DNA of 64,000 nt from Marinobacter sp. SS13-12 (GTDB lineage: Bacteria > Pseudomonadota > Gammaproteobacteria > Pseudomonadales > Oleiphilaceae). Below the pieces are notes generated by a model, which saw only the letters and a program-made list of their open reading frames with translations, had not been told where the DNA came from and made no database searches. How positions within the stretch are numbered: position 1 is the stretch's first letter; every line of letters begins with the position of its first letter. Below, piece after piece: positions 1 to 64,000 of this stretch. Made by a program: the position numbers and the translations under genes. The DNA lies in NCBI RefSeq assembly GCF_030227115.1, contig NZ_JASSUA010000004.1, positions 1 through 64,000 of the forward strand, in the 5' to 3' direction.

Positions 1-14
1 TCGAATCGCTGCCT

Positions 15-20
15 TGTCAA
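15..20 (-). promoter_or_regulatory. -35 box of a second leftward promoter, cut by window edge
   Basis: A second perfect TTGACA on the minus strand is preceded by an A/T-rich run (about 25-50), again like an UP element. Its -10 box would fall outside the window. Tandem strong promoters are typical of rRNA operons, which supports the reading of 1-191 as an rrn leader. Confidence 0.45.
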
Positions 21-124
21 CCGCTTTCTGAAGAATTTAAAAACTTGAAATCTTCAGGTAATTCAAACGGTTGCCTTTCAATTTCTGACCCGCCCCAGGG
101 GCGTGTCCCTCGAAAGAGATGCGT

Positions 125-152
125 ATTCTACAGAGCTCACTCGAGGTGTCAA
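125..152 (-). promoter_or_regulatory. Probable rRNA-operon promoter (P1-like)
   Basis: Read on the minus strand there is a perfect -35 TTGACA (147-152) and a -10 TAGAAT (125-130), separated by 16 nt. An A/T-rich stretch lies just upstream, like an UP element. The promoter points away from tyrS towards the left edge. In Pseudomonas a 16S rRNA gene follows tyrS in the same orientation, so an rRNA operon probably begins just outside the window. The rRNA assignment is inferred; the boxes are seen. Confidence 0.6.
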
Positions 153-191
153 CGCGCTTTTGGATATTTTCTCAGAAACCCCGGATTCCGA

Positions 192-1394
192 TCAATCCTT
201 GACCAGAACACGGGCAATCTTCTTCTTACCTGCCTGGACAACACAGTCATCACCAGCGGCAAACAACCGTTCGTCCGTTACCTGCTCACCATTAATGTAG
301 ACAGCGCCGCGACCGAACACGTCCTTCGCAGCCTTGCCATTGCTCGCCAGGTTGGCCTCCTTGAGCAATGACACAATATGCAATTCACCGCGCCCGGCCA
401 GGGAAACCTCCACTACTGGTACATTCTCAGGGATCTCGCCAAGGCCCACCCGATTACCGGCCGACTTGTGAGCCGTCGCAGCCGCTTCGGCGTCGTGGAA
501 ACGGGTAATGATCTCTTCCGCCAGGAGCTTCTTGTACTCCTGCGGGTTGGCGCCATTGTCTACGGCAGCGTGAAACTCCTCCACTTCGGCCAGCGGCCGG
601 AAGCTCAACAATTCAAAGTAACGCCAAAGCAGATCGTCCGGCATGGACAGCAATTTGGTGTACATCTCACCGGGCGAGTCGTTGACTCCTACATAGTTGC
701 CAAGGGACTTCGACATTTTCTGGACGCCGTCGAGCCCTTCGAGTATCGGCATGGTGAGAACGACCTGAGGCGACTGCCCATAATGTCTCTGCAGAATGCG
801 CCCCATCAGAAGGTTGAATTTCTGGTCAGTTCCTCCCAGCTCGACATCGGCCTCGAGTGCCACTGAATCGTAGCCCTGAACAAGAGGATAAAGGAACTCG
901 TGGATGGCAATGGGCTGTTCGGCGCGATAGCGCTTGGTGAAGTCGTCTCGCTCCAACATCCGTGCGACGGTGTACTGGCCGGCCAGGCGGATCATGTCTG
1001 CAGCGGAGAGCTTGCTCATCCAGTCGGAATTGAAAACGACCCGGGTCTTCCCGGGATCCAGGATTTTGAACACCTGCTCTTTATAGCTAATGGCATTTTC
1101 GGCCACCTGCGCCTCGGTGAGTGGAGGACGGGTAGCGCTCTTACCGGTTGGATCGCCAATCATTCCGGTAAAGTCACCAATAAGAAAAATAACCTCGTGC
1201 CCCAGATCCTGAAACTGGCGAAGCTTGTTGATCAGCACGGTATGCCCCAGGTGCAGATCAGGCGCCGTCGGATCAAACCCTGCCTTGATCCTGAGAGGGC
1301 GCCCCTCTCGAAGTTTTTCAACCAGCGCCTCTTCGGAAATCAACTCATCCATGCCGCGCTTGACTACGGCCAAGGCCTCATCAATAGATGCCAT
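192..1394 (-). CDS. tyrS: Tyrosine--tRNA ligase
   Basis: Cytoplasmic class I aminoacyl-tRNA synthetase that charges tRNA-Tyr. The HIGH-type motif appears as HLGH in [13 protein letters not shown], and the KMSKS loop is intact ([11 protein letters not shown]). The C-terminus has an S4-like RNA-binding domain ([19 protein letters not shown]). An upstream extension to 1448 is open, but the ATG at 1394 gives [18 protein letters not shown], the usual N-terminus of this family, with GAGG about 11 nt upstream. The protein is 400 residues, the normal length. It is divergent from the M23 peptidase gene, and rRNA promoters follow downstream. Confidence 0.96.
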
Positions 1395-1691
1395 AAACCA
1401 CACATCCTCAATTCTGATGGTTTGGGCGGAAGGACGGTTACAGACCACTACAAAAGAAATCTGTGCGTTACCGGCCTCCCTGCTACAGTATTCCTGCTCA
1501 GTTTTTAAACAGGGCCGCGTATTTAAGGCGGGGGATTATAGCAACCCTTACCCAGGAAATCCGGTCCGCGTACCACCAACGGTAATGTTTGAAGCTGTCC
1601 TGAGCGCATTTTATACGGTAATCTGTTGGTCTATACTTGAACAACAGCTTTAATTAGGTAGTACAACCTACCGGAATGCCGATCAAAACGG
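1395..1691. other. Divergent intergenic region tyrS / M23 peptidase
   Basis: About 300 bp between divergent genes. A TATACT hexamer at 1632-1637 could be a -10 box for the peptidase gene, but its -35 partner is poor. I see no clear operator, terminator or small gene here. Confidence 0.4.
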
Positions 1692-3101
1692 ATGCGACAC
1701 GTGCTGAAAATGTTTCCAAAAACACATATTACCATCGCCGCCGCGACCAGCGTGGTCATCGCCGCCGCGATTCTCATGAGCCCAAGTGCCAACGTTGAAG
1801 CCAACAGAATGGCCTACGCACTCGATCTCGATGAAGGCACCGTCAGCGAGTCAGGCAGTCGGCCCGCCAAACAGGCGAAGAGCAACGATAAACCGGCTCC
1901 TGATTCTGAAGTATCCACAGCCACAAAAGAACCCGAGCTGCCTGAGGCACTTGATACTGCAGCTGCCATCGCGGAGGCCAGCGAGCCTGAGCTGCAATGG
2001 CAAGAGTACAAGATCAAGTCCGGCGACACCCTGTCGTCCCTCTTCGGTAAAGCCGGATTCAACGACGGCATCATGCTGTCTGTTATTCATGGCGACGGCG
2101 AAGCGGACAAATTACAGCGGCTTTATGCCGGTGAAACCATCTCGTTCGCAACCGATGACGCCGGCGAACTGACAGCGGTTGACCTTCAGCGCAACCTTCT
2201 GGAAAGCCTTCGTGTCGAGAAAACCGAAGATGGCTTTAAAGGCGAAACGGTGGTTCGTGAACCCGATGTAAAACCCGCCTTTGCCTCCGGCATTATTGAC
2301 GGTTCGCTTTATGTAGCCGCCCGGGAAGCCGGTATGTCAGACAGGCTGGCGATGGAAATGGCAGGCATCTTCGGCTGGAACATCGACTTCGTCTATGACG
2401 TGCGCAAGGGCGACCGGTTTGAAGTGGTTTATGAAGAGTTGTACCTGGATGGTGAAAAGTTCGACACCGGCAACATTATCTCCGCCCGCTTCGTTAACCA
2501 GGGCAAGGACGTCATCGCACTGCAGTACACCGACAGCAGCGGCGATACCGACTACTACAGCCCCGATGGCAGCAGCATGCGCAAGGCGTTCCTGAGAACA
2601 CCGATCAGTGCGCGGGTTTCTTCATCCTTTAACCTGCAGCGTCGCCATCCGGTGCTGGATGTGGTTCGTCCTCACGAAGGCACAGACTACGCAGCACCTC
2701 CGGGAACACCGATCAAGGCAGCCGGTCACGGCCGGGTTCAGTTTGCAGGCTGGAAAGGGGGTTATGGGCGCACCGTTATTCTCAAGCACGGTGACAACAT
2801 CACTACCCTTTATGCCCACATGAGCCGCCTCGGCAAAGGCATAAAGACTGGCACGCGCGTCAAACAGGGCGACACCATCGGCCACGTGGGTTCATCCGGC
2901 ATGGTAACCGGCCCTCACCTTCATTATGAGTTCCGGGTGAATGGATCCCCGAGAAATTCCCGGACCGTGAAACTGCCGGATGCCAAGCCGGTACCACAGT
3001 CTGAAATGGCCCGCTTCAAAAAGCACGCCAATCAGCAGGTGGCCAAGTTTGAGCTGTTCCGTCAGGATTACCAGCAACTGGCCCTGGCCGCAGACGAATA
3101 A
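1692..3101 (+). CDS. M23 peptidoglycan DD-endopeptidase (MepM-like)
   Basis: Predicted murein hydrolase that cleaves peptide cross-links in the periplasm. The N-terminus has one hydrophobic segment (about residues 10-30) acting as signal or anchor. A low-complexity linker follows, then an OapA/LysM-like region (YKIKSGDTLSSLFGKAGF), then a C-terminal LytM/M23 domain. The zinc and catalytic motifs are HEGTD, LYAHM and HLHYE, all intact. At 469 residues it matches MepM/YebA-type proteins. Only 3 nt separate it from anmK, so cell-wall cutting and recycling are co-transcribed. The ATG at 1692 lacks a strong ribosome binding site; 1710 is an alternative start. Confidence 0.9.
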   Translation: MRHVLKMFPKTHITIAAATSVVIAAAILMSPSANVEANRMAYALDLDEGTVSESGSRPAKQAKSNDKPAPDSEVSTATKEPELPEALDTAAAIAEASEPELQWQEYKIKSGDTLSSLFGKAGFNDGIMLSVIHGDGEADKLQRLYAGETISFATDDAGELTAVDLQRNLLESLRVEKTEDGFKGETVVREPDVKPAFASGIIDGSLYVAAREAGMSDRLAMEMAGIFGWNIDFVYDVRKGDRFEVVYEELYLDGEKFDTGNIISARFVNQGKDVIALQYTDSSGDTDYYSPDGSSMRKAFLRTPISARVSSSFNLQRRHPVLDVVRPHEGTDYAAPPGTPIKAAGHGRVQFAGWKGGYGRTVILKHGDNITTLYAHMSRLGKGIKTGTRVKQGDTIGHVGSSGMVTGPHLHYEFRVNGSPRNSRTVKLPDAKPVPQSEMARFKKHANQQVAKFELFRQDYQQLALAADE

Positions 3102-3104
3102 AAC

Positions 3105-4202
3105 ATGAAAGCCTGGATTGGATTGATGTCCGGCACCAGTATGGATGGCATCGACGCCATACTGGTGTCTTTCCGGGACCGAAACATTCAGATTCACGCC
3201 ACTCACACCACCGATTATCCTGACGACATCCGCCAGCGACTTGCCAACCTCAGCCAGAACCGCGGCACCCCGGATGACCTTGGAGAGCTGGACCACGCAA
3301 CCGGCTCCCTGTTTGCCCTTGCCGCAAGCAGTGTCATTGAAAAGTCCGGCTTCCCGTCGACGTCGATTGCAGCCATTGGCAGCCATGGGCAGACGATTCG
3401 ACACCAGCCAGACGGTTCAGCACCCTTTTCCATTCAGGTTGGCGACCCTACCCTCATTGCAGAACGCACCGGCATAACAACCGTTGCCGACTTCCGACGT
3501 CGCGACCTGGCAGCCGGAGGGCAAGGCGCGCCACTGGTCCCGGCGTTCCACAAAGCGTTCTTCAGCGATGCCGCAGAGGACCGCTGCATTCTTAACCTTG
3601 GCGGCATTGCCAATATCACCCACCTGCCTGCCAGCGACAAAGCGCCTGTCACCGGCTTTGACACCGGACCATCGAATGCACTGATGGATGCATGGTGCCT
3701 GGATCAGACTGGCCGCGCCTATGACAAGGATGGCGCCTGGGCAGATGAAGGCATCGTGGACCAGAGCCTGCTGGGCGATATGCTTTCCGAGGCCTACTTC
3801 TCGCGACAGCCGCCCAAAAGCACCGGTACTGAAAAGTTCAACCTGGAATGGCTGAAGGTTCTGTTGAACCGGCACCCGGACCTTCCCGGGGCCGATGTCC
3901 AGAGGACTCTGCTGGAACTGACGGCCGTCACCGTGGCACAGCAGATACCCCCCTCACCGGGAATGACCATTTTTGTATGCGGCGGGGGAGCCAGAAACAA
4001 GGTGCTTATGCGGGAACTGAAACGAACCTGCAGCCCTTTACGAATTGCTTCTACAGCAGAGTTGGGCCTGGATCCACAATGGGTTGAGCCAGCAGCGTTT
4101 GCCTGGCTGGCCAGCCAGACACTGTCAGGAAAATCGGGAAACCTGCCGGAAGTGACAGGCGCAAGCGGGGAGAGAATTCTGGGCGCTGTCTATTACGCCT
4201 GA
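3105..4202 (+). CDS. anmK: Anhydro-N-acetylmuramic acid kinase
   Basis: Cytoplasmic kinase of murein recycling that opens and phosphorylates 1,6-anhydro-MurNAc to MurNAc-6-phosphate. The N-terminal phosphate-binding motif GLMSGTSMDGIDA, the central NLGGIANIT and the GFDTGPSNALMDAW motif are all present. Its 365 residues are standard. It directly follows an M23 endopeptidase gene, a pairing that makes sense for wall turnover and is also seen beside tyrS in Pseudomonas. Confidence 0.95.
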   Translation: MKAWIGLMSGTSMDGIDAILVSFRDRNIQIHATHTTDYPDDIRQRLANLSQNRGTPDDLGELDHATGSLFALAASSVIEKSGFPSTSIAAIGSHGQTIRHQPDGSAPFSIQVGDPTLIAERTGITTVADFRRRDLAAGGQGAPLVPAFHKAFFSDAAEDRCILNLGGIANITHLPASDKAPVTGFDTGPSNALMDAWCLDQTGRAYDKDGAWADEGIVDQSLLGDMLSEAYFSRQPPKSTGTEKFNLEWLKVLLNRHPDLPGADVQRTLLELTAVTVAQQIPPSPGMTIFVCGGGARNKVLMRELKRTCSPLRIASTAELGLDPQWVEPAAFAWLASQTLSGKSGNLPEVTGASGERILGAVYYA

Positions 4203-4226
4203 GCTGGTGCGCCAGACAGCGTCGCG

Positions 4227-4580
4227 TCAGATGGAAAAGGAACTGCCGCAACCACACGTGGAGCTCGCGTTGGGATTCTGCACCACAAACTGTGAACCCT
4301 GCAGCCCTTCCTGGTAATCCACGGTTGCCCCCACCAGGTACTGATAGCTCATGGGATCCACCAGTAACATCACACCATCCTTCTCAATAACGGTGTCTTC
4401 TTCGTCCTGAGCCTCGTCAAACGAGAACCCGTACTGGAAACCAGAGCAACCACCACCGGTCACAAACACGCGAAGCTTGAGGTCAGAGTTGCCCTCTTCC
4501 TCAACAAGATCACGCACTTTGGACACCGCACTGTCACTGAAAAATACCGGTGTCATTGCCTGTTGCTGAACTACACTCAA
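4227..4580 (-). CDS. erpA: Iron-sulfur cluster insertion protein ErpA
   Basis: A-type Fe-S carrier that delivers clusters to apoproteins. The three conserved cysteines are present, one in [11 protein letters not shown] and two in the C-terminal CGCG. A TTG at 4580 is the best start because GGAGG lies 5 nt upstream. The ATG at 4556 has no usable ribosome binding site but would give a slightly shorter, still plausible protein. It is convergent with anmK. IscA is a close relative, but the C-terminal sequence and context favour ErpA. Confidence 0.9.
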
Positions 4581-4645
4581 GTCCGCCTCCGGTTTGCCTG
4601 GATAAAATCTGACCTGATTATCGTATTCCTGACTAAAACAATCAA

Positions 4646-5119
4646 CTATTCCTTGTCAGGTACCGCTGTATCACCGTGGTCTTCGGCTTTGGCTTCGTCG
4701 GCCACCCGGGCACTGGCCTGGTGCTTGTCGCGGCCAAGCAGCCCGACCGGTTCGTTCTGGTGAACCAGGCTGCCATTCACCGAGGCACCCATGGCCATTT
4801 CAATCAGGTTGTAATAGACATTGCCGTGAATCGACGCCTTTTCCGCCAGCTCAAGGTGCGTGGATGCATAGACGTCCCCATGCACTGTGCCATTGACGAT
4901 CACGTGGGGTGCAACAATGTCCCCTTCCACAGAGCCGACTTCAGACACTCTGAGCACCGCGTCGCCGCCTTCTTCCGCGACCACCCGGCCGCGAATCGTG
5001 CCGTCAACGTGAAGCCCACCGGAGAAATGCACGTCCCCCTCCACCGTTGTGCGGGACGAGACGAGGGTATCAAAATGCCCACTGGGGCGGCGGGGTTTCT
5101 GTTTCTTCTTGCCAAGCAT
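4646..5119 (-). CDS. Bactofilin family cytoskeletal protein
   Basis: 157-residue polymer-forming protein (bactofilin, DUF583). The short basic N-terminus ([19 protein letters not shown]) is followed by the characteristic right-handed beta-helix repeat rich in G, V and D, with the pattern [26 protein letters not shown]. The C-terminal tail is charged. Bactofilins form membrane-associated filaments used in cell shape and polar organisation. It starts 1 nt after the DUF6776 stop codon with GGAG upstream, so the two genes are co-expressed. The exact role here is not known. Confidence 0.9.
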
Positions 5120-5120
5120 G

Positions 5121-5861
5121 TCAGTTCTCCGTTAATTCATCCCAGTCAAATGTACGCTCAGCCTGGGACGATTTATTACCTTCGGCACGTGCCACCACCT
5201 GAACCTCAAGGGGTTCAAAACCATCCGGTAGCCGCAACAGGCCCTCAATATCCTGGAAGTATCGATAGCGGAACCTGACGCCGAGGTCATCAATATCGTC
5301 GGACAGATCCCGCAGTGCGATTACTTCCTTTTCGTCGTTACGCATGCCGATTACGTTTACCGCAACCACGCCTGCGATATAGCTTTTGTTGTCGCCTACC
5401 TGAGTCAGTACCAGTTTGAAGTTGTAAGCTCCGTCCTGACGCGCACGTTGCATAGCCAGTCGGTCAACCTGCAAGCCTTTGCTGGTTTCCGAGGGTGCCA
5501 TAATGTTTTTATAGAAAGTCAGATCCGCTTTCAGTGATGCGATCTGCGTTTCCAGAGCTACGATGGTTCTGCGGGCCTGATTCAGGGCCTGGGCATCGAT
5601 GGTTCGCCCCCGCTCGAGATTAACCAGTTGCTGACTCGTTTCCCGGTTCTGCTCCCGCAGCTGTTCAACCTGCTCCTCAAGGCGATCGCGGGACTCCTCC
5701 GCGGTGGAAAACCGGAATCCGCCCTGGGCCATGCCCGTCGCGTACCCGAGCACCGCGGCGGTAATGGAGAATGTCAGCAGTATCAGGGTACGGCGAAGCC
5801 GGTAGCCCGGGCGATGGCGGATGACAACGTATTCTTCAGCGGGCTTTCTGGATTCACTCAC
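5121..5861 (-). CDS. DUF6776 family membrane protein
   Basis: 246 residues with one transmembrane segment near residues 25-45 and then a coiled coil (about 55-115, many E/Q/R/L heptads). The C-terminal beta-rich domain is presumably periplasmic. The function is unknown. It sits between argC (9 nt upstream) and bactofilin (1 nt downstream). The link to bactofilin suggests an envelope or cytoskeletal role, as a membrane anchor or regulator; that is inference from context only. Confidence 0.75.
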   Translation of the reverse strand: MSESRKPAEEYVVIRHRPGYRLRRTLILLTFSITAAVLGYATGMAQGGFRFSTAEESRDRLEEQVEQLREQNRETSQQLVNLERGRTIDAQALNQARRTIVALETQIASLKADLTFYKNIMAPSETSKGLQVDRLAMQRARQDGAYNFKLVLTQVGDNKSYIAGVVAVNVIGMRNDEKEVIALRDLSDDIDDLGVRFRYRYFQDIEGLLRLPDGFEPLEVQVVARAEGNKSSQAERTFDWDELTEN

Positions 5862-5870
5862 CGGGAGAAC

Positions 5871-6908
5871 CTATGGCAGCAACGCGGGCGCTTCCAGCCC
5901 CATGGTTTCCTGCAGGCCGAACATGATGTTCATGTTCTGGATGGCCTGTCCTGCCGCACCTTTCACCAGGTTATCAATAACCGATGAAATGATAACGATG
6001 TTGCTCTGTTCCTGCCGATGGAGCGCCATGCGGCACTGGTTGGCACCACGGACGCTGCGGGTTTCCGGGTGGCTGCCAAAGGGCATCACATCCACAAAAG
6101 GCTCGTCCCGGAATCGCTCTTCGTACAATGACTGCAAACGATCAAAGTCAGCAGGGTTACGCAGCTCCGCATAAAGCGTGGCTTCGATACCGCGCACCAT
6201 CGGGATCAGGTGCGGCACGAAGGTGACACCCACTTCGCTGCCAGCGGCCAGGGTCAGCCCCTGGCGGATTTCGGGAAGATGCCGGTGACCGGAGGCACCA
6301 TAAGCCTTGAAGCTCTCACCGACCTCGCCGTGCAGCATGCCGATCTTGCCCTGCCGCCCGGCGCCACTGGCACCAGACTTGGCATCGGCAATCAGTCGCG
6401 ATGGATCAACCAGCCCGTTCTCCAGCAAGGGCAGAAAGCCCAGTTGAACTGCTGTCGGGTAACAACCCGGATTGGCCACCAGTTGCGCGGTGCGAATCTC
6501 GCCCCTGACCACTTCCGGCAGGCCATAAATGGCCTTTTCTGCCCACTCGGGGCTTTCGTGGGGCATGCCATACCACTTGGCCCAGACATCAAGGTCTTTC
6601 AGGCGGAAGTCTGCAGACAGGTCCACAACACGGGCACCCGCAGCCATCAGTTCCGGCATCATGCGCATTGCCACGCCATGGGGGGTTGCGAAAAAGACCA
6701 GGTCACAGGCTGCCAGGGTTTCCACATCAGGCTCTGAAAAAGCGAGGTCGTAATGGCCACGCAGGTTCGGATACATGTCGGCAACCGGCATGCCCGCCTC
6801 CGAGCGCGATGTAATACAACTCACCGTTACTTCAGGATGAACCGCCAGGATTCTCAGAAGCTCAACACCGGTATAACCGGTTCCACCTACAATGCCTACT
6901 TTTATCAC
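5871..6908 (-). CDS. argC: N-acetyl-gamma-glutamyl-phosphate reductase
   Basis: Third enzyme of arginine biosynthesis, reducing N-acetylglutamyl phosphate to the semialdehyde with NADPH. The N-terminal Rossmann motif is [17 protein letters not shown]. The catalytic cysteine lies in NPGCYPTA, and the histidine region is SGHRHLPEI. Its 345 residues are typical. It heads a three-gene transcript with DUF6776 and bactofilin and is divergent from the chloride-channel gene. Confidence 0.96.
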
Positions 6909-7042
6909 CAGTTACTCCAGCTACAAATCAGGTTCCCGAAAGCCCTATAGTCTAACATGATAAACCAATGACTTATTGCAGCCCCATCAGCGCTGGTTAC
7001 AATATCGTCAGGAAATCACTCACCACCGGAAACCCGGCGTTC

Positions 7043-8827
7043 ATGCGTAGATTCTGGCATAAGATTACCGAGAACCTGATCCCTGTTTTCCGCCGCCGGC
7101 TATCCGGTGTGGATGCATTGCCCCAACTGGCGGTTCTCGGGCTGCTGTCCGGGTTGTTTACCGGTGGCGTTATCCTGGTTTTCCGCCTGGCCATAGAGTG
7201 GCCGCTGGAATATTTCCTACCCGGTGAAGGCTCTGAATCTTTTGAAGAACTGGACATTCTCACCCGGGCAATCCTTCCTCTGGCCGGCGCTGTCGGCCTC
7301 GGCCTGCTGATGCACAATCTCGCCACCCATGACCGCAAGGTGGGTATCGTGCACGTGATGGAACGCCTGAACTACCATCAGGGCTATATTTCAATTCGCA
7401 GCGCCCTGGTTCAGTTCGTGACAGGGGTCAGTACAGTGGTCACCGGCCAATCCGCCGGACGGGAGGGGCCCGCGGTGCATCTTGGTGCCGCTTTTTCAAG
7501 CCTCATGGGCCAGTGGATGCGACTGCCCAACAACAGCATTCGCACACTGGTTGCCTGCGGGTGCGCCGCTGCCATTTCCGCGTCATTCAACACCCCGATA
7601 TCCGGCGTTATCTTCGCCATGGAAGTGGTGATGATGGAATACACCATTGCCGGCTTTACGCCTATCATCCTGGCGTCAGTGACCGCTGCTGTGGTGAGCC
7701 AGGCCATGTACGGTTCTGAGGTTGCCTTCAGCGTACCTCCGCTGACCATGAACTCATTGCTGGAAATCCCCTGGATTATCGCAATAGCGATCATTATCGG
7801 GGTTGCCGCGGCGGCGTTCATACAATTGGTGGACACAACCGGCCGCCACCACCACCGCCCGGTACTGCTACGGCTTACTATTGCGGGGCTTCTCATGGTG
7901 CCGTTTGCCATAGTGGTGCCAGAAGTCATGGGCATCGGCTACGATACGGTCCAGTTTACTCTCGACAACCAACTGCCATTCTGGCTTCTGCTCGGTGCCG
8001 GCGTTGCCAAACTGATCATCACTTCGGTCACGATCGGCCTTGGCATGCCCAGCGGGGTAATTGGACCCACGCTATTTATGGGGGCGACACTGGGTGGCGC
8101 CATGGGCCTGATTGCCGCTCAGGTTTTTCCGGATACCGCTTCCTCCGTCGGCTTCTATGCCATGCTGGGGATGGGCGCAATGATGGGTGCTGTGCTACAG
8201 GCTCCACTTGCAGCACTGATGGCTCTGATGGAACTTACCAGAAACCCGAACATCATCCTGCCGGGCATGCTGGTGATTACCACCGCCAGCCTGGTGACCA
8301 GTGAAGCCTTCGGCAAGAAGTCACTTTTCCTGACCATTCTCAAGAGCCAGGGGCTGAGTTATCAGAATTCTCCCGTGATCCAGGCGCTGAGGCGGGTGTC
8401 GGTGGGGGCCATCATGGACAGGAGCATTCTTCGCACCGAGCGCTTCCTGTCCCGGGAGGAGGCTGGCAAGATTCTGAAGTCCGAGCCCAAATGGCTGGTG
8501 GTTGAAGGCAGCAGCGGGCCCACCGCCCTCTTACCCGCCGTGGATCTGGCGCGTTATCTGGAAGACACCAAGCCATCAGCCAACAGCGAGCAGGAAGCGG
8601 AAGAAGAAACCCCTGAGCAGATCGACCTTATGGACATTCCCGCCAATCGCCGGGACATTGCCCCGGTCCAATACCAGGCCACACTGGAAGAGGCACTGAA
8701 TGAGTTTGAGCACACCAGCGTAGAAGCCCTGTATGTTCAACGCCACGTTGCGCCGATGATTCAGCGGGTCTACGGCGTGGTACTGAAAACCGATATCGAA
8801 AGCTACTACCAATACCGACGGAGTTAA
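7043..8827 (+). CDS. ClC-family chloride channel/antiporter with CBS domains
   Basis: Polytopic inner-membrane protein of the voltage-gated ClC family with about 10-12 hydrophobic segments. The gating-glutamate motif is present as GREGP, and the second pore motif as GMPSGVIGP. The canonical first motif GSGIP is replaced by a sequence near LNYHQGYISIRS. The cytoplasmic C-terminus carries a CBS-pair region (about residues 450-590). An in-frame extension to 6968 exists, but the ATG at 7043 gives a more typical N-terminus. It lies 3 nt upstream of hemJ. Ion selectivity cannot be told from sequence. Confidence 0.87.
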   Translation: MRRFWHKITENLIPVFRRRLSGVDALPQLAVLGLLSGLFTGGVILVFRLAIEWPLEYFLPGEGSESFEELDILTRAILPLAGAVGLGLLMHNLATHDRKVGIVHVMERLNYHQGYISIRSALVQFVTGVSTVVTGQSAGREGPAVHLGAAFSSLMGQWMRLPNNSIRTLVACGCAAAISASFNTPISGVIFAMEVVMMEYTIAGFTPIILASVTAAVVSQAMYGSEVAFSVPPLTMNSLLEIPWIIAIAIIIGVAAAAFIQLVDTTGRHHHRPVLLRLTIAGLLMVPFAIVVPEVMGIGYDTVQFTLDNQLPFWLLLGAGVAKLIITSVTIGLGMPSGVIGPTLFMGATLGGAMGLIAAQVFPDTASSVGFYAMLGMGAMMGAVLQAPLAALMALMELTRNPNIILPGMLVITTASLVTSEAFGKKSLFLTILKSQGLSYQNSPVIQALRRVSVGAIMDRSILRTERFLSREEAGKILKSEPKWLVVEGSSGPTALLPAVDLARYLEDTKPSANSEQEAEEETPEQIDLMDIPANRRDIAPVQYQATLEEALNEFEHTSVEALYVQRHVAPMIQRVYGVVLKTDIESYYQYRRS

Positions 8828-8830
8828 CCA

Positions 8831-9253
8831 ATGCTTTGGGTCAAAGCCCTGCATATTATTGCCATGGTGTGCTGGTTCGCCGGCATTTTTTACCTGCCCC
8901 GACTGTTTGTCTATCACGCTGCCTGCGAGGACAAAGCCGGACGGGAGCGCTTCAAGATCATGGAGCGCAAACTCTACCGGGGCATCACTACGCCATCGAT
9001 GATTGCAACCGTCGTTTTTGGACTCTGGCTCATCAGTTACAATGTGCAGGGGTACATGAGCCAGGGCTGGCTGCATGCCAAGCTGTTGCTGGTGGTTCTG
9101 CTGATTGGCTACCACTTCTACTGCGGCCACCTGGTAAAAGTATTCCGTGACGACAGAAACACCCGCAGCCACGTATTCTATCGCTGGTTCAACGAAGTGC
9201 CAGTGCTGGTTCTGGTTGCCGTTGTCATCCTTGCTTCCGTTAAACCATTCTGA
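8831..9253 (+). CDS. hemJ: Protoporphyrinogen IX oxidase HemJ
   Basis: 140-residue inner-membrane protein with four predicted transmembrane helices that oxidises protoporphyrinogen IX to protoporphyrin IX. The N-terminal WVKALHIIAMVCWFAGIFYL with its conserved histidine, and LPRLFVYHA, match the HemJ/CopD-like family. It follows the ClC gene by 3 nt and precedes thiD, and hemL lies two genes further on. Two haem-pathway genes therefore fall in this cluster. Confidence 0.9.
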   Translation: MLWVKALHIIAMVCWFAGIFYLPRLFVYHAACEDKAGRERFKIMERKLYRGITTPSMIATVVFGLWLISYNVQGYMSQGWLHAKLLLVVLLIGYHFYCGHLVKVFRDDRNTRSHVFYRWFNEVPVLVLVAVVILASVKPF

Positions 9254-9264
9254 GGAGCCTGACC

Positions 9265-10053
9265 ATCAAACTGCATAGCCGCCCTCACGTTCTGATTGTT
9301 TCCGGCCTTGATCCGTCGGGGGGCGCCGGTATCCAGGCCGACATCCAGGCCATTACCTCACTGGGTTGCCACCCCATGCCGGTGCTCTCATGCCTGACAG
9401 TCCAGGACACCCGGAATGTCTACAATGCCACCGCCACGGACCCGGAGATTATCCGCCAGCAACTGGAGTGCCTGGCGGCCGACTCCCCCATTCATGCGAT
9501 AAAAACCGGTGCCCTGGGCAGTGCCGATGTAGTGGATGTGTTGGTGGATTTTCTGGCCGGGCATCCCGACATTCCGCTGATTACCGATCCGGTGATCAAG
9601 GCGGCGGGTGGCGGCGATCTGGCTGACGAGGCCCTGATTACCCGCATGAAGGAGCACCTGTTCCGGCATGCGGAGATCATTACGCCCAACGGTGTTGAGT
9701 TGGCCTTGCTCGGCGGCGATGAAGACGAGGCCCGTGCGGCCCACAACCTGCTGGAAGCCGGCTGTCAGTCAGTGCTGGCAACGGGAGGCCACGGTGAAGG
9801 CGAGAAAATCATCAACACGCTTTATTCTCACGATCAGGAGCCGTTGTACTTCTACATTGAGCGCATTGGCGGTGAATACCACGGCACCGGATGTACCCTG
9901 GCCGCTTCCATTGCTGCCGGCAGGGCGTCCGGGCTTTCGGCCCGGGCCTCCATAGCCCAGGCACAGAATTATGTGCTGCGCGCTATCCGGCACGCACTGA
10001 AAGTCGGCAACGGGCAACCGGTACCGGACCGGGGCATCCCATGGGAGAGCTAG
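9265..10053 (+). CDS. thiD: Hydroxymethylpyrimidine/phosphomethylpyrimidine kinase (non-ATG start)
   Basis: Thiamine biosynthesis kinase acting on HMP and HMP-P. The substrate and ATP motifs HVLIVSGLDPSGGAGIQADI and EYHGTGCTLAASIAAG are present. The first in-frame ATG (9376) lies inside the conserved domain, after the SGLDPSGGAG motif, so it cannot be the real start. No ATG, GTG or TTG precedes it in frame back to the stop at 9241. A strong GAGGAG (9252-9257) sits 7 nt before an ATC at 9265; CTG at 9271 is the alternative. The gene starts 11 nt after hemJ and overlaps thiE. Confidence 0.85.
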   Translation: MKLHSRPHVLIVSGLDPSGGAGIQADIQAITSLGCHPMPVLSCLTVQDTRNVYNATATDPEIIRQQLECLAADSPIHAIKTGALGSADVVDVLVDFLAGHPDIPLITDPVIKAAGGGDLADEALITRMKEHLFRHAEIITPNGVELALLGGDEDEARAAHNLLEAGCQSVLATGGHGEGEKIINTLYSHDQEPLYFYIERIGGEYHGTGCTLAASIAAGRASGLSARASIAQAQNYVLRAIRHALKVGNGQPVPDRGIPWES

Positions 10054-10754
10054 ACTCACCGGGCACTTTCAGTGCCAGCGCCACGGCCAAGGGGCTGCGA
10101 CCAGGCCTTTATGCCATCACCGACAGCCAGCTTTTACCGGCAGACAAACTTCTGGCGGCCGTGGAAGCCGCCCTTCGTGGTGGCGCCGTGCTGGTCCAGT
10201 ATCGGGAGAAGAATGCCCCGCAACCCGAACGTCTCCGGCAGGCCAGGGACCTGGCCGCGATTTGCAACAATGCCCGGGTACCACTGATCATCAACGATGA
10301 TCCGGAGCTGGCCAAACGTTGCGGCGCCGCCGGCGTTCATCTGGGACAATCCGACGGTTCCCTCGTTGCCGCCAGACAGCAGCTCGGCGAACATGCGATC
10401 ATAGGGGCAACGTGCCATGCCGATCTGGCCCTGGCGACCAGCGCCGACCGTGATAGCGCCGACTACCTGGCGTTCGGTCGGTTTTTCAATTCGAACACAA
10501 AGCCCGATGCACCCGCCGCCGACACCTCGGTACTGGCCCGGGCCCGACAATTCGGCAAGCCGGTTACGGCGATTGGCGGCATTACCACCGACAACGGCGA
10601 AGCCCTGATCCGTGCCGGCACCGACCTGCTGGCGGTGGTTGGCGGCCTTTTCGACGGTGACCCGGCATCCATTGAAGAGCGCGCACGCTGGTTTACCCGG
10701 CTTTTTGCTGACCATCACCCACTGTTTTCATTTTCCGACCATCAGGAGTCCTGA
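10041..10754 (+). CDS. thiE: Thiamine-phosphate synthase
   Basis: Joins HMP-PP and thiazole phosphate to make thiamine phosphate. It is a TIM-barrel enzyme with GLYAITDSQLLP at the N-terminus, QYREKN in the pyrophosphate site, GVHLGQSDG and the C-terminal AIGGITTDN. The ATG at 10041 lies 13 nt inside the end of thiD, so translation is probably coupled. The protein is 237 residues; a longer open frame upstream is only the thiD gene read out of frame. Confidence 0.95.
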   Translation: MGELDSPGTFSASATAKGLRPGLYAITDSQLLPADKLLAAVEAALRGGAVLVQYREKNAPQPERLRQARDLAAICNNARVPLIINDDPELAKRCGAAGVHLGQSDGSLVAARQQLGEHAIIGATCHADLALATSADRDSADYLAFGRFFNSNTKPDAPAADTSVLARARQFGKPVTAIGGITTDNGEALIRAGTDLLAVVGGLFDGDPASIEERARWFTRLFADHHPLFSFSDHQES

Positions 10755-10757
10755 ACC

Positions 10758-12038
10758 ATGACCCAGTCCGAAACCCTATTCGCCGAGGCTCAGAAATACA
10801 TTCCCGGAGGGGTCAACTCCCCGGTCAGGGCCTTCAAGGGAGTCGGCGGTACACCGCTGTTTTTCAAGCACGCTGAAGGCGCCTATCTTTACGACGAAGA
10901 CGACCGCCGCTACATCGATTACATCGGATCCTGGGGGCCGATGATCCTTGGCCACGGCAACCAGACCATCAAGGATGCCCTGCACGCCCAGGTGGACCAG
11001 GGCATCGGCTATGGCGCCCCTACCGCGCTGGAAACGGAAATGGCGAAGAAGGTCTGTGAGCTGGTGCCGTCCATCGACCTGGTGCGAATGGTGAACTCCG
11101 GCACCGAAGCCACCATGAGCGCGGTACGCCTGGCGCGGGGTTATACCAGCCGCGACAAGATCGTGAAATTCGAAGGCTGCTACCACGGCCACGTGGATTC
11201 GCTGCTGGTGAAAGCCGGCTCTGGCGCCCTCACTCTGGGAGTACCCAATTCCCCGGGTATTCCCGCCAGCCTTGCGGAACACACGCTGACCCTGACCTTC
11301 AACGATATCGACAGCGTTCGGGAAACCTTCGCCAAAATGGGCGATGAAATTGCTGCCATCATCGTCGAACCAGTTGCTGGCAACATGAACTGTATCCCTC
11401 CGGTACCGGGTTTCCTGGAAGGCCTGCGGGAAGTATGTGACGAGCATGGCACCGTGCTCATTTTTGACGAAGTCATGACCGGGTTCCGGGTGTCCCTCGG
11501 TGGCGCCCAGGGCTTTTATGGCGTAACCCCGGACCTGACGGCACTGGGCAAGGTGATCGGTGGCGGCCTGCCGGTCGGTGCCTTCGGAGGCAAGCGGGAA
11601 ATCATGGAACACATCTCGCCTCTGGGCCCGGTATACCAGGCTGGCACACTCAGTGGCAACCCGCTGGCGATGTGCGCCGGGCTGGCCACACTGAATGCCA
11701 TTTCCGAACCGGGCTTTCACGATCGGCTGACAGAGAAAACCAATGCCGTGCGTGACGGGCTTAAAGAGGCCGCGGACAGCACCGGCATTCCCCTGGCCGT
11801 GCAAAGCGCTGGCGCCATGTTCGGGTTCTTCTTCACCGATGCGCCCAGCATTACACGCTTCGACCAGGTAATGGCCTGCGACGTGGAACGGTTCAAAAAA
11901 TTCTTCCAGGGCATGCTGAAGGAAGGCGTCTACCTGGCGCCGTCTGCCTTTGAGGCAGGCTTCACCAGTGCAGCGCTGACTGACGACGACATCCACCAGA
12001 CCATCGAAGCGGCACGCAGGGTCATGGCCACACTCTGA
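10758..12038 (+). CDS. hemL: Glutamate-1-semialdehyde 2,1-aminomutase
   Basis: PLP enzyme that makes 5-aminolevulinate in the C5 haem pathway. The PLP-binding lysine lies in [17 protein letters not shown]. The N-terminal substrate motif [13 protein letters not shown] and FDEVMTGFR are intact. Its 426 residues match the family. It starts 3 nt after thiE with AGGAG upstream. Two tandem hairpins follow its stop codon. Confidence 0.97.
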
Positions 12039-12053
12039 CTCGCAAAGAAATAC

Positions 12054-12087
12054 GACAAACCTCCGCCCCCAACCGCGGAGGTTTGTC
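12054..12087 (+). terminator. Perfect 13-bp hairpin after hemL
   Basis: The arms GACAAACCTCCGC (12054-12066) and GCGGAGGTTTGTC (12075-12087) are exact reverse complements with an 8-nt loop. There is no T-run, so it is either a weak terminator or an RNA-stabilising 3' stem. Confidence 0.55.
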
Positions 12088-12114
12088 GGCCCGAAAGACA
12101 TGTCTTTCCGGGCC
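12088..12114. other. Second hairpin directly abutting the first
   Basis: GGCCCGAAAGACA and TGTCTTTCCGGGCC pair with a single bulged C and essentially no loop. The sequence is thus close to a full palindrome. It sits directly against the preceding hairpin, and its role is unknown. Confidence 0.5.
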
Positions 12115-13303
<1,189 letters not shown>

Positions 13304-13312
13304 GTAAGATCT

Positions 13313-13334
13313 GGCCGGGAATGGACGCCCGGCC
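13313..13334. terminator. Hairpin between convergent genes
   Basis: GGCCGGG (13313-13319) and CCCGGCC (13328-13334) form a 7-bp stem between the convergent lipase and TPR/barrel genes. There is no T-run on either side, so termination is only suggested by position. Confidence 0.35.
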
Positions 13335-13339
13335 CTGCA

Positions 13340-14650
13340 TCAGAACCCCATTTCCACACCGATCATCACTTCGCGACGGCTGTAATCGTATCGCTCAATG
13401 GTGCTGCGGTTATTGAGCATGCTCCACTCCGCCAGCACCAGCCACGGGCCAGTCAGCCGGTACTCTGCCAGCAGAACACCCCGAAGGCGGTTGTCTGTTC
13501 GACGCTCAGAGACCACAGCGTTACCGGAAACCAACTGGTGATTATCCCGGTAGCGGGAATGGCGGATATCGCCTCTGGCACCCAGAGACAGACGGCCTGA
13601 TACATAATAACGGGCCTCCGCCGACACCAGATTGCGTAACGGCGATACACTGAAGAATTCCTGCCCGGTTGTCAGATCCTTGCGATCGTTGACCTCAAGC
13701 TGATACCGGCCACTGAACAGCCAGCTTCCTGCACTTTTCCAGGCACTGACGTCTACCCGCAACATTTCCCCATCGTAGGCGCTGAAACCACTCCCGCCCC
13801 GGATAGTGGAAAGCGACCCGCTTGCGCTGCAGTCAACCCCGGACAGGATGGACATGAAAAAACATTGATCGGGCCGATAAACAGCCGCCAAGCGGACTTC
13901 CCGCTCAAGAACCTCTCCTCCGAACCACGAGCCCGCGACACTGAGGGTGGACTTGAGCTCACCTGCACCGACACCTTTGAGCAAGGAGGCGCCGGTGCTG
14001 AGGTAAGTGTTGTCGAATTCTGTGTTACCGGGATACTGACGTGAGTAGGCGACACCATGCAGGCCAAAGCCGTCATCACCTATGCGAGCGTTGCCTGCCG
14101 CCAGGAGATCCGCAAAAACGCCCGCTTGATTACTTGAGGCGTCATCCGGTGTTCCGGCGATGTTGTCGTCATAGCCACCGGCAGCCCAGAGATACCCGCT
14201 GCCACTGATATCGCCGAATCGGTCAGCTTCAGGCTCATCAAGCTGACGAAGGGCCAGCACCCGGACCTTTTCCGGCGACTCGGCGCCAGAAGCTTGCTCA
14301 AACCATCGACGGGCAGCCTCTGGACGCCCACTCTCCTGCATAACAAGCCCGAGGTTATAGCGGGCCAGAGGCGCATGGGGCGTGTCCAGTAACTCGAGGA
14401 AAACGGCTTCGGCCGACTCATACTGCCCGAGACGGAAATAGACCACACCAAGATTGTAAAGCAGTGACGGGGTGCTCAGGCCCGCGTTCCTGGCCCGCTC
14501 GAAATGCGCCCTGGCAGCGGTCAGCTCACCCGCGCCAAATGCCGCCACGCCGGCTTCAAAGTCCGGGTTGCCGGCACCTTCTTCTGCCATTGAGAAAGGT
14601 GCCAGAATCATCAGGGCAATAAACAGAATGGCTAATGTTATGGGCCGCAA
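13340..14650 (-). CDS. TPR plus outer-membrane beta-barrel protein (Slam-like)
   Basis: 436 residues. The signal peptide is about 1-22. Three TPR-like repeats fill roughly 30-135 (ARAHFERARNAGLSTPSLLYN and similar). A C-terminal domain of alternating strands follows and ends in the outer-membrane signature ...VEMGF. This order, periplasmic TPRs then a C-terminal barrel, matches surface-lipoprotein assembly modifier (Slam)-like and polysaccharide-exporter proteins. I cannot choose between them. No substrate lipoprotein is directly adjacent. It is convergent with the lipase gene. Confidence 0.65.
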   Translation of the reverse strand: MRPITLAILFIALMILAPFSMAEEGAGNPDFEAGVAAFGAGELTAARAHFERARNAGLSTPSLLYNLGVVYFRLGQYESAEAVFLELLDTPHAPLARYNLGLVMQESGRPEAARRWFEQASGAESPEKVRVLALRQLDEPEADRFGDISGSGYLWAAGGYDDNIAGTPDDASSNQAGVFADLLAAGNARIGDDGFGLHGVAYSRQYPGNTEFDNTYLSTGASLLKGVGAGELKSTLSVAGSWFGGEVLEREVRLAAVYRPDQCFFMSILSGVDCSASGSLSTIRGGSGFSAYDGEMLRVDVSAWKSAGSWLFSGRYQLEVNDRKDLTTGQEFFSVSPLRNLVSAEARYYVSGRLSLGARGDIRHSRYRDNHQLVSGNAVVSERRTDNRLRGVLLAEYRLTGPWLVLAEWSMLNNRSTIERYDYSRREVMIGVEMGF

Positions 14651-14799
14651 GCCTTACTCCGGAGATAGCGGTGTGATAACCGATACCCTGCACCCGAGAA
14701 GTCAGGTGCGAGGACAGCAAAACCGGGAGTATAGCAAGGGACGAAGTGCTTCGTCGCAGGGGAGGAACATTACGATTACGATGGGAATAGAAGCCCGGG

Positions 14800-15198
14800 T
14801 CAGGGTAACTCGGGCTTTTCAGGGCGCCTGGACGCACCTGGTGGCTCTGGCCGATCGGGGCGCTCGCGCTGTTCATTACGTTCGCGGACTTCCTTTGCCC
14901 TCTCTGTCGCGGTCCGTGCCGCTTCACGACCCCTGTCCCGAGCTTCACGTGCTTTTTCGACGCCTCGTGCCGCACCGGTTGTATCAGCGGGTTTGCCCGC
15001 GTCGCCATTACGGCGTTCAAGGGCAACCGGCTCGCGCAGTTCAATCTCACGGACAACAGACTCCGTCAGATCGTCATTGTCTCTGACCATTCGCATGGTT
15101 ACATCCAGGTCGTCGTCGGCGACCACGACTACGGGGGTTGCCAGCAATAACCCGAGGCAACCGCGAACAGCCAGCCTGCGCCAAAAACCGGGTGTCAT
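14800..15198 (-). CDS. Small exported charged protein of the ECF operon
   Basis: 132 residues with a signal peptide (about 1-27, ending VVVA-DD). The remainder is very rich in E, R, D, P and K, with a helical AREARDRGREAARTATERAK stretch and a proline-rich tail. I recognise no family. Its ATG overlaps the anti-sigma stop codon (ATGA), so it is translated as the third gene of the sigma/anti-sigma operon. It may be an exported sensor or effector in that pathway; that is inference. Confidence 0.7.
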   Translation of the reverse strand: MTPGFWRRLAVRGCLGLLLATPVVVVADDDLDVTMRMVRDNDDLTESVVREIELREPVALERRNGDAGKPADTTGAARGVEKAREARDRGREAARTATERAKEVRERNEQRERPDRPEPPGASRRPEKPELP

Positions 15199-15911
15199 GA
15201 TGAAGGCTCCTGATCGCCATTCCCTGAAGCGCCGTTCAGGCTGGTGCGGAATGTCTTTGTTCTGCGGCCATCGTCAAGGTGGGCAACCAGTTCGCCCTCA
15301 CCTGAAAACAGTATGTTGAGTGGCAGATTCACAACATTTTCGCCTTTATCCAGATCCACTTTCCAACTCAGCTTTTGATGGCCGGGGTAACTGGCAACTT
15401 CAACGTGAGGGGGCAGTTCCACTGTCAGGGTAACCCCTTCCAGCGCCTCCCTGGAGCTGAATGCCAGCCGTACATTGCGGGCAACTGGGCGGGCAACTGG
15501 CTCAGCGGCCAGGGTCTTGTCACCGCCAGCCTGTTCTGCCCCGGAGATCGCCTGTTCGGCGCCAGGCTCCGGGTCAGCCTTCCAGCCAAACCCCAATGCA
15601 ATACCGATGACCAGGGCCGCCGCGACGGCGCCACTGGCCACAGGCGTGCTCCAGCCATGGCCATGAGAACCTTTCCCGGCTTCTCCGCCTTTTCCAGTGG
15701 CCGCCCCCAGAACCCGCGCCTCAAAACCGAACGAAGGAGCTGGCACGGCCTGGCTGTCCTGCAGCGAGTCAAATATTGCCTGTTCGTTGTGCGCGGCGAT
15801 GGAACAACCCTTACAATCGGCAATATGCTGCTCAATGCGGCTGGCATGCGCCGCAGAAAGCTCGTTCCTGACCCAGGAACGCAGATTGTTTTTGCACTCG
15901 TTACACAACAT
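15195..15911 (-). CDS. Anti-sigma factor with N-terminal zinc-finger domain
   Basis: 238 residues. The N-terminal zinc-binding anti-sigma domain has the pattern H-x3-C-x2-C (HIADCKGC). A transmembrane segment (about residues 105-125) and a periplasmic domain with a beta-sandwich look follow. The start at 15911 has GAGG 8 nt upstream; longer starts overlap the sigma gene. It follows the sigma gene by about 10 nt and overlaps the 132-residue protein. Its role would be to hold the ECF sigma factor at the membrane until an envelope signal arrives. Confidence 0.8.
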   Translation of the reverse strand: MLCNECKNNLRSWVRNELSAAHASRIEQHIADCKGCSIAAHNEQAIFDSLQDSQAVPAPSFGFEARVLGAATGKGGEAGKGSHGHGWSTPVASGAVAAALVIGIALGFGWKADPEPGAEQAISGAEQAGGDKTLAAEPVARPVARNVRLAFSSREALEGVTLTVELPPHVEVASYPGHQKLSWKVDLDKGENVVNLPLNILFSGEGELVAHLDDGRRTKTFRTSLNGASGNGDQEPSS

Positions 15912-15921
15912 ATCCATCACC

Positions 15922-16509
15922 TCATTGTTCCACACGCCCGACCTGCGGAAAAAGTTCCGGTCGCCCAAGTAATTTTTCCCTGAGCGATGCTCGGCAACGA
16001 TGAACCCGAGACTTCACCGTACCCACCGGTATTTCCAGCACCCGTGCGATATCCTCCTGACTCCAGCCGTCCACGTCGTGCAACAGCATCAACGTGCGCA
16101 TATCCGGCGACAGTTCCTGGATCACAGAGTCCATGATGGGCTTCAGGCGACCTGCACTGATCTGTTCGGTCAGCTCCGGCATATCCGCTGCGTAGGAGTC
16201 GAGAAACGTAGCCTGCTGCTCCGGCTCCGCCACATCGCTTACCGGCCTGTCCGCGCGGCGGCCCTTGCGCCGCACCTGGTCAATGAAATGCCGATACAGC
16301 ACCCGGTTAAGCCATGGCCGCAGTTGCTCAATTGACTCCAGTTCTTCAAGACGGGGGTAGAGTTTGACCACCACATCCTGAACCAGGTCTTCGGCATCCT
16401 GCTGTTGCCCCGCCAACCGGAAGGCAAAACGGTACATCGCCTCCAGGTGGGGCTGGACCAGTCTTTCAAATCGTTTGGACCGGGAAAGTTTAAAGGGAAG
16501 TAGTGACAA
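15922..16509 (-). CDS. ECF sigma factor
   Basis: 195-residue RNA polymerase sigma-70 family protein of the extracytoplasmic type. Region 2 has AEDLVQDVVVKLYPRL, and region 4 has a helix-turn-helix (SQEDIARVLEIPVGTVKSRVHRCRASLRE). No in-frame ATG precedes region 2. The frame opens at a TTG (16509), which I take as the start, with an in-frame stop codon 12 nt upstream. It heads the sigma/anti-sigma/exported-protein operon and is divergent from the DUF4382 lipoprotein gene. Confidence 0.87.
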   Translation of the reverse strand: MSLLPFKLSRSKRFERLVQPHLEAMYRFAFRLAGQQQDAEDLVQDVVVKLYPRLEELESIEQLRPWLNRVLYRHFIDQVRRKGRRADRPVSDVAEPEQQATFLDSYAADMPELTEQISAGRLKPIMDSVIQELSPDMRTLMLLHDVDGWSQEDIARVLEIPVGTVKSRVHRCRASLREKLLGRPELFPQVGRVEQ

Positions 16510-16638
16510 ATCCGGTACTCATCTGATTAGTCGCCAAAAAGGAGTGGCAGTTTATAACACAACCAACGGCGAAGTATTGATTCATCACGTCGCAAATCCG
16601 GACAGCCTTAAACATGAGTAAAGGTTAACAGAAGGAAT

Positions 16639-16664
16639 GGAACTTTTGTTGAAACCCGAACGTT
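16639..16664 (+). promoter_or_regulatory. Candidate ECF-type promoter for the DUF4382 gene
   Basis: GGAAC (16639-16643) followed after 17 nt by CGTT (16661-16664) resembles the bipartite GGAAC / CGT promoters used by many ECF sigma factors. It lies about 60 nt before the DUF4382 start and next to an ECF sigma gene. This is based on a short consensus only. Confidence 0.4.
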
Positions 16665-16726
16665 TGGCGGTTACGGCCATTAAACATTCTTTGACCCGGC
16701 CAGTATTTTACACATTGGAGGTTTTA

Positions 16727-17629
16727 ATGAATCAGTCGCTGAAATACCTGACAGTCGTTGGTTTTACCGGTGCTCTAGCCGCCTGTGGCGGCGGTGGCAG
16801 TAGTAGCAGTACCGGGGAAACGGGCAGCGTAAGCGTTGGTCTCACGGATGCGCCGGTGGACAGCGCGCGGGAAGTAAACATCGAGGTAACGGCACTGGTG
16901 CTCCAGCCCTCCGATGGCGAACGCAGCAGGTTCGAACTGGAATTCCCGGAACCTATCAACCTTCTGGACCTTCAGGGTGGCGCGTTTGAAAGCCTGATTT
17001 CCGATGAGGAAGTTCCCGCAGGCGCCTATAACTGGATGCGACTGGAGCTCGGCGACGACAACACTGTAGTCATCGATAACGAGACCGGGACCGGTACATA
17101 CCCGCTGACCACGCCGTCTGCCAGAGGTGTGCAGACGTCAGGATTTACCGTTCCCGCCGGGGGTGAAGTCAGCCTTACCATCGACTTCGATGTGCGCAAG
17201 TCGCTGGTTAAAGCTGTCGGGCAGGATGGCTATAAGCTCAAGCCGGTGCTCAGGTTGGTTGATAACGCCCAGGTAGGTACTATCAAGGGCACCATTGGGC
17301 AGACTCTATTGGCAACCTGCACAGACGCTAACGCTTATGCTGGGGGTGTTTATATCTTCGAGGAACTCGATGTGACGCCGAATGATCTTGGCAGCGAAAA
17401 TGAGCCGTTGGTCGTTGCACCGGTAGACACCGAAACTGGCGAATATGATTATACCGCCGCCTTCCTTCCGGCAGGTGATTACACGGTTGCCTATACCTGC
17501 GACATGGATGAACGCCAGGATGCTGAAGGCAATATGATTGACGAGGAGCTTGATTTCACTCCCGGGGTCAACGCTGAAGTCATTGAAGGCGAAGTGACTA
17601 CCGTCGACTTGACTGCCGCCGAATCATAA
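16727..17629 (+). CDS. DUF4382 domain lipoprotein
   Basis: 300-residue predicted lipoprotein. The lipobox LAAC is followed by a Gly/Ser linker (GGGGSSSS). A DUF4382 domain occupies about residues 35-180 (GSVSVGLTDAPVDSAREVNIEV), then a carboxypeptidase-regulatory-like beta domain. The start at 16727 has TTGGAGG 5 nt upstream and is preferred over a 30-residue upstream extension. The acidic beta-rich sequence suggests a surface or periplasmic role. The function is unknown. The divergent ECF sigma gene and a candidate ECF promoter hint at envelope-stress control. Confidence 0.8.
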   Translation: MNQSLKYLTVVGFTGALAACGGGGSSSSTGETGSVSVGLTDAPVDSAREVNIEVTALVLQPSDGERSRFELEFPEPINLLDLQGGAFESLISDEEVPAGAYNWMRLELGDDNTVVIDNETGTGTYPLTTPSARGVQTSGFTVPAGGEVSLTIDFDVRKSLVKAVGQDGYKLKPVLRLVDNAQVGTIKGTIGQTLLATCTDANAYAGGVYIFEELDVTPNDLGSENEPLVVAPVDTETGEYDYTAAFLPAGDYTVAYTCDMDERQDAEGNMIDEELDFTPGVNAEVIEGEVTTVDLTAAES

Positions 17630-17654
17630 ACAGATGTAATTTCAAGTCGATACC

Positions 17655-17684
17655 AAGCCCCCGCCATTGGCGGGGGCTTTTTTT
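17655..17684 (+). terminator. Rho-independent terminator
   Basis: An 11-bp stem AAGCCCCCGCC / GGCGGGGGCTT with a 3-nt ATT loop runs into a seven-T tract (17678-17684). It ends the DUF4382 transcript. The T-run overlaps the stop codon of the convergent TPR lipoprotein gene. Confidence 0.93.
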
Positions 17685-18258
17685 AAAGGGCCCCGGCCCG
17701 CGCCTCAGCCTGATCCGCCCCCGCCACATTTCCCCTGGCACGACGAATGTCCGCCAGCAGCAACCAGCCTGCCCGCTGCAATGAAGAATCACTGCCCGCC
17801 AGCGACAGCCCTTTGAGGGTGAACTGCTCCGCCGAACCCAGCTGATCCAGCGCCACATAGGCCTCCGACAGCTTGAAGTAGACTTGTGCCGAACGCGGCG
17901 CAATGCGCTGGGCCCGCTCCAGTTGCGCGACCGCGACCTGGGTATCACCAGCGGCCATCAGGCTGTCTGCGCGCTGGATCAGGCTCCTTGCGGCAGGTGA
18001 GAGTGCATCGCCTTCGTCCTGATAGCTCGGCGAGCTGTACTCCGGCTCGCGCACCGGTTCCTCGGGCTGCTCACTCTTGCGCTCCACCCTTGGCTCCTCG
18101 CCCCTGTCACTGGTCTGCGGTGGCTCGGGGGCCTCATCACGGGAGGAGGAACCTCCCGCAGGGACATAAATGGAGCCACCACCTGGACCGGAGGCACAGC
18201 CGGCCATCGCAAGCGCCAAGGTCATTACACCCGCATATCTCAATGTATTCGCTTTCAT
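17683..18258 (-). CDS. TPR-containing lipoprotein
   Basis: 191 residues. The signal peptide carries a lipobox (AMAGCASG, Cys 22), then a disordered P/E/S-rich linker (about 30-85). The C-terminal part has two or three TPR-like helices (LMAAGDTQVAVAQLERAQRIAPRSA). The ATG overlaps the mrcB stop codon (ATGA), so the protein is translationally coupled to PBP1b. By analogy with the lipoprotein activators LpoA/LpoB it could act with PBP1b, but the fold differs and this is inference from context. Confidence 0.8.
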   Translation of the reverse strand: MKANTLRYAGVMTLALAMAGCASGPGGGSIYVPAGGSSSRDEAPEPPQTSDRGEEPRVERKSEQPEEPVREPEYSSPSYQDEGDALSPAARSLIQRADSLMAAGDTQVAVAQLERAQRIAPRSAQVYFKLSEAYVALDQLGSAEQFTLKGLSLAGSDSSLQRAGWLLLADIRRARGNVAGADQAEARAGAL

Positions 18259-20579
18259 TGGAAGAGTCCTTCAAACCAGCCCCGTATACGCCGTTCTATA
18301 TTACCGCCGCAGGAAACCTCCACATCGGGTTCGCTGCCGGTTATGAACGGCACAAGGCGTGCATTTTCACAGTGTTCGTCAGTCAGGGCACCTTCCGCCG
18401 GGTTGACCCAGTGGTACTCCACCCCATCCGGCACAACCGGCGAGAATCCGTGCTGGGGTACCTGGCTCATAAACCGGGACCAGACCGGCAAGGCCCCGGT
18501 GGCACCGGTCAACGATGTGGGCCCGTTGTCGTCACGGCCGACCCAGCTAACCGCCAGCAGGTCGCCGCTGAAACCGGCAAACCAGGAATCGCGGCCATCA
18601 TCGGTGGTTCCGGTCTTGCCTGCAAGGGAGAGCTCCCTGGGCACGGTGCGGTAGGCGGAACGCCCGGTGCCCTCCTGCATGGTTTCCTGCATCACGTACT
18701 GCACAAGGTGCACGGCTGCGGGGTCGGCCACCTGATCCACCTTCAGGCTGTAGCGGGACAACGCCTTACCTTCAGCGTCCGTAACCTGGCGAATGGTTCT
18801 CAGTGGCGTGTTGAAGCCGGACGTCGCCAAACCCTGGTAGATCTGGGCCACGGTGACCGGTGTCATGGCCACGGAACCCAGCAACATGGAAGGGTACTCG
18901 GATATACCACTGGTAACACCAAAGCTCTGGAGCGTGGACTTCACCGCATCGATTCCCACGTCGAGCCCCACCCGGACGGCCGGGAAGTTGTAAGAACGTG
19001 ACAAGGCTTCGTGCAGGGGCACCAGCCCTCGCTCTTCACCGTCATAGTTCTTTGGCTCCCAGCGTCGGCCATCGTCGAACACCAGGGAAAAGCCCTTGTC
19101 TTCCACGGGGCTAATCAGGGTGTAGCGCTCTGGTTGCTGAAGTGCTGTCAGGTAGGTGAACGGCTTGATCAGCGAACCAATCGGGCGGCGGGCGTCCAGC
19201 GCGCGGTTAAAGCCAGCATATTGCGGGTCGCGGCCGCCGACAAGCGCCAGTACCTCACCGCTGTCACGGGAAGTAACAACCAGTGCAGACTCCAGCACCG
19301 TGTCGGAGCCTCCCTCCATGCGAGAAAGCATGTCCTTGACGGAAAACTCCGCCGCATGCTGAATGGCCGGGTCCAGGGTGGTGAAGATACGCAGGCCTTC
19401 ACTTTGCAGGTCTTCCTGCTTGTAGTCCCTGGCCAGGTGGCGGCGCACCAGGTCGATGTAGGCCGGGTAACGGTTTTCTGAATAGGAGGCCTTGTCGGTG
19501 ACGCCAAGTGGCTGGGCGCGTGCCCGTGCCGCCTGTTCTTCACCAATGAGGCCGGTTTCGGCCATAACGTCGATGACCAGATTGCGACGGGACAGCGCTC
19601 TCTTCGGGTGACGCCGGGGATTGTAGTAACTCGGCCCTTTGACCATGCCTACCAGTAACGCGACCTGGTGGGCGTCAATTTCACGGATGGACTCACCGAA
19701 GTAAAACTGGCTTGCCAGACCAAAACCGTGAATGGCACGGGTGCCTGCCTGCCCCAGATAAACCTCGTTGAGGTAGGTTTCCAGAATGTCGCCTTTCTCG
19801 TAATGCAGCTCCAGCAGAACCGACATCAATGCTTCGTTGCCCTTGCGCAGCAGCGTCTGGTCACGGGTCAGGAAGAAGTTTTTCACCAGTTGCTGGGTCA
19901 GTGTGCTGCCGCCCTGCACAATCCGGCCGGCGCGGATATTTGCCAGCATCGCCCGGCCAATGGACAGCGGAGCAATGCCGTAGTGATCCCGGAAGTTGCG
20001 GTCTTCCACCGCCAATAAGGTATCGGTGAAAAGTACCGGAACGTCTTCAAGCTGAACCAGTACCCGGTCCTCTTTGTGGGCCGGATAGATGCCTCCGATC
20101 TGTGCGGGCTCCAGGCGGACAATGGGTGAACTGTCACCCGACAGCACCCTGAAGTCCTGTACCCTGTCTCCGTAGATCGTCAGTGACAGTCGCCGGCGCG
20201 GCTCCAGTCCGTCCGTGAACAGAAAGCCACGGGTACTGATCACAAAGTGCCCGCCACTGCGACGATAAGTGCCCGCGTTACTGCCATCACCGGCGCGGTA
20301 GCCCGACAGCTCAAGTTCCCGCTGAAGGGCTCCGGAGCTGACACTGGCCCCATCGTAGAGTTCAAGCGGCCTGGCATAGACCCGGGACGGCACCTCAAAG
20401 CGGCGGCCCTCAAAACGGGAGGTCACTACGGCATCGAGATAGACCATCCAGCCAGCGAGTAACACCACGCCGATAAAAAAAACACGGAGAAACAGCCGCC
20501 AGAACCAGGGCTTGCGGGTGCTTTTGCCTTTGCGACTGTTCTTTTTCGGGGATTTTCTGGGGGGGGCAGATTTTTTCAT
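18255..20579 (-). CDS. mrcB: Penicillin-binding protein 1B
   Basis: Bifunctional class A PBP that polymerises and cross-links peptidoglycan. A cytoplasmic basic tail is followed by one transmembrane anchor (about residues 27-48) and a UB2H-type region. The GT51 glycosyltransferase domain has the catalytic glutamate in EDRNFRDHYGI and also GGSTLTQQLVKN. The transpeptidase domain has SLIK (SxxK), SYN (SxN) and KTGTT. Its 774 residues are normal for PBP1b. It overlaps the downstream TPR lipoprotein gene by 4 nt. Confidence 0.95.
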   Translation of the reverse strand: MKKSAPPRKSPKKNSRKGKSTRKPWFWRLFLRVFFIGVVLLAGWMVYLDAVVTSRFEGRRFEVPSRVYARPLELYDGASVSSGALQRELELSGYRAGDGSNAGTYRRSGGHFVISTRGFLFTDGLEPRRRLSLTIYGDRVQDFRVLSGDSSPIVRLEPAQIGGIYPAHKEDRVLVQLEDVPVLFTDTLLAVEDRNFRDHYGIAPLSIGRAMLANIRAGRIVQGGSTLTQQLVKNFFLTRDQTLLRKGNEALMSVLLELHYEKGDILETYLNEVYLGQAGTRAIHGFGLASQFYFGESIREIDAHQVALLVGMVKGPSYYNPRRHPKRALSRRNLVIDVMAETGLIGEEQAARARAQPLGVTDKASYSENRYPAYIDLVRRHLARDYKQEDLQSEGLRIFTTLDPAIQHAAEFSVKDMLSRMEGGSDTVLESALVVTSRDSGEVLALVGGRDPQYAGFNRALDARRPIGSLIKPFTYLTALQQPERYTLISPVEDKGFSLVFDDGRRWEPKNYDGEERGLVPLHEALSRSYNFPAVRVGLDVGIDAVKSTLQSFGVTSGISEYPSMLLGSVAMTPVTVAQIYQGLATSGFNTPLRTIRQVTDAEGKALSRYSLKVDQVADPAAVHLVQYVMQETMQEGTGRSAYRTVPRELSLAGKTGTTDDGRDSWFAGFSGDLLAVSWVGRDDNGPTSLTGATGALPVWSRFMSQVPQHGFSPVVPDGVEYHWVNPAEGALTDEHCENARLVPFITGSEPDVEVSCGGNIERRIRGWFEGLFQ

Positions 20580-20701
20580 GGCGGGATTATAACGAATCGG
20601 GGCATCGGTGAGGCAGGCCCTCCGTGTGTTATTTCTGTAATCTGCCCGTTATGATAGGCGCATTAAAAATCAACGAGTTCAAGGAACCCAAGGAGAGAGC
20701 C

Positions 20702-22279
20702 GTGAGCGATGCAACATCCGACAACCTGATTCTGGCACTGCAGGATCCGGCGCTGTATGACCACCCGGTGAAAGAGTTTCAGGTTCTCGAGACGCATATC
20801 TCCTGGGTAATCCTGACGGGCGACTTCGCCTACAAGATCAAGAAACCCATGGATTTCGGATTTCTGGATTTCTCGACCCTGGAACGTCGCAAACGCTTCT
20901 GCGAAGAAGAGCTTCGCCTGAACCGCCGCCTTGCCCAGAACCTTTACCTGGACGTTCTGCCCATTACCGGCTCGGCAGAAGCACCGGAACTGGGCGGCCA
21001 GGGCGAGGCGTTCGAGTACGCCATTCGCATGCGCCAGTTCGACCAGAACGACCTGTTCGACGTGCGGCAGGAAAACAGCAAACTCTCGGCCGACCTGCTC
21101 ACCGGCCTGGCCCGTCAGGTGGCGGACTTCCACGACAAGCAGCCACCGGTCAGCCCCGGCAAGCCACTGGGTACGCCGGACGCGGTCTATGCCGGCATGC
21201 AGGAAAACTTTGACCAGATCCGTCCGATGATTGACGACGAAGCGCTGCTACGGCAACTGGACAATCTGGAGCAATGGACCCGTACTACCTTCGAACGCCA
21301 GTCTGCCCTGATTGCCCAGCGCTACGATGGTGGTTTTGTCCGCGAATGCCATGGCGACCTGCACCTGGCGAATATCACCGTGTACGAGGGTGAAGTCACG
21401 GTATTCGACTGCATCGAGTTCAGCGAGCCTTTTCGCTGGATCGACGTCATCAACGATCTGGCCTTCCTGTTGATGGACCTGGAATCCCGCCGCGAGCCGG
21501 AGCTGGCCAACCTGGTATTGAACACCTACCTGGAATATCGGGGCGATTTCGATGCCTTGCCCCTGTTACCACTGTACAAGGCCTATCGCGCCATGGTGCG
21601 GGCCAAGATTGCACTGTTTACCATGGGCAATCCGTCGCTGACCGAGGCTGACAAAGAAGGCCTGATGCAGAAGTACCGCGATTACGCCCAACTGGCGGAA
21701 GATTACAGCACCATTCCCAACCCTTACCTGCTGGCCACCACGGGGCTGTCCGCCAGCGGCAAATCCCTGGTCAGCAGCTCCATGGCTGCCGAACTGGGTT
21801 TGATCCGGTTGCGCTCCGATGTCGAGCGTAAGCGGCTTTTCGGGCTGGGGCCGCTGGATCAGAGCAAGTCGCCCACGGGGGAAAACCTGTATACCGAAGA
21901 GGCTAACCATCGCACCTACCAGCGCCTGGCGGAACTTGCCGGCGACCTGCTGGCAGGTGGCATGCCGGTCATCGTGGACGCAGCCTGCCTGAAACAGGCC
22001 GAACGGGAAATGCTGGCTGACGTCGCCGAAAGCCGGGGCATGCCATTCGCGCTGATTCACTGTGAGGCGCCACTGGAAAGCCGCCGGGAATGGATCCGCA
22101 ACCGCGCCGGCGACGCGTCCGAGGCCACCGAAGAGCTGCTTGAGGTGCAGGAAACCTGGTTTGAGCCACTGACCACCGAAGAAAAGACTCACACCATCCA
22201 CCTGCACACCGACCAGGAACACGTGGCCGAAGCCGTTGCAGACCGAATCCGACAGCATTTCGGCCTGCCCGGAGCATGA
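20702..22279 (+). CDS. Fusion kinase: aminoglycoside-phosphotransferase-like plus AAA ATPase
   Basis: 525 residues. The N-terminal half is an APH-like kinase fold with the catalytic loop CHGDLHLANITV and the metal motif VFDCIEF. The C-terminal half is a P-loop ATPase/kinase with the Walker A-like motif GLSASGKSLVSSS. Homologous two-domain proteins are widespread, and their substrate is not established. A GTG at 20702 is chosen because AAGGAGAG stands just upstream; an open frame to 20624 gives an unconserved extension. Its stop codon overlaps the Rieske gene start (ATGA). Confidence 0.82.
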   Translation: MSDATSDNLILALQDPALYDHPVKEFQVLETHISWVILTGDFAYKIKKPMDFGFLDFSTLERRKRFCEEELRLNRRLAQNLYLDVLPITGSAEAPELGGQGEAFEYAIRMRQFDQNDLFDVRQENSKLSADLLTGLARQVADFHDKQPPVSPGKPLGTPDAVYAGMQENFDQIRPMIDDEALLRQLDNLEQWTRTTFERQSALIAQRYDGGFVRECHGDLHLANITVYEGEVTVFDCIEFSEPFRWIDVINDLAFLLMDLESRREPELANLVLNTYLEYRGDFDALPLLPLYKAYRAMVRAKIALFTMGNPSLTEADKEGLMQKYRDYAQLAEDYSTIPNPYLLATTGLSASGKSLVSSSMAAELGLIRLRSDVERKRLFGLGPLDQSKSPTGENLYTEEANHRTYQRLAELAGDLLAGGMPVIVDAACLKQAEREMLADVAESRGMPFALIHCEAPLESRREWIRNRAGDASEATEELLEVQETWFEPLTTEEKTHTIHLHTDQEHVAEAVADRIRQHFGLPGA

Positions 22280-22635
22280 ACACGAACCACCGGCAGACAG
22301 TCTGTCAACGCGGTGACCTTGCCGGAGGTCAGTTCGTAGAATTTTCCCTGAGTGATGGCACCGGCGGGCAGGATGAACAAACCGGCTTTGTCTTCGAGCG
22401 GGAAGGCCGGCTCTACGCCTACCTGAACCGCTGCCCTCACCTGGGCATCGGGCTGAACTGGATGCCCGGCCGGTTCATGGACCCGGACAATTGCTTTATC
22501 CAGTGCGCCAATCACGCAGCACTGTTCATTCCCGAGAATGGCCAGTGCATTGCCGGTCCCTGCCAGGGCGATACCCTGACCTCGCTGGCGGTAACGGAAG
22601 ACAACGGCGCAGTTCTGGTCAGGCTTCCAGGATGA
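22276..22635 (+). CDS. Rieske [2Fe-2S] domain protein
   Basis: 119-residue single-domain Rieske ferredoxin-like protein. The cluster ligands are in [10 protein letters not shown] and the second Cys-x2-His in CANHAALF. There is no signal peptide, so it is cytoplasmic. It is translationally coupled to the upstream fusion kinase and overlaps the end of convergent sfsA by 17 nt. Partner and substrate are unknown. Confidence 0.85.
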
Positions 22636-23347
22636 CCGGCACTGATTCGACCAGCGATACGTCCCCGTCCGGCCCTTCCGGACCCGACAATGCTGCCCTA
22701 TAGGCCAACAGTTCAACGCCCGCCGCATCTGCTTCACGCAACAGCTCACCGTAGGCCCGGTCGATATGATCCGCCGGCCGTACGCTGCTTATACCGGTAT
22801 GGTTGACCACAAAAAACAGCACCGCCCTTTCTCCGGCACGGGCCTGAGCCATCAGTTCCCGTAAATGTTTCTGACCCCGCGTCGTTACAGCATCCGGAAA
22901 ATAACCCCGGCCTTCCTCGCACAGGGTCACGTTCTTCACCTCCACCCAGGCGTCGGCAAGGCTCGGGTGGCCGGACAGGTGCAGATCAATCCGGCTTTTC
23001 TCGGCACCGTACCGCACCTCTGCCCGGCAATGCCCGTAACCCGACAATTCCGGCACCGTGCCCTGCTCGATCGCTTCCCGGGCCTGGTTATTGGGCCGTG
23101 CGGTATTGATACAGGCCACCTGGTCTGGTGAGGTTTCAACCAGCTCCCAGGTGTATTTCAGCTTGCGCTTCGGGTTGTCACTGGTGCTCAGCCAGACCCT
23201 CGCATCCGCCGGCTGACAACCCAGCATGGAGCCGGTGTTGGGACAGTGAGCGATTACTTCATTGCCATCCGGCAACAATACGTCGGCAAGGAAACGTTTA
23301 TAGCGGCGAATCAGCCTGCCTTCGACCAGCGGAGCGGGTAACTTCAT
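22619..23347 (-). CDS. sfsA: SfsA family DNA/RNA nuclease
   Basis: 242 residues. It has the family patterns [26 protein letters not shown] and [13 protein letters not shown], the last two resembling a nuclease core. SfsA was first named for sugar-fermentation stimulation and later linked to nuclease activity. The ATG at 23347 has GGAG 6 nt upstream and is chosen over 23359. It is convergent with the Rieske gene and divergent from dksA. Confidence 0.92.
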
Positions 23348-23466
23348 TGATGACTCCATGCTAAAGTTGTTGTTACAAGGCTGGCGCCCCTGAGACTAAT
23401 CTGCTATTTTCCGCAAATTCCCGTTTCAGGGCGAGTGCTTTTCAGGATTATAAGAGGCCGTATTCA

Positions 23467-23907
23467 ATGGCAAATACTGCAGCACAACCACGCGAACGTA
23501 TTACCAACTTCACCCCCTATGAAACAAAAAAGGGTGAAGAGTACATGAGTGCTGACATGCTCGAGCACTTCAAGCAACTGCTTCTGCAATGGAAGCAGGA
23601 GCTGATGGAAGAAGTGGATCGCACAATGCACCATATGCAGGAAGACGCCGCAAATTACGCGGATCCCAGCGACCGCGCAACCCAGGAAGAGGAATTCAGC
23701 CTGGAGCTGCGCACCCGTGATCGCGAACGCAAACTGATCAAGAAGATTGACCAGACCATCGATCGCATCGACAAGGACGACTACGGCTTCTGCGACCAGT
23801 GTGGCGTTGAAATCGGTATCCGCCGCCTTGAGGCACGTCCCACGGCGACACTGTGCATCGACTGCAAGACCCTGGCCGAAATCCGCGAGCGCCAGACTGG
23901 CATCTAA
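23467..23907 (+). CDS. dksA: RNA polymerase-binding transcription factor DksA
   Basis: 146 residues. The coiled-coil tip carries the acidic DPSDRATQEEE region, and the C-terminal zinc finger is CDQCG...CIDC. DksA binds the RNA polymerase secondary channel and acts with ppGpp. The window also holds part of spoT, which makes and degrades ppGpp. It precedes gluQ, as in Pseudomonas and E. coli. Confidence 0.96.
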   Translation: MANTAAQPRERITNFTPYETKKGEEYMSADMLEHFKQLLLQWKQELMEEVDRTMHHMQEDAANYADPSDRATQEEEFSLELRTRDRERKLIKKIDQTIDRIDKDDYGFCDQCGVEIGIRRLEARPTATLCIDCKTLAEIRERQTGI

Positions 23908-23960
23908 TGCCCGTGTCCTGAGTACGCTGGCCCCCGAACCGGGGCCAGTCGTCACCTATC

Positions 23961-24833
23961 ATGACTGAATCCCGTTACCGGGGCCGCTTTGCGCCCTCTC
24001 CTACCGGCCCACTTCATTTCGGCTCGCTGGTTACCGCCGTGGCCAGTTTCCTGGAAGCCCGCAGTCGTGGTGGCACCTGGCTGGTCAGGATTGAGGACCT
24101 CGACCCCCTGCGGGAATCCCCGGAAGCCACACAGCAGATCCTGGCGAGCCTGGAGGCCCACGGCCTGCATTCCAATGAGCCAGTACGTTTTCAGTCTGAA
24201 CGCCATCCTCACTACCAAAAACTGGTCGACCAGCTGCTGGCACAGAGGCTGGCCTACCGCTGCGCCTGTTCCCGCAAGCAACTCAGGGAGCATGGCGGCC
24301 GGCACCCCGAGCGCTGCCGTGAAGGCCATGCCGACCCTGGCGAACGTCCCTTTGCGGTGCGCTTTGCGCTTCACGACGAACACAGCGAGTGGCACGATCA
24401 ATTGCTTGGCCCACAGACTCAACAGGTACAAGCCGAACTGGATGACCCGGTTATCCTCCGCAAGGAAGGATTTTATGCCTACCAACTGGCCGTGGTTGCC
24501 GACGATATTGACCAGGGCATCACCCATGTGGTCAGAGGGTCCGATTTGCTGGAGATGACGGCTCAGCAACAGCAGATTTATCATGCCCTGGGCGCTCGCC
24601 CACCCCACTGGATGCACATTCCGGTCATTCTCAATGCCGAGGGGCAGAAGCTCAGCAAACAGAACCACGCACCGGCACTGAATGACCGGATAGCGAAACA
24701 AAACCTTGAACAGGCCCTCGCTGCCCTGGGTCAGGACCTCAGTTCGTTGTCGGGAGCAGCAGACATCGATACCCTGCTTGACCGGGCTGCAGCCAACTGG
24801 GCTCCGGAGCGGATTCACCTGACAGTCCGGTGA
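23961..24833 (+). CDS. gluQ: Glutamyl-Q tRNA(Asp) synthetase
   Basis: Truncated GluRS paralogue that attaches glutamate to queuosine in tRNA-Asp. The HIGH-like motif is SPTGPLHFGSL and the KMSKS-like motif is GQKLSKQ. A zinc-binding cluster is visible around YRCACSRKQ...PERC. The anticodon-binding domain of GluRS is missing, as expected at 290 residues. It is the classical neighbour of dksA. Confidence 0.93.
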   Translation: MTESRYRGRFAPSPTGPLHFGSLVTAVASFLEARSRGGTWLVRIEDLDPLRESPEATQQILASLEAHGLHSNEPVRFQSERHPHYQKLVDQLLAQRLAYRCACSRKQLREHGGRHPERCREGHADPGERPFAVRFALHDEHSEWHDQLLGPQTQQVQAELDDPVILRKEGFYAYQLAVVADDIDQGITHVVRGSDLLEMTAQQQQIYHALGARPPHWMHIPVILNAEGQKLSKQNHAPALNDRIAKQNLEQALAALGQDLSSLSGAADIDTLLDRAAANWAPERIHLTVR

Positions 24834-24883
24834 ACGACATGTTATAAAGCTTCTCACAAACGACAGTGCGGATATCATGCCTG

Positions 24884-25060
24884 ATGTATATCTACCGTCT
24901 GGTCTTCCTTCTGGTTCTGGCCATCTACATATTCTCGCCCAACATTCTTGACTGGTGGACATCACCAGAGAATGCCTGGTACAGCCCATACGTCATCTGG
25001 GCTGGCCTGATTGCCATTGGCTTCTGGCTGGAATGGCGCCGGGATCCCAATGAGTTTTAG
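24884..25060 (+). CDS. CbrX-like small membrane protein upstream of cbrA
   Basis: 58-residue protein with two hydrophobic segments (about residues 3-18 and 34-48) and a charged end WRRDPNEF. Its last 11 nt overlap the cbrA start at 25050, so cbrA translation is probably coupled to it. Pseudomonas has a small ORF (CbrX) in the same place with the same overlap. A GTG at 24866 would add six residues. Its function beyond coupling is unclear. Confidence 0.7.
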   Translation: MYIYRLVFLLVLAIYIFSPNILDWWTSPENAWYSPYVIWAGLIAIGFWLEWRRDPNEF

Positions 25061-28010
25061 CGCTCCGGGCCTGTTACTGGCCAGCCTTCTGTATCTGATA
25101 CTGCTGTTCGGTATCGCATGGATTACCGAAAAGGGCGTGCTGCCTCGCAGCTGGGTCCGGCATCCCCTGGTCTACACACTGAGCCTCGGGGTCTATGCCG
25201 GCATCTGGGCGGTCTACGCCGCAGTGGGCATGGCCGCGGAATCCGGCTTTGGTTTCCTGGCCTATTACCTGGGCATCAGCGGCGCCTTCCTGCTGGCACC
25301 GGTGCTGCTCAACCCGGTCATGAGGATTGGCCGCGCCTATCAGCTTACGTCCCTTGCCGACCTGTTTGCCTACCGCTATCGCAGCCAGTGGGCCGGCACC
25401 CTGGTCACCATCTGTTCCGGCGCTGCCATACTCTCCCTGCTGAGCATGCAGATTCAGGCGGTATCCACCTCCGCCAGCCTGTTGGCACCAGACACCTCAC
25501 CCCGGCTGATCAGCATTCTGTTCAGCATTACCGTGGTGTTGTTCGCCATGCTGTTCGGCACACGGCGCAGCCAGGGTTCGGAAAACCACCAGGGCCTGGT
25601 GCTGGCGATCGCTTTCGACTCCCTGGTCAAACTGTTTGCCCTGCTGACCCTGGGCGGCGTAATCCTGTTTGGTGTATTTGGCGGCATGGGCGGGCTGGAG
25701 ACCTGGCTGGCAGACCAGAGCACACCGGTCAGCTCGATGACCATGAGCATTGATGACGGCAGCTGGCGGGCATTGATGCTGATGTCCTTTGCCGGCGCCC
25801 TGGTACTTCCTCACATGTACCATATGACCTTCAGCGAGAACCCGTCGCCCAAGGCACTGGCCAAGGCAAGCTGGGGCCTCCCGCTTTACTTGTTGATGCT
25901 GGGCCTGCCGGTGCCACTGATCCTCTGGGGCGGCCAGGCTCTGGCTGCCACCACCGGCCCTGACTTCTACGCCATTGGCATCGCCCAGGCGCTCGGTAGC
26001 CCGGCACTGACACTGCTGATGTACATTGCAGGGCTGTCTGCCGCCAGTGGGCTGATGATTGTCAGCACCCTGGCACTGGCGGGCATGGTGCTGAACCATG
26101 CCGTACTGCCTCTTCGCACGCCGAAAGACCAGGGCGATATCTACCACTGGCTGAGATGGGTAAAACGCCTGCTGATTGCCGCCATCATCTTTGCGGCATT
26201 GCTGTTTCACGAAACCCTGGGCAAGAACCTGGACCTGTCCATTCTGGGCGCTATTTCATTATCGGGCATGCTACAGCTGTTACCGGGGGCCCTTGGCGTC
26301 ATCTACTGGCCGGAAGGCAACCGCCGCGGGCTGATCGCCGGCCTGGTGTGCGGCCTGTTTATCTGGGTTGTCACCCTGGTGCTGCCGTTTTCCCACACGG
26401 CCAACCTGCTGGAATTTCTTGGCGCACCACTGGTTCCGGATTACAGCAACTGGCATATATTCACGTTTGTCAGCCTGACGGTAAACGTTGTCGTGTTTAC
26501 TCTGATCTCGGTGTTGAGCACCAGCACCGCTGAGGAAGCCGGTGCTGCAGAAGCCTGCTCACTCGGGGCACTTTCCCGCCCCCAACGCCGGGAGTTGCTG
26601 GCCACATCCTCGGCCGATTTCGTGCGGCAACTGGCGGTTCCCCTGGGACTAGGCGTTGCCGGACGAGAAGTGGAACGGGCGCTGACCCAGCTCAAGCTGC
26701 CCAATGTCGAGTACCGCCCCTACCAGCTCAGGCGCCTTCGCGACCGGGTAGAGGTGAACCTTTCGGGCCTGCTGGGCCCTGCTGTTGCAAGGGATCTGGT
26801 CAAGCGGCACCTTGGTTACAAACCCATGGCGAGTGGCGGTACGGCCCAGGATATCCGCTACGTGGAGCGGGCTCTCGGCGACTACCAGAACCGCCTGACG
26901 GGGCTGGCGGGCGAACTGGACAACCTGCGCAGACATTACCGGCAAACCCTTCAAAACCTGCCTATCCCTGCCTGTTCCGTGGGTGAAGACGGTGAAATCC
27001 TGATGTGGAACAACGCCATGGAATCCCTCACCGGCATTACCGCTGACGACGTCGTGGGTGCACGCCTGATGGCATTGCCGGAGCACTGGCACCTGTTGCT
27101 GGACGATTTCAACAGTGGCGAGGACCTGCATCGATACAAGCACAGGCTGGACCTTAAAGGCCGGCCCCACTGGCTGAACCTTCACAAGGCCGCATTGAGC
27201 GGCCCTGACCACACCGAGGGCGGCAGCATCATCCTGGTGGAAGACCAGACCGAAACCCGCCTGCTGGAAGACGAGTTGATGCACAGCGAACGGCTGGCAT
27301 CCGTGGGCCGGTTGGCGGCAGGTGTCGCCCATGAGATCGGCAACCCGGTCACTGGTATCTCGTCACTGGCCCAGAACCTGAAGCTGGAAACGGATGACCC
27401 CGACATCCTTTCCACCGCCGACCAGATTCAGCAACAGACCCGTCGCATTTCCACCATTCTCCAGTCGCTGATGAATTTTGCCCGCACCGGCAACCATGCC
27501 CATGCCAACCGCTATGAGCCGGTGGCCATTCGCCGCTGCGTGGACGAATCCATCAACCTGCTCTCACTCAGCGACAAGAGCATGGGAGTTCACTATGTGA
27601 ACGACTGCCCCGAAAACCTGTTGATTCTTGGCGACGAGCAGAGACTGGTTCAGGTCTTTATCAACCTGCTGGCCAATGCCCGTGACGCCTCACCGGTCGG
27701 TGGAACGGTCCGCATCAGTGGAAACCTCGACGGCTACTCCGCTATTATCGAAGTCACCGATGAAGGGTCTGGCATCCCGACAGAACAGCTGGACCATATC
27801 TTCGAGCCTTTTTACACCACCAAGGCACCCAACAAGGGCACCGGCCTTGGGTTATCACTGGTGTACAGCATCATTGAAGAACACTACGGCAACATACAGG
27901 TGGACAGTCCGGTAAATACTGACCTGGGCAGGGGAACCCGTGTGCGCATGAGGTTACCCGCCTACGAACCGGACGCCGGAAACACCATCAGCCAGAACCA
28001 GGGGTCGTAA
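25050..28010 (+). CDS. cbrA: Sensor histidine kinase CbrA (transporter-kinase fusion)
   Basis: 986 residues. The N-terminal half (about 1-490) is a sodium/solute symporter-like SLC5 domain with about 13 membrane helices. A STAC-like linker (about 530-610) and a PAS domain (about 640-740) follow. The HisKA domain has the phospho-acceptor in AAGVAHEIGNP, and the HATPase domain has NLLANARDAS and GTGLGLSLVYS. CbrA controls carbon and nitrogen source use through CbrB. The length and neighbours (gluQ, cbrB, pcnB) match Pseudomonas CbrA. The ATG at 25050 overlaps the small upstream ORF. Confidence 0.93.
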   Translation: MSFSAPGLLLASLLYLILLFGIAWITEKGVLPRSWVRHPLVYTLSLGVYAGIWAVYAAVGMAAESGFGFLAYYLGISGAFLLAPVLLNPVMRIGRAYQLTSLADLFAYRYRSQWAGTLVTICSGAAILSLLSMQIQAVSTSASLLAPDTSPRLISILFSITVVLFAMLFGTRRSQGSENHQGLVLAIAFDSLVKLFALLTLGGVILFGVFGGMGGLETWLADQSTPVSSMTMSIDDGSWRALMLMSFAGALVLPHMYHMTFSENPSPKALAKASWGLPLYLLMLGLPVPLILWGGQALAATTGPDFYAIGIAQALGSPALTLLMYIAGLSAASGLMIVSTLALAGMVLNHAVLPLRTPKDQGDIYHWLRWVKRLLIAAIIFAALLFHETLGKNLDLSILGAISLSGMLQLLPGALGVIYWPEGNRRGLIAGLVCGLFIWVVTLVLPFSHTANLLEFLGAPLVPDYSNWHIFTFVSLTVNVVVFTLISVLSTSTAEEAGAAEACSLGALSRPQRRELLATSSADFVRQLAVPLGLGVAGREVERALTQLKLPNVEYRPYQLRRLRDRVEVNLSGLLGPAVARDLVKRHLGYKPMASGGTAQDIRYVERALGDYQNRLTGLAGELDNLRRHYRQTLQNLPIPACSVGEDGEILMWNNAMESLTGITADDVVGARLMALPEHWHLLLDDFNSGEDLHRYKHRLDLKGRPHWLNLHKAALSGPDHTEGGSIILVEDQTETRLLEDELMHSERLASVGRLAAGVAHEIGNPVTGISSLAQNLKLETDDPDILSTADQIQQQTRRISTILQSLMNFARTGNHAHANRYEPVAIRRCVDESINLLSLSDKSMGVHYVNDCPENLLILGDEQRLVQVFINLLANARDASPVGGTVRISGNLDGYSAIIEVTDEGSGIPTEQLDHIFEPFYTTKAPNKGTGLGLSLVYSIIEEHYGNIQVDSPVNTDLGRGTRVRMRLPAYEPDAGNTISQNQGS

Positions 28011-28017
28011 AACAGTT

Positions 28018-29424
28018 ATGTCTCGTATTCTTATCGTAGAAGATGAAGAGATTATCCGTTCGGCGGTTCGCAAGCTGCTCACACACGCAGGCTACGAGGT
28101 CGCAGACGCGGGATCAGTAGAAGAAGCAGAAGACAACCACGACCTCACCCAGTTTGATCTGATCATTTCCGACCTGCGCCTGCCCGGCGCCCCGGGGACC
28201 GAACTGATCAGGCGCGCGCCGGACACTCCGGTACTGATCATGACCAGCTATGCCAGCCTGCGCTCCGCCGTGGACTCCATGAAAATGGGGGCCGTGGAAT
28301 ACATCGCCAAACCGTTCGACCACGACGAGATGCTGGAAGCGGTGGAAGGCATTCTTGCCAGGCAGCCACAAGCCGCCAGCACTGTTGATGAAAAACCCGG
28401 CCGCGGCACCGCCAGTGATCCTGACAGCGACCCGGCAAGCATCATGTTTGGCCATTGCGATGCCATGCAGAGGGTTTTCACCCTGATTCGCAAGGTGGCA
28501 CCCACTGAAACCACAGTGCTGATTCAGGGTGAATCAGGCACTGGCAAAGAACTCGCGGCCAGGGCACTGCACCTGATGAGCCCCCGCGCATCCAACCCAC
28601 TGATTTCCGTGAATTGCGCCGCTATCCCGGAAAGCCTTATCGAGTCAGAGTTGTTCGGCCATGAAAAAGGGTCGTTCACCGGTGCTGTTTCTGCCCGCAC
28701 CGGTCTGATCGAAGCCGCAGACGGCGGCAGCCTTTTCCTCGATGAAATCGGCGAGTTGCCCGCTGAAGCCCAGGCCCGTCTGCTGCGGGTGCTTCAGGAA
28801 GGAGAGATACGCAAGGTAGGTTCCACCCAGAGCCGCCAGGTAGATGTACGCATGATTGCCGCCACCCACCGCAACCTCAAGGCCATGACCCGCACCGGCG
28901 AATTCCGGGAGGACCTGTTTTATCGGCTGAACGTCATGCAGGTTCGCATTCCGCCCCTGCGGGAACGCCAGGCAGACATCCTGGGCCTTGCCCAGCGCTT
29001 CCTGAAACGTCAGGGCGAGAAAATGGGGAAACCCGACCTGAACCTGACGCCAGAGGCCATGCGGGCACTGGAAAGGCATCGCTGGCCCGGAAATGTCAGG
29101 GAGCTGGAGAATGCCATCGAGCGTGCCACCATCCTCTGCGACAACGACCTGATCACCCCCTCGCTGCTGGACCTGGATGGCGAAGGTGGTGATGTAAACA
29201 TCCCGGAATCCCTGGTGGACGGTAACAATGAACAAACTCTCTCGCGGGAGGCCGAATCAACCAGTGACCTGTCGCTTGAGGACTATTTCCAGCACTTTGT
29301 GCTGGAAAATCAGGACCGCATGAGTGAAACCGAACTGGCACAAAAGCTCGGCATCAGCCGAAAGTCCTTGTGGGAACGGCGGCAGCGCCTTGGCATTCCC
29401 CGCAAAAAGAGCTCAGGCAATTGA
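28018..29424 (+). CDS. cbrB: Sigma-54-dependent response regulator CbrB
   Basis: 468 residues in NtrC-type order. The receiver domain has acidic EDEE and phospho-acceptor D in LIISDLRLPG. The AAA+ domain has Walker A GESGTGKE, a sigma-54 contact loop GSFTGA in place of GAFTGA, and Walker B GGSLFLDEIGE. A C-terminal helix-turn-helix follows (ETELAQKLGISRKSLWERRQ). It is 7 nt downstream of cbrA. The next DNA carries a CbrB-type palindrome and a sigma-54 promoter, so its likely direct target is the adjacent sRNA. Confidence 0.94.
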   Translation: MSRILIVEDEEIIRSAVRKLLTHAGYEVADAGSVEEAEDNHDLTQFDLIISDLRLPGAPGTELIRRAPDTPVLIMTSYASLRSAVDSMKMGAVEYIAKPFDHDEMLEAVEGILARQPQAASTVDEKPGRGTASDPDSDPASIMFGHCDAMQRVFTLIRKVAPTETTVLIQGESGTGKELAARALHLMSPRASNPLISVNCAAIPESLIESELFGHEKGSFTGAVSARTGLIEAADGGSLFLDEIGELPAEAQARLLRVLQEGEIRKVGSTQSRQVDVRMIAATHRNLKAMTRTGEFREDLFYRLNVMQVRIPPLRERQADILGLAQRFLKRQGEKMGKPDLNLTPEAMRALERHRWPGNVRELENAIERATILCDNDLITPSLLDLDGEGGDVNIPESLVDGNNEQTLSREAESTSDLSLEDYFQHFVLENQDRMSETELAQKLGISRKSLWERRQRLGIPRKKSSGN

Positions 29425-29448
29425 TCGGAGAGCGCCGAAACTGTCATG

Positions 29449-29539
29449 TGTTACCGGAAAAGTGTGAACTGGCGCTCAGTTGTTACCCCGTGTTCCTCAC
29501 GGTAACACCCGCGATCTAAAAAACGAGCGTTCAGTAACA
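29449..29539 (+). promoter_or_regulatory. CbrB-type operator region (UAS)
   Basis: A full palindrome TGTTAC-N15-GTAACA lies at 29481-29507. A further TGTTAC half-site (29449-29454) and a GTAACA half-site (29534-29539) flank it. This fits the CbrB-binding arrangement known upstream of crcZ in Pseudomonas. It ends about 75 bp before the sigma-54 promoter, a normal enhancer distance. The central palindrome can also fold into a hairpin that might terminate cbrB. Confidence 0.75.
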
Positions 29540-29613
29540 CTTCGGACTTATACGTACCCCTCTTGAAAGATTGCAAAATACTAACTCGCTGTTAATAAAC
29601 AGTTTTCAAAAAC

Positions 29614-29629
29614 TGGCACACGGACTGCA
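29614..29629 (+). promoter_or_regulatory. Sigma-54 promoter of the CrcZ-like sRNA
   Basis: The -24 element TGGCAC (29614-29619) and the -12 element CTGCA (29625-29629) keep the strict GG-N10-GC spacing of sigma-54 promoters. Transcription is expected to start near 29640. Confidence 0.85.
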
Positions 29630-29639
29630 CTCTATAGGG

Positions 29640-30022
29640 CGCACAACAACAAAAACAACAGTGACAACGCAGCGCCAACAACAAGAACAAAAAGCTGTAG
29701 AAGACGTTCGGTAACAAAAACAAAAACAGAACGTGAGCGAACTGAGTGTTTTGGGTACTTTGCTTTTTAGTGGTCCCACGGCACGTGCGGGTTGTAGATG
29801 TGGAGAAGAATCGTCGCTCAGACGGCACTGCATTTACCTTATAACCTGCCCGGTGTCTCTGACTGCTCTGTGTATTCAAAGCTTTCCGTTTGCACTACTG
29901 ATGTCCCTGAACTTGGGGATTGACAGTGGGGTAGAAAAACGAAGAAAAATCCCGGTAAAAACAAAAACAATGCAGATCGTCAACGCTTTCAGGGCGGGTT
30001 CGTGAAAACGGACCCGCCTTTT
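29640..30022 (+). ncRNA. crcZ: CrcZ-like small RNA (Crc/Hfq decoy)
   Basis: About 383 nt with no convincing reading frame, bounded by a sigma-54 promoter and a strong terminator, in the cbrB-pcnB gap where Pseudomonas encodes the 407-nt CrcZ. It carries at least five A-rich clusters fitting AAnAAnAA: 29645-29658, 29677-29690, 29713-29720, 29942-29949 and 29957-29970. Such motifs bind the distal face of Hfq with Crc. In Pseudomonas CrcZ sequesters Hfq/Crc and relieves carbon catabolite repression. The start is predicted from the promoter; the end is the terminator. Confidence 0.83.
29993..30022 (+). terminator. Terminator of the CrcZ-like sRNA
   Basis: A 10-bp stem GGCGGGTTCG / CGGACCCGCC (one G-U pair) with a TGAAAA loop is followed by TTTT. 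It ends the sRNA about 140 nt before pcnB. Confidence 0.9.
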
Positions 30023-30164
30023 GATTATCTGGCCCAGTGGTTTTCCAACCCGGCCAGATCTGCCCCCGACCAACCAGTTTTTGCCGGCTTATGGCGCCAG
30101 ACATGTGCAAATCCCGCCCAAACCGTTAAACTCTCGCTTTTGCTCACCGCAATAACGGAATTCA

Positions 30165-31511
30165 ATGCTTAAACGACTATTGTCATACGTATCAGGAAAC
30201 GGGAAGAAAAAGCCCCGCACCTATCAGCGCCAGGAAATTCCCCGGGATCAGCACAACGTGTCCCGCTCGGCCATCAGCGAGCCGGCCAAGAAGGTGCTCA
30301 GCCGCCTGAACAACGCCGGCTATGAAGCCTACCTGGTGGGCGGCGGCGTTCGTGACATACTTCTAGGAGGCAAGCCCAAGGACTTCGACATCGCCACCAA
30401 TGCCACCCCGGAAGAGGTGCACGAGCTGTTCCGCAATTCCAGGTTGATTGGCCGGCGCTTCCGCATCGTCCACGTACTGTTCGGGCGGGAAGTCATTGAA
30501 GTCACCACCTTCCGCGGTAACGCCGCGGACGCGGAAGAAGACAGTGACGAAGACGATGACCGCAGAACCAGCGAACACGGCCTGCTGCTGCGGGATAACG
30601 TCTACGGCAACCAGGAAGAAGATGCCCTGCGCCGGGACTTCACCGTCAACGCGCTTTATTACTGCATCCGGGACTTCACCGTGGTGGACTTCGCCAACGG
30701 CCTGGAAGACCTGAAGAACCGCCAGATGCGACTGATCGGTGACCCGGAAACCCGCTACCGGGAAGACCCTGTTCGCATGCTTCGCGCCATACGCTTCGCC
30801 GCCAAGCTGGGTTTCGATATCGAACCGGAAACCGAGGCCCCGATCCGGGAACTGGCGCCGCTGCTGACGCACATCCCGCCGGCGCGGTTGTTTGAAGAAG
30901 TACTCAAACTGTTCTCCGCGGGCTACGGTGAGGCCACCTACGACCTGCTCAGCGAGTACAACCTGCTGGCCCCGCTATTCCCGGAAACCGTTCAGGCCAT
31001 CAACAACGGCCAACCGGACGAACTGATCCGCAAGGCGCTTCGCAATACCGATGCCCGCATTGCCCAGGGCAAGTCCGTTACCCCCTACTTCCTGTTTGCC
31101 GCCATGCTCTGGCCCGCCCTGCAGGCAGAGTGGCACAAACGCCAGGATAACGGCGAGCCGGTCCAGCCGGCCCTGCACCAGTCCATTGCCAAGGTTATTG
31201 GCCGCCAGGTTCAGGCGACCTCCATCCCTAAACGTTTCTCAGGCCCCATGAAGGAAATCTGGGAACTGCAGATGCGCCTGCCCCGGCGCCAGGGAAAACG
31301 GGCCTTTGTGACCATGTCTCACCCGCGCTTCCGGGCGGCCTATGACTTCCTGCTGGTGCGGGAAGAATCCGGTGAAATCGAGCCCGGACTGGGCGAGTGG
31401 TGGACCGAGTTCCAGGAATTGGACGAGCGCGGCCAGGAACGCATGCTGACTCAACTGGGCAGCGACAGCCCCAAGAAGCGTCGCCGCAAGAAGCCTGCAA
31501 AGAAGGCCTGA
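30165..31511 (+). CDS. pcnB: Poly(A) polymerase I
   Basis: 448 residues. It is a class II nucleotidyltransferase with the signature LVGGGVRDILLG and the catalytic pair KDFDIAT. Then comes RRDFTVNALYY and the RNA-binding region DPVRMLRAIRFAAKLGF. The very basic C-terminus (KKRRRKKPAKKA) separates it from tRNA CCA-adding enzymes. It adds poly(A) tails that promote RNA decay. It is followed after 2 nt by folK. Confidence 0.95.
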   Translation: MLKRLLSYVSGNGKKKPRTYQRQEIPRDQHNVSRSAISEPAKKVLSRLNNAGYEAYLVGGGVRDILLGGKPKDFDIATNATPEEVHELFRNSRLIGRRFRIVHVLFGREVIEVTTFRGNAADAEEDSDEDDDRRTSEHGLLLRDNVYGNQEEDALRRDFTVNALYYCIRDFTVVDFANGLEDLKNRQMRLIGDPETRYREDPVRMLRAIRFAAKLGFDIEPETEAPIRELAPLLTHIPPARLFEEVLKLFSAGYGEATYDLLSEYNLLAPLFPETVQAINNGQPDELIRKALRNTDARIAQGKSVTPYFLFAAMLWPALQAEWHKRQDNGEPVQPALHQSIAKVIGRQVQATSIPKRFSGPMKEIWELQMRLPRRQGKRAFVTMSHPRFRAAYDFLLVREESGEIEPGLGEWWTEFQELDERGQERMLTQLGSDSPKKRRRKKPAKKA

Positions 31512-31513
31512 CC

Positions 31514-32029
31514 ATGGCAGCCACAGACGCCTTTATCGGGCTTGGCAGCAATATGGCGGATCCTTCCGCACAACTGGCCGGCGCTGTCGCCCGGCTGGCA
31601 GCGCTGCCAGACACCGAGCTGGTGGCGCAGTCGGCTTTCTATAGCAGCCGGCCGGTTGGCCCCCAGGACCAACCCGATTTCGTGAACGGCGCCGCCTGGC
31701 TGCGCACGGAGCTCACGCCGCTGGAACTGCTGGACCAGCTTCAGGCCATCGAGCGGGCCCATGGCCGCAAACGGATCCGGCACTGGGGTCCGCGAACGCT
31801 GGACCTGGACCTGCTCCTGTACGGCAACGAGACCATCAACAGCGAACGCCTGACAGTGCCCCATGCCGAGCTGGCGAACCGGGACTTTGTGCTCCAGCCG
31901 TTGCTGGACCTGGACCCCGAGCGGGTCCTGCCGGACGGCCGCAGCCTCGCGGACCTGAGACAACAATGCCCGGACAACAACCTGCAGAAACTCAATCCGG
32001 TGGCGCGGGCACCCTTCCCGTCCGGCTGA
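31514..32029 (+). CDS. folK: 2-amino-4-hydroxy-6-hydroxymethyldihydropteridine pyrophosphokinase
   Basis: 171-residue folate-pathway enzyme that pyrophosphorylates hydroxymethyldihydropterin. It shows FIGLGSNMADP at the N-terminus, VGPQDQPDFVNGAAWL, and the catalytic Mg-binding motif GPRTLDLDLLLYG. The ATG at 31514 is 3 nt after the pcnB stop codon. A second FolK-like gene occurs at 35496-36014. Confidence 0.95.
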   Translation: MAATDAFIGLGSNMADPSAQLAGAVARLAALPDTELVAQSAFYSSRPVGPQDQPDFVNGAAWLRTELTPLELLDQLQAIERAHGRKRIRHWGPRTLDLDLLLYGNETINSERLTVPHAELANRDFVLQPLLDLDPERVLPDGRSLADLRQQCPDNNLQKLNPVARAPFPSG

Positions 32030-32147
32030 TACCAATGGCTCGGTGTGCGGCTATTGCCTCAGACACACCCCCGGATTACCCTTAAGACCTGATTGCCGGC
32101 ATACCCCGGCCCGGTTTTAGCCCATCCACCCACAAGGCAAGGATTCT

Positions 32148-32942
32148 ATGGCTGTTACCATCAATACCCTGCGAGACTGCAAGCAGAAGGGCGAAGCCTT
32201 CTCCGTTCTGACATCCTACGACGCCACCTTTGCACAGATCGTCAGTGAAGCGGGCGTTGACGTTATCCTGATCGGCGATTCCCTCGGCATGGTGCTGCAG
32301 GGGCACGACAGCACGCTGCCGGTCACCATGGATCAGATGGTGTATCACGTAACATCCGTCGCCAAGGGCAACCGTGGCTCACTGATCATGGCAGACATGC
32401 CCTTCATGACCTATGGCACTGTCGAGGCTGCCCTGGAGAACGCCGCGGATCTGATGCGCGCGGGGGCACACATGGTCAAACTGGAAGGCACCGACTGGAT
32501 GAAAGACACCATCCACGCCCTCAGCGAACGGGGAGTTCCGGTCTGTGCCCACCTGGGTCTGACCCCGCAATTCGTCAACAAGTTTGGCGGCTACAAGGTC
32601 CAGGGCCGGGATGAAAAGCACGCCGAGCTGATGATCGAACACGCCTGCGAACTGGTTGCAGCCGGTGCGGATGTGATCCTGCTGGAATGTGTTCCTGCGC
32701 CACTGGCCGCCCGCATTACCCAGGCAGTGCAGGCACCGGTGATCGGTATCGGTGCTGGCTCGGACACTGACGGCCAGGTGCTGGTTGTCCACGACATGCT
32801 GGGCATGACCACTGGCCGCAAGCCGCGCTTTGTGAAAGACTTTCTGGCAGAGTCCGGATCCGTAAAAGGCGCCATCGAAGCTTACGTGGCCGCTGTTCGC
32901 GACCGCTCATTCCCCGCCGAGGAGCATACGTTCAAGGCATGA
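32148..32942 (+). CDS. panB: 3-methyl-2-oxobutanoate hydroxymethyltransferase
   Basis: 264 residues. First committed step of pantothenate synthesis, making ketopantoate with methylene-THF. The motifs [30 protein letters not shown] and [14 protein letters not shown] are intact. Its stop codon overlaps the panC start (ATGA). Confidence 0.97.
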
Positions 32943-33787
32943 GAACCGTACATACTCTGAAAGAACTCCGGGCCATGCTTCGCGGTTATCGCCAGCAGGG
33001 CAAACGCATCGGGCTGGTGCCCACCATGGGCAACCTGCATGAAGGCCATATCTCGCTGGTCAGAAAAGCACGGGAAGCCGCCGATATCGTGGTCACCACC
33101 ATCTTCGTGAATCCCATGCAGTTTGGCGTCAGCGAAGATCTGGACACCTACCCACGCACATTGATTGAGGATCAGGAGCGGCTGGATGCCGCTGGCAGCA
33201 CCCTGGTGTTCACCCCCTCCATTGAGGAAATCTACCCGGAGGGGCTGGCAAGGCACACTCGCGTTATCGTGCCGGAAGTCAGTGAAGGCCATTGCGGCGC
33301 CAGCAGGCCCGGTCATTTTGAAGGCGTGGCAACGGTGGTCACCATGCTGTTCAACATGGTCCAGCCGGACATCGCCGTTTTCGGAGAGAAGGATTACCAG
33401 CAGCTGGCCGTTATCCGCAAACTCACCCGGGACCTGATGATACCGGTAGAAGTCATTGGCAGCCCGACCATCCGCGATGACGACGGCCTGGCAAAGAGTT
33501 CCCGCAACGGCTTCCTGACGGAGGATGAACGTGCGATTGCACCCATCGTGTATCGAACCCTGAAAAACACAGCGGAACAGATCCACAACGGTCGCAGCGA
33601 TTTTGTAGCACTGGAGCAGGAAGCCAGCGACGCGCTCAGCGAGGCCGGCCTGCGCCCGGATTACTTCAATATCGCCAACAGCCTGACCCTCAAACCGGCC
33701 AGCGCAGACGATACCGAACTGACACTGCTGGTGGCAGCGTTCCTTGGCACGACACGGCTTATCGACAACCTGTCTATCACCCGTTAA
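32939..33787 (+). CDS. panC: Pantothenate synthetase
   Basis: 282 residues. ATP-dependent ligation of pantoate and beta-alanine. The HIGH-like motif is [17 protein letters not shown] and the KMSKS-like loop is [20 protein letters not shown] is also present. It is coupled to panB. The panD gene, which supplies beta-alanine and lies near panC in Pseudomonas, is not present: pgi follows directly. Confidence 0.97.
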
Positions 33788-33815
33788 CCACCCAGACTGA
33801 CGAAAGGATTCCACT

Positions 33816-35480
33816 ATGTCCCAGGGCTCTGCTCCACTCACCAGCCGGCCCGAGTGGCAGGCACTGACAAAGCATCAGGCGGAACTGGAAAACACCCACA
33901 TGCGGGACATGTTCTATGACGACCCTGACCGGGCCAGCCGCTTCTTCATCCGCGGTGGCGGTCTGTCACTGGACTATTCCCGCAATCGCATGACCGATGA
34001 CACCATGACACAGCTGATGGCTCTGGCCAGAAGCTGTGGTGTGCCGGAGCGCACCGAGGCGATGTTTCGCGGCGACCACATCAATGTGACGGAGAAACGC
34101 CCGGCATTACATGTTGCCCTGAGGGACAACAGCGGCGACCCCATTTATGTGGACGGCACCAACATCACGCCGGAAGTGGAAACCACACTGAACCGCATGG
34201 AACAGTTCGTGGACGATGTGCTCAGCAAGCGCTGGCAGGGCCACACCGGCAAGCCTTTCACTGACGTGGTCAGTATTGGTATTGGCGGCTCCTTCCTGGG
34301 CCCCAAACTGGTGTCTGAGGCCCTGCGTCCCTACTGGCACGGCCAGTTGCAGTGTCACTACGTGGCCAATATAGACGGCACCCAGATTGCCGAGGTACTG
34401 CGCCGGGTAAATCCGGAAACCACCCTGTTCCTGATCCAGTCCAAGTCCTTCCGCACCCAGGAAACCCTCGAGAACAGCAAGGTAGCCAGGGCCTGGTTCC
34501 TGGACAACGGCGGCAGCGAGAACCAGATCGCCAAGCACTTCGTGGCAGTCACCGCGAACACGCCGGAAGCGGTCAGCTTTGGCATGTCCGAAGACAATAT
34601 CTTCCCCATGTGGGACTGGGTTGGCGGGCGCTACTCGCTGTGGTCCGCCATCGGCCTGCCGGTCGCGCTGACCATTGGCATGAAGAATTTCCGCGCGCTG
34701 CTGTCCGGTGCCAACGCCATGGACCAGCACTTCCGCACAACGCCGCTGGAGCAGAACCTGCCCGTGGTGATGGCCATGCTGGGGCTCTGGTACAACAACT
34801 TCTGGGGCGCTGAAACCTACTCCATCCTGCCCTACGACCACTATCTGCGCAGCCTGCCGGCGCACCTGCAGCAGCTGGACATGGAAAGCAACGGCAAGAG
34901 CGTTACCCAAAGCGGCGAGCCGCTGAACTATCAGAGCGGGCCGGTGATCTGGGGCGGGGTCGGCGCCAATGGTCAACATGCTTTCCACCAGTTGCTGCAC
35001 CAGGGCACCCGGCTGATTCCGGCGGACTTCATTATCCCCCTGGAAACCCACAACCGGGTGGCGAGCCATCACGTCACCCTGTTCGCCAATTGCCTGAGCC
35101 AGTCACGGGCGCTGATGTCCGGCAAGAACCTGGACGAGGCGAAAGCGGAACTGCAAGCCGAAGGCATGAGTGCTGACGAGATCGACAAGCTGGCCCCCCA
35201 CAAGGTGATCCCCGGCAACAAGCCCAGCAATACCCTGCTGATGGACAAATCAACTCCGCAAACCGTGGGTGCCCTGATTGCACTCTACGAGCATCGCACC
35301 TTTGTGCAGGGCATCATCTGGGATGTGGATTCATTCGATCAGTGGGGGGTGGAACTGGGCAAACAGATGGGCAAAGGCATTCTGGACCGTCTCACCGGGA
35401 ACACTGCGGAAAGCTCCGCGCCCAGCGACAGCTCGACGGACAATCTGATCCGAATGTTCCGCTCACACCACTCGTCCTGA
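33816..35480 (+). CDS. pgi: Glucose-6-phosphate isomerase
   Basis: 554 residues. It interconverts glucose-6-phosphate and fructose-6-phosphate. The family signatures SIGIGGSFLGPKLV, the segment around WDWVGGRYSLWSAIG, and the C-terminal signature around DSFDQWGVELGKQ are present. It is the last gene of the rightward run, converging on folK2 with a 15-nt gap. Confidence 0.97.
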   Translation: MSQGSAPLTSRPEWQALTKHQAELENTHMRDMFYDDPDRASRFFIRGGGLSLDYSRNRMTDDTMTQLMALARSCGVPERTEAMFRGDHINVTEKRPALHVALRDNSGDPIYVDGTNITPEVETTLNRMEQFVDDVLSKRWQGHTGKPFTDVVSIGIGGSFLGPKLVSEALRPYWHGQLQCHYVANIDGTQIAEVLRRVNPETTLFLIQSKSFRTQETLENSKVARAWFLDNGGSENQIAKHFVAVTANTPEAVSFGMSEDNIFPMWDWVGGRYSLWSAIGLPVALTIGMKNFRALLSGANAMDQHFRTTPLEQNLPVVMAMLGLWYNNFWGAETYSILPYDHYLRSLPAHLQQLDMESNGKSVTQSGEPLNYQSGPVIWGGVGANGQHAFHQLLHQGTRLIPADFIIPLETHNRVASHHVTLFANCLSQSRALMSGKNLDEAKAELQAEGMSADEIDKLAPHKVIPGNKPSNTLLMDKSTPQTVGALIALYEHRTFVQGIIWDVDSFDQWGVELGKQMGKGILDRLTGNTAESSAPSDSSTDNLIRMFRSHHSS

Positions 35481-35495
35481 GGCAGGACAGCGGAC

Positions 35496-36014
35496 TTACC
35501 TGGCAGTGGCCCGCGAAATCAACCGGCCCTGCCAGGCAAAATCTACCGGCCAGAGTTTCTGGTCACGATCGTAAGCCTGCCACAGCGCGTCGTAACGCTT
35601 GCCACAAACCGGATGAATATCGGCCGGCGCAATTTCCGCCAGTGGCATCAGCACAAACGCGTTCTTCAGAATTTCGCCACGGGGCAGCTCCACGCCATCG
35701 ATCCGGCCCACCTCGTCGTCGTAGGTGAGGATGTCCAGGTCCAGGGTTCGGGCACTGAATTTGGGCACATCACGCCGCCGGCCATTATCCGCTTCCAGTT
35801 GCTTGAAACGGGCCGACAGTTCCGCCACGGTAAGCCCCGTATCGACACCCACCACCAGGTTGTAGAAGGGCGAGCCGTCAAAGCCGACGGATTCGCTTTC
35901 GTAAACCGAGGAGATCAGCAGTTGGTCAAACCAGCTATCCAGCGCATTCAGGGCCGCGGTGATATAGCGCTCGCGGTCGATGTTGCTGCCGATACTGATA
36001 TACACCCGTGGCAT
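35496..36014 (-). CDS. Second FolK-like pyrophosphokinase
   Basis: 172 residues. HPPK fold with YISIGSNIDRERYI at the N-terminus, a substrate region SPFYNLVVGVDT and the catalytic SARTLDLDILTYDD, so both metal-binding aspartates are kept. The N-terminal half diverges from folK at 31514. Its start overlaps the folB stop codon by one base, giving a folB-folK pair like that beside plsY in Pseudomonas. Whether it is a second HPPK or has a different substrate is not known. Confidence 0.85.
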   Translation of the reverse strand: MPRVYISIGSNIDRERYITAALNALDSWFDQLLISSVYESESVGFDGSPFYNLVVGVDTGLTVAELSARFKQLEADNGRRRDVPKFSARTLDLDILTYDDEVGRIDGVELPRGEILKNAFVLMPLAEIAPADIHPVCGKRYDALWQAYDRDQKLWPVDFAWQGRLISRATAR

Positions 36015-36370
36015 CAGCAGCTACCCCGTTCGATCTTCACACCAACGGCCGCTGCCGCCGGCACCGCACCGGGTTTGCGCAGCGCCAGCTTTAACCAGCG
36101 CACGCCGAACTCGCTCTGCAATAAGTCAGCGATGCCTTCGGCGGCGGTTTCCAGCAAGCGCGGGCGGGCCTGGACCAGGTAGTCTGAAACCCGCTCACTG
36201 ACCAGCGCATAGTCGAGCGCATCGCTGACGTTATCGGAGGCTGCAGGCACCCGGTTGTCCCAGGCCATCTCCAGATCCACCAGCAGCCGCTGGCTGACTT
36301 CCCGCTCCCAGTCGTAAACGCCGATGATTGCCTCAACGGCCAGACCTTCGATCAGTACACTATCGGTCAA
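36014..36370 (-). CDS. folB: Dihydroneopterin aldolase
   Basis: 118 residues. The folate-pathway aldolase has VLIEGLAVEAIIGVYDWERE with the catalytic glutamate region, and LALRKPGAVPAAAAVGVKIER at the end. The frame is open to 36475, but the conserved domain begins just after a TTG at 36370, which has GGGAG 8 nt upstream. I take TTG as the start because it gives the usual family length. Confidence 0.88.
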   Translation of the reverse strand: MTDSVLIEGLAVEAIIGVYDWEREVSQRLLVDLEMAWDNRVPAASDNVSDALDYALVSERVSDYLVQARPRLLETAAEGIADLLQSEFGVRWLKLALRKPGAVPAAAAVGVKIERGSC

Positions 36371-36529
36371 GGATGGCGCTCCCGGGCTTACACTCTTTGC
36401 TGATTGAATAACAGGCAGGCAGCGGATACTGTGTAATTTCTGACCTGCACCGTCGTGGGGCCGGCATTTTCTCACAAATGACCAGCACGCGTCTTTGCGT
36501 CTTTACCACTTTGCCAGTGAACACCGCTG

Positions 36530-37123
36530 ATGAGTTATCTGAGTGACCCGGTACTGACAGTTCTGCTCTGCGCCCTCGCCTATCTGGCGGGCTCAGTGCT
36601 GTTTGCGCTGCCGGTCTGCCGGGCATGGCACCTGCCTGACCCACGAGCCCTGGGCTCGGGTAACCCCGGCGCCACCAACGTCTACCGTGCTGGCGGCTGG
36701 CCACCGGCGGCAATGACACTGGTGCTGGACGCGGCCAAGGGATGGCTGCCGGTATGGCTGGCCCACCAGGCAGACCTGACCATTCTCTCCCAGGCCATAG
36801 TGGCGCTGTGCGCGGTAACCGGGCACATGATTCCGCTGTTCTATCGCTTCAAAGGCGGGAAAGGCGTGGCCACGGCGCTGGGGGCGGGCCTGGCACTGGC
36901 GCCGGTCACCACACTGATGCTGGCCGCCATCTGGGCGCTGGTGATGTGGCGCTGGAGAATTTCCGCGCTGGCTTCCATCATTGCCATTGTCAGCGGCCCG
37001 ATTATCAGTGCGCTGATCGAGCCGGACACCCTGCCGTTGTTTGGCCTGCTGGCGATACTGATCGTGGTGCGCCACCGCAACAACCTGATTCGTATGGCCC
37101 AGGGCCGGGAACCGGGGTTCTAG
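36530..37123 (+). CDS. plsY: Acyl-phosphate:glycerol-3-phosphate acyltransferase PlsY
   Basis: 197-residue inner-membrane enzyme with about five transmembrane helices that starts phospholipid synthesis from acyl-phosphate. It shows the three conserved loops: [24 protein letters not shown], and [17 protein letters not shown] at the C-terminus. It is divergent from folB and converges on tsaD with a 4-nt overlap. Confidence 0.96.
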
Positions 37124-38175
37124 TCCACGAGCCCGTTCGCCCGCGGCTCACCCACCGGCGGCAGGGTGTTCATGGGCCAGCGCGGCACCGCCACGATCCG
37201 GTCACCATCCTGCTGCCCCGCTTTCATGCGCTGACAACCGGCATAGGCAATCATGGCGCCGTTATCGGTGCAGAACTCGGGGCGGGCGTAGAATACACCG
37301 GCGCGAAGTTTGTCCGTCATTTTCTCCAGCCCTGCCCGCAGCCGCTTGTTGGCGCTTACACCACCGGCAATCACCAGGCGTTTGCTGCCGGTCTGTTCCA
37401 GGGCGCGGCGGCACTTGATGGTGAGGGTGTCCACCACTGCTGCCTCGAAAGCCAGAGCGATGTCTGCACGGGTCTGCTCATCCAGGCCACCGGCCTTTTC
37501 TGCGGCTGTCACGGTATTGAGAGTGAAGGTCTTCAGCCCGCTGAAACTGAAATCCAGCCCCGGCCGGTCGGTCATCGGGCGCGGGAAACGATAGCGCCCT
37601 GGCGTGCCCTTCTCTGCCAGCGCCGCCACCCTTGGCCCGCCAGGATAGTCCAGCCCCAGCATCTTGGCGGTTTTGTCGAACGCTTCACCAGCCGCGTCAT
37701 CCACGGACTCACCCAGCATTTCGTACTCGCCAATGCCATTGACCAGAACCAACTGCGTATGCCCACCGGAAACCAGCAAGGCGACAAAGGGAAACGCCGG
37801 GGGATTCTCCTCCAGCATTGGCGCCAGCAGGTGGCCTTCCATATGATGAACTCCCAGCACCGGCACCCCGAGCGCAAACCCCAGGGCATGGGCCACGGAC
37901 CCGCCTACCATTAGCGCACCCACCAGACCCGGGCCCGCCGTATAGGTAATGCCCTCGATATCGCTGCGAACCTTGCCGGCGTCTGCCAGCACCTGGTCGC
38001 ACAACGGCAACAACTTGCGAACGTGGTCGCGGGACGCCAGTTCCGGCACCACACCGCCGTAGTCCGCATGCATGGCAATCTGACTGAACAGGGCATGTGC
38101 CAGCAGGCCCTGTTCACTGTCATACAGGGCAACACCGGTTTCATCACAGGAGGTTTCAATACCGAGAATCAGCAT
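37120..38175 (-). CDS. tsaD: tRNA N6-threonylcarbamoyladenosine transferase TsaD
   Basis: 351 residues. Catalytic subunit for t6A37 formation in ANN-decoding tRNAs. The N-terminus is [19 protein letters not shown]. The metal-binding histidines are in [20 protein letters not shown] and a C-terminal D-N-G-A-M-I-A motif are also present. The ATG at 38175 is chosen because the family starts with this sequence. It is divergent from rpsU, a classic arrangement. Confidence 0.96.
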
Positions 38176-38414
38176 AAATAAGGGCCACAACTCCAGGCTG
38201 GTAGAATACAGCGAAGCATTTTAGCAGAAACCCGAAAGCCCCCGTCAGTTTCATCGAACAAACATTGACCTTGGCCATGGGCAAGCGCTATCATTGCCGG
38301 CCTTAAATAAGCACTGGTCGAGTTTTAGCCAATCTGGCCAGGTATCGAGTCGATTTGACAGACCGGTCGATCAGACAAAACAGAAACCGAATCAATCAGG
38401 TAGGTGATTTTCGA
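38176..38414. other. Divergent tsaD / rpsU regulatory region
   Basis: About 240 bp with no gene. For rpsU a TTGACC (38265-38270) and TATCAT (38289-38294) pair with 18-nt spacing forms a good sigma-70 promoter about 120 bp before the start codon. Confidence 0.6.
38265..38294 (+). promoter_or_regulatory. Sigma-70 promoter of the rpsU-dnaG-rpoD cluster
   Basis: -35 TTGACC and -10 TATCAT, spacing 18 nt, oriented towards rpsU. Confidence 0.6.
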
Positions 38415-38630
38415 ATGCCAGCTGTTAAAGTGAAAGAGAATGAACCGTTTGACGTAGCCCTTCGTCGCTTCAAGCGCTCCTGCGAAAAAGCAGGCGTGTT
38501 GTCGGAAGTACGTCGCCGTGAGCACTACGAGAAGCCGACAGCCGTGCGTAAGCGCAAGGCAGCTGCAGCCGTCAAGCGTCATCTCAAGAAGCTTCAGCGG
38601 GAACAGCGCAAGTTCGAGCGTCTGTACTAA
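38415..38630 (+). CDS. rpsU: 30S ribosomal protein S21
   Basis: 71 residues, starting [19 protein letters not shown] and ending in a basic helix (RQ..KFERLY). First gene of the macromolecular synthesis cluster. An in-frame upstream extension to 38355 is not part of the conserved protein. Confidence 0.98.
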
Positions 38631-38705
38631 GCTTTACCCGGACGCCGCTTGACTGCAAGCCTATAATCGCCTGTATAGCCGCAGGTTGCACAGAGCGATA
38701 CCCAA

Positions 38706-38738
38706 ATGCCGCCGAGGCCTGGCTTCGGCGGCATTTTT
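38706..38738 (+). terminator. Terminator/attenuator between rpsU and dnaG
   Basis: A 10-bp perfect stem ATGCCGCCGA / TCGGCGGCAT with a 9-nt loop is followed by TTTTT. An internal terminator at this place is known in the E. coli rpsU-dnaG-rpoD operon, where it lowers dnaG expression relative to rpsU. A possible promoter lies just before it (TTGACT at 38649-38654), so dnaG might also be read from its own start. Confidence 0.88.
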
Positions 38739-38783
38739 GGCTGTACTTGCAGGCCCGGCATTTTCCGCGCGACCGGAGACATC

Positions 38784-40517
38784 ATGAGTGGACTGATCCC
38801 ACAACGCTTTGTTGAAGACCTGCTCGACAGGATAGACCTGGCCGAGCTGATCGGATCACGTATCACCCTGAAAAAGGCCGGCGGCAACTACAAGGCCCGC
38901 TGCCCCTTCCATGATGAAAAAACGCCGTCTTTCAACGTTCGGCCGGACAAGGGCTTTTACCACTGCTTTGGCTGTGGCGCCCATGGTGATGCCATCAGCT
39001 TTGTTCGCGAGTTCGACGGCCTGGGGTTCACCGACGCGGTCGAGGAACTGGCCCGGCGAGCCGGCATGGAAGTGCCCTACGACCAGAGCGCGCGCCAGGA
39101 AATGCAACAGGCGCGAACACTGACAGATGCCCTGGATTATGCCAGCCGCTTCTACCAGGCCGCGCTCCGGGGCCAGCAAGGTGAATTCGCCCGGGACTAC
39201 CTGAAACAACGGGGCCTGGACGACACCATTATCGAACAGTACATGCTGGGCTATGCCCCCGGCACCGGCACAGCACTTTTTGACAGCGCCAGCAAAGACC
39301 TTCAGGGGCCACTGATTGAAACCGGTACCGTCTCCGACCGTTACGGCCGGCCACGGGATTTGTTCCGCAACCGGGTGATGTTCCCGATCCGCAACAGCCG
39401 CGGCCGGACCATTGCCTTTGGCGGACGCACCCTGGGTGACGACAAGGCCAAGTACATCAACTCTCCGGAGTCTGATGTCTTTCATAAAAGCCGCGAGATT
39501 TACGGCCTTTACGAAGCCAAGCAGTCGATCCGCCAGCTGGACAAGCTGCTGGTGGTGGAAGGGTATATGGATGTCATTGCCCTGGCGCAGAACGGCATCC
39601 ACTTCGCAGTGGCGACACTGGGCACGGCGACAAACCAGGACAGCCTGTCAGCCCTGCTGAAACAGGTGCGCCATCTGGTGTTCTGTTTCGACGGCGACCA
39701 GGCCGGTTACCGCGCGGCAGACAAGGCGATGGAAAACGCCCTGGAATTGCTGACCGACGGGCTGCATCTGCAGTTCCTGATGATGCCTGACGGTGAAGAC
39801 CCGGACACGTTGGTACGCAAAGAAGGCGCGGACGCGTTCCAGAAGCGCATCGACGGTGCCACGCCCCTGTCGCGCTACCTGTTTAACCGGCAGAGCGAGG
39901 GGCTGGACCTGACGCTGCCGGAAGACCGGGGTGAGTTGAAGGCGCGGGTAGAGCCGCTGCTCAAGAAAATGCCCCGCAGCACCCTCAGGGATGCCATGTG
40001 GCATGAGATGCTGAGACTGTGCGGGACCAACCGCGGTGACTGGCAGAACCGCCGCCAACAGAACGGCAAGGGTGGATACGGCGAACGCCGGGTACAGGAA
40101 CAACGGATTGACGTAAAACTCAGCAAGGATACCCAGCTTTGCCTGGCCCTGCTGGAAGCACCGGACATGGCCAGCGAAATTGCCGAACTGAGCAGGAGCA
40201 GCCGCCAGTACCGGCAGGCGGGCCAGTTTGCCGGCTGGATTCTGGAGAACGCCATCGCAAACCGGCGCTCCCTGACTCGCCAACTGGCCACGGACAAGCG
40301 GGCCAGGGAACAGTTCTACGGTCTGTTCGACGGCATTGAACACGTGCCGGCACGGGAGCAGACCCTGGCAGGTGCCCGGGAGATGCTGAATCCGAATCAG
40401 GAGGTGGCACGCAAGCAACGGCTGGCGTCCCTGCTGTCGGAAAAACGCAGCCTTGCCGACCTCACCGCCGAGGAGCGGCAGGAACTGAAAGCACTCAGCG
40501 GCCAGAACGACGACTGA
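38784..40517 (+). CDS. dnaG: DNA primase
   Basis: 577 residues. Makes RNA primers for replication. The CHC2 zinc finger is CPFHDEKTPSFN...FYHCFGCGAHGD. The Toprim domain has VVEGYMDVIAL and CFDGDQAGYRAADKA. A C-terminal helical DnaB-binding domain follows. The ATG at 38784 has GGAG 5 nt upstream; the longer open frame runs back through the terminator and is not real. Confidence 0.97.
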   Translation: MSGLIPQRFVEDLLDRIDLAELIGSRITLKKAGGNYKARCPFHDEKTPSFNVRPDKGFYHCFGCGAHGDAISFVREFDGLGFTDAVEELARRAGMEVPYDQSARQEMQQARTLTDALDYASRFYQAALRGQQGEFARDYLKQRGLDDTIIEQYMLGYAPGTGTALFDSASKDLQGPLIETGTVSDRYGRPRDLFRNRVMFPIRNSRGRTIAFGGRTLGDDKAKYINSPESDVFHKSREIYGLYEAKQSIRQLDKLLVVEGYMDVIALAQNGIHFAVATLGTATNQDSLSALLKQVRHLVFCFDGDQAGYRAADKAMENALELLTDGLHLQFLMMPDGEDPDTLVRKEGADAFQKRIDGATPLSRYLFNRQSEGLDLTLPEDRGELKARVEPLLKKMPRSTLRDAMWHEMLRLCGTNRGDWQNRRQQNGKGGYGERRVQEQRIDVKLSKDTQLCLALLEAPDMASEIAELSRSSRQYRQAGQFAGWILENAIANRRSLTRQLATDKRAREQFYGLFDGIEHVPAREQTLAGAREMLNPNQEVARKQRLASLLSEKRSLADLTAEERQELKALSGQNDD

Positions 40518-40644
40518 GCTGCACCAGAAACAGGGCCGGCGGGCCGGAAAACGCAAAAACTGCAGCCGGAGACGGCACTGCACTTGAAACTTGCAGTGTT
40601 GATCACCATCTAACCATCCGGTGGCAGAGCAATAGCGTGACAGC

Positions 40645-40650
40645 TATAAT
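40645..40650 (+). promoter_or_regulatory. -10 box upstream of rpoD
   Basis: A perfect TATAAT about 47 bp before rpoD, with a poor -35 (TGGCAG, 17 nt upstream). The -10 is framed by an inverted repeat ACAGC-N7-GCTGT (40640-40656), which could be an operator. Confidence 0.45.
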
Positions 40651-40696
40651 GGCTGTTTAACTTTTTTACTTTTACCAGCGAGTCCACAGGGTGTCT

Positions 40697-42544
40697 ATGT
40701 CAGGCAATTCGCAGAAATCACGTTTAAAAGATCTCATTGCACGAGGCAAAGAGCAAGGTTACCTGACTTACGCCGAGGTAAATGACCACCTCCCGGAAGA
40801 CATAGCTGACCCGGACCAGGTCGAAGACATCATTCGCATGATCAACGACATGGGCATTCAGGTGTCGGAAGTTGCACCGGACGCAGACACGCTTCTGATG
40901 ACCGACGGCGATTCCACCGCCGACGAAGCCGCTGCCGCAGAAGCCGCTGCCGCACTCGCTGCCGTAGAATCCGACGCCGGCCGCACCACCGACCCCGTCC
41001 GCATGTACATGCGGGAAATGGGCACCGTGGAACTGCTGACCCGTGAAGGCGAAATCGTCATTGCCAAGCGCATCGAGGAAGGTATCCGCGATGTGATGGC
41101 CGCCGTTGCACACTTCCCCGGCATCACCGGCACCGTTATCCAGGCCTACGACCGCATCATCGAGAACGAAGGCCGCCTCAGCGACATCGTATCCGGCTTC
41201 CTCGACCCGGACGGCGCCGAGCCGTTCATGGACGAAGACAACACCCCGGACACGTCCAGCAGCTCTGACGATTCATCCGACGACGATGACGATGACGACA
41301 GCGAAGAAGAAACCGAGAGCGGTCCGGATCCGGAAGAAACCCGCCTGCGCTTCGAGCTGCTGAAAGAAAAGCTCGACGCCGCCGACGAGTGCCTGGTCAA
41401 ATACGGCCGTGGCCACAAGAAAACCCAGGAAGCCCTGAACGAGCTTGGTCAGGTATTCGCACCGTTCAAGTTGGGTAACAAGGCGTTTGATGAGCTGGTG
41501 AACGTGGTCCGCTCCACCAACGACCTGGTCCGTGAAAACGAGCGTGCGATCATGAAAATCTGCGTACGCGAGTGCAAGATGCCACGCAAGGATTTCATCA
41601 AGACGTTCCCGGGCAACGAAACCAGCCTTGACTGGGCCGAGAAGATTTCCAAGAGCAAGAAGCCCTACGCTCCGCTGATTGCCGAGCGCATCGACGAAAT
41701 CGTCCGCCTGCAGAAGCGCATCGCCAACATCCAGACCGAAGTGGATCTGGACGTTTCCGATATCAAGGAAATCAACCGCCGCGTTTCCATCGGTGAAGCC
41801 AAGGCCCGCCGTGCCAAGAAAGAAATGGTGGAAGCCAACCTGCGTCTGGTTATTTCCATTGCCAAGAAGTACACCAACCGCGGCCTGCAGTTCCTGGACC
41901 TGATCCAGGAAGGCAACATCGGCCTGATGAAGGCCGTCGACAAGTTCGAGTACCGCCGTGGCTACAAGTTCTCCACTTACGCCACCTGGTGGATTCGTCA
42001 GGCCATCACCCGCTCTATTGCGGACCAGGCCCGCACCATCCGTATTCCGGTGCACATGATCGAAACCATCAACAAGCTCAACCGCATCTCCCGCCAGATG
42101 CTGCAGGAGATGGGCCGTGAGCCCACCCCGGAAGAGCTGGGCGAGCGCATGGAAATGCCCGAGGACAAGATCCGCAAGGTATTGAAGATCGCCAAAGAAC
42201 CGATCTCCATGGAAACCCCGATCGGTGATGACGAAGACAGCCACCTGGGCGACTTCATCGAAGACATTCAGGCCCTGTCACCCGTCGACTCGGCTACCGC
42301 CGAAGGCCTGCGCGAAGCCACCCGCTCCGTGCTCTCCGGCCTGACCGCCCGCGAGTCCAAGGTGCTGCGCATGCGCTTCGGTATTGAAATGAATACCGAC
42401 CACACCCTGGAAGAAGTGGGCAAACAGTTCGACGTGACCCGTGAGCGAATCCGCCAGATCGAAGCCAAGGCCCTGCGCAAACTGCGCCACCCTTCCCGCT
42501 CCGACCACCTGCGCGGCTTCATCGACGACCAGGGCAACGGATAA
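40697..42544 (+). CDS. rpoD: RNA polymerase sigma-70 factor RpoD
   Basis: 615 residues. Primary sigma factor. Region 1.1 ([19 protein letters not shown]), region 1.2, a large acidic non-conserved insert around 185-205 ([11 protein letters not shown]), region 2 ([34 protein letters not shown]), region 3, and region 4 with [21 protein letters not shown]. The ATG at 40697 has AGGG 5 nt upstream; the GTG at 40691 is the alternative start. Confidence 0.98.
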
Positions 42545-42556
42545 CACCACAACAGT

Positions 42557-42599
42557 AGCGGGCGCCACCCCTCACCGGTATAATGGCGCCCGCTTTGTT
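42557..42599 (+). terminator. Terminator of rpoD
   Basis: The 11-bp perfect stem AGCGGGCGCCA / TGGCGCCCGCT encloses a 16-nt loop and runs into TTTGTTG. The loop holds a TATAAT hexamer (42580-42585) that could act as the -10 box of the following tRNA gene, though no -35 is seen. Confidence 0.75.
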
Positions 42600-42659
42600 G
42601 CTCCCGCCCGGGAGAAACACCCCGAAAAGCAAACCTTTAAGCAGCATTCGCTGACAAAA

Positions 42660-42736
42660 GGGCCTATAGCTCAGTTGGTTAGAGCAGAGGACTCATAATC
42701 CTTTGGTCCCTGGTTCGAGTCCAGGTGGGCCCACCA
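42660..42736 (+). tRNA. tRNA-Ile2 (CAU anticodon, lysidine-modified)
   Basis: 77 nt with encoded CCA. The acceptor stem GGGCCTA / TGGGCCC, the D-loop, the anticodon loop CTCATAA (anticodon CAT) and the T-arm GGTTCGAGTCC all fold. The pairs C4-G69 and C5-G68 are those recognised by the lysidine synthase TilS in tRNA-Ile2; elongator tRNA-Met usually has other bases there. I therefore call Ile2 rather than Met. The 3' end appears to have served as an integration site. Confidence 0.88.
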
Positions 42737-42810
42737 TTTTTCAATGACTTACACCCCTCAAAACCGTCAACACCAGCTCAGATGTCAACGAAACGTCAAC
42801 ACCCGCCGTA
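42737..42810. repeat. GTCAAC repeats beside the tRNA 3' end
   Basis: GTCAAC occurs three times within 35 bp (42766-42771, 42784-42789, 42795-42800). Two copies extend to CGTCAACACC (42765-42774 and 42794-42803). Their position next to a tRNA 3' end and a dead integrase suggests arm-type integrase binding sites; this is inference. Confidence 0.45.
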
Positions 42811-43314
42811 TTATTCGTAATGCTTTGACAAGACTTGCTCACGCTTTCGATCGTACCGATCATTCTCTTTGCGCAGCTTTTCCTCAAATTTCCTATACGC
42901 CTTGTCGACTTTCTTTTCTAGCTTCCTGCGCTTATCTGTGACTTTCCCTGGTTTATCTTCTTTCTCCGCCTCCCGGCGAAATTCTCACTCTGCCTTATCC
43001 AAGTCGCGCTCTAGCTCCCCTTCAAGCTTCGCAACTTTGCGATCATATTCATTATCCAAGCACCGGACTTCACCGATTGATTCATCTCGAAAATCAGAGG
43101 GTGCCGGGCGGTAGTTGTCCCTGTCTCCATAGCCACGATCTAGCGGGTCAATTCCCGTTTTACGGCGAACTTCTTCTCTCGCCGTTTCAGCAGTTCGATT
43201 GATGACATCGTAGATTATGTCCTCAATGAGACGCTCTCCCGCTGACTAAGCAAATGAGCCAAGTGATAACGAAAGCCCCAAGGTCAGCGAAATAACGAAA
43301 ACAGACTTCTTCAT
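42811..43314 (-). pseudogene. Exported coiled-coil protein gene with two nonsense codons
   Basis: A single frame of 168 codons reads from ATG at 43314 (GGGAG upstream) to TAA at 42811, broken only by TAG (43246-43248) and TGA (42985-42987). The conceptual protein has a clear signal peptide (MKKSVFVISLTLGLSLSLGS). The TAG comes right after it, and then a charged coiled-coil C-terminus rich in K, R and E. Both stops can be explained by one C-to-T change (CAG to TAG, CGA to TGA). I do not recognise the family. Confidence 0.75.
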
Positions 43315-43394
43315 TGGCTTTGAACTCCCACTACTTAGTTTTGAACACGGATAATTATGATCTCATGAACAGCACGAAATTTGGTTCGAACTTT

Positions 43395-43663
43395 CTAAAG
43401 GAAATCTGGAGCTAAATGAGCATACCGCATAGTGAGCTTGAGATCAGAGTGCCCCAAACTTTCTGCAAAGTCAGAATATGGCCACCGTTCATCACGAAGT
43501 AACTAGCGGAAGTGTGACGGATCACTGCGCACCCGAAGACAGCCCGAGCATTACCATGGAATAACCGATGGATTAGAGAATGCTTTGCATTCATCGAGTA
43601 GCCGGTTGATTTGTTATTGGTCTAGGAATGCCCGTTCTGCCTGGTCGATTTCCAAGCCGACTG
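43395..43663 (-). pseudogene. Decayed tyrosine recombinase (integrase) C-terminal region
   Basis: Pieces of a site-specific integrase catalytic domain survive in shifting frames. QINRLLDECKAFSNP comes first, then RHTSASYFVMNGGHILTLQK with the catalytic Arg-His, then after a one-base frameshift GHSDLKLTMRYAHLAPDFL with the second His and the nucleophilic Tyr. A segment before RHT is deleted, and stop codons interrupt the frame. It lies 0.7 kb from a tRNA gene. The enzyme cannot be active. Confidence 0.8.
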
Positions 43664-43736
43664 AAAAAAACCACAGCCTGATAGTAGGTTGAGTCTGTAT
43701 TGGCCGGATCGTGCCCGACAAAAAATCGGACTACTC

Positions 43737-44543
43737 CTATTTATCAGATTCTTGATCATCAAGTCGTCGCCCTAGAGCCAGAGAAAGCAACCGCATTTTC
43801 TTCTGCGCGTACCACAAGAGGTTCTGAGGTAATAACGGTTCCCAATAACCATATGGACTGAAGTGCACTATCCACGCTTTTCTTATCTCACCAGAGTGGT
43901 TGGGCAAGCTACTGTGAAGGGTCTGCGGAAGGTGGATGATTACATCGCCCAGACTAGCTGTAACCTGCACAGCGTCCTCACAGGCTCGGCCGTCTAATTT
44001 TGCAAAAAGAGTATGTGCTGTAGCTGACCGTTGATGCCTTAAATTACCAAGTCGATGTGAACCGGGCACGTATTGCATACATCCCATTGAAGGGACAGTA
44101 TCTTGAAGCGGGATCCAGACATGCACACTCTGCATCTTTTTTACTTTATCTTTGTACGCTTGATCCTGATGCCAATGTACAGATCCGCTCATAGGCTGCT
44201 TGTAGATTGCATGATCAAAAGATGGCATTGTGCGCCGACTCAGAATTCGATTTACGAGATCATTACACTCGGCAAGTAATGGCGACCGCTTCAACGCCGG
44301 TAGGATCTTGAGTAGGTGATTCATTTCCTGTATCGCACCTAGGTGATCACCGGCTTCCCCATGCTCGAGAAGCGAATTGGTTCGGCCAGAACTAGCGTCA
44401 GAAAATGCATAATCCAGGGCGTGCCGAACCTCAATTAAAGCAGCCGTGCTCAGCACTTTTTTGAGATGAATAAATCCATAGCAAGCCAACTGTGTGTATT
44501 CCTGCGTGAAAGACTCTTCTGAATTCAATCGCATTAAGTTCAT
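43737..44543 (-). CDS. Phytanoyl-CoA dioxygenase (PhyH) family oxygenase
   Basis: 268 residues. Fe(II)/2-oxoglutarate-dependent dioxygenase fold. The metal ligands are in HWHQDQAY (His and Asp) and the distal His in LPQTLHSSLPNH, followed by an Arg (IRKAW) that would bind 2-oxoglutarate. SHRLGNLRH is a typical PhyH stretch. The ATG at 44543 overlaps the glycosyltransferase stop codon (ATGA), so the pair is co-translated. The substrate is unknown. The region is visibly more A/T-rich than the flanks, consistent with horizontal gain. Confidence 0.82.
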   Translation of the reverse strand: MNLMRLNSEESFTQEYTQLACYGFIHLKKVLSTAALIEVRHALDYAFSDASSGRTNSLLEHGEAGDHLGAIQEMNHLLKILPALKRSPLLAECNDLVNRILSRRTMPSFDHAIYKQPMSGSVHWHQDQAYKDKVKKMQSVHVWIPLQDTVPSMGCMQYVPGSHRLGNLRHQRSATAHTLFAKLDGRACEDAVQVTASLGDVIIHLPQTLHSSLPNHSGEIRKAWIVHFSPYGYWEPLLPQNLLWYAQKKMRLLSLALGRRLDDQESDK

Positions 44544-45646
44544 TTGTTTGAAGGCTTCCAAATCCGATACTGCTTACCTGTAAAAAGAGCGAAAACGGCG
44601 CCAAGGACGGCAGTTAGAGAAGCAGTTAAAAATCCTATACTACTCAACTTAGTTGTCCTCCTCGTCAGTAGGAATAAACCTAACACCAACACGACGGTAG
44701 CTACAGGATAAGAAGCCATAATAACTGCTTCAATGCCAACGTATATCGTGAGCCAAACCACACAAATTGCAGTGAACCAGCGAAGGATTTTATGGCTAAA
44801 TAACTGCCACGAAAACCAGCCATGCTTGGACATAGCGAGCAGATCGAAGCTTGAAGATATGGTAGACATACCATGCACAATGGTCCGTTGTTTCCGTTCA
44901 AACTCATCAACGAACGTCTTTCCCGGAGAGTAGTACCCTTTAACTCTCTCATCGGTCAATGCTCGATACCCGCTTCTGACTGCAATCATCGCAATATCAA
45001 GGTCAGAACAGCCTCGCCCCTTAAGCTTCTTGCATAAGTGTTTTCTAGCCGCGAAGTAAGAGCCACTGACTCCTACGCACGAAGAAAGCTTACTCTCGTA
45101 TCTTCGCAACATCATTTCGAATCGGATGAAAAATGCGCCCAAGGAATACCTGTCTCCCGCGACACAATCCACTGAGCCGACAACACCGACCTTCTTTTCC
45201 GAGAAGTTATTCAGGAGTGTGGAAACTGACCCTGGTTTGATTTTTGTGCCAAGGTCAGAAAATATAATGATCTCGCCAGCAGCTTCTTTAACCCCTGCGA
45301 TAAGTGCAGCCTCTTTTCCTACACGATGCGGCAACTCTATCAATCTCACTCGCGTATCAGCAGCCACAAGCATAGCTGTATTATCAGTGCAACCGTCAGT
45401 AACAATGATTAGTTCATAAAATGCAATCGACGGCGCGGTCGCTAAAATATCTTCAATTTTTTCACTGACAGATTTGGCGCCATTAAACACAGCAACGATA
45501 TGACTGACAGTATATGCACAACGCTCACAGTCAAAAGCTTCGCGGTTGGGCCTTCCAAAGCATTTGCCAAATAAAACCAAAAGCAAAGGGTAAACAAGAC
45601 ACGAATAGATAATGACGCAAAATGCAAAGAAATTAAGCTGGGCCAT
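44540..45646 (-). CDS. Family 2 glycosyltransferase, membrane-bound
   Basis: 368 residues. One N-terminal transmembrane segment (about 5-25). The GT2 catalytic domain has HIVAVFNGAKSVSEKIEDIL, the nucleotide-binding ELIIVTDGCTDNT and the metal-binding IIFSDLGTK. At least two or three transmembrane helices follow (about 285-355), as in hyaluronan/cellulose-synthase-like GT2 enzymes. The ATG at 45646 has AGAGG 6 nt upstream. It is coupled to the PhyH oxygenase, so the pair may build and oxidise one sugar- or lipid-linked product; the product is unknown. Confidence 0.85.
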   Translation of the reverse strand: MAQLNFFAFCVIIYSCLVYPLLLVLFGKCFGRPNREAFDCERCAYTVSHIVAVFNGAKSVSEKIEDILATAPSIAFYELIIVTDGCTDNTAMLVAADTRVRLIELPHRVGKEAALIAGVKEAAGEIIIFSDLGTKIKPGSVSTLLNNFSEKKVGVVGSVDCVAGDRYSLGAFFIRFEMMLRRYESKLSSCVGVSGSYFAARKHLCKKLKGRGCSDLDIAMIAVRSGYRALTDERVKGYYSPGKTFVDEFERKQRTIVHGMSTISSSFDLLAMSKHGWFSWQLFSHKILRWFTAICVVWLTIYVGIEAVIMASYPVATVVLVLGLFLLTRRTTKLSSIGFLTASLTAVLGAVFALFTGKQYRIWKPSNK

Positions 45647-45796
45647 GGTCAACCTCTTGTTAGTTTTTTCCGAACTCAGCCATGCCTGGACAATCTCGGT
45701 CGCCTAACATGCGCCCAATCACGAAACCAATAACTGCTTATAATTTCGGGCAGCACACAATAACGTAGACACTTACAACATGTATTATCGTAGCAC

Positions 45797-46180
45797 ATGT
45801 TAATTCGATGGATAGCTCAAACAGAGCAGACGTACTTCAAGACTGACAACGCTTCGGAGGTCGCCGGCAAAGTCACCTACCGCTGGGCGCATGAGGGGAA
45901 GATTGAAATTGCTTTCTTACAACCGGGCAAGCCCACTGACAATGCGACGGTGGAATCCTTCAATGGGCGACTACGACAGGAGTGTCTGAACGCAAACTGT
46001 TTGTTGTCACTGGCGGCCGCCCGGGAGAAAGTCGAAGCGTGGCGGACGCCCTATTACCATGCCAGCCCCCTTTCCTCATTGGAGTGCTCCACGCCCTCTG
46101 ACTACGCCAGGGAACATGAGGTTTATCCACGGAAACAGCAACCATCGGAGCCGGGTTTTTCCAACTCTGGCTCGACCTAA
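45797..46180 (+). pseudogene. Truncated IS3-family transposase (OrfB C-terminus)
   Basis: The residues match the end of the IS3-type DDE integrase core: KTDNASEVAGKV (second Asp), then QPGKPTDNATVESFNGRLRQ with the catalytic Glu, then a C-terminal tail. The first Asp and the whole N-terminal half are missing, and no OrfA or matching left inverted repeat is seen. It is therefore an IS fragment. Confidence 0.8.
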
Positions 46181-46324
46181 CACAGGGTCAGTAGGCCAAA
46201 GCAAAAAAAATTGACGTAGCACGAGGGCAGAAGCTATTTATTTTGGGTATAAGCGCGGATATATTCACAACCACTAACTGCATACCTTGAATTTTCTTTA
46301 TCTAACTGGGTTATATGGGTGAAA

Positions 46325-46337
46325 GGTTGGCCCACCA
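46325..46337. other. Candidate right attachment-site remnant
   Basis: GGTTGGCCCACCA matches the tRNA-Ile2 3' end GGTGGGCCCACCA (42724-42736) at 12 of 13 bases, in the same orientation. It lies immediately before the core gene csaA and would delimit a 3.6-kb island remnant. Confidence 0.5.
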
Positions 46338-46347
46338 CCTCCCATAT

Positions 46348-46680
46348 TCAAATAAGCCGCTGTCCGTTGCTCACCTTGTGGTCGGTACTCACCAGCGTTA
46401 TCGCACCTTCATCCGTCTTGATCCCCGTCACCAGGCATTCTGAAATAAAAGGCCCAATCTGTTTGGGCGGAAAGTTGGTCACAGCGAGTACCTGCTTACT
46501 CAGCAACTTTTCAGGATCGTAGAGATTCGTGATCTGGGCACTGGATTTGCGAATGCCTACCTCCGGGCCGAAATCGACTTTCAGCTTGTACGCTGGCTTG
46601 CGAGCTTCCGGGAACTCGCTCACTTCAATGATAGTGCCGATTCGCAGCTCTACGTTCTCAAAGTCTTCCCAACTGATCAT
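46348..46680 (-). CDS. csaA: tRNA-binding protein CsaA
   Basis: 110 residues. Small OB-fold tRNA-binding domain (EMAP-like) starting MISWEDFENVELRIGTIIEV, with SAQITNLYDPEKLLSKQVLA and NFPPKQIGPFISECLV. It has been described as chaperone-like and as tRNA-binding. The ATG at 46680 has GAGGA upstream. The open frame continuing to 46899 overlaps a GST remnant in another frame and is not part of the protein. Confidence 0.92.
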   Translation of the reverse strand: MISWEDFENVELRIGTIIEVSEFPEARKPAYKLKVDFGPEVGIRKSSAQITNLYDPEKLLSKQVLAVTNFPPKQIGPFISECLVTGIKTDEGAITLVSTDHKVSNGQRLI

Positions 46681-46715
46681 GCCTGGGGTTTCCTCGGGCC
46701 GGTTAAGTAATGTGG

Positions 46716-46838
46716 TTATTGTCGGTGGTCTGCCAGCAGGGTTCCGACGGTGAACGCAATGCCCAGCTCCTTCATCAGGACCCAGGGCCGCAACGACCAT
46801 GACGAATAATTCTTTTTGGCAATATGAAGGGTGTACAT
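46716..46838 (-). pseudogene. Glutathione S-transferase N-terminal fragment
   Basis: Frame from ATG 46838 reads MYTLHIAKKNYSSWSLRPWV...LMKELGIAF and stops at TAA (46716-46718) after 40 residues. This is the thioredoxin-like start of the GST family found in many gammaproteobacteria; about 80% of the gene is missing. It lies 35 nt upstream of csaA on the same strand. Confidence 0.75.
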
Positions 46839-46938
46839 CCGTGTCTTCATCCTGCGGTGGAGTGTCTGTTGTTGCTGAATACTTTGGCTTCGTATACAAC
46901 TAATGTAAGTCCGTTAAAAATAACACAAGGAAAGCATT

Positions 46939-47175
46939 ATGCCCTTCTCTTCCCACCACATTGATGAACTCAACCTGCTTGCCATGTTTGACCTGTCTTC
47001 CGCGCAGGAAGGCATCAAGGTTCACCAGCACTCGGCTGCACCGGAGATGGTTGCGGCCGCTGAACGTCTTCATTCCAAGGGACTGATCACGCAGAAGGAT
47101 GGCGGGTACCTGACGAGCCTGGGGAGTGAGACGGCGGAGCATGCGCAAAGGGTTCTGTCTGTACTGAGCAGTTAA
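46939..47175 (+). CDS. TIGR02647 family small protein
   Basis: 78 residues with AAGG before the start. It has ELNLLAMFDLSSAQEGIKVH and LHSKGLITQKDGGYLTSLGSETAEHA, the hallmark of this conserved family of predicted winged-helix DNA-binding proteins from Pseudomonas-like bacteria. The role is unknown. Confidence 0.85.
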   Translation: MPFSSHHIDELNLLAMFDLSSAQEGIKVHQHSAAPEMVAAAERLHSKGLITQKDGGYLTSLGSETAEHAQRVLSVLSS

Positions 47176-47341
47176 CGCTCTTTGAGGATGGACTGGCTTG
47201 ACGTCGATTTAATTTACACCAGTGAAAAACTGGCCGCCAGGCGCCTCACCCATATGGCTGTTTAGAAGACGGTTTTCGGTAATGGCATTGTTCATGCTTC
47301 TTGTCGTCCGCAGAAGTAAGGAATATTAACCGGGAGCTAGG

Positions 47342-47938
47342 ATGATGAACACGAAAGCAAAGCTTTGGTCGCTGATGACAGCCACGCTGGCGTCAGGGCT
47401 TATGATGTCAGGCACAGTTACGGCTGCGCCGATTATTTGCACCGACCCAACTATTAATCACATGTCAATGGATGACTCGCAGGCGTCTGCTTGTCTGGAT
47501 TCCGGTCTGGGTAACATCCAGGGAGACAATGCTGTTCAGGACGATTTCCTGAATGGTGTTGGATCTGACTACCAGTTTATCGAGAAATCCGAAGGTGCCT
47601 CTAACCCGACGCCCATGTACGGCCTCACATACAGCGATGCGGGCGATGGAACAGGGACCTGGGCATTCGACAGCAGTGTTTGGGACATTTATGACACCAT
47701 CGCCATTGGCTTCAAGTTTGGTGGTCAGAATCAGCCAGACACCTGGTTCGTCTATGAACTGGTATCGGATATTTCCTCAGGCGACTGGGTCTACAATGCC
47801 GGCGGCGGGCAAGGGCTTTCGCACGTGAACCTGTATGGCAAGGATTCCGTTCAGGTCCCTGAGCCCGGCACACTTGCACTGTTCGGCCTGGGCATTGTTG
47901 GCCTCACCCTGGCTCGCCGGAAAACCCGCGCAAGCTAA
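47342..47938 (+). CDS. PEP-CTERM sorting-domain exported protein
   Basis: 198 residues. The signal peptide is about 1-28 (ending VTAA-PI). The middle region is aromatic- and Gly/Asp-rich. The C-terminal sorting signal is VPEPGTLALFGLGIVGLTLARRK: PEP motif, transmembrane helix, basic tail. Such proteins are cut and sorted by an exosortase and are often made with an exopolysaccharide. No exosortase gene is in the window. GGGAG lies 5 nt before the start. Confidence 0.9.
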   Translation: MMNTKAKLWSLMTATLASGLMMSGTVTAAPIICTDPTINHMSMDDSQASACLDSGLGNIQGDNAVQDDFLNGVGSDYQFIEKSEGASNPTPMYGLTYSDAGDGTGTWAFDSSVWDIYDTIAIGFKFGGQNQPDTWFVYELVSDISSGDWVYNAGGGQGLSHVNLYGKDSVQVPEPGTLALFGLGIVGLTLARRKTRAS

Positions 47939-47975
47939 CTTGTCAGCTTTTTATACAGCCAGCACAAGTACCTCA

Positions 47976-48002
47976 AGGCTCCCCGGCGGGGGAGCCTTTT
48001 TT
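47976..48002 (+). terminator. Terminator of the PEP-CTERM gene
   Basis: A 9-bp stem AGGCTCCCC / GGGGAGCCT with a 4-nt GGCG loop is followed by six T residues. Confidence 0.93.
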
Positions 48003-48279
48003 ATTCCCCCCAGAAAACCTGCAACAGTTCACAACTCCCCGTAACAGAAAAAAACACTTTCCGGCCTGATAAGACTCTGTATTTCGGTCATTTTTAAATC
48101 ATCTTTCACTGGCAAGTGGTCATTGCGACATCAAAAGCTGTCAAGAAAGCCAACGTCCCGATAAGACAAGAACACTACACTGCTTTTCGAACAAACGTAC
48201 CAACAATGGTTGTCAGCCCTGTCACCTCTCCGGTGCACGGCGAAGATCAATAACAAGACCAACGAATGGAGTGTGTTTC
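48003..48279. other. Leader of the FadL-like gene
   Basis: About 280 bp without a gene. A short repeat CyGATAAGAC occurs near 48066 and 48163. AATAACAA (48249-48256) fits the AAnAAnAA Hfq/Crc motif and stands 11 nt before the GGAG ribosome binding site (48268-48271). I see no strong promoter boxes. Confidence 0.4.
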
Positions 48280-49617
48280 ATGGTCCCGACCTCCCGCTTT
48301 TCTGTGCGCGCTTTGACGCTCGCCGTTGCAGCCGCCTCTGCCGGCTTATCATTCAGCGCCTCTGCCAGTATGGGCAACCTGGGCACTAGCTATGGCGTTA
48401 TGCCCGTGGATGTTGCAACCGCTCAGTCACTGTCCATGTTCAACGATCAGGTATCGGCTACTTATTACAACCCGTCTTACCTGACTAGCGACGAGCGCGG
48501 TGAGCTCACTGGTGGCATTCTTCATGCGGAGCAGGAGTTGCGCTCCAGCCGGTCTGATGCAGACGGCGACATCGTCTCGAACTCACCGAGCCAACATGTG
48601 CTGATCGGGATGAAAACCAACCTTGCCTCGCTGACCCGTTTCAAGCACCCGATTTACCTGGGTTTTATTGCCGGTGTTGAGAAATATGGCAAAGAGATGC
48701 TGGCCTTCTCTTCCGAAACCTCTGAAACCGGCCAATATCTCCAGTACGGCAAGGAACCCCTGTTCCTGAATATCGGCGGTGCCACCCCGCTCTGGCGTGG
48801 CATTTCGGGCGGTTTTTCGGTACGCGTGACTCTGGAGGCGGCCGCACAACTGGACGCAGTGTCCACGCTTGGCGGGGAAACCAGCCGCGAGCGGCTTGCG
48901 GTTAACGCTGAGCCTTCCCTTAAATCCATCCTGGGCACCACCATCAAGTGGGGCGATACCTTCTGCCCTGACAGCAGTTGCTTCCTGGATGGCTGGGAGT
49001 CGGCGCTGACCTACCGCACCAAGTCCTCCGCTTCCACTTCGGTTGACTCCAACATCATCGTTACCCAGACCATTCCGGATCCGGGCCTGAGCCTCGCGGT
49101 TGCCACCATTGATTCCTTCCAGCCGGAAACCATCGCCATTGGCACCCAATACAAGGGTGACGGCTGGCGTGTCGGTGGCAGCATCGAGCAGCAGAACTGG
49201 TCGGAGCTGGAAGACGAATTCGCCGGCGACAGCATCAAGGACCAGGAGAATGTCAGTGCCGGCAACCGCATCGGCTTCGACGACACCCTGGTTCCCCGCA
49301 TCGGCGCCGAATACCAGTTAAGCCGTAATTTTGCCCTTCGCGGCGGCCTGGCTTACGAAGAGTCGCCCCTGAAAACCACCCGCAACCCCGAGCTTAACTA
49401 TCTGGATACCGACAAGATCGTGGCCGGGCTGGGTATCAGCGCCACCTACGAGCGCACCCGTCTGCTGGCTTATCCGGTGCGCCTGGATATTGGTTACCAG
49501 TACCAGCAGTTGCAGGATCGGGATTTCACCATCGTCGACTTTGACGGCAACGAACGCCAAACAACTGCCGACGGTGATATTCATGTAATCAGCGGCTCCA
49601 TCACCCTGAAGTTCTGA
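48280..49617 (+). CDS. FadL-family outer-membrane transporter (AupA-like?)
   Basis: 445 residues. The signal peptide is about 1-30 (SFSASA-SM). The beta-barrel ends in the outer-membrane signature ...GSITLKF. It has the FadL-like N-terminal hatch pattern and alternating strands but lacks the classical NPA start. FadL proteins carry long-chain fatty acids or hydrocarbons across the outer membrane. It is followed after 13 nt by a huge lipoprotein. Marinobacter is known to use a FadL homologue plus partner (AupA/AupB) for alkane uptake, and this pair may correspond, but I cannot confirm identity. The ATG at 48280 has GGAG 8 nt upstream. Confidence 0.75.
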   Translation: MVPTSRFSVRALTLAVAAASAGLSFSASASMGNLGTSYGVMPVDVATAQSLSMFNDQVSATYYNPSYLTSDERGELTGGILHAEQELRSSRSDADGDIVSNSPSQHVLIGMKTNLASLTRFKHPIYLGFIAGVEKYGKEMLAFSSETSETGQYLQYGKEPLFLNIGGATPLWRGISGGFSVRVTLEAAAQLDAVSTLGGETSRERLAVNAEPSLKSILGTTIKWGDTFCPDSSCFLDGWESALTYRTKSSASTSVDSNIIVTQTIPDPGLSLAVATIDSFQPETIAIGTQYKGDGWRVGGSIEQQNWSELEDEFAGDSIKDQENVSAGNRIGFDDTLVPRIGAEYQLSRNFALRGGLAYEESPLKTTRNPELNYLDTDKIVAGLGISATYERTRLLAYPVRLDIGYQYQQLQDRDFTIVDFDGNERQTTADGDIHVISGSITLKF

Positions 49618-49630
49618 GGAGAGGTTTGCC

Positions 49631-52600
49631 ATGAAATACAATAAGACACTGGCACTGATACCCGCGATGCTGCTTGCGGCCTGCGGGGGTGATGAACAGA
49701 CAGTCAACAAGCCCGCCAAACCGGGCTCCGTTGTCTATTCCTACCCCGCTGACGGACAGAGCGAGGTCAGCCCGAAAGCCGATCTGGTGTTGCGGTTTTC
49801 CAATGCGCTCAGCGACAACGACCTGAACGGCAAAATACGCATTACTGATGGCGATGCAGACATTGCGTTCTCGACGGAGAGCGTCGATCAGGGACGAAGC
49901 CTGAGGATCTCGCCGAACGAAACACTTCGTCCTGGCACCGAATACACCATCGAATTCAGCGAAGATCTTGAGGCGGAAGGCAACCGACGTATCGGCACAC
50001 CCAACGCCAGTGGTGCCGAGGGCATCCAGTTCACCACACGCGGAGCCCTCAGTGGTATCGCCGCCCTGGATAACCTTGATTCCGGGTTCGCCGTAGCGGA
50101 GATGATTCCGTCCGCGGACAGCACGTTCAAACCAATGAATTTCTCCACATTCCGACTGCGCCTGACTCAGGCGGTACACCCCGAGTGGAAAGAGCAAGGT
50201 GGGGTCATTGAACTCAAGGACAACAATGGTGAGACAGTACCGGCAACGGTACTGGTCAATGGCCGCTACATCACCATCGACCCGTGCCTGGCCGACAGCC
50301 CGCAACTGTGTGGCCGTGAAGACGACGTTCTGAATTCCGGCGAGACCTATACCGTTTCTGTCCGGAATCTGCCAGGAATCCATGGTGATACCCTGGGCGA
50401 ATTCACCGAAGAAGTAACCCCACGGGACACCAGCCCGACCGTTGTGCTTTTCCAGGAAGTTATCGATTCCGGACTGGGTGCCGGTGACGACGAGGCCAGC
50501 GCCCGCCGTTCCCGGCTCAATGGCCAGCTCATCAATGGCGTTACCCTGAACTCCGTATTGCAGGGCATCGCCGGGCCATCGCAGCAAACCGGAGGTCTGT
50601 TCGCGGAACTGGCCTATGCGCCCGCTTTCGAAGCCGATGAGCCCCTGCCCCTGCGGGTGCCAAAAGGCAGCGTGCTGAACAGCACCAGCCTGGATGTGAA
50701 GATTAACGGTAGTGTGCCTGTCATCGACCCGGCCACCGGCGAGATGCAGCAGACCGGCAACATCAAGGTCACCATGCTGTCGGATGCAACCGGTTATCTG
50801 ATGCCCAACCCCTATACCGATGACATGAACGCCCCGCGCCACGTCAAACTGTTCATGGACGTCTCCATGAATACGGAAGAGGCACAGCCAAACGCCTCCC
50901 TGTCACAGGACCTGCTCGGCGTGGAGCTTACCGGTATTGCCATTGTCGAAGACGGCGTGCTGACCATCGACGCCATCGGCATGGTTGAACCCAACCTGCT
51001 GGGCCAGGAATTCACCGACTCCACCATCGCTTTCCGCATCGAGGCCGCGACCGATTCCACATCCGCCCTCAACGCCGCAGACCAGCGCGATGAGGAACTG
51101 GCGGACACCACTGGCCCGCAACTGGTGAGCTGGATGCCGGGGCCGGAAAATGCTGTGCCTCCTACCCGCCAGGACATGCAGCGTCCGGGTGATCCGGTAA
51201 TTCTGAACTTCGATGAGCCGCTGGACGGCGCAACCATTGCCGACGGCATCGTTCTGGACGAAGGTGGCACCCCGCTGACCACGGGCGAGGGCACACTCAA
51301 AGCCAAACTGGACGGAACTGCCCTGGTGCTGAATCCGGAAGGTGGGCTGAAGCATGGCGTTACCTACACCGTGCAAATCAGCAACGCACTGACAGACTTG
51401 ACAGGCAATGGTGCCATGTCTCAGGACCTGACCTTCGCGCTACCGGATTTGGAAGACGGCTCAGTCACCCAGCGGTCGCCGATTGCACTGACCACCCACC
51501 CTGGCTACCCCTGCGTAACAACCGGGGTAAATCTGAGCCAGGACAGCCATGGCCAGTGCGTGGATGCCGCACCTGACGGCCCTCGAGGCGACGAATTACC
51601 AATAACTACCATGCCGGAAGACCGACCTATTGTGGTGGTGTTTTCTCAGTCCATGAATCTGGACTCGATCCGTAACGGCGACACCTTTGTTGTTGAGAAA
51701 GTGGATGAAAGCGGTGCAGTGGTAGAGGCAGTTTCTGGTCGCCTGGAGAAAAACAACCAGCGCATTCGGTTTTACCCGGACGAGCCATGGGAGATCGACG
51801 GGTTTTACCGCTACACGATGGCTTCGACTGATCAGGGGCAATGTCAGACCGGCGCTACATCCAACTTTATCTGCGGTGAGAATGGCCTTGCACTTGAAAC
51901 CGACCTACTGGTAGATCCGGAAAGGTCTGGTGGCCCGGACATGAGTATTTATTTCCGCGGTACCACGGCAGCCGAAACCGTATTTACTCCGCTGAGAAAT
52001 CTTCCGATACGCGATACCAACTCGAACTATGTAGTCGATTGCGGAACGTTGGGAGGTGAGGACTGCCTCGAACCTTTCACCCACGAGGCCGACGGTAATG
52101 GTGAATTCCTGCCTTCTGCAAACGCGGCGAAACTGGCCGTCATCGGTAAGCAGGCAGATGCGCTGGGCATTGCAGTTGGAGCGAGTGTAGGCTGCCCGGC
52201 AGACGAAAGCTGCCCACGCAATAAATTCATCTATCAAACTTACGGTCTGAATACTGAAGTAATAGGTCCTGCGACAGATTCGGAAGGCAACAAGGCTGGA
52301 GTCCGCGTTCTGTTGTACCCGACCATGCTTGCGACCAGCTCTGCCAGCGTATTTCTGGAAGGTTTCGGCGAACAGGCAACCGGCCCGCAGATACTACGCA
52401 TGCGTTACGGAACGCCTACTGAAGATAACCCGATGGGGCTAGTCGAAGGTAAAATCGTGGAAGGTGACGACGGCGGCCCCGTTTTCAAGACTACAGCTGA
52501 GCTCACCCTGGATGCGCCAAACCTGCATTTGCCGATCGACGATGGACTGGAACACAATTTGTACAGCAAGGAGTTCACCCTGGTACTGGAAGGACCGATC

Positions 52601-52879
52601 GTATTCTTTGATGACGGGCGCATGCAGATCACACAAATCAATAGCAATGCACCGCCAATCGATGTCAACGTTAATGTCACAATACCGGGCGTTAGCGAGT
52701 TCCTCTCATACTCCGCCTGCATCGATGAACGCGGATTCGCAGGTATATTCACCTGTCTTGTGGATTCATCCACCGAAACCGAGCGTGGTGATATAACCAT
52801 CCCCCTGGAAATTCCTCCACAGGGCGTTTATCTGAACTTCCTCTCCAACCCCATAAAAGAAATCCCGGCAGAGTACTAA
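49631..52879 (+). CDS. Giant Ig-like domain lipoprotein partner of the porin
   Basis: 1082 residues. The lipobox LLAAC (Cys 17) predicts lipid anchoring. At least three SbsA/Big_5-type Ig-like modules are visible near residues 30-140, 155-260 and 500-600 (PADGQSEVSPKADLVLRFS; VILNFDEPLDGATIADGIVL; THGVTYTV-like ends). A C-terminal beta-rich domain contains paired cysteines. I see no lipase GxSxG motif, which separates it from VolA-type lipases encoded near fadL. It is co-transcribed with the FadL-like gene, so it probably binds or hands over hydrophobic substrate. Surface or periplasmic placement is not certain. Confidence 0.75.
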   Translation: MKYNKTLALIPAMLLAACGGDEQTVNKPAKPGSVVYSYPADGQSEVSPKADLVLRFSNALSDNDLNGKIRITDGDADIAFSTESVDQGRSLRISPNETLRPGTEYTIEFSEDLEAEGNRRIGTPNASGAEGIQFTTRGALSGIAALDNLDSGFAVAEMIPSADSTFKPMNFSTFRLRLTQAVHPEWKEQGGVIELKDNNGETVPATVLVNGRYITIDPCLADSPQLCGREDDVLNSGETYTVSVRNLPGIHGDTLGEFTEEVTPRDTSPTVVLFQEVIDSGLGAGDDEASARRSRLNGQLINGVTLNSVLQGIAGPSQQTGGLFAELAYAPAFEADEPLPLRVPKGSVLNSTSLDVKINGSVPVIDPATGEMQQTGNIKVTMLSDATGYLMPNPYTDDMNAPRHVKLFMDVSMNTEEAQPNASLSQDLLGVELTGIAIVEDGVLTIDAIGMVEPNLLGQEFTDSTIAFRIEAATDSTSALNAADQRDEELADTTGPQLVSWMPGPENAVPPTRQDMQRPGDPVILNFDEPLDGATIADGIVLDEGGTPLTTGEGTLKAKLDGTALVLNPEGGLKHGVTYTVQISNALTDLTGNGAMSQDLTFALPDLEDGSVTQRSPIALTTHPGYPCVTTGVNLSQDSHGQCVDAAPDGPRGDELPITTMPEDRPIVVVFSQSMNLDSIRNGDTFVVEKVDESGAVVEAVSGRLEKNNQRIRFYPDEPWEIDGFYRYTMASTDQGQCQTGATSNFICGENGLALETDLLVDPERSGGPDMSIYFRGTTAAETVFTPLRNLPIRDTNSNYVVDCGTLGGEDCLEPFTHEADGNGEFLPSANAAKLAVIGKQADALGIAVGASVGCPADESCPRNKFIYQTYGLNTEVIGPATDSEGNKAGVRVLLYPTMLATSSASVFLEGFGEQATGPQILRMRYGTPTEDNPMGLVEGKIVEGDDGGPVFKTTAELTLDAPNLHLPIDDGLEHNLYSKEFTLVLEGPIVFFDDGRMQITQINSNAPPIDVNVNVTIPGVSEFLSYSACIDERGFAGIFTCLVDSSTETERGDITIPLEIPPQGVYLNFLSNPIKEIPAEY

Positions 52880-52899
52880 CTTCAGGCTCCGCTACTTAT

Positions 52900-52925
52900 G
52901 GCCAGCCTTCGGGCTGGCCTTTTTT
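52900..52925 (+). terminator. Terminator of the porin-lipoprotein operon
   Basis: An 8-bp stem GGCCAGCC / GGCTGGCC with a TTCG tetraloop is followed by six T residues. Confidence 0.95.
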
Positions 52926-53014
52926 ATGGCCGGTTAAGCCAAGAACCCGTTTTCCCCTCGCTTGAATTTCCTGCTAATCTGGTTTTCTATTGAAACTAAC
53001 TCCCAAGTTGGACT

Positions 53015-53120
53015 GGCAATCGGGCAGGGTATTCCGAAACCGTGCGGAGCCAGGGATGGCGGAGCCCGAGCGTACAGGGATGTATTCACAGCGTGTTTCG
53101 GAATACCCTGCCCGATTGCC
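53015..53120. repeat. Perfect 26-bp inverted repeat with a 54-nt centre
   Basis: The left arm at 53015-53040 (starts GGCAATCGGGCAGGG, ends CCGAAAC) and the right arm at 53095-53120 (starts GTTTCGG) are exact reverse complements over 26 bp. The 54-nt centre contains GGAGCCAGGGATGGCGGAGC and GTACAGGGATGTATTCACAG. It lies between an operon terminator and the molybdoenzyme start. The exact arms point to a mobile or recently copied palindromic element, or a structured RNA; no transposase is present. Confidence 0.8.
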
Positions 53121-53157
53121 GGAGCACATAGTTAATAAAAATACCGGAGAGAGAACC

Positions 53158-55452
53158 ATGGAAAACGGCACCCACTTTCGTACCTGCCACCTGTGTGAGG
53201 CCATGTGTGGCGTTGCGATCGAGGTAAAGGATGGCCATATCGCCTCCATCAAGGGCGATGAGGACGACCCGTTAAGCCATGGCCATATCTGCCCCAAGGC
53301 CGTAGCGCTGCAGGACCTTCACGAAGACCCTGAACGGTTACGCAAACCGGTACGCAAAACGGCCGAAGGCTGGCAGGAAATGGAATGGGACGACGCCTTT
53401 GACCTGGTGGCAGACCGCCTGCACAGCGTGCGCAAGGAACACGGCCGCAACAGCATTGGCGCCTACCTGGGCAACCCCAACGTTCACAACCACGGTTCGC
53501 TGGTGGCAACCATGCCGTTCCTGCGGGCTTTGGGCACCCAGAACCGTTTCTCCGCCACTTCCAACGACCAGCTGCCTCACATGCTGGCCAGCCTGGAAAT
53601 GTTCGGCCACCAGATCCTGTTTCCCATCCCGGATATAGACCGCACCGATCTGTTTATCTGCATCGGTGCCAATCCCATGGCCTCCAATGGCAGCCTGATG
53701 ACGGTTCCGGACTTCCGCGGCCGGCTGAAAGCCTTGAAAAGCCGCGGTGGCAAAATGGTGGTGGTGGATCCGCGCCGCACTGAAACCGGCAAACTGGCCG
53801 ACGGGTTTCATTTTATTCGCCCGGGCACCGACGCATTGCTACTGATGGCAATGGTGCACACCCTTTTTGAAGAAAACCTGGTGAACCTCGGCCACGCGGA
53901 ACCCTTTACCAAGGATGTGGACCTGATCCGGCTTGCGTCTCTCGGGTTCACACCGGAAGCGGTGACAGAACAGACCGGTATGCCAGCCGCGGAGATCCGC
54001 AATCTGGCCCGCCAGCTTGCCACCACTCAACGAGCCGCTCTCTACACCCGCATGGGCACCAGCACCCAGGCCTTTGGCGGCGTCGCCACCTGGCTTGCCT
54101 ATGTACTGAACATTCTCACGGGCAAACTCGACAGCACCGGGGGCGTAATGTTCACCCAGCCGGCGATCGATCTTGTTGCCCTCGGTGGCTTGGCCGGCCA
54201 GAGCGGGCATTTTGCCAAGCGGTTCAGCCGGGTGAAGAAGTTGCCCGAGTTTGGCGGTGAATACCCCTCCAGCACCATGGCCGACGAAATACTGACTCCC
54301 GGCGAGGGCCAGATCCGTGCGTTCGTAACCGTGGCTGGTAACCCGGTACTCTCCAGCCCTAACGGTGCCCGTCTTGATGAGGCCTTCAGCGGGCTGGATT
54401 TTATGGTATCGGTGGATTACTACCTCAACGAAACCACCCGCCATGCAGATGTCATACTGCCGCCAACCGCAGGTCTTGAACGCAGTCACTACGACCTGAT
54501 TTTCAGCATGTTCGCCGTCCGTAACACCGCCAAGTACAGCCCTGCCCTGTTCGATGCCGGCAAGGATACCCGCCACGACTGGCAGATACTGCTGGAGCTT
54601 GCCCATCGCCTGGAGAAAAAGCGCAAAGGCGGGCAACTGCCGGTGCGGGCGGAAATGGGCTGGCGCGCCTTCAAACAAATCGGACCCGACCCGATACTCG
54701 ACATGATGTTGCGGGCCGGACCCTACGGCGCCGACGTTGGCCGTGTCCGTGGCCTGGTACAACCGGCTATTGACCTGGTCATGGACATTCTCCCGGAGCG
54801 CCACCCTCTGCGCGGCCTTGCGAAACTCAGTCCGCTGAACCGGCACTGGCAGGATCTGCCCAAGGGGCTTTCAATCAATGCTCTGAAACAGCTGCCCAAC
54901 GGGGTAGACCTGGGCCCCCTGCGCCCCTGTATGCCTGGCCGGCTGTTTACCCGTGATGGCAAGGTCAACCTGGCCCCGCGCCGCTACCTGCATGATCTGG
55001 ACCGCTTGCATGCCCTGCTGTCTGCCCCGCCGGCAGACGGGCTGCTGCTGATCGGGCGCAGGCACGTTCGCAGCAACAATTCCTGGATGCACAATAGCCA
55101 GCGGTTGGTAAAAGGCAAAGAGCGCTGTACCCTGATGATGCACCCTCAGGACGCCTCCCGTTGCGGGCTTCAGGCCGGTGATTCGGCCGAGGTTGCTTCG
55201 CCTGCCGGCAAGATTGTATTGCCTGTGGAAATTACTGACGACATCATGGCAGGTGTGGTTTCCGTGCCCCATGGCTGGGGCCACCATCGTGAAGGTACCC
55301 GGCAGTCGGTCGCCGTTGCACACGCGGGGGCCAGCATTAATGACGTCATCAGCGACGAGCAAACAGATCCGCTGGTTGGTACATCCGTACTTAACGGACA
55401 GACGGTAAATGTGAAAGTATGGCGCTCGGAGCGCCCGCGCAAACTGGCCTGA
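53158..55452 (+). CDS. Molybdopterin-dependent oxidoreductase with [4Fe-4S] domain
   Basis: 764 residues. DMSO-reductase superfamily enzyme. The N-terminal [4Fe-4S] motif is C-x2-C-x3-C (TCHLCEAMCG) with the fourth Cys in HICPKA. The molybdopterin domain has YLGNPNVHNHGSL, IGANPMASNGSL and VVDPRRTETGKLAD. The C-terminal dinucleotide-binding domain has RRHVRSNNSWMHN and SVPHGWGHHREGT. There is no Tat signal, so it is cytoplasmic. The ATG at 53158 starts the conserved domain; the open frame upstream runs through the inverted repeat. The substrate is unknown; formate-dehydrogenase- or nitrate-reductase-like relatives exist. Confidence 0.87.
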   Translation: MENGTHFRTCHLCEAMCGVAIEVKDGHIASIKGDEDDPLSHGHICPKAVALQDLHEDPERLRKPVRKTAEGWQEMEWDDAFDLVADRLHSVRKEHGRNSIGAYLGNPNVHNHGSLVATMPFLRALGTQNRFSATSNDQLPHMLASLEMFGHQILFPIPDIDRTDLFICIGANPMASNGSLMTVPDFRGRLKALKSRGGKMVVVDPRRTETGKLADGFHFIRPGTDALLLMAMVHTLFEENLVNLGHAEPFTKDVDLIRLASLGFTPEAVTEQTGMPAAEIRNLARQLATTQRAALYTRMGTSTQAFGGVATWLAYVLNILTGKLDSTGGVMFTQPAIDLVALGGLAGQSGHFAKRFSRVKKLPEFGGEYPSSTMADEILTPGEGQIRAFVTVAGNPVLSSPNGARLDEAFSGLDFMVSVDYYLNETTRHADVILPPTAGLERSHYDLIFSMFAVRNTAKYSPALFDAGKDTRHDWQILLELAHRLEKKRKGGQLPVRAEMGWRAFKQIGPDPILDMMLRAGPYGADVGRVRGLVQPAIDLVMDILPERHPLRGLAKLSPLNRHWQDLPKGLSINALKQLPNGVDLGPLRPCMPGRLFTRDGKVNLAPRRYLHDLDRLHALLSAPPADGLLLIGRRHVRSNNSWMHNSQRLVKGKERCTLMMHPQDASRCGLQAGDSAEVASPAGKIVLPVEITDDIMAGVVSVPHGWGHHREGTRQSVAVAHAGASINDVISDEQTDPLVGTSVLNGQTVNVKVWRSERPRKLA

Positions 55453-55472
55453 ACCCCTGAACGGAGAAATCT

Positions 55473-55928
55473 ATGCCCCCGTGGCTTCAATGGACGCTGA
55501 TTATTGCCGGCCTGCTGGCTATCGCTTTACTGGTGGCGTTTATCGCTCGCCAGTCCCGTACGCTGCAGGAGGGCAGGAAACGACAGGCCAAAACCGAAGC
55601 GTTTCAGAAGGAACGCCGGGAAAGCATGGTGGAAAGTATCCGGGTTCTGGCAATGGCAGTGGAAGAGGATCAGGTGGAATACTCTGAGGCTTGCCTGCGT
55701 ATCAAGGGGCTGCTGGAGCACGTGGCCCCGGAACTGCTCGAGCAGCCGCCTTTCCGGGTTTTTCAGGAAGTGCATGACCTGATCCAGCACATGCCTACGC
55801 ACCGGACGCGCCAGGAAACCGAAACCAGATTCGTAGAGAAGATGGACCGTGAAAGACTGGCTGTTGAAGAAAAGCACGCCGATGCCATTCGGCGCGCGGC
55901 TACGGCCATCCGCCGCCATCCTTTTTAG
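55473..55928 (+). CDS. DUF2489 family membrane protein
   Basis: 151 residues. One N-terminal transmembrane segment (about 5-26), then a charged helical cytoplasmic domain. It includes ESIRVLAMAVEEDQVEYSEA and CLRIKGLLEHVAPELL, which mark the DUF2489 family. It starts 20 nt after the molybdoenzyme gene and is probably co-transcribed. The function is unknown. Confidence 0.82.
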   Translation: MPPWLQWTLIIAGLLAIALLVAFIARQSRTLQEGRKRQAKTEAFQKERRESMVESIRVLAMAVEEDQVEYSEACLRIKGLLEHVAPELLEQPPFRVFQEVHDLIQHMPTHRTRQETETRFVEKMDRERLAVEEKHADAIRRAATAIRRHPF

Positions 55929-56081
55929 TTCAGGCCCACGCCGGCTTCCGACTCCTTGTGGGTCACCGCCGTATCCATTTTTGTAACGTTTTGTAAACGA
56001 ATATTACCCCTGAAGATTTGATTAGCTTTACAAATCAATCTCTTCACGTGTTACAGGTACATGACACCTCGTTCACTCACC

Positions 56082-56105
56082 AAACCCGGTCCCGGCGGGC
56101 TTTTA
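56082..56105 (+). terminator. Weak terminator candidate after the DUF2489 gene
   Basis: AAACCCG pairs with CGGGcTTT through a 7-nt loop, with one bulged C, and continues into TTTTATTT. The stem is short. Confidence 0.35.
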
Positions 56106-56221
56106 TTTCCCATCGGATTGGCTAAGTTTAAATCAGAGCGCTGCCTTCACTGACCCTGCAGTGTCTCTGATTGTTTTCTCCTGAACACGTTTGGTTTGAT
56201 CTGCAACAAGCGGGTGAGCTT

Positions 56222-56245
56222 GCCGGCCTTCGGGCCGGCTTTTTT
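56222..56245 (+). terminator. Strong rightward terminator
   Basis: The 7-bp stem GCCGGCC / GGCCGGC with a TTCG tetraloop is followed by six T residues. It lies 5 bp before the end of the convergent HDOD gene. Confidence 0.92.
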
Positions 56246-56249
56246 GTGG

Positions 56250-57614
56250 TTACTGGTTCATCATCCCGGCCATGGCCATGATGCTGTCCTTGTTATGGAC
56301 AAGTTCGTCGAACTGATCCTCAACCTTCTGTGGATCCAGCCCCAGCGACTGGTAAAATTCCGCGGTCACTTCCTCCCCGGCGCCGAGTGCCACACCACGG
56401 CGGGTCAACAATTGTCGTCCCAGCCATAACAGTTTTCCGTAAACCGCATGGGGGCCCTCATAGCCAGGGTTTTTCTGGTTGCGAATCGCCAGGCAGACTT
56501 CGTCCGGCATTCCCCAGTTCTGCATCAGCTCGGCCGCAATCTGCTCCCGGGTAACACCCAGCAGATAATGCTCGATCAGCGATGAGTCCATATGGGGATT
56601 GGCTTCCAGGGCCCGGCACACCAGCTTGAAGTGTGGCGGGAATACCTGAGCCAGAACCAGGTAGCCAAAGTTATGCAGCAGCCCTGAAAGGTATGCCAGG
56701 CCAAACACCGGGCGCTCACCACGGGGCATCATGCTGGCCAGTACGCCGGCAGACTGGGCCTGCCAGATGGCCTGCTGCCAGTAGTCGACGTAACCTTCGG
56801 GATGATCCTGGGGCTGTTTCAGGGCGCGACCGAGGGAGAGGCCCATGGCCAGGTTCATCACCAGATCGAATCCCAGAATCCGTGACACTGCATCGTGTAC
56901 CGATCGCACCTGTCCGGCTGCCGCGTAGAACGATGACGACGCCCAACTGACCACCTGGGCCGCCAGGCTGGGATCACTCTCCACAACATCCACCAGATCG
57001 CCCATGACGGCATTGGGATTGACCCGCAGATGAATGATCCGTTGTGCGGTTTCGGGCAGTGGAGGCAGCTCCAGGGTATCTTCAAGGCGCTGCTGGATGC
57101 GCAGAGTGGTAAATCGCCGGATGGCGGAATGCAACTGGTCCCGGTCACGTTCGGGGCTATCCAGGTTGACGGAAATGGAGTCCGGCGTCACCGAAAATGT
57201 CCTCCGCTCGGCAGCGGCGGTAATCGCCTTGAACTCATCGCCGGGCATCACCACGCACAGGTTCTGCTCACCCAACACCAGGGCAACATGAGCCTGCGCG
57301 TCAACCCTGGTATCCACCACGGTGGGCCAGCCCGTCAGGGACGGCAACGCCGGCAGTTCAGTGAGGCCGGAGCGTTCCCGTACCCGCACCTGTTCTCGCC
57401 GCTTCATCACCCTCAGGTCGCGGCCGAGCTCTTTATTCAGGGCATTGATATCAAGCATATCGCCCCGTCGGCAGATGGCCTGAAGGTTTCCCTGTTCGTC
57501 GCTGAGTAGCACCATACGCAACAATTCATCATCCCGGGCCTGACTCACATCACGCAGGGAAACACCGGCCGCTGAATCACCCAGTGCCTGCCGGACCACG
57601 ACAGGTAGCTCCAT
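56250..57614 (-). CDS. HDOD domain protein with N-terminal YbaK/deacylase-like domain
   Basis: 454 residues. The first 150 residues resemble the YbaK/ProX aminoacyl-tRNA deacylase fold (LLRMVLLSDEQGNLQAICRRG and CVVMPGDEF). The C-terminal HDOD domain has LPPLPETAQRIIHLRVNPNA, VVESDPSLAAQVVSWASSSFY and LLHNFGYLVLAQVFPPHF. HDOD proteins usually act in signalling without nucleotide hydrolysis. The ATG at 57614 has GGAGAG 4 nt upstream; a longer frame to 57680 lacks support. Confidence 0.83.
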   Translation of the reverse strand: MELPVVVRQALGDSAAGVSLRDVSQARDDELLRMVLLSDEQGNLQAICRRGDMLDINALNKELGRDLRVMKRREQVRVRERSGLTELPALPSLTGWPTVVDTRVDAQAHVALVLGEQNLCVVMPGDEFKAITAAAERRTFSVTPDSISVNLDSPERDRDQLHSAIRRFTTLRIQQRLEDTLELPPLPETAQRIIHLRVNPNAVMGDLVDVVESDPSLAAQVVSWASSSFYAAAGQVRSVHDAVSRILGFDLVMNLAMGLSLGRALKQPQDHPEGYVDYWQQAIWQAQSAGVLASMMPRGERPVFGLAYLSGLLHNFGYLVLAQVFPPHFKLVCRALEANPHMDSSLIEHYLLGVTREQIAAELMQNWGMPDEVCLAIRNQKNPGYEGPHAVYGKLLWLGRQLLTRRGVALGAGEEVTAEFYQSLGLDPQKVEDQFDELVHNKDSIMAMAGMMNQ

Positions 57615-57742
57615 AAGTCTCTCCAAAATGTTGACGGTACCGTTCAGGGCACACTGGTTATCGTCCAGTATAGGGTACAAACAACAACCCGACGTTGACT
57701 TCAGCCTAGTTTCTGCACGCCTTCGATGCGAATTCGCGCCTG

Positions 57743-59818
57743 TTATACGTCGCCGTAGCGAATTCGCTCACCCAGCCAGCGGCGAATCAGACCATTCACC
57801 AGGGCCGGCTGTTTCATCAGGCCCGGCGCCATTTCCCGCACGGGTTCAATCCAGCCCTTGTCGCGCTCAAAATCCGCCAGGCGGAACTGCATCATGCCGG
57901 TCTGGCGGGTACCCAGCACCTCGCCCGGGCCTCGTATTTCCAGGTCTTTCTCCGCGATGACGAAGCCATCCTGGCTTTCCCGAAGGGCCTGCAAACGTGC
58001 CTTGCCGTTCAGCGACAAGGGTGGATGGTACATCAGAACACAGAAGCTGGCCTCTTCGCCCCGGCCAACCCGGCCCCGTAGCTGATGCAGCTGGGCCAGC
58101 CCCAATCGCTCCGGGTTTTCGATAATAATCAACGAGGCGTTGGGCACATCGACACCCACCTCGATCACCGTGGTGGCGACCAGAAGATCCAGCTCACCGT
58201 TCTTGAACTGTTCCATCACCGCCGCCTTTTCCACGGCTTTCAGGCGCCCATGAACAAGCCCCAGCTTCAGGTCCGGCAGGCGTTCCGCCAGCTCCTGGGC
58301 AGTCACTTCCGCCGCCTGGCATTGCAACGCCTCGGATTCCTCGATCAATGTGCATACCCAATACGCCTGCCGGCCTTCCCGGCAGGCTTTGCGGACACGG
58401 TCGGTCACATCATCACGGCGGCTGTCGGGGATGGCGATGGTTTCGATGGGTTTGCGGCCAGGGGGCAGCTCGTCAATCACCGACGTATCCAGGTCCGCGT
58501 AGGCACTCATGGCCAGGGTACGCGGGATCGGGGTTGCCGTCATGATCAGTTGGTGTGGAGCCATGGTGCCACCAACCCCCTTCTCTCGCAAAGCCAGGCG
58601 CTGATGCACCCCGAAACGATGCTGCTCGTCTACAATGACTAACGCCAGCCGGCTGAAGGCAACGTCTTCCTGAAACAGGGCGTGGGTGCCAATAACCACT
58701 GAGGCATTGCCACTGCCGATGTCCTCCAGGGCTTCCTTGCGGGCCTTGCCCTTGATCTTCCCGGATAACCACGCCACGCGGATGCCCAGGGGCTCAAGCC
58801 AGCCGTGAAAGTTCTGATAATGCTGCTCTGCCAGTATTTCGGTAGGCGCCATCAGTGCCACCTGAGCGCCGGCGCCGATTGCCTGAAGCGCTGCCAGTGC
58901 AGCTACCACGGTTTTCCCGGAGCCCACATCCCCCTGGACCAGCCGCAACATGGGGACCGTCTGGCTCAGATCCTGACGGATTTCGCTCATGACATGGCGC
59001 TGGGCGCCGGTGAGACTGAAGGGCAGAAGGTCGAGAAACCGCTCGGGCAGATCACCTGCAGGAAGCAACGGCAGAGCTTCCCGAGCCTGAACCTGCTGGC
59101 GAACCTGCAGCAGGCTGAGCTGATGGGCCAGCAACTCCTCCATCACCAGCCGCTGCTGGGCCGGGTGTCGACCCTCCACCAGCAAATGAACCGGCGCACT
59201 GGCCGGCGGGGAGTGCACCAGTTCTACCGCCTCGGTTATACCGGGCAGCTGATAACTGGCCAGCAGCTGTGCCGGAAGCCACTCGCGGATCGGGTAGCGT
59301 TTCAGATAGCCCAGCGCCTGCTGGCAAAGGCTTCGTACCCGGGGTTGCTGAATACCTTCAGTGAGGGGATAGACCGGTGTCAGTGTTGCCTCGCCCCGGG
59401 CCGGCATGGGCGGTGGATTCACCTGGTACTCGGGGTGATAGAACTCGTAACCGGCCCTGCCCGGCCGCACCTCCCCGAAGCAGCGAACCCGCGCGCCCTC
59501 CGTAAGCTGGTTCTTCTGGGCGGCGTTGAAATGAAAAAACCGCATGACCAGGAAACCGCTGCTGTCTTTCAGGGTTATCTGCAGGCTGCGCCGCCGCCCC
59601 ATCACCAGGTCGGCCTTCATCACCTCGCCTTCCACTACGCCAACATCGCCGATGCGAAGATTGCCCATGGGGATAATACGGGTGCGATCCTCGTATCGGT
59701 GCGGCAAATGGAACAGCAGGTCCTGAAGCGACTGGATGCCCAGTTTCGCCAGCTTTTCCGCCAGGGCGCCGCCGACGCCCTTCAGGGTGGTAACCGGGAT
59801 GTCTTCCAGTGACGTCAT
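57743..59818 (-). CDS. recG: ATP-dependent DNA helicase RecG
   Basis: 691 residues. It remodels stalled replication forks and branched DNA. The wedge/OB domain is N-terminal. Walker A is VQGDVGSGKTVVAALAAL and the DEAD-like box is VIVDEQHRFGVHQR. The motif region ATPIPRTLAMSAYADLDTS and the C-terminal QLHQLRGRVGRGEE are present. The ATG at 59818 begins the conserved N-terminus and is 8 nt past the oxyR stop codon, so the two genes form an operon as in Pseudomonas. Confidence 0.96.
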   Translation of the reverse strand: MTSLEDIPVTTLKGVGGALAEKLAKLGIQSLQDLLFHLPHRYEDRTRIIPMGNLRIGDVGVVEGEVMKADLVMGRRRSLQITLKDSSGFLVMRFFHFNAAQKNQLTEGARVRCFGEVRPGRAGYEFYHPEYQVNPPPMPARGEATLTPVYPLTEGIQQPRVRSLCQQALGYLKRYPIREWLPAQLLASYQLPGITEAVELVHSPPASAPVHLLVEGRHPAQQRLVMEELLAHQLSLLQVRQQVQAREALPLLPAGDLPERFLDLLPFSLTGAQRHVMSEIRQDLSQTVPMLRLVQGDVGSGKTVVAALAALQAIGAGAQVALMAPTEILAEQHYQNFHGWLEPLGIRVAWLSGKIKGKARKEALEDIGSGNASVVIGTHALFQEDVAFSRLALVIVDEQHRFGVHQRLALREKGVGGTMAPHQLIMTATPIPRTLAMSAYADLDTSVIDELPPGRKPIETIAIPDSRRDDVTDRVRKACREGRQAYWVCTLIEESEALQCQAAEVTAQELAERLPDLKLGLVHGRLKAVEKAAVMEQFKNGELDLLVATTVIEVGVDVPNASLIIIENPERLGLAQLHQLRGRVGRGEEASFCVLMYHPPLSLNGKARLQALRESQDGFVIAEKDLEIRGPGEVLGTRQTGMMQFRLADFERDKGWIEPVREMAPGLMKQPALVNGLIRRWLGERIRYGDV

Positions 59819-59826
59819 ATCCTGGC

Positions 59827-60786
59827 TCAGGCAGTTGCGGCAGCGGCCGGGGTTTCGATTTTCGCTTTTTCGATCACCCGGCACTGGCTGGCTGCCAGCG
59901 ACAGAACATCAATCGCCTTGGGACGGGGGAACGTCACCCGCCAGGCCAGTGCGACCGTTCGGAAAGGCACCGGTGCTGCGAAAGGCCGAACCGCCAGAAT
60001 GCTCTCGTCGTACTGCATCGCAGTCGCGGCGGAAAGCGGCAATACCGTGATACCAAGGCCGGAAGCCACCATGTGGCGAATGGTTTCCAGAGAACTGCCC
60101 TCGGTCACCAGTGACGGCGCCTTGGCATTGGGGTTGCGGGTAACCGCATCAACCAGCGGCGGGCAGGACTCCAGCACCTGGTCACGGAAACAGTGGCCCG
60201 GGCCGAGCAACAGCAACTGCTCCTGGGCCAGCTCCTCCGCCGTCAGGCTCTCCCGCTCGGTGAGCGGATGGCCACCCGGCAGAAGCACCACGAAAGGCTC
60301 GTCATAAAGCGGCAGGGTCACCACTTCAGGCTCTTCAAACGGCAGTGCGATGATAATGGCATCAAGTTCGGACTGGCGCAGTTTCTGGCGCAGGGTGGCG
60401 GTGTAGTTTTCCTCGATGTACAGGGGCATATCCGGCGCAGCGCGGCGCAGCTCGGGCAACAGATGCGGAAACAGATAGGGGCCGATGGTGTAGATGGCTC
60501 CGACCTTCAGCGGTGCATTGAGCTGGTTCTTGCCATCCTGCGCCATGTCGCGGATGACGCCCACCTGGTCCAGCACCCGCTGCGCCTGCTCGATGATGCG
60601 TTTGCCGGTTTCGGTGACACGGATACTGTTCTTGCTGCGCTCAAACAGCGGAATACCCAGTTCGTCTTCCAGCTTCTTGACCGCCACGCTCAGGGTAGGC
60701 TGGCTGACATGACAGCGCTCGGCGGCGCGGCCAAAATGCCTTTCCCGTGCGAGGGTAACAACGTATCTTAACTCGGTGAGAGTCAT
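59827..60786 (-). CDS. oxyR: Hydrogen-peroxide sensor regulator OxyR
   Basis: 319 residues. LysR-type regulator. The N-terminal helix-turn-helix is HFGRAAERCHVSQPTLSVAVKKLE. The redox pair is in GHCFRDQVLESC, with two cysteines nine residues apart as in E. coli Cys199/Cys208, so it should sense peroxide by disulfide formation. It is upstream of and co-transcribed with recG. Confidence 0.96.
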   Translation of the reverse strand: MTLTELRYVVTLARERHFGRAAERCHVSQPTLSVAVKKLEDELGIPLFERSKNSIRVTETGKRIIEQAQRVLDQVGVIRDMAQDGKNQLNAPLKVGAIYTIGPYLFPHLLPELRRAAPDMPLYIEENYTATLRQKLRQSELDAIIIALPFEEPEVVTLPLYDEPFVVLLPGGHPLTERESLTAEELAQEQLLLLGPGHCFRDQVLESCPPLVDAVTRNPNAKAPSLVTEGSSLETIRHMVASGLGITVLPLSAATAMQYDESILAVRPFAAPVPFRTVALAWRVTFPRPKAIDVLSLAASQCRVIEKAKIETPAAAATA

Positions 60787-60874
60787 GGTGGGCTCCGGTC
60801 AGATGTCGTCCAGCCAGGGCGCGATTAACCGCCCTGTTAATTTATTAGCCAAAGCATAAGGATTGATATTGCCT

Positions 60875-61744
60875 ATGGCAATCACTGAACACAAGCAAAC
60901 GCCACGCATACTGGTCGCCGGCTGCGGCAAACTCGGTGGAGCGATTGCAGAAACGCTGTCCCGGCAGGCTGAGGTCTTCGGTTTGCGGCGCAATCCGGCC
61001 CGGATTCCACAGGGGGTTCATGCCCTCGGCGCCGACCTGCTGGAGCGGGAACAGGTTGAAGCGATACTGCCGGATGGTCTCGATATCGTGATCTATTGCC
61101 TGACGCCCTCCAGTTATGATGAAGAGGGCTACCGTAACGCCTACGTCCGTGGCCTTGAAAATCTTGTCGCCGCCCTCGGCTCACGGCGGCTGACGCGTCT
61201 CTTTTTCGTCAGCAGCAGCAGTGTCTATTCCCAGAATGACGATTCCTGGGTTGACGAGAACAGCCCCACAGACCCTGCCAGGTTCAGCGGCCAGATGGTC
61301 CTGGCAGGCGAGCAAACCGCCCTGAACAGCGGCAACCCTGCAACGGCTGTGCGGTTCAGCGGTATTTACGGCCCAACACGGCAACAATTTCTGGAGGCCG
61401 TCATGAACGGCCGCATGGACCCCGTGTCCCCTGCCCCGTTCAGTAACCGGATTCACGAAGCCGATGCCGTGGCCGCAGTCTGCCACCTGGTGAACCGGGC
61501 GTTGGAAGGAGAGCCTCTGGACCCGTGCTATCTCGCCAGTGACTGTGAACCGGTCAGGCTGGACGAGGTCGTGGCCTGGGTGCGGGAACAGGTGCCCTGT
61601 GCGGCCCCTGAGCCTGATGCTCGCAAGGGTGGGCGCGCGGGCAGCAAGCGTTGCAGTAACAAGCGTTTACTGGAATCCGGGTTCCGTTTCCGCTATCCGG
61701 ATTTTCGGGCGGGTTACCGGGAAATGATCGCCCGGCAGAAATGA
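60875..61744 (+). CDS. SDR/NAD-dependent epimerase-like protein
   Basis: 289 residues. Extended SDR (atypical) with the Rossmann motif ILVAGCGKLGGAIAETL. It also has FFVSSSSVYSQNDDSW (catalytic Ser/Tyr area) and VRFSGIYGPTR. The characteristic YxxxK is not clear, so activity may differ from standard epimerases. The ATG at 60875 is preferred; TTG codons lie upstream. It is divergent from oxyR. The substrate is unknown. Confidence 0.8.
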   Translation: MAITEHKQTPRILVAGCGKLGGAIAETLSRQAEVFGLRRNPARIPQGVHALGADLLEREQVEAILPDGLDIVIYCLTPSSYDEEGYRNAYVRGLENLVAALGSRRLTRLFFVSSSSVYSQNDDSWVDENSPTDPARFSGQMVLAGEQTALNSGNPATAVRFSGIYGPTRQQFLEAVMNGRMDPVSPAPFSNRIHEADAVAAVCHLVNRALEGEPLDPCYLASDCEPVRLDEVVAWVREQVPCAAPEPDARKGGRAGSKRCSNKRLLESGFRFRYPDFRAGYREMIARQK

Positions 61745-61769
61745 AAAAGGCGGCCTGCAGGAGGCCGCC
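61744..61769 (-). terminator. Terminator of the spoT-ridA operon
   Basis: On the minus strand, the 7-bp stem GGCGGCC / GGCCGCC is followed by TTTTT. It overlaps the stop codon region of the convergent SDR gene. The plus strand has no T-run, so it works mainly leftwards. Confidence 0.85.
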
Positions 61770-61791
61770 TCATCAATGCACCGGGCTGATA

Positions 61792-62178
61792 TCAGCTCAG
61801 CACCATCACCGCTTCCATTTCCACCGGAACGCCCTTGGGCAGGGCCGCCACGCCGACGGCGGCACGGGCCGGATAGGGCTCCTGGAAGTAGGTGGCCATA
61901 ATCTCGTTCACCGTGGCGAAATTACTCAGATCTGTCATGTAGATATTAACCTTGACGATGTCCTTGAGCTCACCACCGCTGGCCTCACAAACAGCCTTCA
62001 GGTTTTCGAACACCTGGCGGGTCTTGGCGGCAAAGTCGCCTGCGGCCACCTCCATGGTCTCTGGCACCAGCGGGATCTGTCCGGAGATGTAGACAGTGTC
62101 TCCGGCCTTGACGGCCTGAGAATACGTACCGATAGCCTGCGGTGCATTTTCGGTCTGGATTACGGATTTATTGGTCAT
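61792..62178 (-). CDS. ridA: Reactive enamine/imine deaminase RidA
   Basis: 128 residues. It hydrolyses 2-aminoacrylate and related imines. The motifs [26 protein letters not shown] and [22 protein letters not shown] are intact, including the arginine that binds the substrate carboxylate. The ATG at 62178 fits the family; an open extension to 62241 does not. It follows spoT on the same strand, a common arrangement. Confidence 0.95.
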
Positions 62179-62281
62179 GACCTTGGGACCCTCTGTTTCA
62201 AAACGCCAATCCTCACCCCTGGACGGCCAGCCTGTCAACACGCCGAAAGTCGCGCCTCGGGCCTGTCGATCAGTGGCCGCC

Positions 62282-64000
62282 TTAGTGCCTCACCCGGTTT
62301 ATATGGGTAACCGCGCGAATATTCCTGATCCGCCGCATTACCCTGGCCAGATGCCGGCGCCCGTTCACATGCACCACCAGACTGACAATGCCCAGCCTGG
62401 CGTTCTGCTCCTCCACGTTAATGCGCTCGATATTGCCGTCCGCCATGGCCACTGCGTTGGCAAGCTCGGCAATGACCCCGCGCTGGCGCTCCAGTTCCAC
62501 CCGGAGCTCCACGGAGAACTCGTTGGCAATGTCCTTGGCCCACTTCAGGTGGGTCAGGCGCGATCGGCCCTCATCGTCTTCGGGTAACCTGGAGCAGGTA
62601 TCCGAGTGGATGACCATGCCCTTTCCGGAATCCATGGCGCCCACCACCGGGTCCCCCGGGATGGGCTTGCAACAGCTGGCAAAGCGAACCAAAAGGCCTT
62701 CGGTTCCACGGATGGTGACGGGACTGTTGTCAGCATTATCCATAACCGGTGCCAGAGCAGAATCCGAAGCCTCACCTTCAGCGCTGCCGCTGACCAGTTG
62801 CCGGGCAACCAGGTAGGCCATGCGGTTCCCCAGGCCAATATCACTGACCAGATCGTCGAAGCTGTCTACCTGATTGTGACTGACCACAGCCTGAACCTGA
62901 TGCTCACTGATCTTCGACAGGCTGGTTCCAAAGCCTTTCAGAGACTTCTTGAGCAGGGTTTTGCCCAGGTCCAGGGATTCAGCCCGCTTCTGGTTCTTGA
63001 GCACGTGGCGAATACTGCTGCGGGCCTTGCCAGTAACCACGAAACTGAGCCAGGCCGGATTCGGCCGTGCCCCCGGAGCGGTAATGATTTCCACGGTCTG
63101 GCCGCTTTGCAGCGGTTGGCTCAGTGAACCCAGAGTGCGATTGATACGGCAGGCTACGCAGGCATTGCCAATATCGGTATGGATGGCATAGGCAAAATCC
63201 ACCGGTGTGGCGCCACTGGGCAGCTCCATGATCTTGCCCTTGGGTGTGAACACATAGATCTCATCCGGGAACAGATCCACCTTTACGTGCTCGATGAATT
63301 CCAGGGAATCGTCCGCCCGCTCACGCATTTCCATCAGGCCCTTCACCCAGCGATCCACCCGTGACTGGTTGACGCTGGTAACATTGGAAGGCTCATTCTT
63401 GTACATCCAGTGAGCCGCTATACCATTGTTGGCAATGTGCTCCATCTCCTCGGTGCGAATCTGGATTTCGATATTCACGTGCATGCCGAACAGGGTGGTA
63501 TGCAGGGACTGGTAGCCATTGGCCTTGGGCATGGCAATGTAGTCCTTGAAACGGCCCGGCAGCGGCTTGTAGAGGCTGTGCACGGCGCCCAGGATGCGGT
63601 AACAGTCGTCCTCGGTATCAGTAATGATCCGGAAGGCGTAAACATCCATAATTTCATGGAAGGATTTCTGTTTGAACTTCATCTTGTTGTAGATGCTGTT
63701 CAGGTGTTTTTCCCGGCCCAGTATCCGCCCCGGCAAGCTGCGCTCTTCCAGTTTCTCCTGCAGTTTGCCCCGGATGTCATCAATAATTTCCCGGTGACTG
63801 CCCCGCAGTTTTGCGACCGCCTTGGAAATGTACTTCGAGCGCATCGGATACAGCGATGCAAATCCCAGGTCTTCCAGCTCGGTACAGATCGAATGCATGC
63901 CCAGGCGGTTGGCAATCGGCGCGTAGATATCGAGGGTTTCGTTGGCAATGCGCTGGCGTTTTTCATAGGGCATGGGGCCCAGCGTGCGCATGTTGTGCAG
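62282..64000 (-). CDS. spoT: Bifunctional (p)ppGpp synthetase/hydrolase SpoT, 5' end outside window
   Basis: The C-terminal 572 residues of a RelA/SpoT protein; the frame stays open to the window edge ([10 protein letters not shown]). The visible part starts at the end of the HD hydrolase domain ([20 protein letters not shown]). It continues through the synthetase domain ([40 protein letters not shown]), the TGS domain ([24 protein letters not shown]) and a C-terminal ACT domain. The HD active-site residues lie outside. SpoT rather than RelA is preferred because of the ridA neighbour. Confidence 0.93.

Follow-up and report, generated by a model that had tools for sequence, protein, structure and literature searches.

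The 740-bp gap between cbrB and pcnB in Marinobacter sp. SS13-12 very probably encodes an orthologue of CrcZ. In Pseudomonas this RNA acts as a decoy for the Hfq/Crc repressor and allows cells to turn to less favoured food sources. CrcZ in this organism is a known kind of RNA, and its breadth is the news. We consider it likely that the CbrAB-CrcZ-Hfq/Crc circuit is ancestral to the whole GTDB order Pseudomonadales rather than a speciality of the Pseudomonadaceae. On this reading every one of the 26 sampled families has an RNA module behind cbrB or, in one family, at pcnB only; the module is mostly beyond the reach of the Rfam model, would have been duplicated in tandem inside one gap in some lineages and separated from cbrB in others, and is lacking from CbrB-like genes outside the order. 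Passages of a research paper and of a review (PMC6296734, PMC8871633) call CbrAB exclusive to the Pseudomonadaceae, those of the review holding that crcZ synteny makes CbrAB unique to that family. The sequences analysed here contradict this exclusivity, and the weight of the finding comes from its breadth together with this contradiction of a stated taxonomic limit. The RNA and its partner genes in Marinobacter and in sequences of related families suggest that the circuit extends beyond the Pseudomonas family, to which it had been ascribed. No paper in the open-licence literature pairs 'CrcZ' with 'Marinobacter', and among the matches listed from that literature no title or abstract start describes CrcZ outside the Pseudomonadaceae. 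CbrAB transcripts have been reported in a marine metatranscriptome (PMC5073097), and the passages concerned do not assign them to Marinobacter.

Genomic context and identity of the RNA

The window, that is, the whole stretch of 64,000 nucleotides analysed, carries the gene neighbourhood listed here.

24866..25060, + strand: small CbrX-like reading frame of 64 aa; 11-nt overlap with the likely start of cbrA (ATG 25050)
25050..28010, + strand: cbrA, sensor kinase; PAS, HisKA and HATPase domains (Pfam), about 10 hydrophobic segments; likely start ATG 25050
28018..29424, + strand: cbrB, NtrC-type sigma-54 response regulator; Pfam Response_reg and Sigma54_activat
29637..30023, + strand: crcZ, predicted transcript of 387 nt; start inferred from promoter spacing
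30165..31511, + strand: pcnB, poly(A) polymerase, downstream neighbour; NCBIfam TIGR01942, 524.8 bits

Over 980 columns CbrA shares 52% identity with the Pseudomonas fildesensis protein (L127), and CbrB is 62% identical to its counterpart there, with equal synteny; Pfam SSF gave no match to the N-terminal part of CbrA. The RNA gene lies downstream of cbrB as a separate unit and upstream of pcnB. The small ORF before cbrA is hydrophobic and has the place and approximate size of cbrX; it has no Pfam or NCBIfam match, and the loci compared for the cbrA region start at or past its place. P. putida cbrX, in a passage of the review cited for it, has 58 aa and a 17-nt overlap (PMC8871633), and by place, size and overlap the Marinobacter ORF may be said to resemble it.

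A search with the Rfam CrcZ covariance model (RF01675), proposed as a check in the earlier note on this DNA, gave a full-length match (29652-30051, model positions 1-398) at 50.4 bits, with E values of 6.6e-12 in the genome search and 4.4e-12 in the gap search. It was the sole match in the genome, all 76 candidates having been scored, and 0 of 14 control genomes matched. The score does not reach the gathering score of 95 bits, which is a reporting threshold and not a biological feature, and by the gathering-score rule alone the RNA is not a listed RF01675 member. At the gathering threshold, Rfam identifies just a tRNA (42660-42733) in the whole window; the lack of a match at that threshold is not absence. 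A match to the L20_leader family at 29936-30031 (21.4 bits against a cut-off of 58.7, E 0.11) was taken as chance. Within the genus, RF01675 matches were found in 98 of 100 sampled genomes and none was over the cut-off, which fits the earlier statement that automatic annotation leaves the gap empty. In the two genomes without a match (G026 and G087) the contig stops 287 and 491 nt past cbrB, and both retain the promoter, the half-sites and the first A-rich motifs. The family gave matches in 140 of 151 sampled genomes (11 of 16 genera), none reaching the cut-off, and the order in 72 of 390, with 19 over it. That the RNA is homologous to CrcZ and occupies its locus, the central proposal of the earlier note, is supported by the Rfam match, the synteny of cbrB, RNA and pcnB, the promoter and half-site architecture, and covariation.

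Promoter and CbrB half-sites

The gap holds, in order, four predicted CbrB half-sites, a sigma-54 motif, A-rich clusters and a terminator. The upstream elements are as follows.

29449..29454, + strand: CbrB half-site F' (TGTTAC), from motif scan
29481..29486, + strand: CbrB half-site F1 (TGTTAC), 133 bp upstream of the sigma-54 motif
29502..29507, + strand: CbrB half-site R1 (GTAACA), from motif scan
29534..29539, + strand: CbrB half-site R2 (GTAACA); GTAACA at -80/-81 in 40 of 40 genus rows
29614..29629, + strand: sigma-54 promoter, -24/-12, TGGCACACGGACTGCA, GG-N10-GC

The strict pattern TGGCAC-N6-TGCW has two matches in the window against 0.61 expected, with at least two in 10 of 100 shuffles, and taken alone the sigma-54 motif is not significant. 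Similarly, a scan for terminators alone found 1 against 1.2 expected. As neither scan is above chance by itself, the weight of both elements comes via conservation: the sigma-54 motif keeps a constant place relative to the half-sites and the A-rich motifs in 40 of 40 genus rows (38 distinct places), and the promoter with GG-N10-GC spacing that had been read at 29614-29629 is thereby borne out. The other sigma-54-like match, at 25294, lies inside cbrA and was set aside.

The four predicted half-sites (29449-29539) were absent from the earlier note. The published CbrB site of P. putida, as given in a passage of the source, consists of F1 (TGTTAC) with R1 and R2 (GTAACA), neighbouring centres being 20-25 bp apart (PMC6296734). 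Here F1 and R1 are 21 bp apart and R1 and R2 32 bp; since F' and F1 are also 32 bp apart, the array reads F-R-R on both strands. Such an array, expected 0.00 times in the window, was found at one place, read on both strands, and this is its single place in the whole 4.64-Mb genome. By motif, the gap carries a sigma-54 promoter with predicted F1-R1-R2 half-sites, of which the R1-R2 distance of 32 bp exceeds the published spacing. A search for an IHF site in this region gave none that is clear, the candidates carrying 2 mismatches to the consensus.

A-rich sites, fold and terminator

The predicted transcript contains the following elements.

29645..29662, + strand: A-rich Hfq-type site 1, (ARN)6, motif run
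29677..29694, + strand: A-rich site 2, (ARN)6, two AAnAAnAA clusters, motif run
29713..29730, + strand: A-rich site 3, (ARN)6, in the loop of a covarying hairpin
29737..29758, + strand: core helix (helix 5), 5' arm (GCGAAC...), pairing with 29872-29893
29872..29893, + strand: core helix, 3' arm, GTATTCAAAGCTTTCCGTTTGC, pairing with 29737-29758
29942..29949, + strand: A-rich site 4, short, AAGAAAAA, from motif scan
29957..29971, + strand: A-rich site 5, (ARN)5, motif run
29991..30020, + strand: intrinsic terminator, 13-pair stem with 8 G-C pairs, then a T-rich tail

Six non-overlapping AAnAAnAA clusters lie in the gap (29645 to 29970), at least five having been claimed, and dinucleotide shuffles hold 1.3 on average and 4 at most (n=100). 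The pattern AANAANAA occurs 38 times on the two strands of the 64 kb, overlapping occurrences included, and 14 of these fall within 29645-29970. The RNA has the multiple (ARN)n stretches, n at least 4, of CrcZ, here as four runs with n of 5 or 6, and four runs of n of at least 4 were reached by 0 of 1000 shuffles. The earlier note had held that loss of the A-rich motifs in close relatives would count against the RNA; 4 to 6 (ARN) runs are kept in each of the 38 genus homologues.

Counterparts of crcZ with its terminator could be extracted from 38 of 38 genus gaps, and for the fold alignment near-identical sequences among these 38 distinct transcripts were thinned, leaving 34. Among 80 predicted pairs, 25 change on both sides with pairing kept, against 11.6 in shuffles, 0 of 500 of which reach 25, and 3 to 7 in controls with slid partners. 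The core helix is nearly invariant, with 15 of its 20 pairs never varying. In the predicted fold the A-rich sites fall in unpaired stretches between helices, sites 1 to 3 in hairpin loops. A terminator-like stem is found in 38 of 38 genus homologues, and in this stem (helix 14) 3 of 13 pairs have changes on both sides. The GC-rich terminator described earlier is present, conserved and covarying; its stated 10-bp stem did not stand, the stem having 13 pairs, 8 of them G-C.

Distribution of the module

We counted as a module any sigma-54 motif that is followed at 24-48 nt by AAnAAnAA and preceded at 55-170 bp by a CbrB half-site. Such a module was found in 144 of 158 distinct stretches from the order, a count that is not a census because most loci were fetched by a CrcZ or CbrB match, and in which duplicates were removed crudely, by an identical end or start of the stretch, and four loci (L081-L084, family genomes without a complete CbrB gap) were left out. 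All 47 distinct gaps of the genus and 25 of 27 from other genera of the family carry it. Among loci picked for the position of cbrB instead of a match to the RNA, the count is 27 of 31. No sampled family, of 26, is without a module, although in f8 it occurs only at pcnB, with cbrB elsewhere. When all 204 stretches were dinucleotide-shuffled in 20 passes, 1 module arose in total.

Fourteen of the 158 stretches from the order are without the module. L044, L115 and L122, which offer neither cbrB nor pcnB as an anchor, were scanned in stored orientation alone; L119 has pcnB but neither cbrB nor a half-site; two stretches, L126 (355 nt) and L263, are short; and in L125, from a Pseudomonadaceae MAG, CbrB is present and the 1500 nt that follow hold nothing. 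In L245 and L246 cbrB does not adjoin pcnB. The remaining five (L079, L095, L116, L222 and L238) have kept half-sites and A-rich runs, and failed the promoter or spacing rule.

CbrB orthologues (E<=1e-130) were found in 285 of the 390 genomes of the order, with one match listed per genome, and Crc-like proteins (E<=1e-45), which are not cleanly separated from XthA, in 288. A CbrB search of genome contigs kept 80 loci, 73 of them at 37-48% identity (the paralogue range); the seven at 59-63% (L125-L131) were used. Module carriers outside the Pseudomonadaceae include Gilvimarinus agarilyticus, G. gilvus and a Cellvibrionaceae MAG (L128, L129 and L131), and further loci are taken as Hahella sp. 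KA22 (L101), Hydrocarboniclastica marina (L087) and Marinobacter salinisoli (L018). Outside the order, 22 sampled genomes have a CbrB-like protein at 52-64% identity, and the module was found behind such genes in 0 of 20 stretches read (L270-L289).

Two variant arrangements were observed. A tandem pair of CrcZ-like modules lies behind one cbrB in L239, L250, L251, L262, L118 and L225, which come from four families of the order. In family f8 (L105, L106 and L107) a CrcZ-like module lies upstream of pcnB with cbrB elsewhere in the genome, and in the two distant cbrB genes checked (L245 and L246) there is no module behind cbrB.

If the circuit is indeed this widespread, this RNA sponge would also set carbon preference in marine and oil-degrading bacteria such as Marinobacter and Hahella. 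The CrcZ circuit is concealed by annotation habits, namely the cut-off of the CrcZ model and the naming of Crc as exodeoxyribonuclease III. The order-wide loci also provide a deep comparative data set on the RNA features that an Hfq/Crc sponge needs.

Partner proteins and candidate targets

CbrA, CbrB, Crc and Hfq are all encoded in the genome; the search for crc and hfq suggested in the earlier note found both. Hfq matches NCBIfam NF001602 at 141.8 bits and keeps Q33, T49, Q52 and K56, with F in place of the Y of PAO1 at residue 25. Crc is encoded beyond the window.

G000:C4:70578-71381, 6.6 kb past the window end: Crc, 268 aa, matching P. aeruginosa Crc chains at 240 bits

This ORF is flanked by ORFs that we take to be rph and pyrE. 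Two Crc chains match it at 240 bits, and chain 2myi, labelled Exodeoxyribonuclease III and presumably a Pseudomonas Crc, at 230.7; the following exodeoxyribonuclease chain scores 143 bits. By sequence, the protein is closer to Crc than to XthA. It also scores over the cut-off of NCBIfam TIGR00633 (xth), which fits the public name exodeoxyribonuclease III; NCBI uses this name for such Crc proteins in Marinobacter, Hahella and Oleiphilus.

Candidate targets were sought genome-wide as AACAAnAAnAA within 12 nt of an ATG. The genome has this motif at 15 places and a reversed control pattern at 10, a weak enrichment barely over control, and the target argument rests on which genes are hit. The places correspond to 14 distinct sites, of which eight have an ATG that opens an ORF of at least 238 codons and six an ATG followed by an ORF of just 4 to 73; for comparison, 286 of 1953 ATGs in the window are followed by 200 open codons. 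The eight long ORFs are given below; some look like putative uptake or catabolic genes, and their finer NCBIfam names are all below cut-off:

LamB-type porin, adjoining the sugar-type binding-protein gene
Sugar-type ABC binding protein (Pfam SBP_bac_1), directly behind the LamB-type porin
OmpR-type regulator, its start 2.3 kb before that of the porin
3HB-oligomer hydrolase, A-rich start motif
UgpC-like ABC ATPase, A-rich start motif
Branched-chain-amino-acid-type binding protein, A-rich start motif
Two DUF6160 proteins (L297 and L302), long A-rich motif at their starts

The porin, the sugar-type binding protein and the nearby response regulator (L294, L295 and L296; G000:C1:1505510-1509292) are each A-rich at the start. 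In Pseudomonas, genes for sugar uptake are among the known classes of Hfq/Crc targets, and the A-rich starts of these three genes are as expected of putative Hfq/Crc targets. Within the window, the sole 2 of 43 naive genes with AAnAAnAA before the start are 22619-23359 (- strand), presumably SfsA, and 48271-49617 (+ strand), in which it lies 15 and 22 nt before the first start codon.

Proposed mechanism and alternatives

We infer from these sequences that Marinobacter CrcZ is expressed, binds Hfq/Crc and relieves repression, and that the circuit works in vivo. On exhaustion of good carbon sources CbrA would activate CbrB, which, bound to its half-sites, would drive sigma-54 polymerase at crcZ. 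The (ARN)n stretches of CrcZ would then occupy the distal face of Hfq, and CrcZ would titrate Hfq/Crc off the A-rich ribosome-binding sites of uptake and catabolic mRNAs, allowing their translation.

It is improbable, though the least so of the alternatives, that the RNA sponges Hfq alone, with catabolite control running via Hfq only and the Crc homologue having dropped out or doing something else. Relative to the P. aeruginosa complex, Crc is changed at several contacts with RNA or with a second Crc, namely E142 (Q), K155 (V), M156 (T), W161 (L) and R162 (Y), as well as E193 (D), R196 (K) and R230 (K). The complex may as a consequence not be identical to that of P. aeruginosa, and the loss of K155, W161 and R162, of the second RNA-contact mode, and of the Crc-Crc contact E142 would suit sponging of Hfq alone, as would the nuclease positions that Crc retains (D229-, D258- and H259-like). 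However, Crc here retains K135, R138, K139, R140, R141, R229 and A78 of P. aeruginosa Crc, and the basic patch of the first mode (K135, R138, K139, R140 and R141) is common to all 8 Crc proteins from outside Pseudomonas that were compared, whereas the organism's own XthA has none of these five residues; R140 is needed in P. aeruginosa Crc, according to a passage of PMC6422490. A nuclease role for Crc is opposed by its changes relative to the XthA of the organism at the nuclease positions E34 (to D), D151 (to N) and N153 (to Q).

A sponge for Hfq and Crc together, acting in trans, is also preferred over a transcript that is mainly a leader or read-through product regulating pcnB in cis, a reading we regard as very improbable. 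In the gaps measured, pcnB does lie downstream on the same strand, but the covarying terminator closes the RNA about 140 nt before pcnB, and the A-rich repeats fit a trans-acting decoy.

That the gap encodes a small protein is barely credible. ORFs of 90 and 95 codons are present in the list of reading frames, but the 90-codon ORF (29733-30005) and the minus-strand ORF partly inside the RNA (29592-29879) are each open and in frame in just 3 of 34 aligned homologues, and parts of two further minus-strand ORFs in 7 and 12 of 34; the gap ORFs are broken by stops and indels in most homologues and have no Pfam or NCBIfam match. The earlier description of about 383 nt without a convincing gene agrees with these counts. 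Equally hard to credit is an RsmA/CsrA sponge of the RsmZ type, which a structured sRNA of decoy design might suggest, given just 3 GGA and 1 ANGGA in 387 nt, conserved elements that are (ARN)n and an Rfam match to CrcZ.

Comparison with known systems

The Marinobacter RNA shares with Pseudomonas CrcZ its cbrB-pcnB location, sigma-54 promoter, TGTTAC/GTAACA half-sites and terminator, and its A-rich repeats between helices. The core sequences AGCnAACUGA...UUUGG and CAAA...CGUUUGC are common to the RNA here and the Rfam consensus; AGCGAAC and CGTTTGC pair here, whereas the Rfam structure pairs just the UUUGG/CAAA part. The RNA is 387 nt long against 407 nt in Pseudomonas, and scores 50.4 bits. 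In family f20, which contains the strong matches and is taken to be Pseudomonadaceae, 22 of 23 matches score 213-368 bits. P. aeruginosa CrcZ has six long ARN runs, as described in a passage of PMC4063720, and the RNA here four. Upstream, F1, R1 and R2 lie at -133, -112 and -80 here, against about -124 for F1 and about -104 for R1 in Pseudomonas, and R1 and R2 are 32 bp apart against 20-25 bp in P. putida.

Some Pseudomonas and Azotobacter have second copies, CrcY and CrcX, which share the RNA class and activator of CrcZ, as a passage of one review states (PMC8871633). Here there is no second RF01675 match that would indicate such a copy, and under stricter filters the 98 matching genomes of the genus have one each. 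RsmY/RsmZ and CsrB/CsrC are likewise decoy RNAs that titrate an RNA-binding repressor, the motif being GGA for RsmA. The titration of an RNA-binding repressor proposed here would be analogous, but it involves another protein and another motif, and the evidence here gives no sign of kinship with these RNAs.
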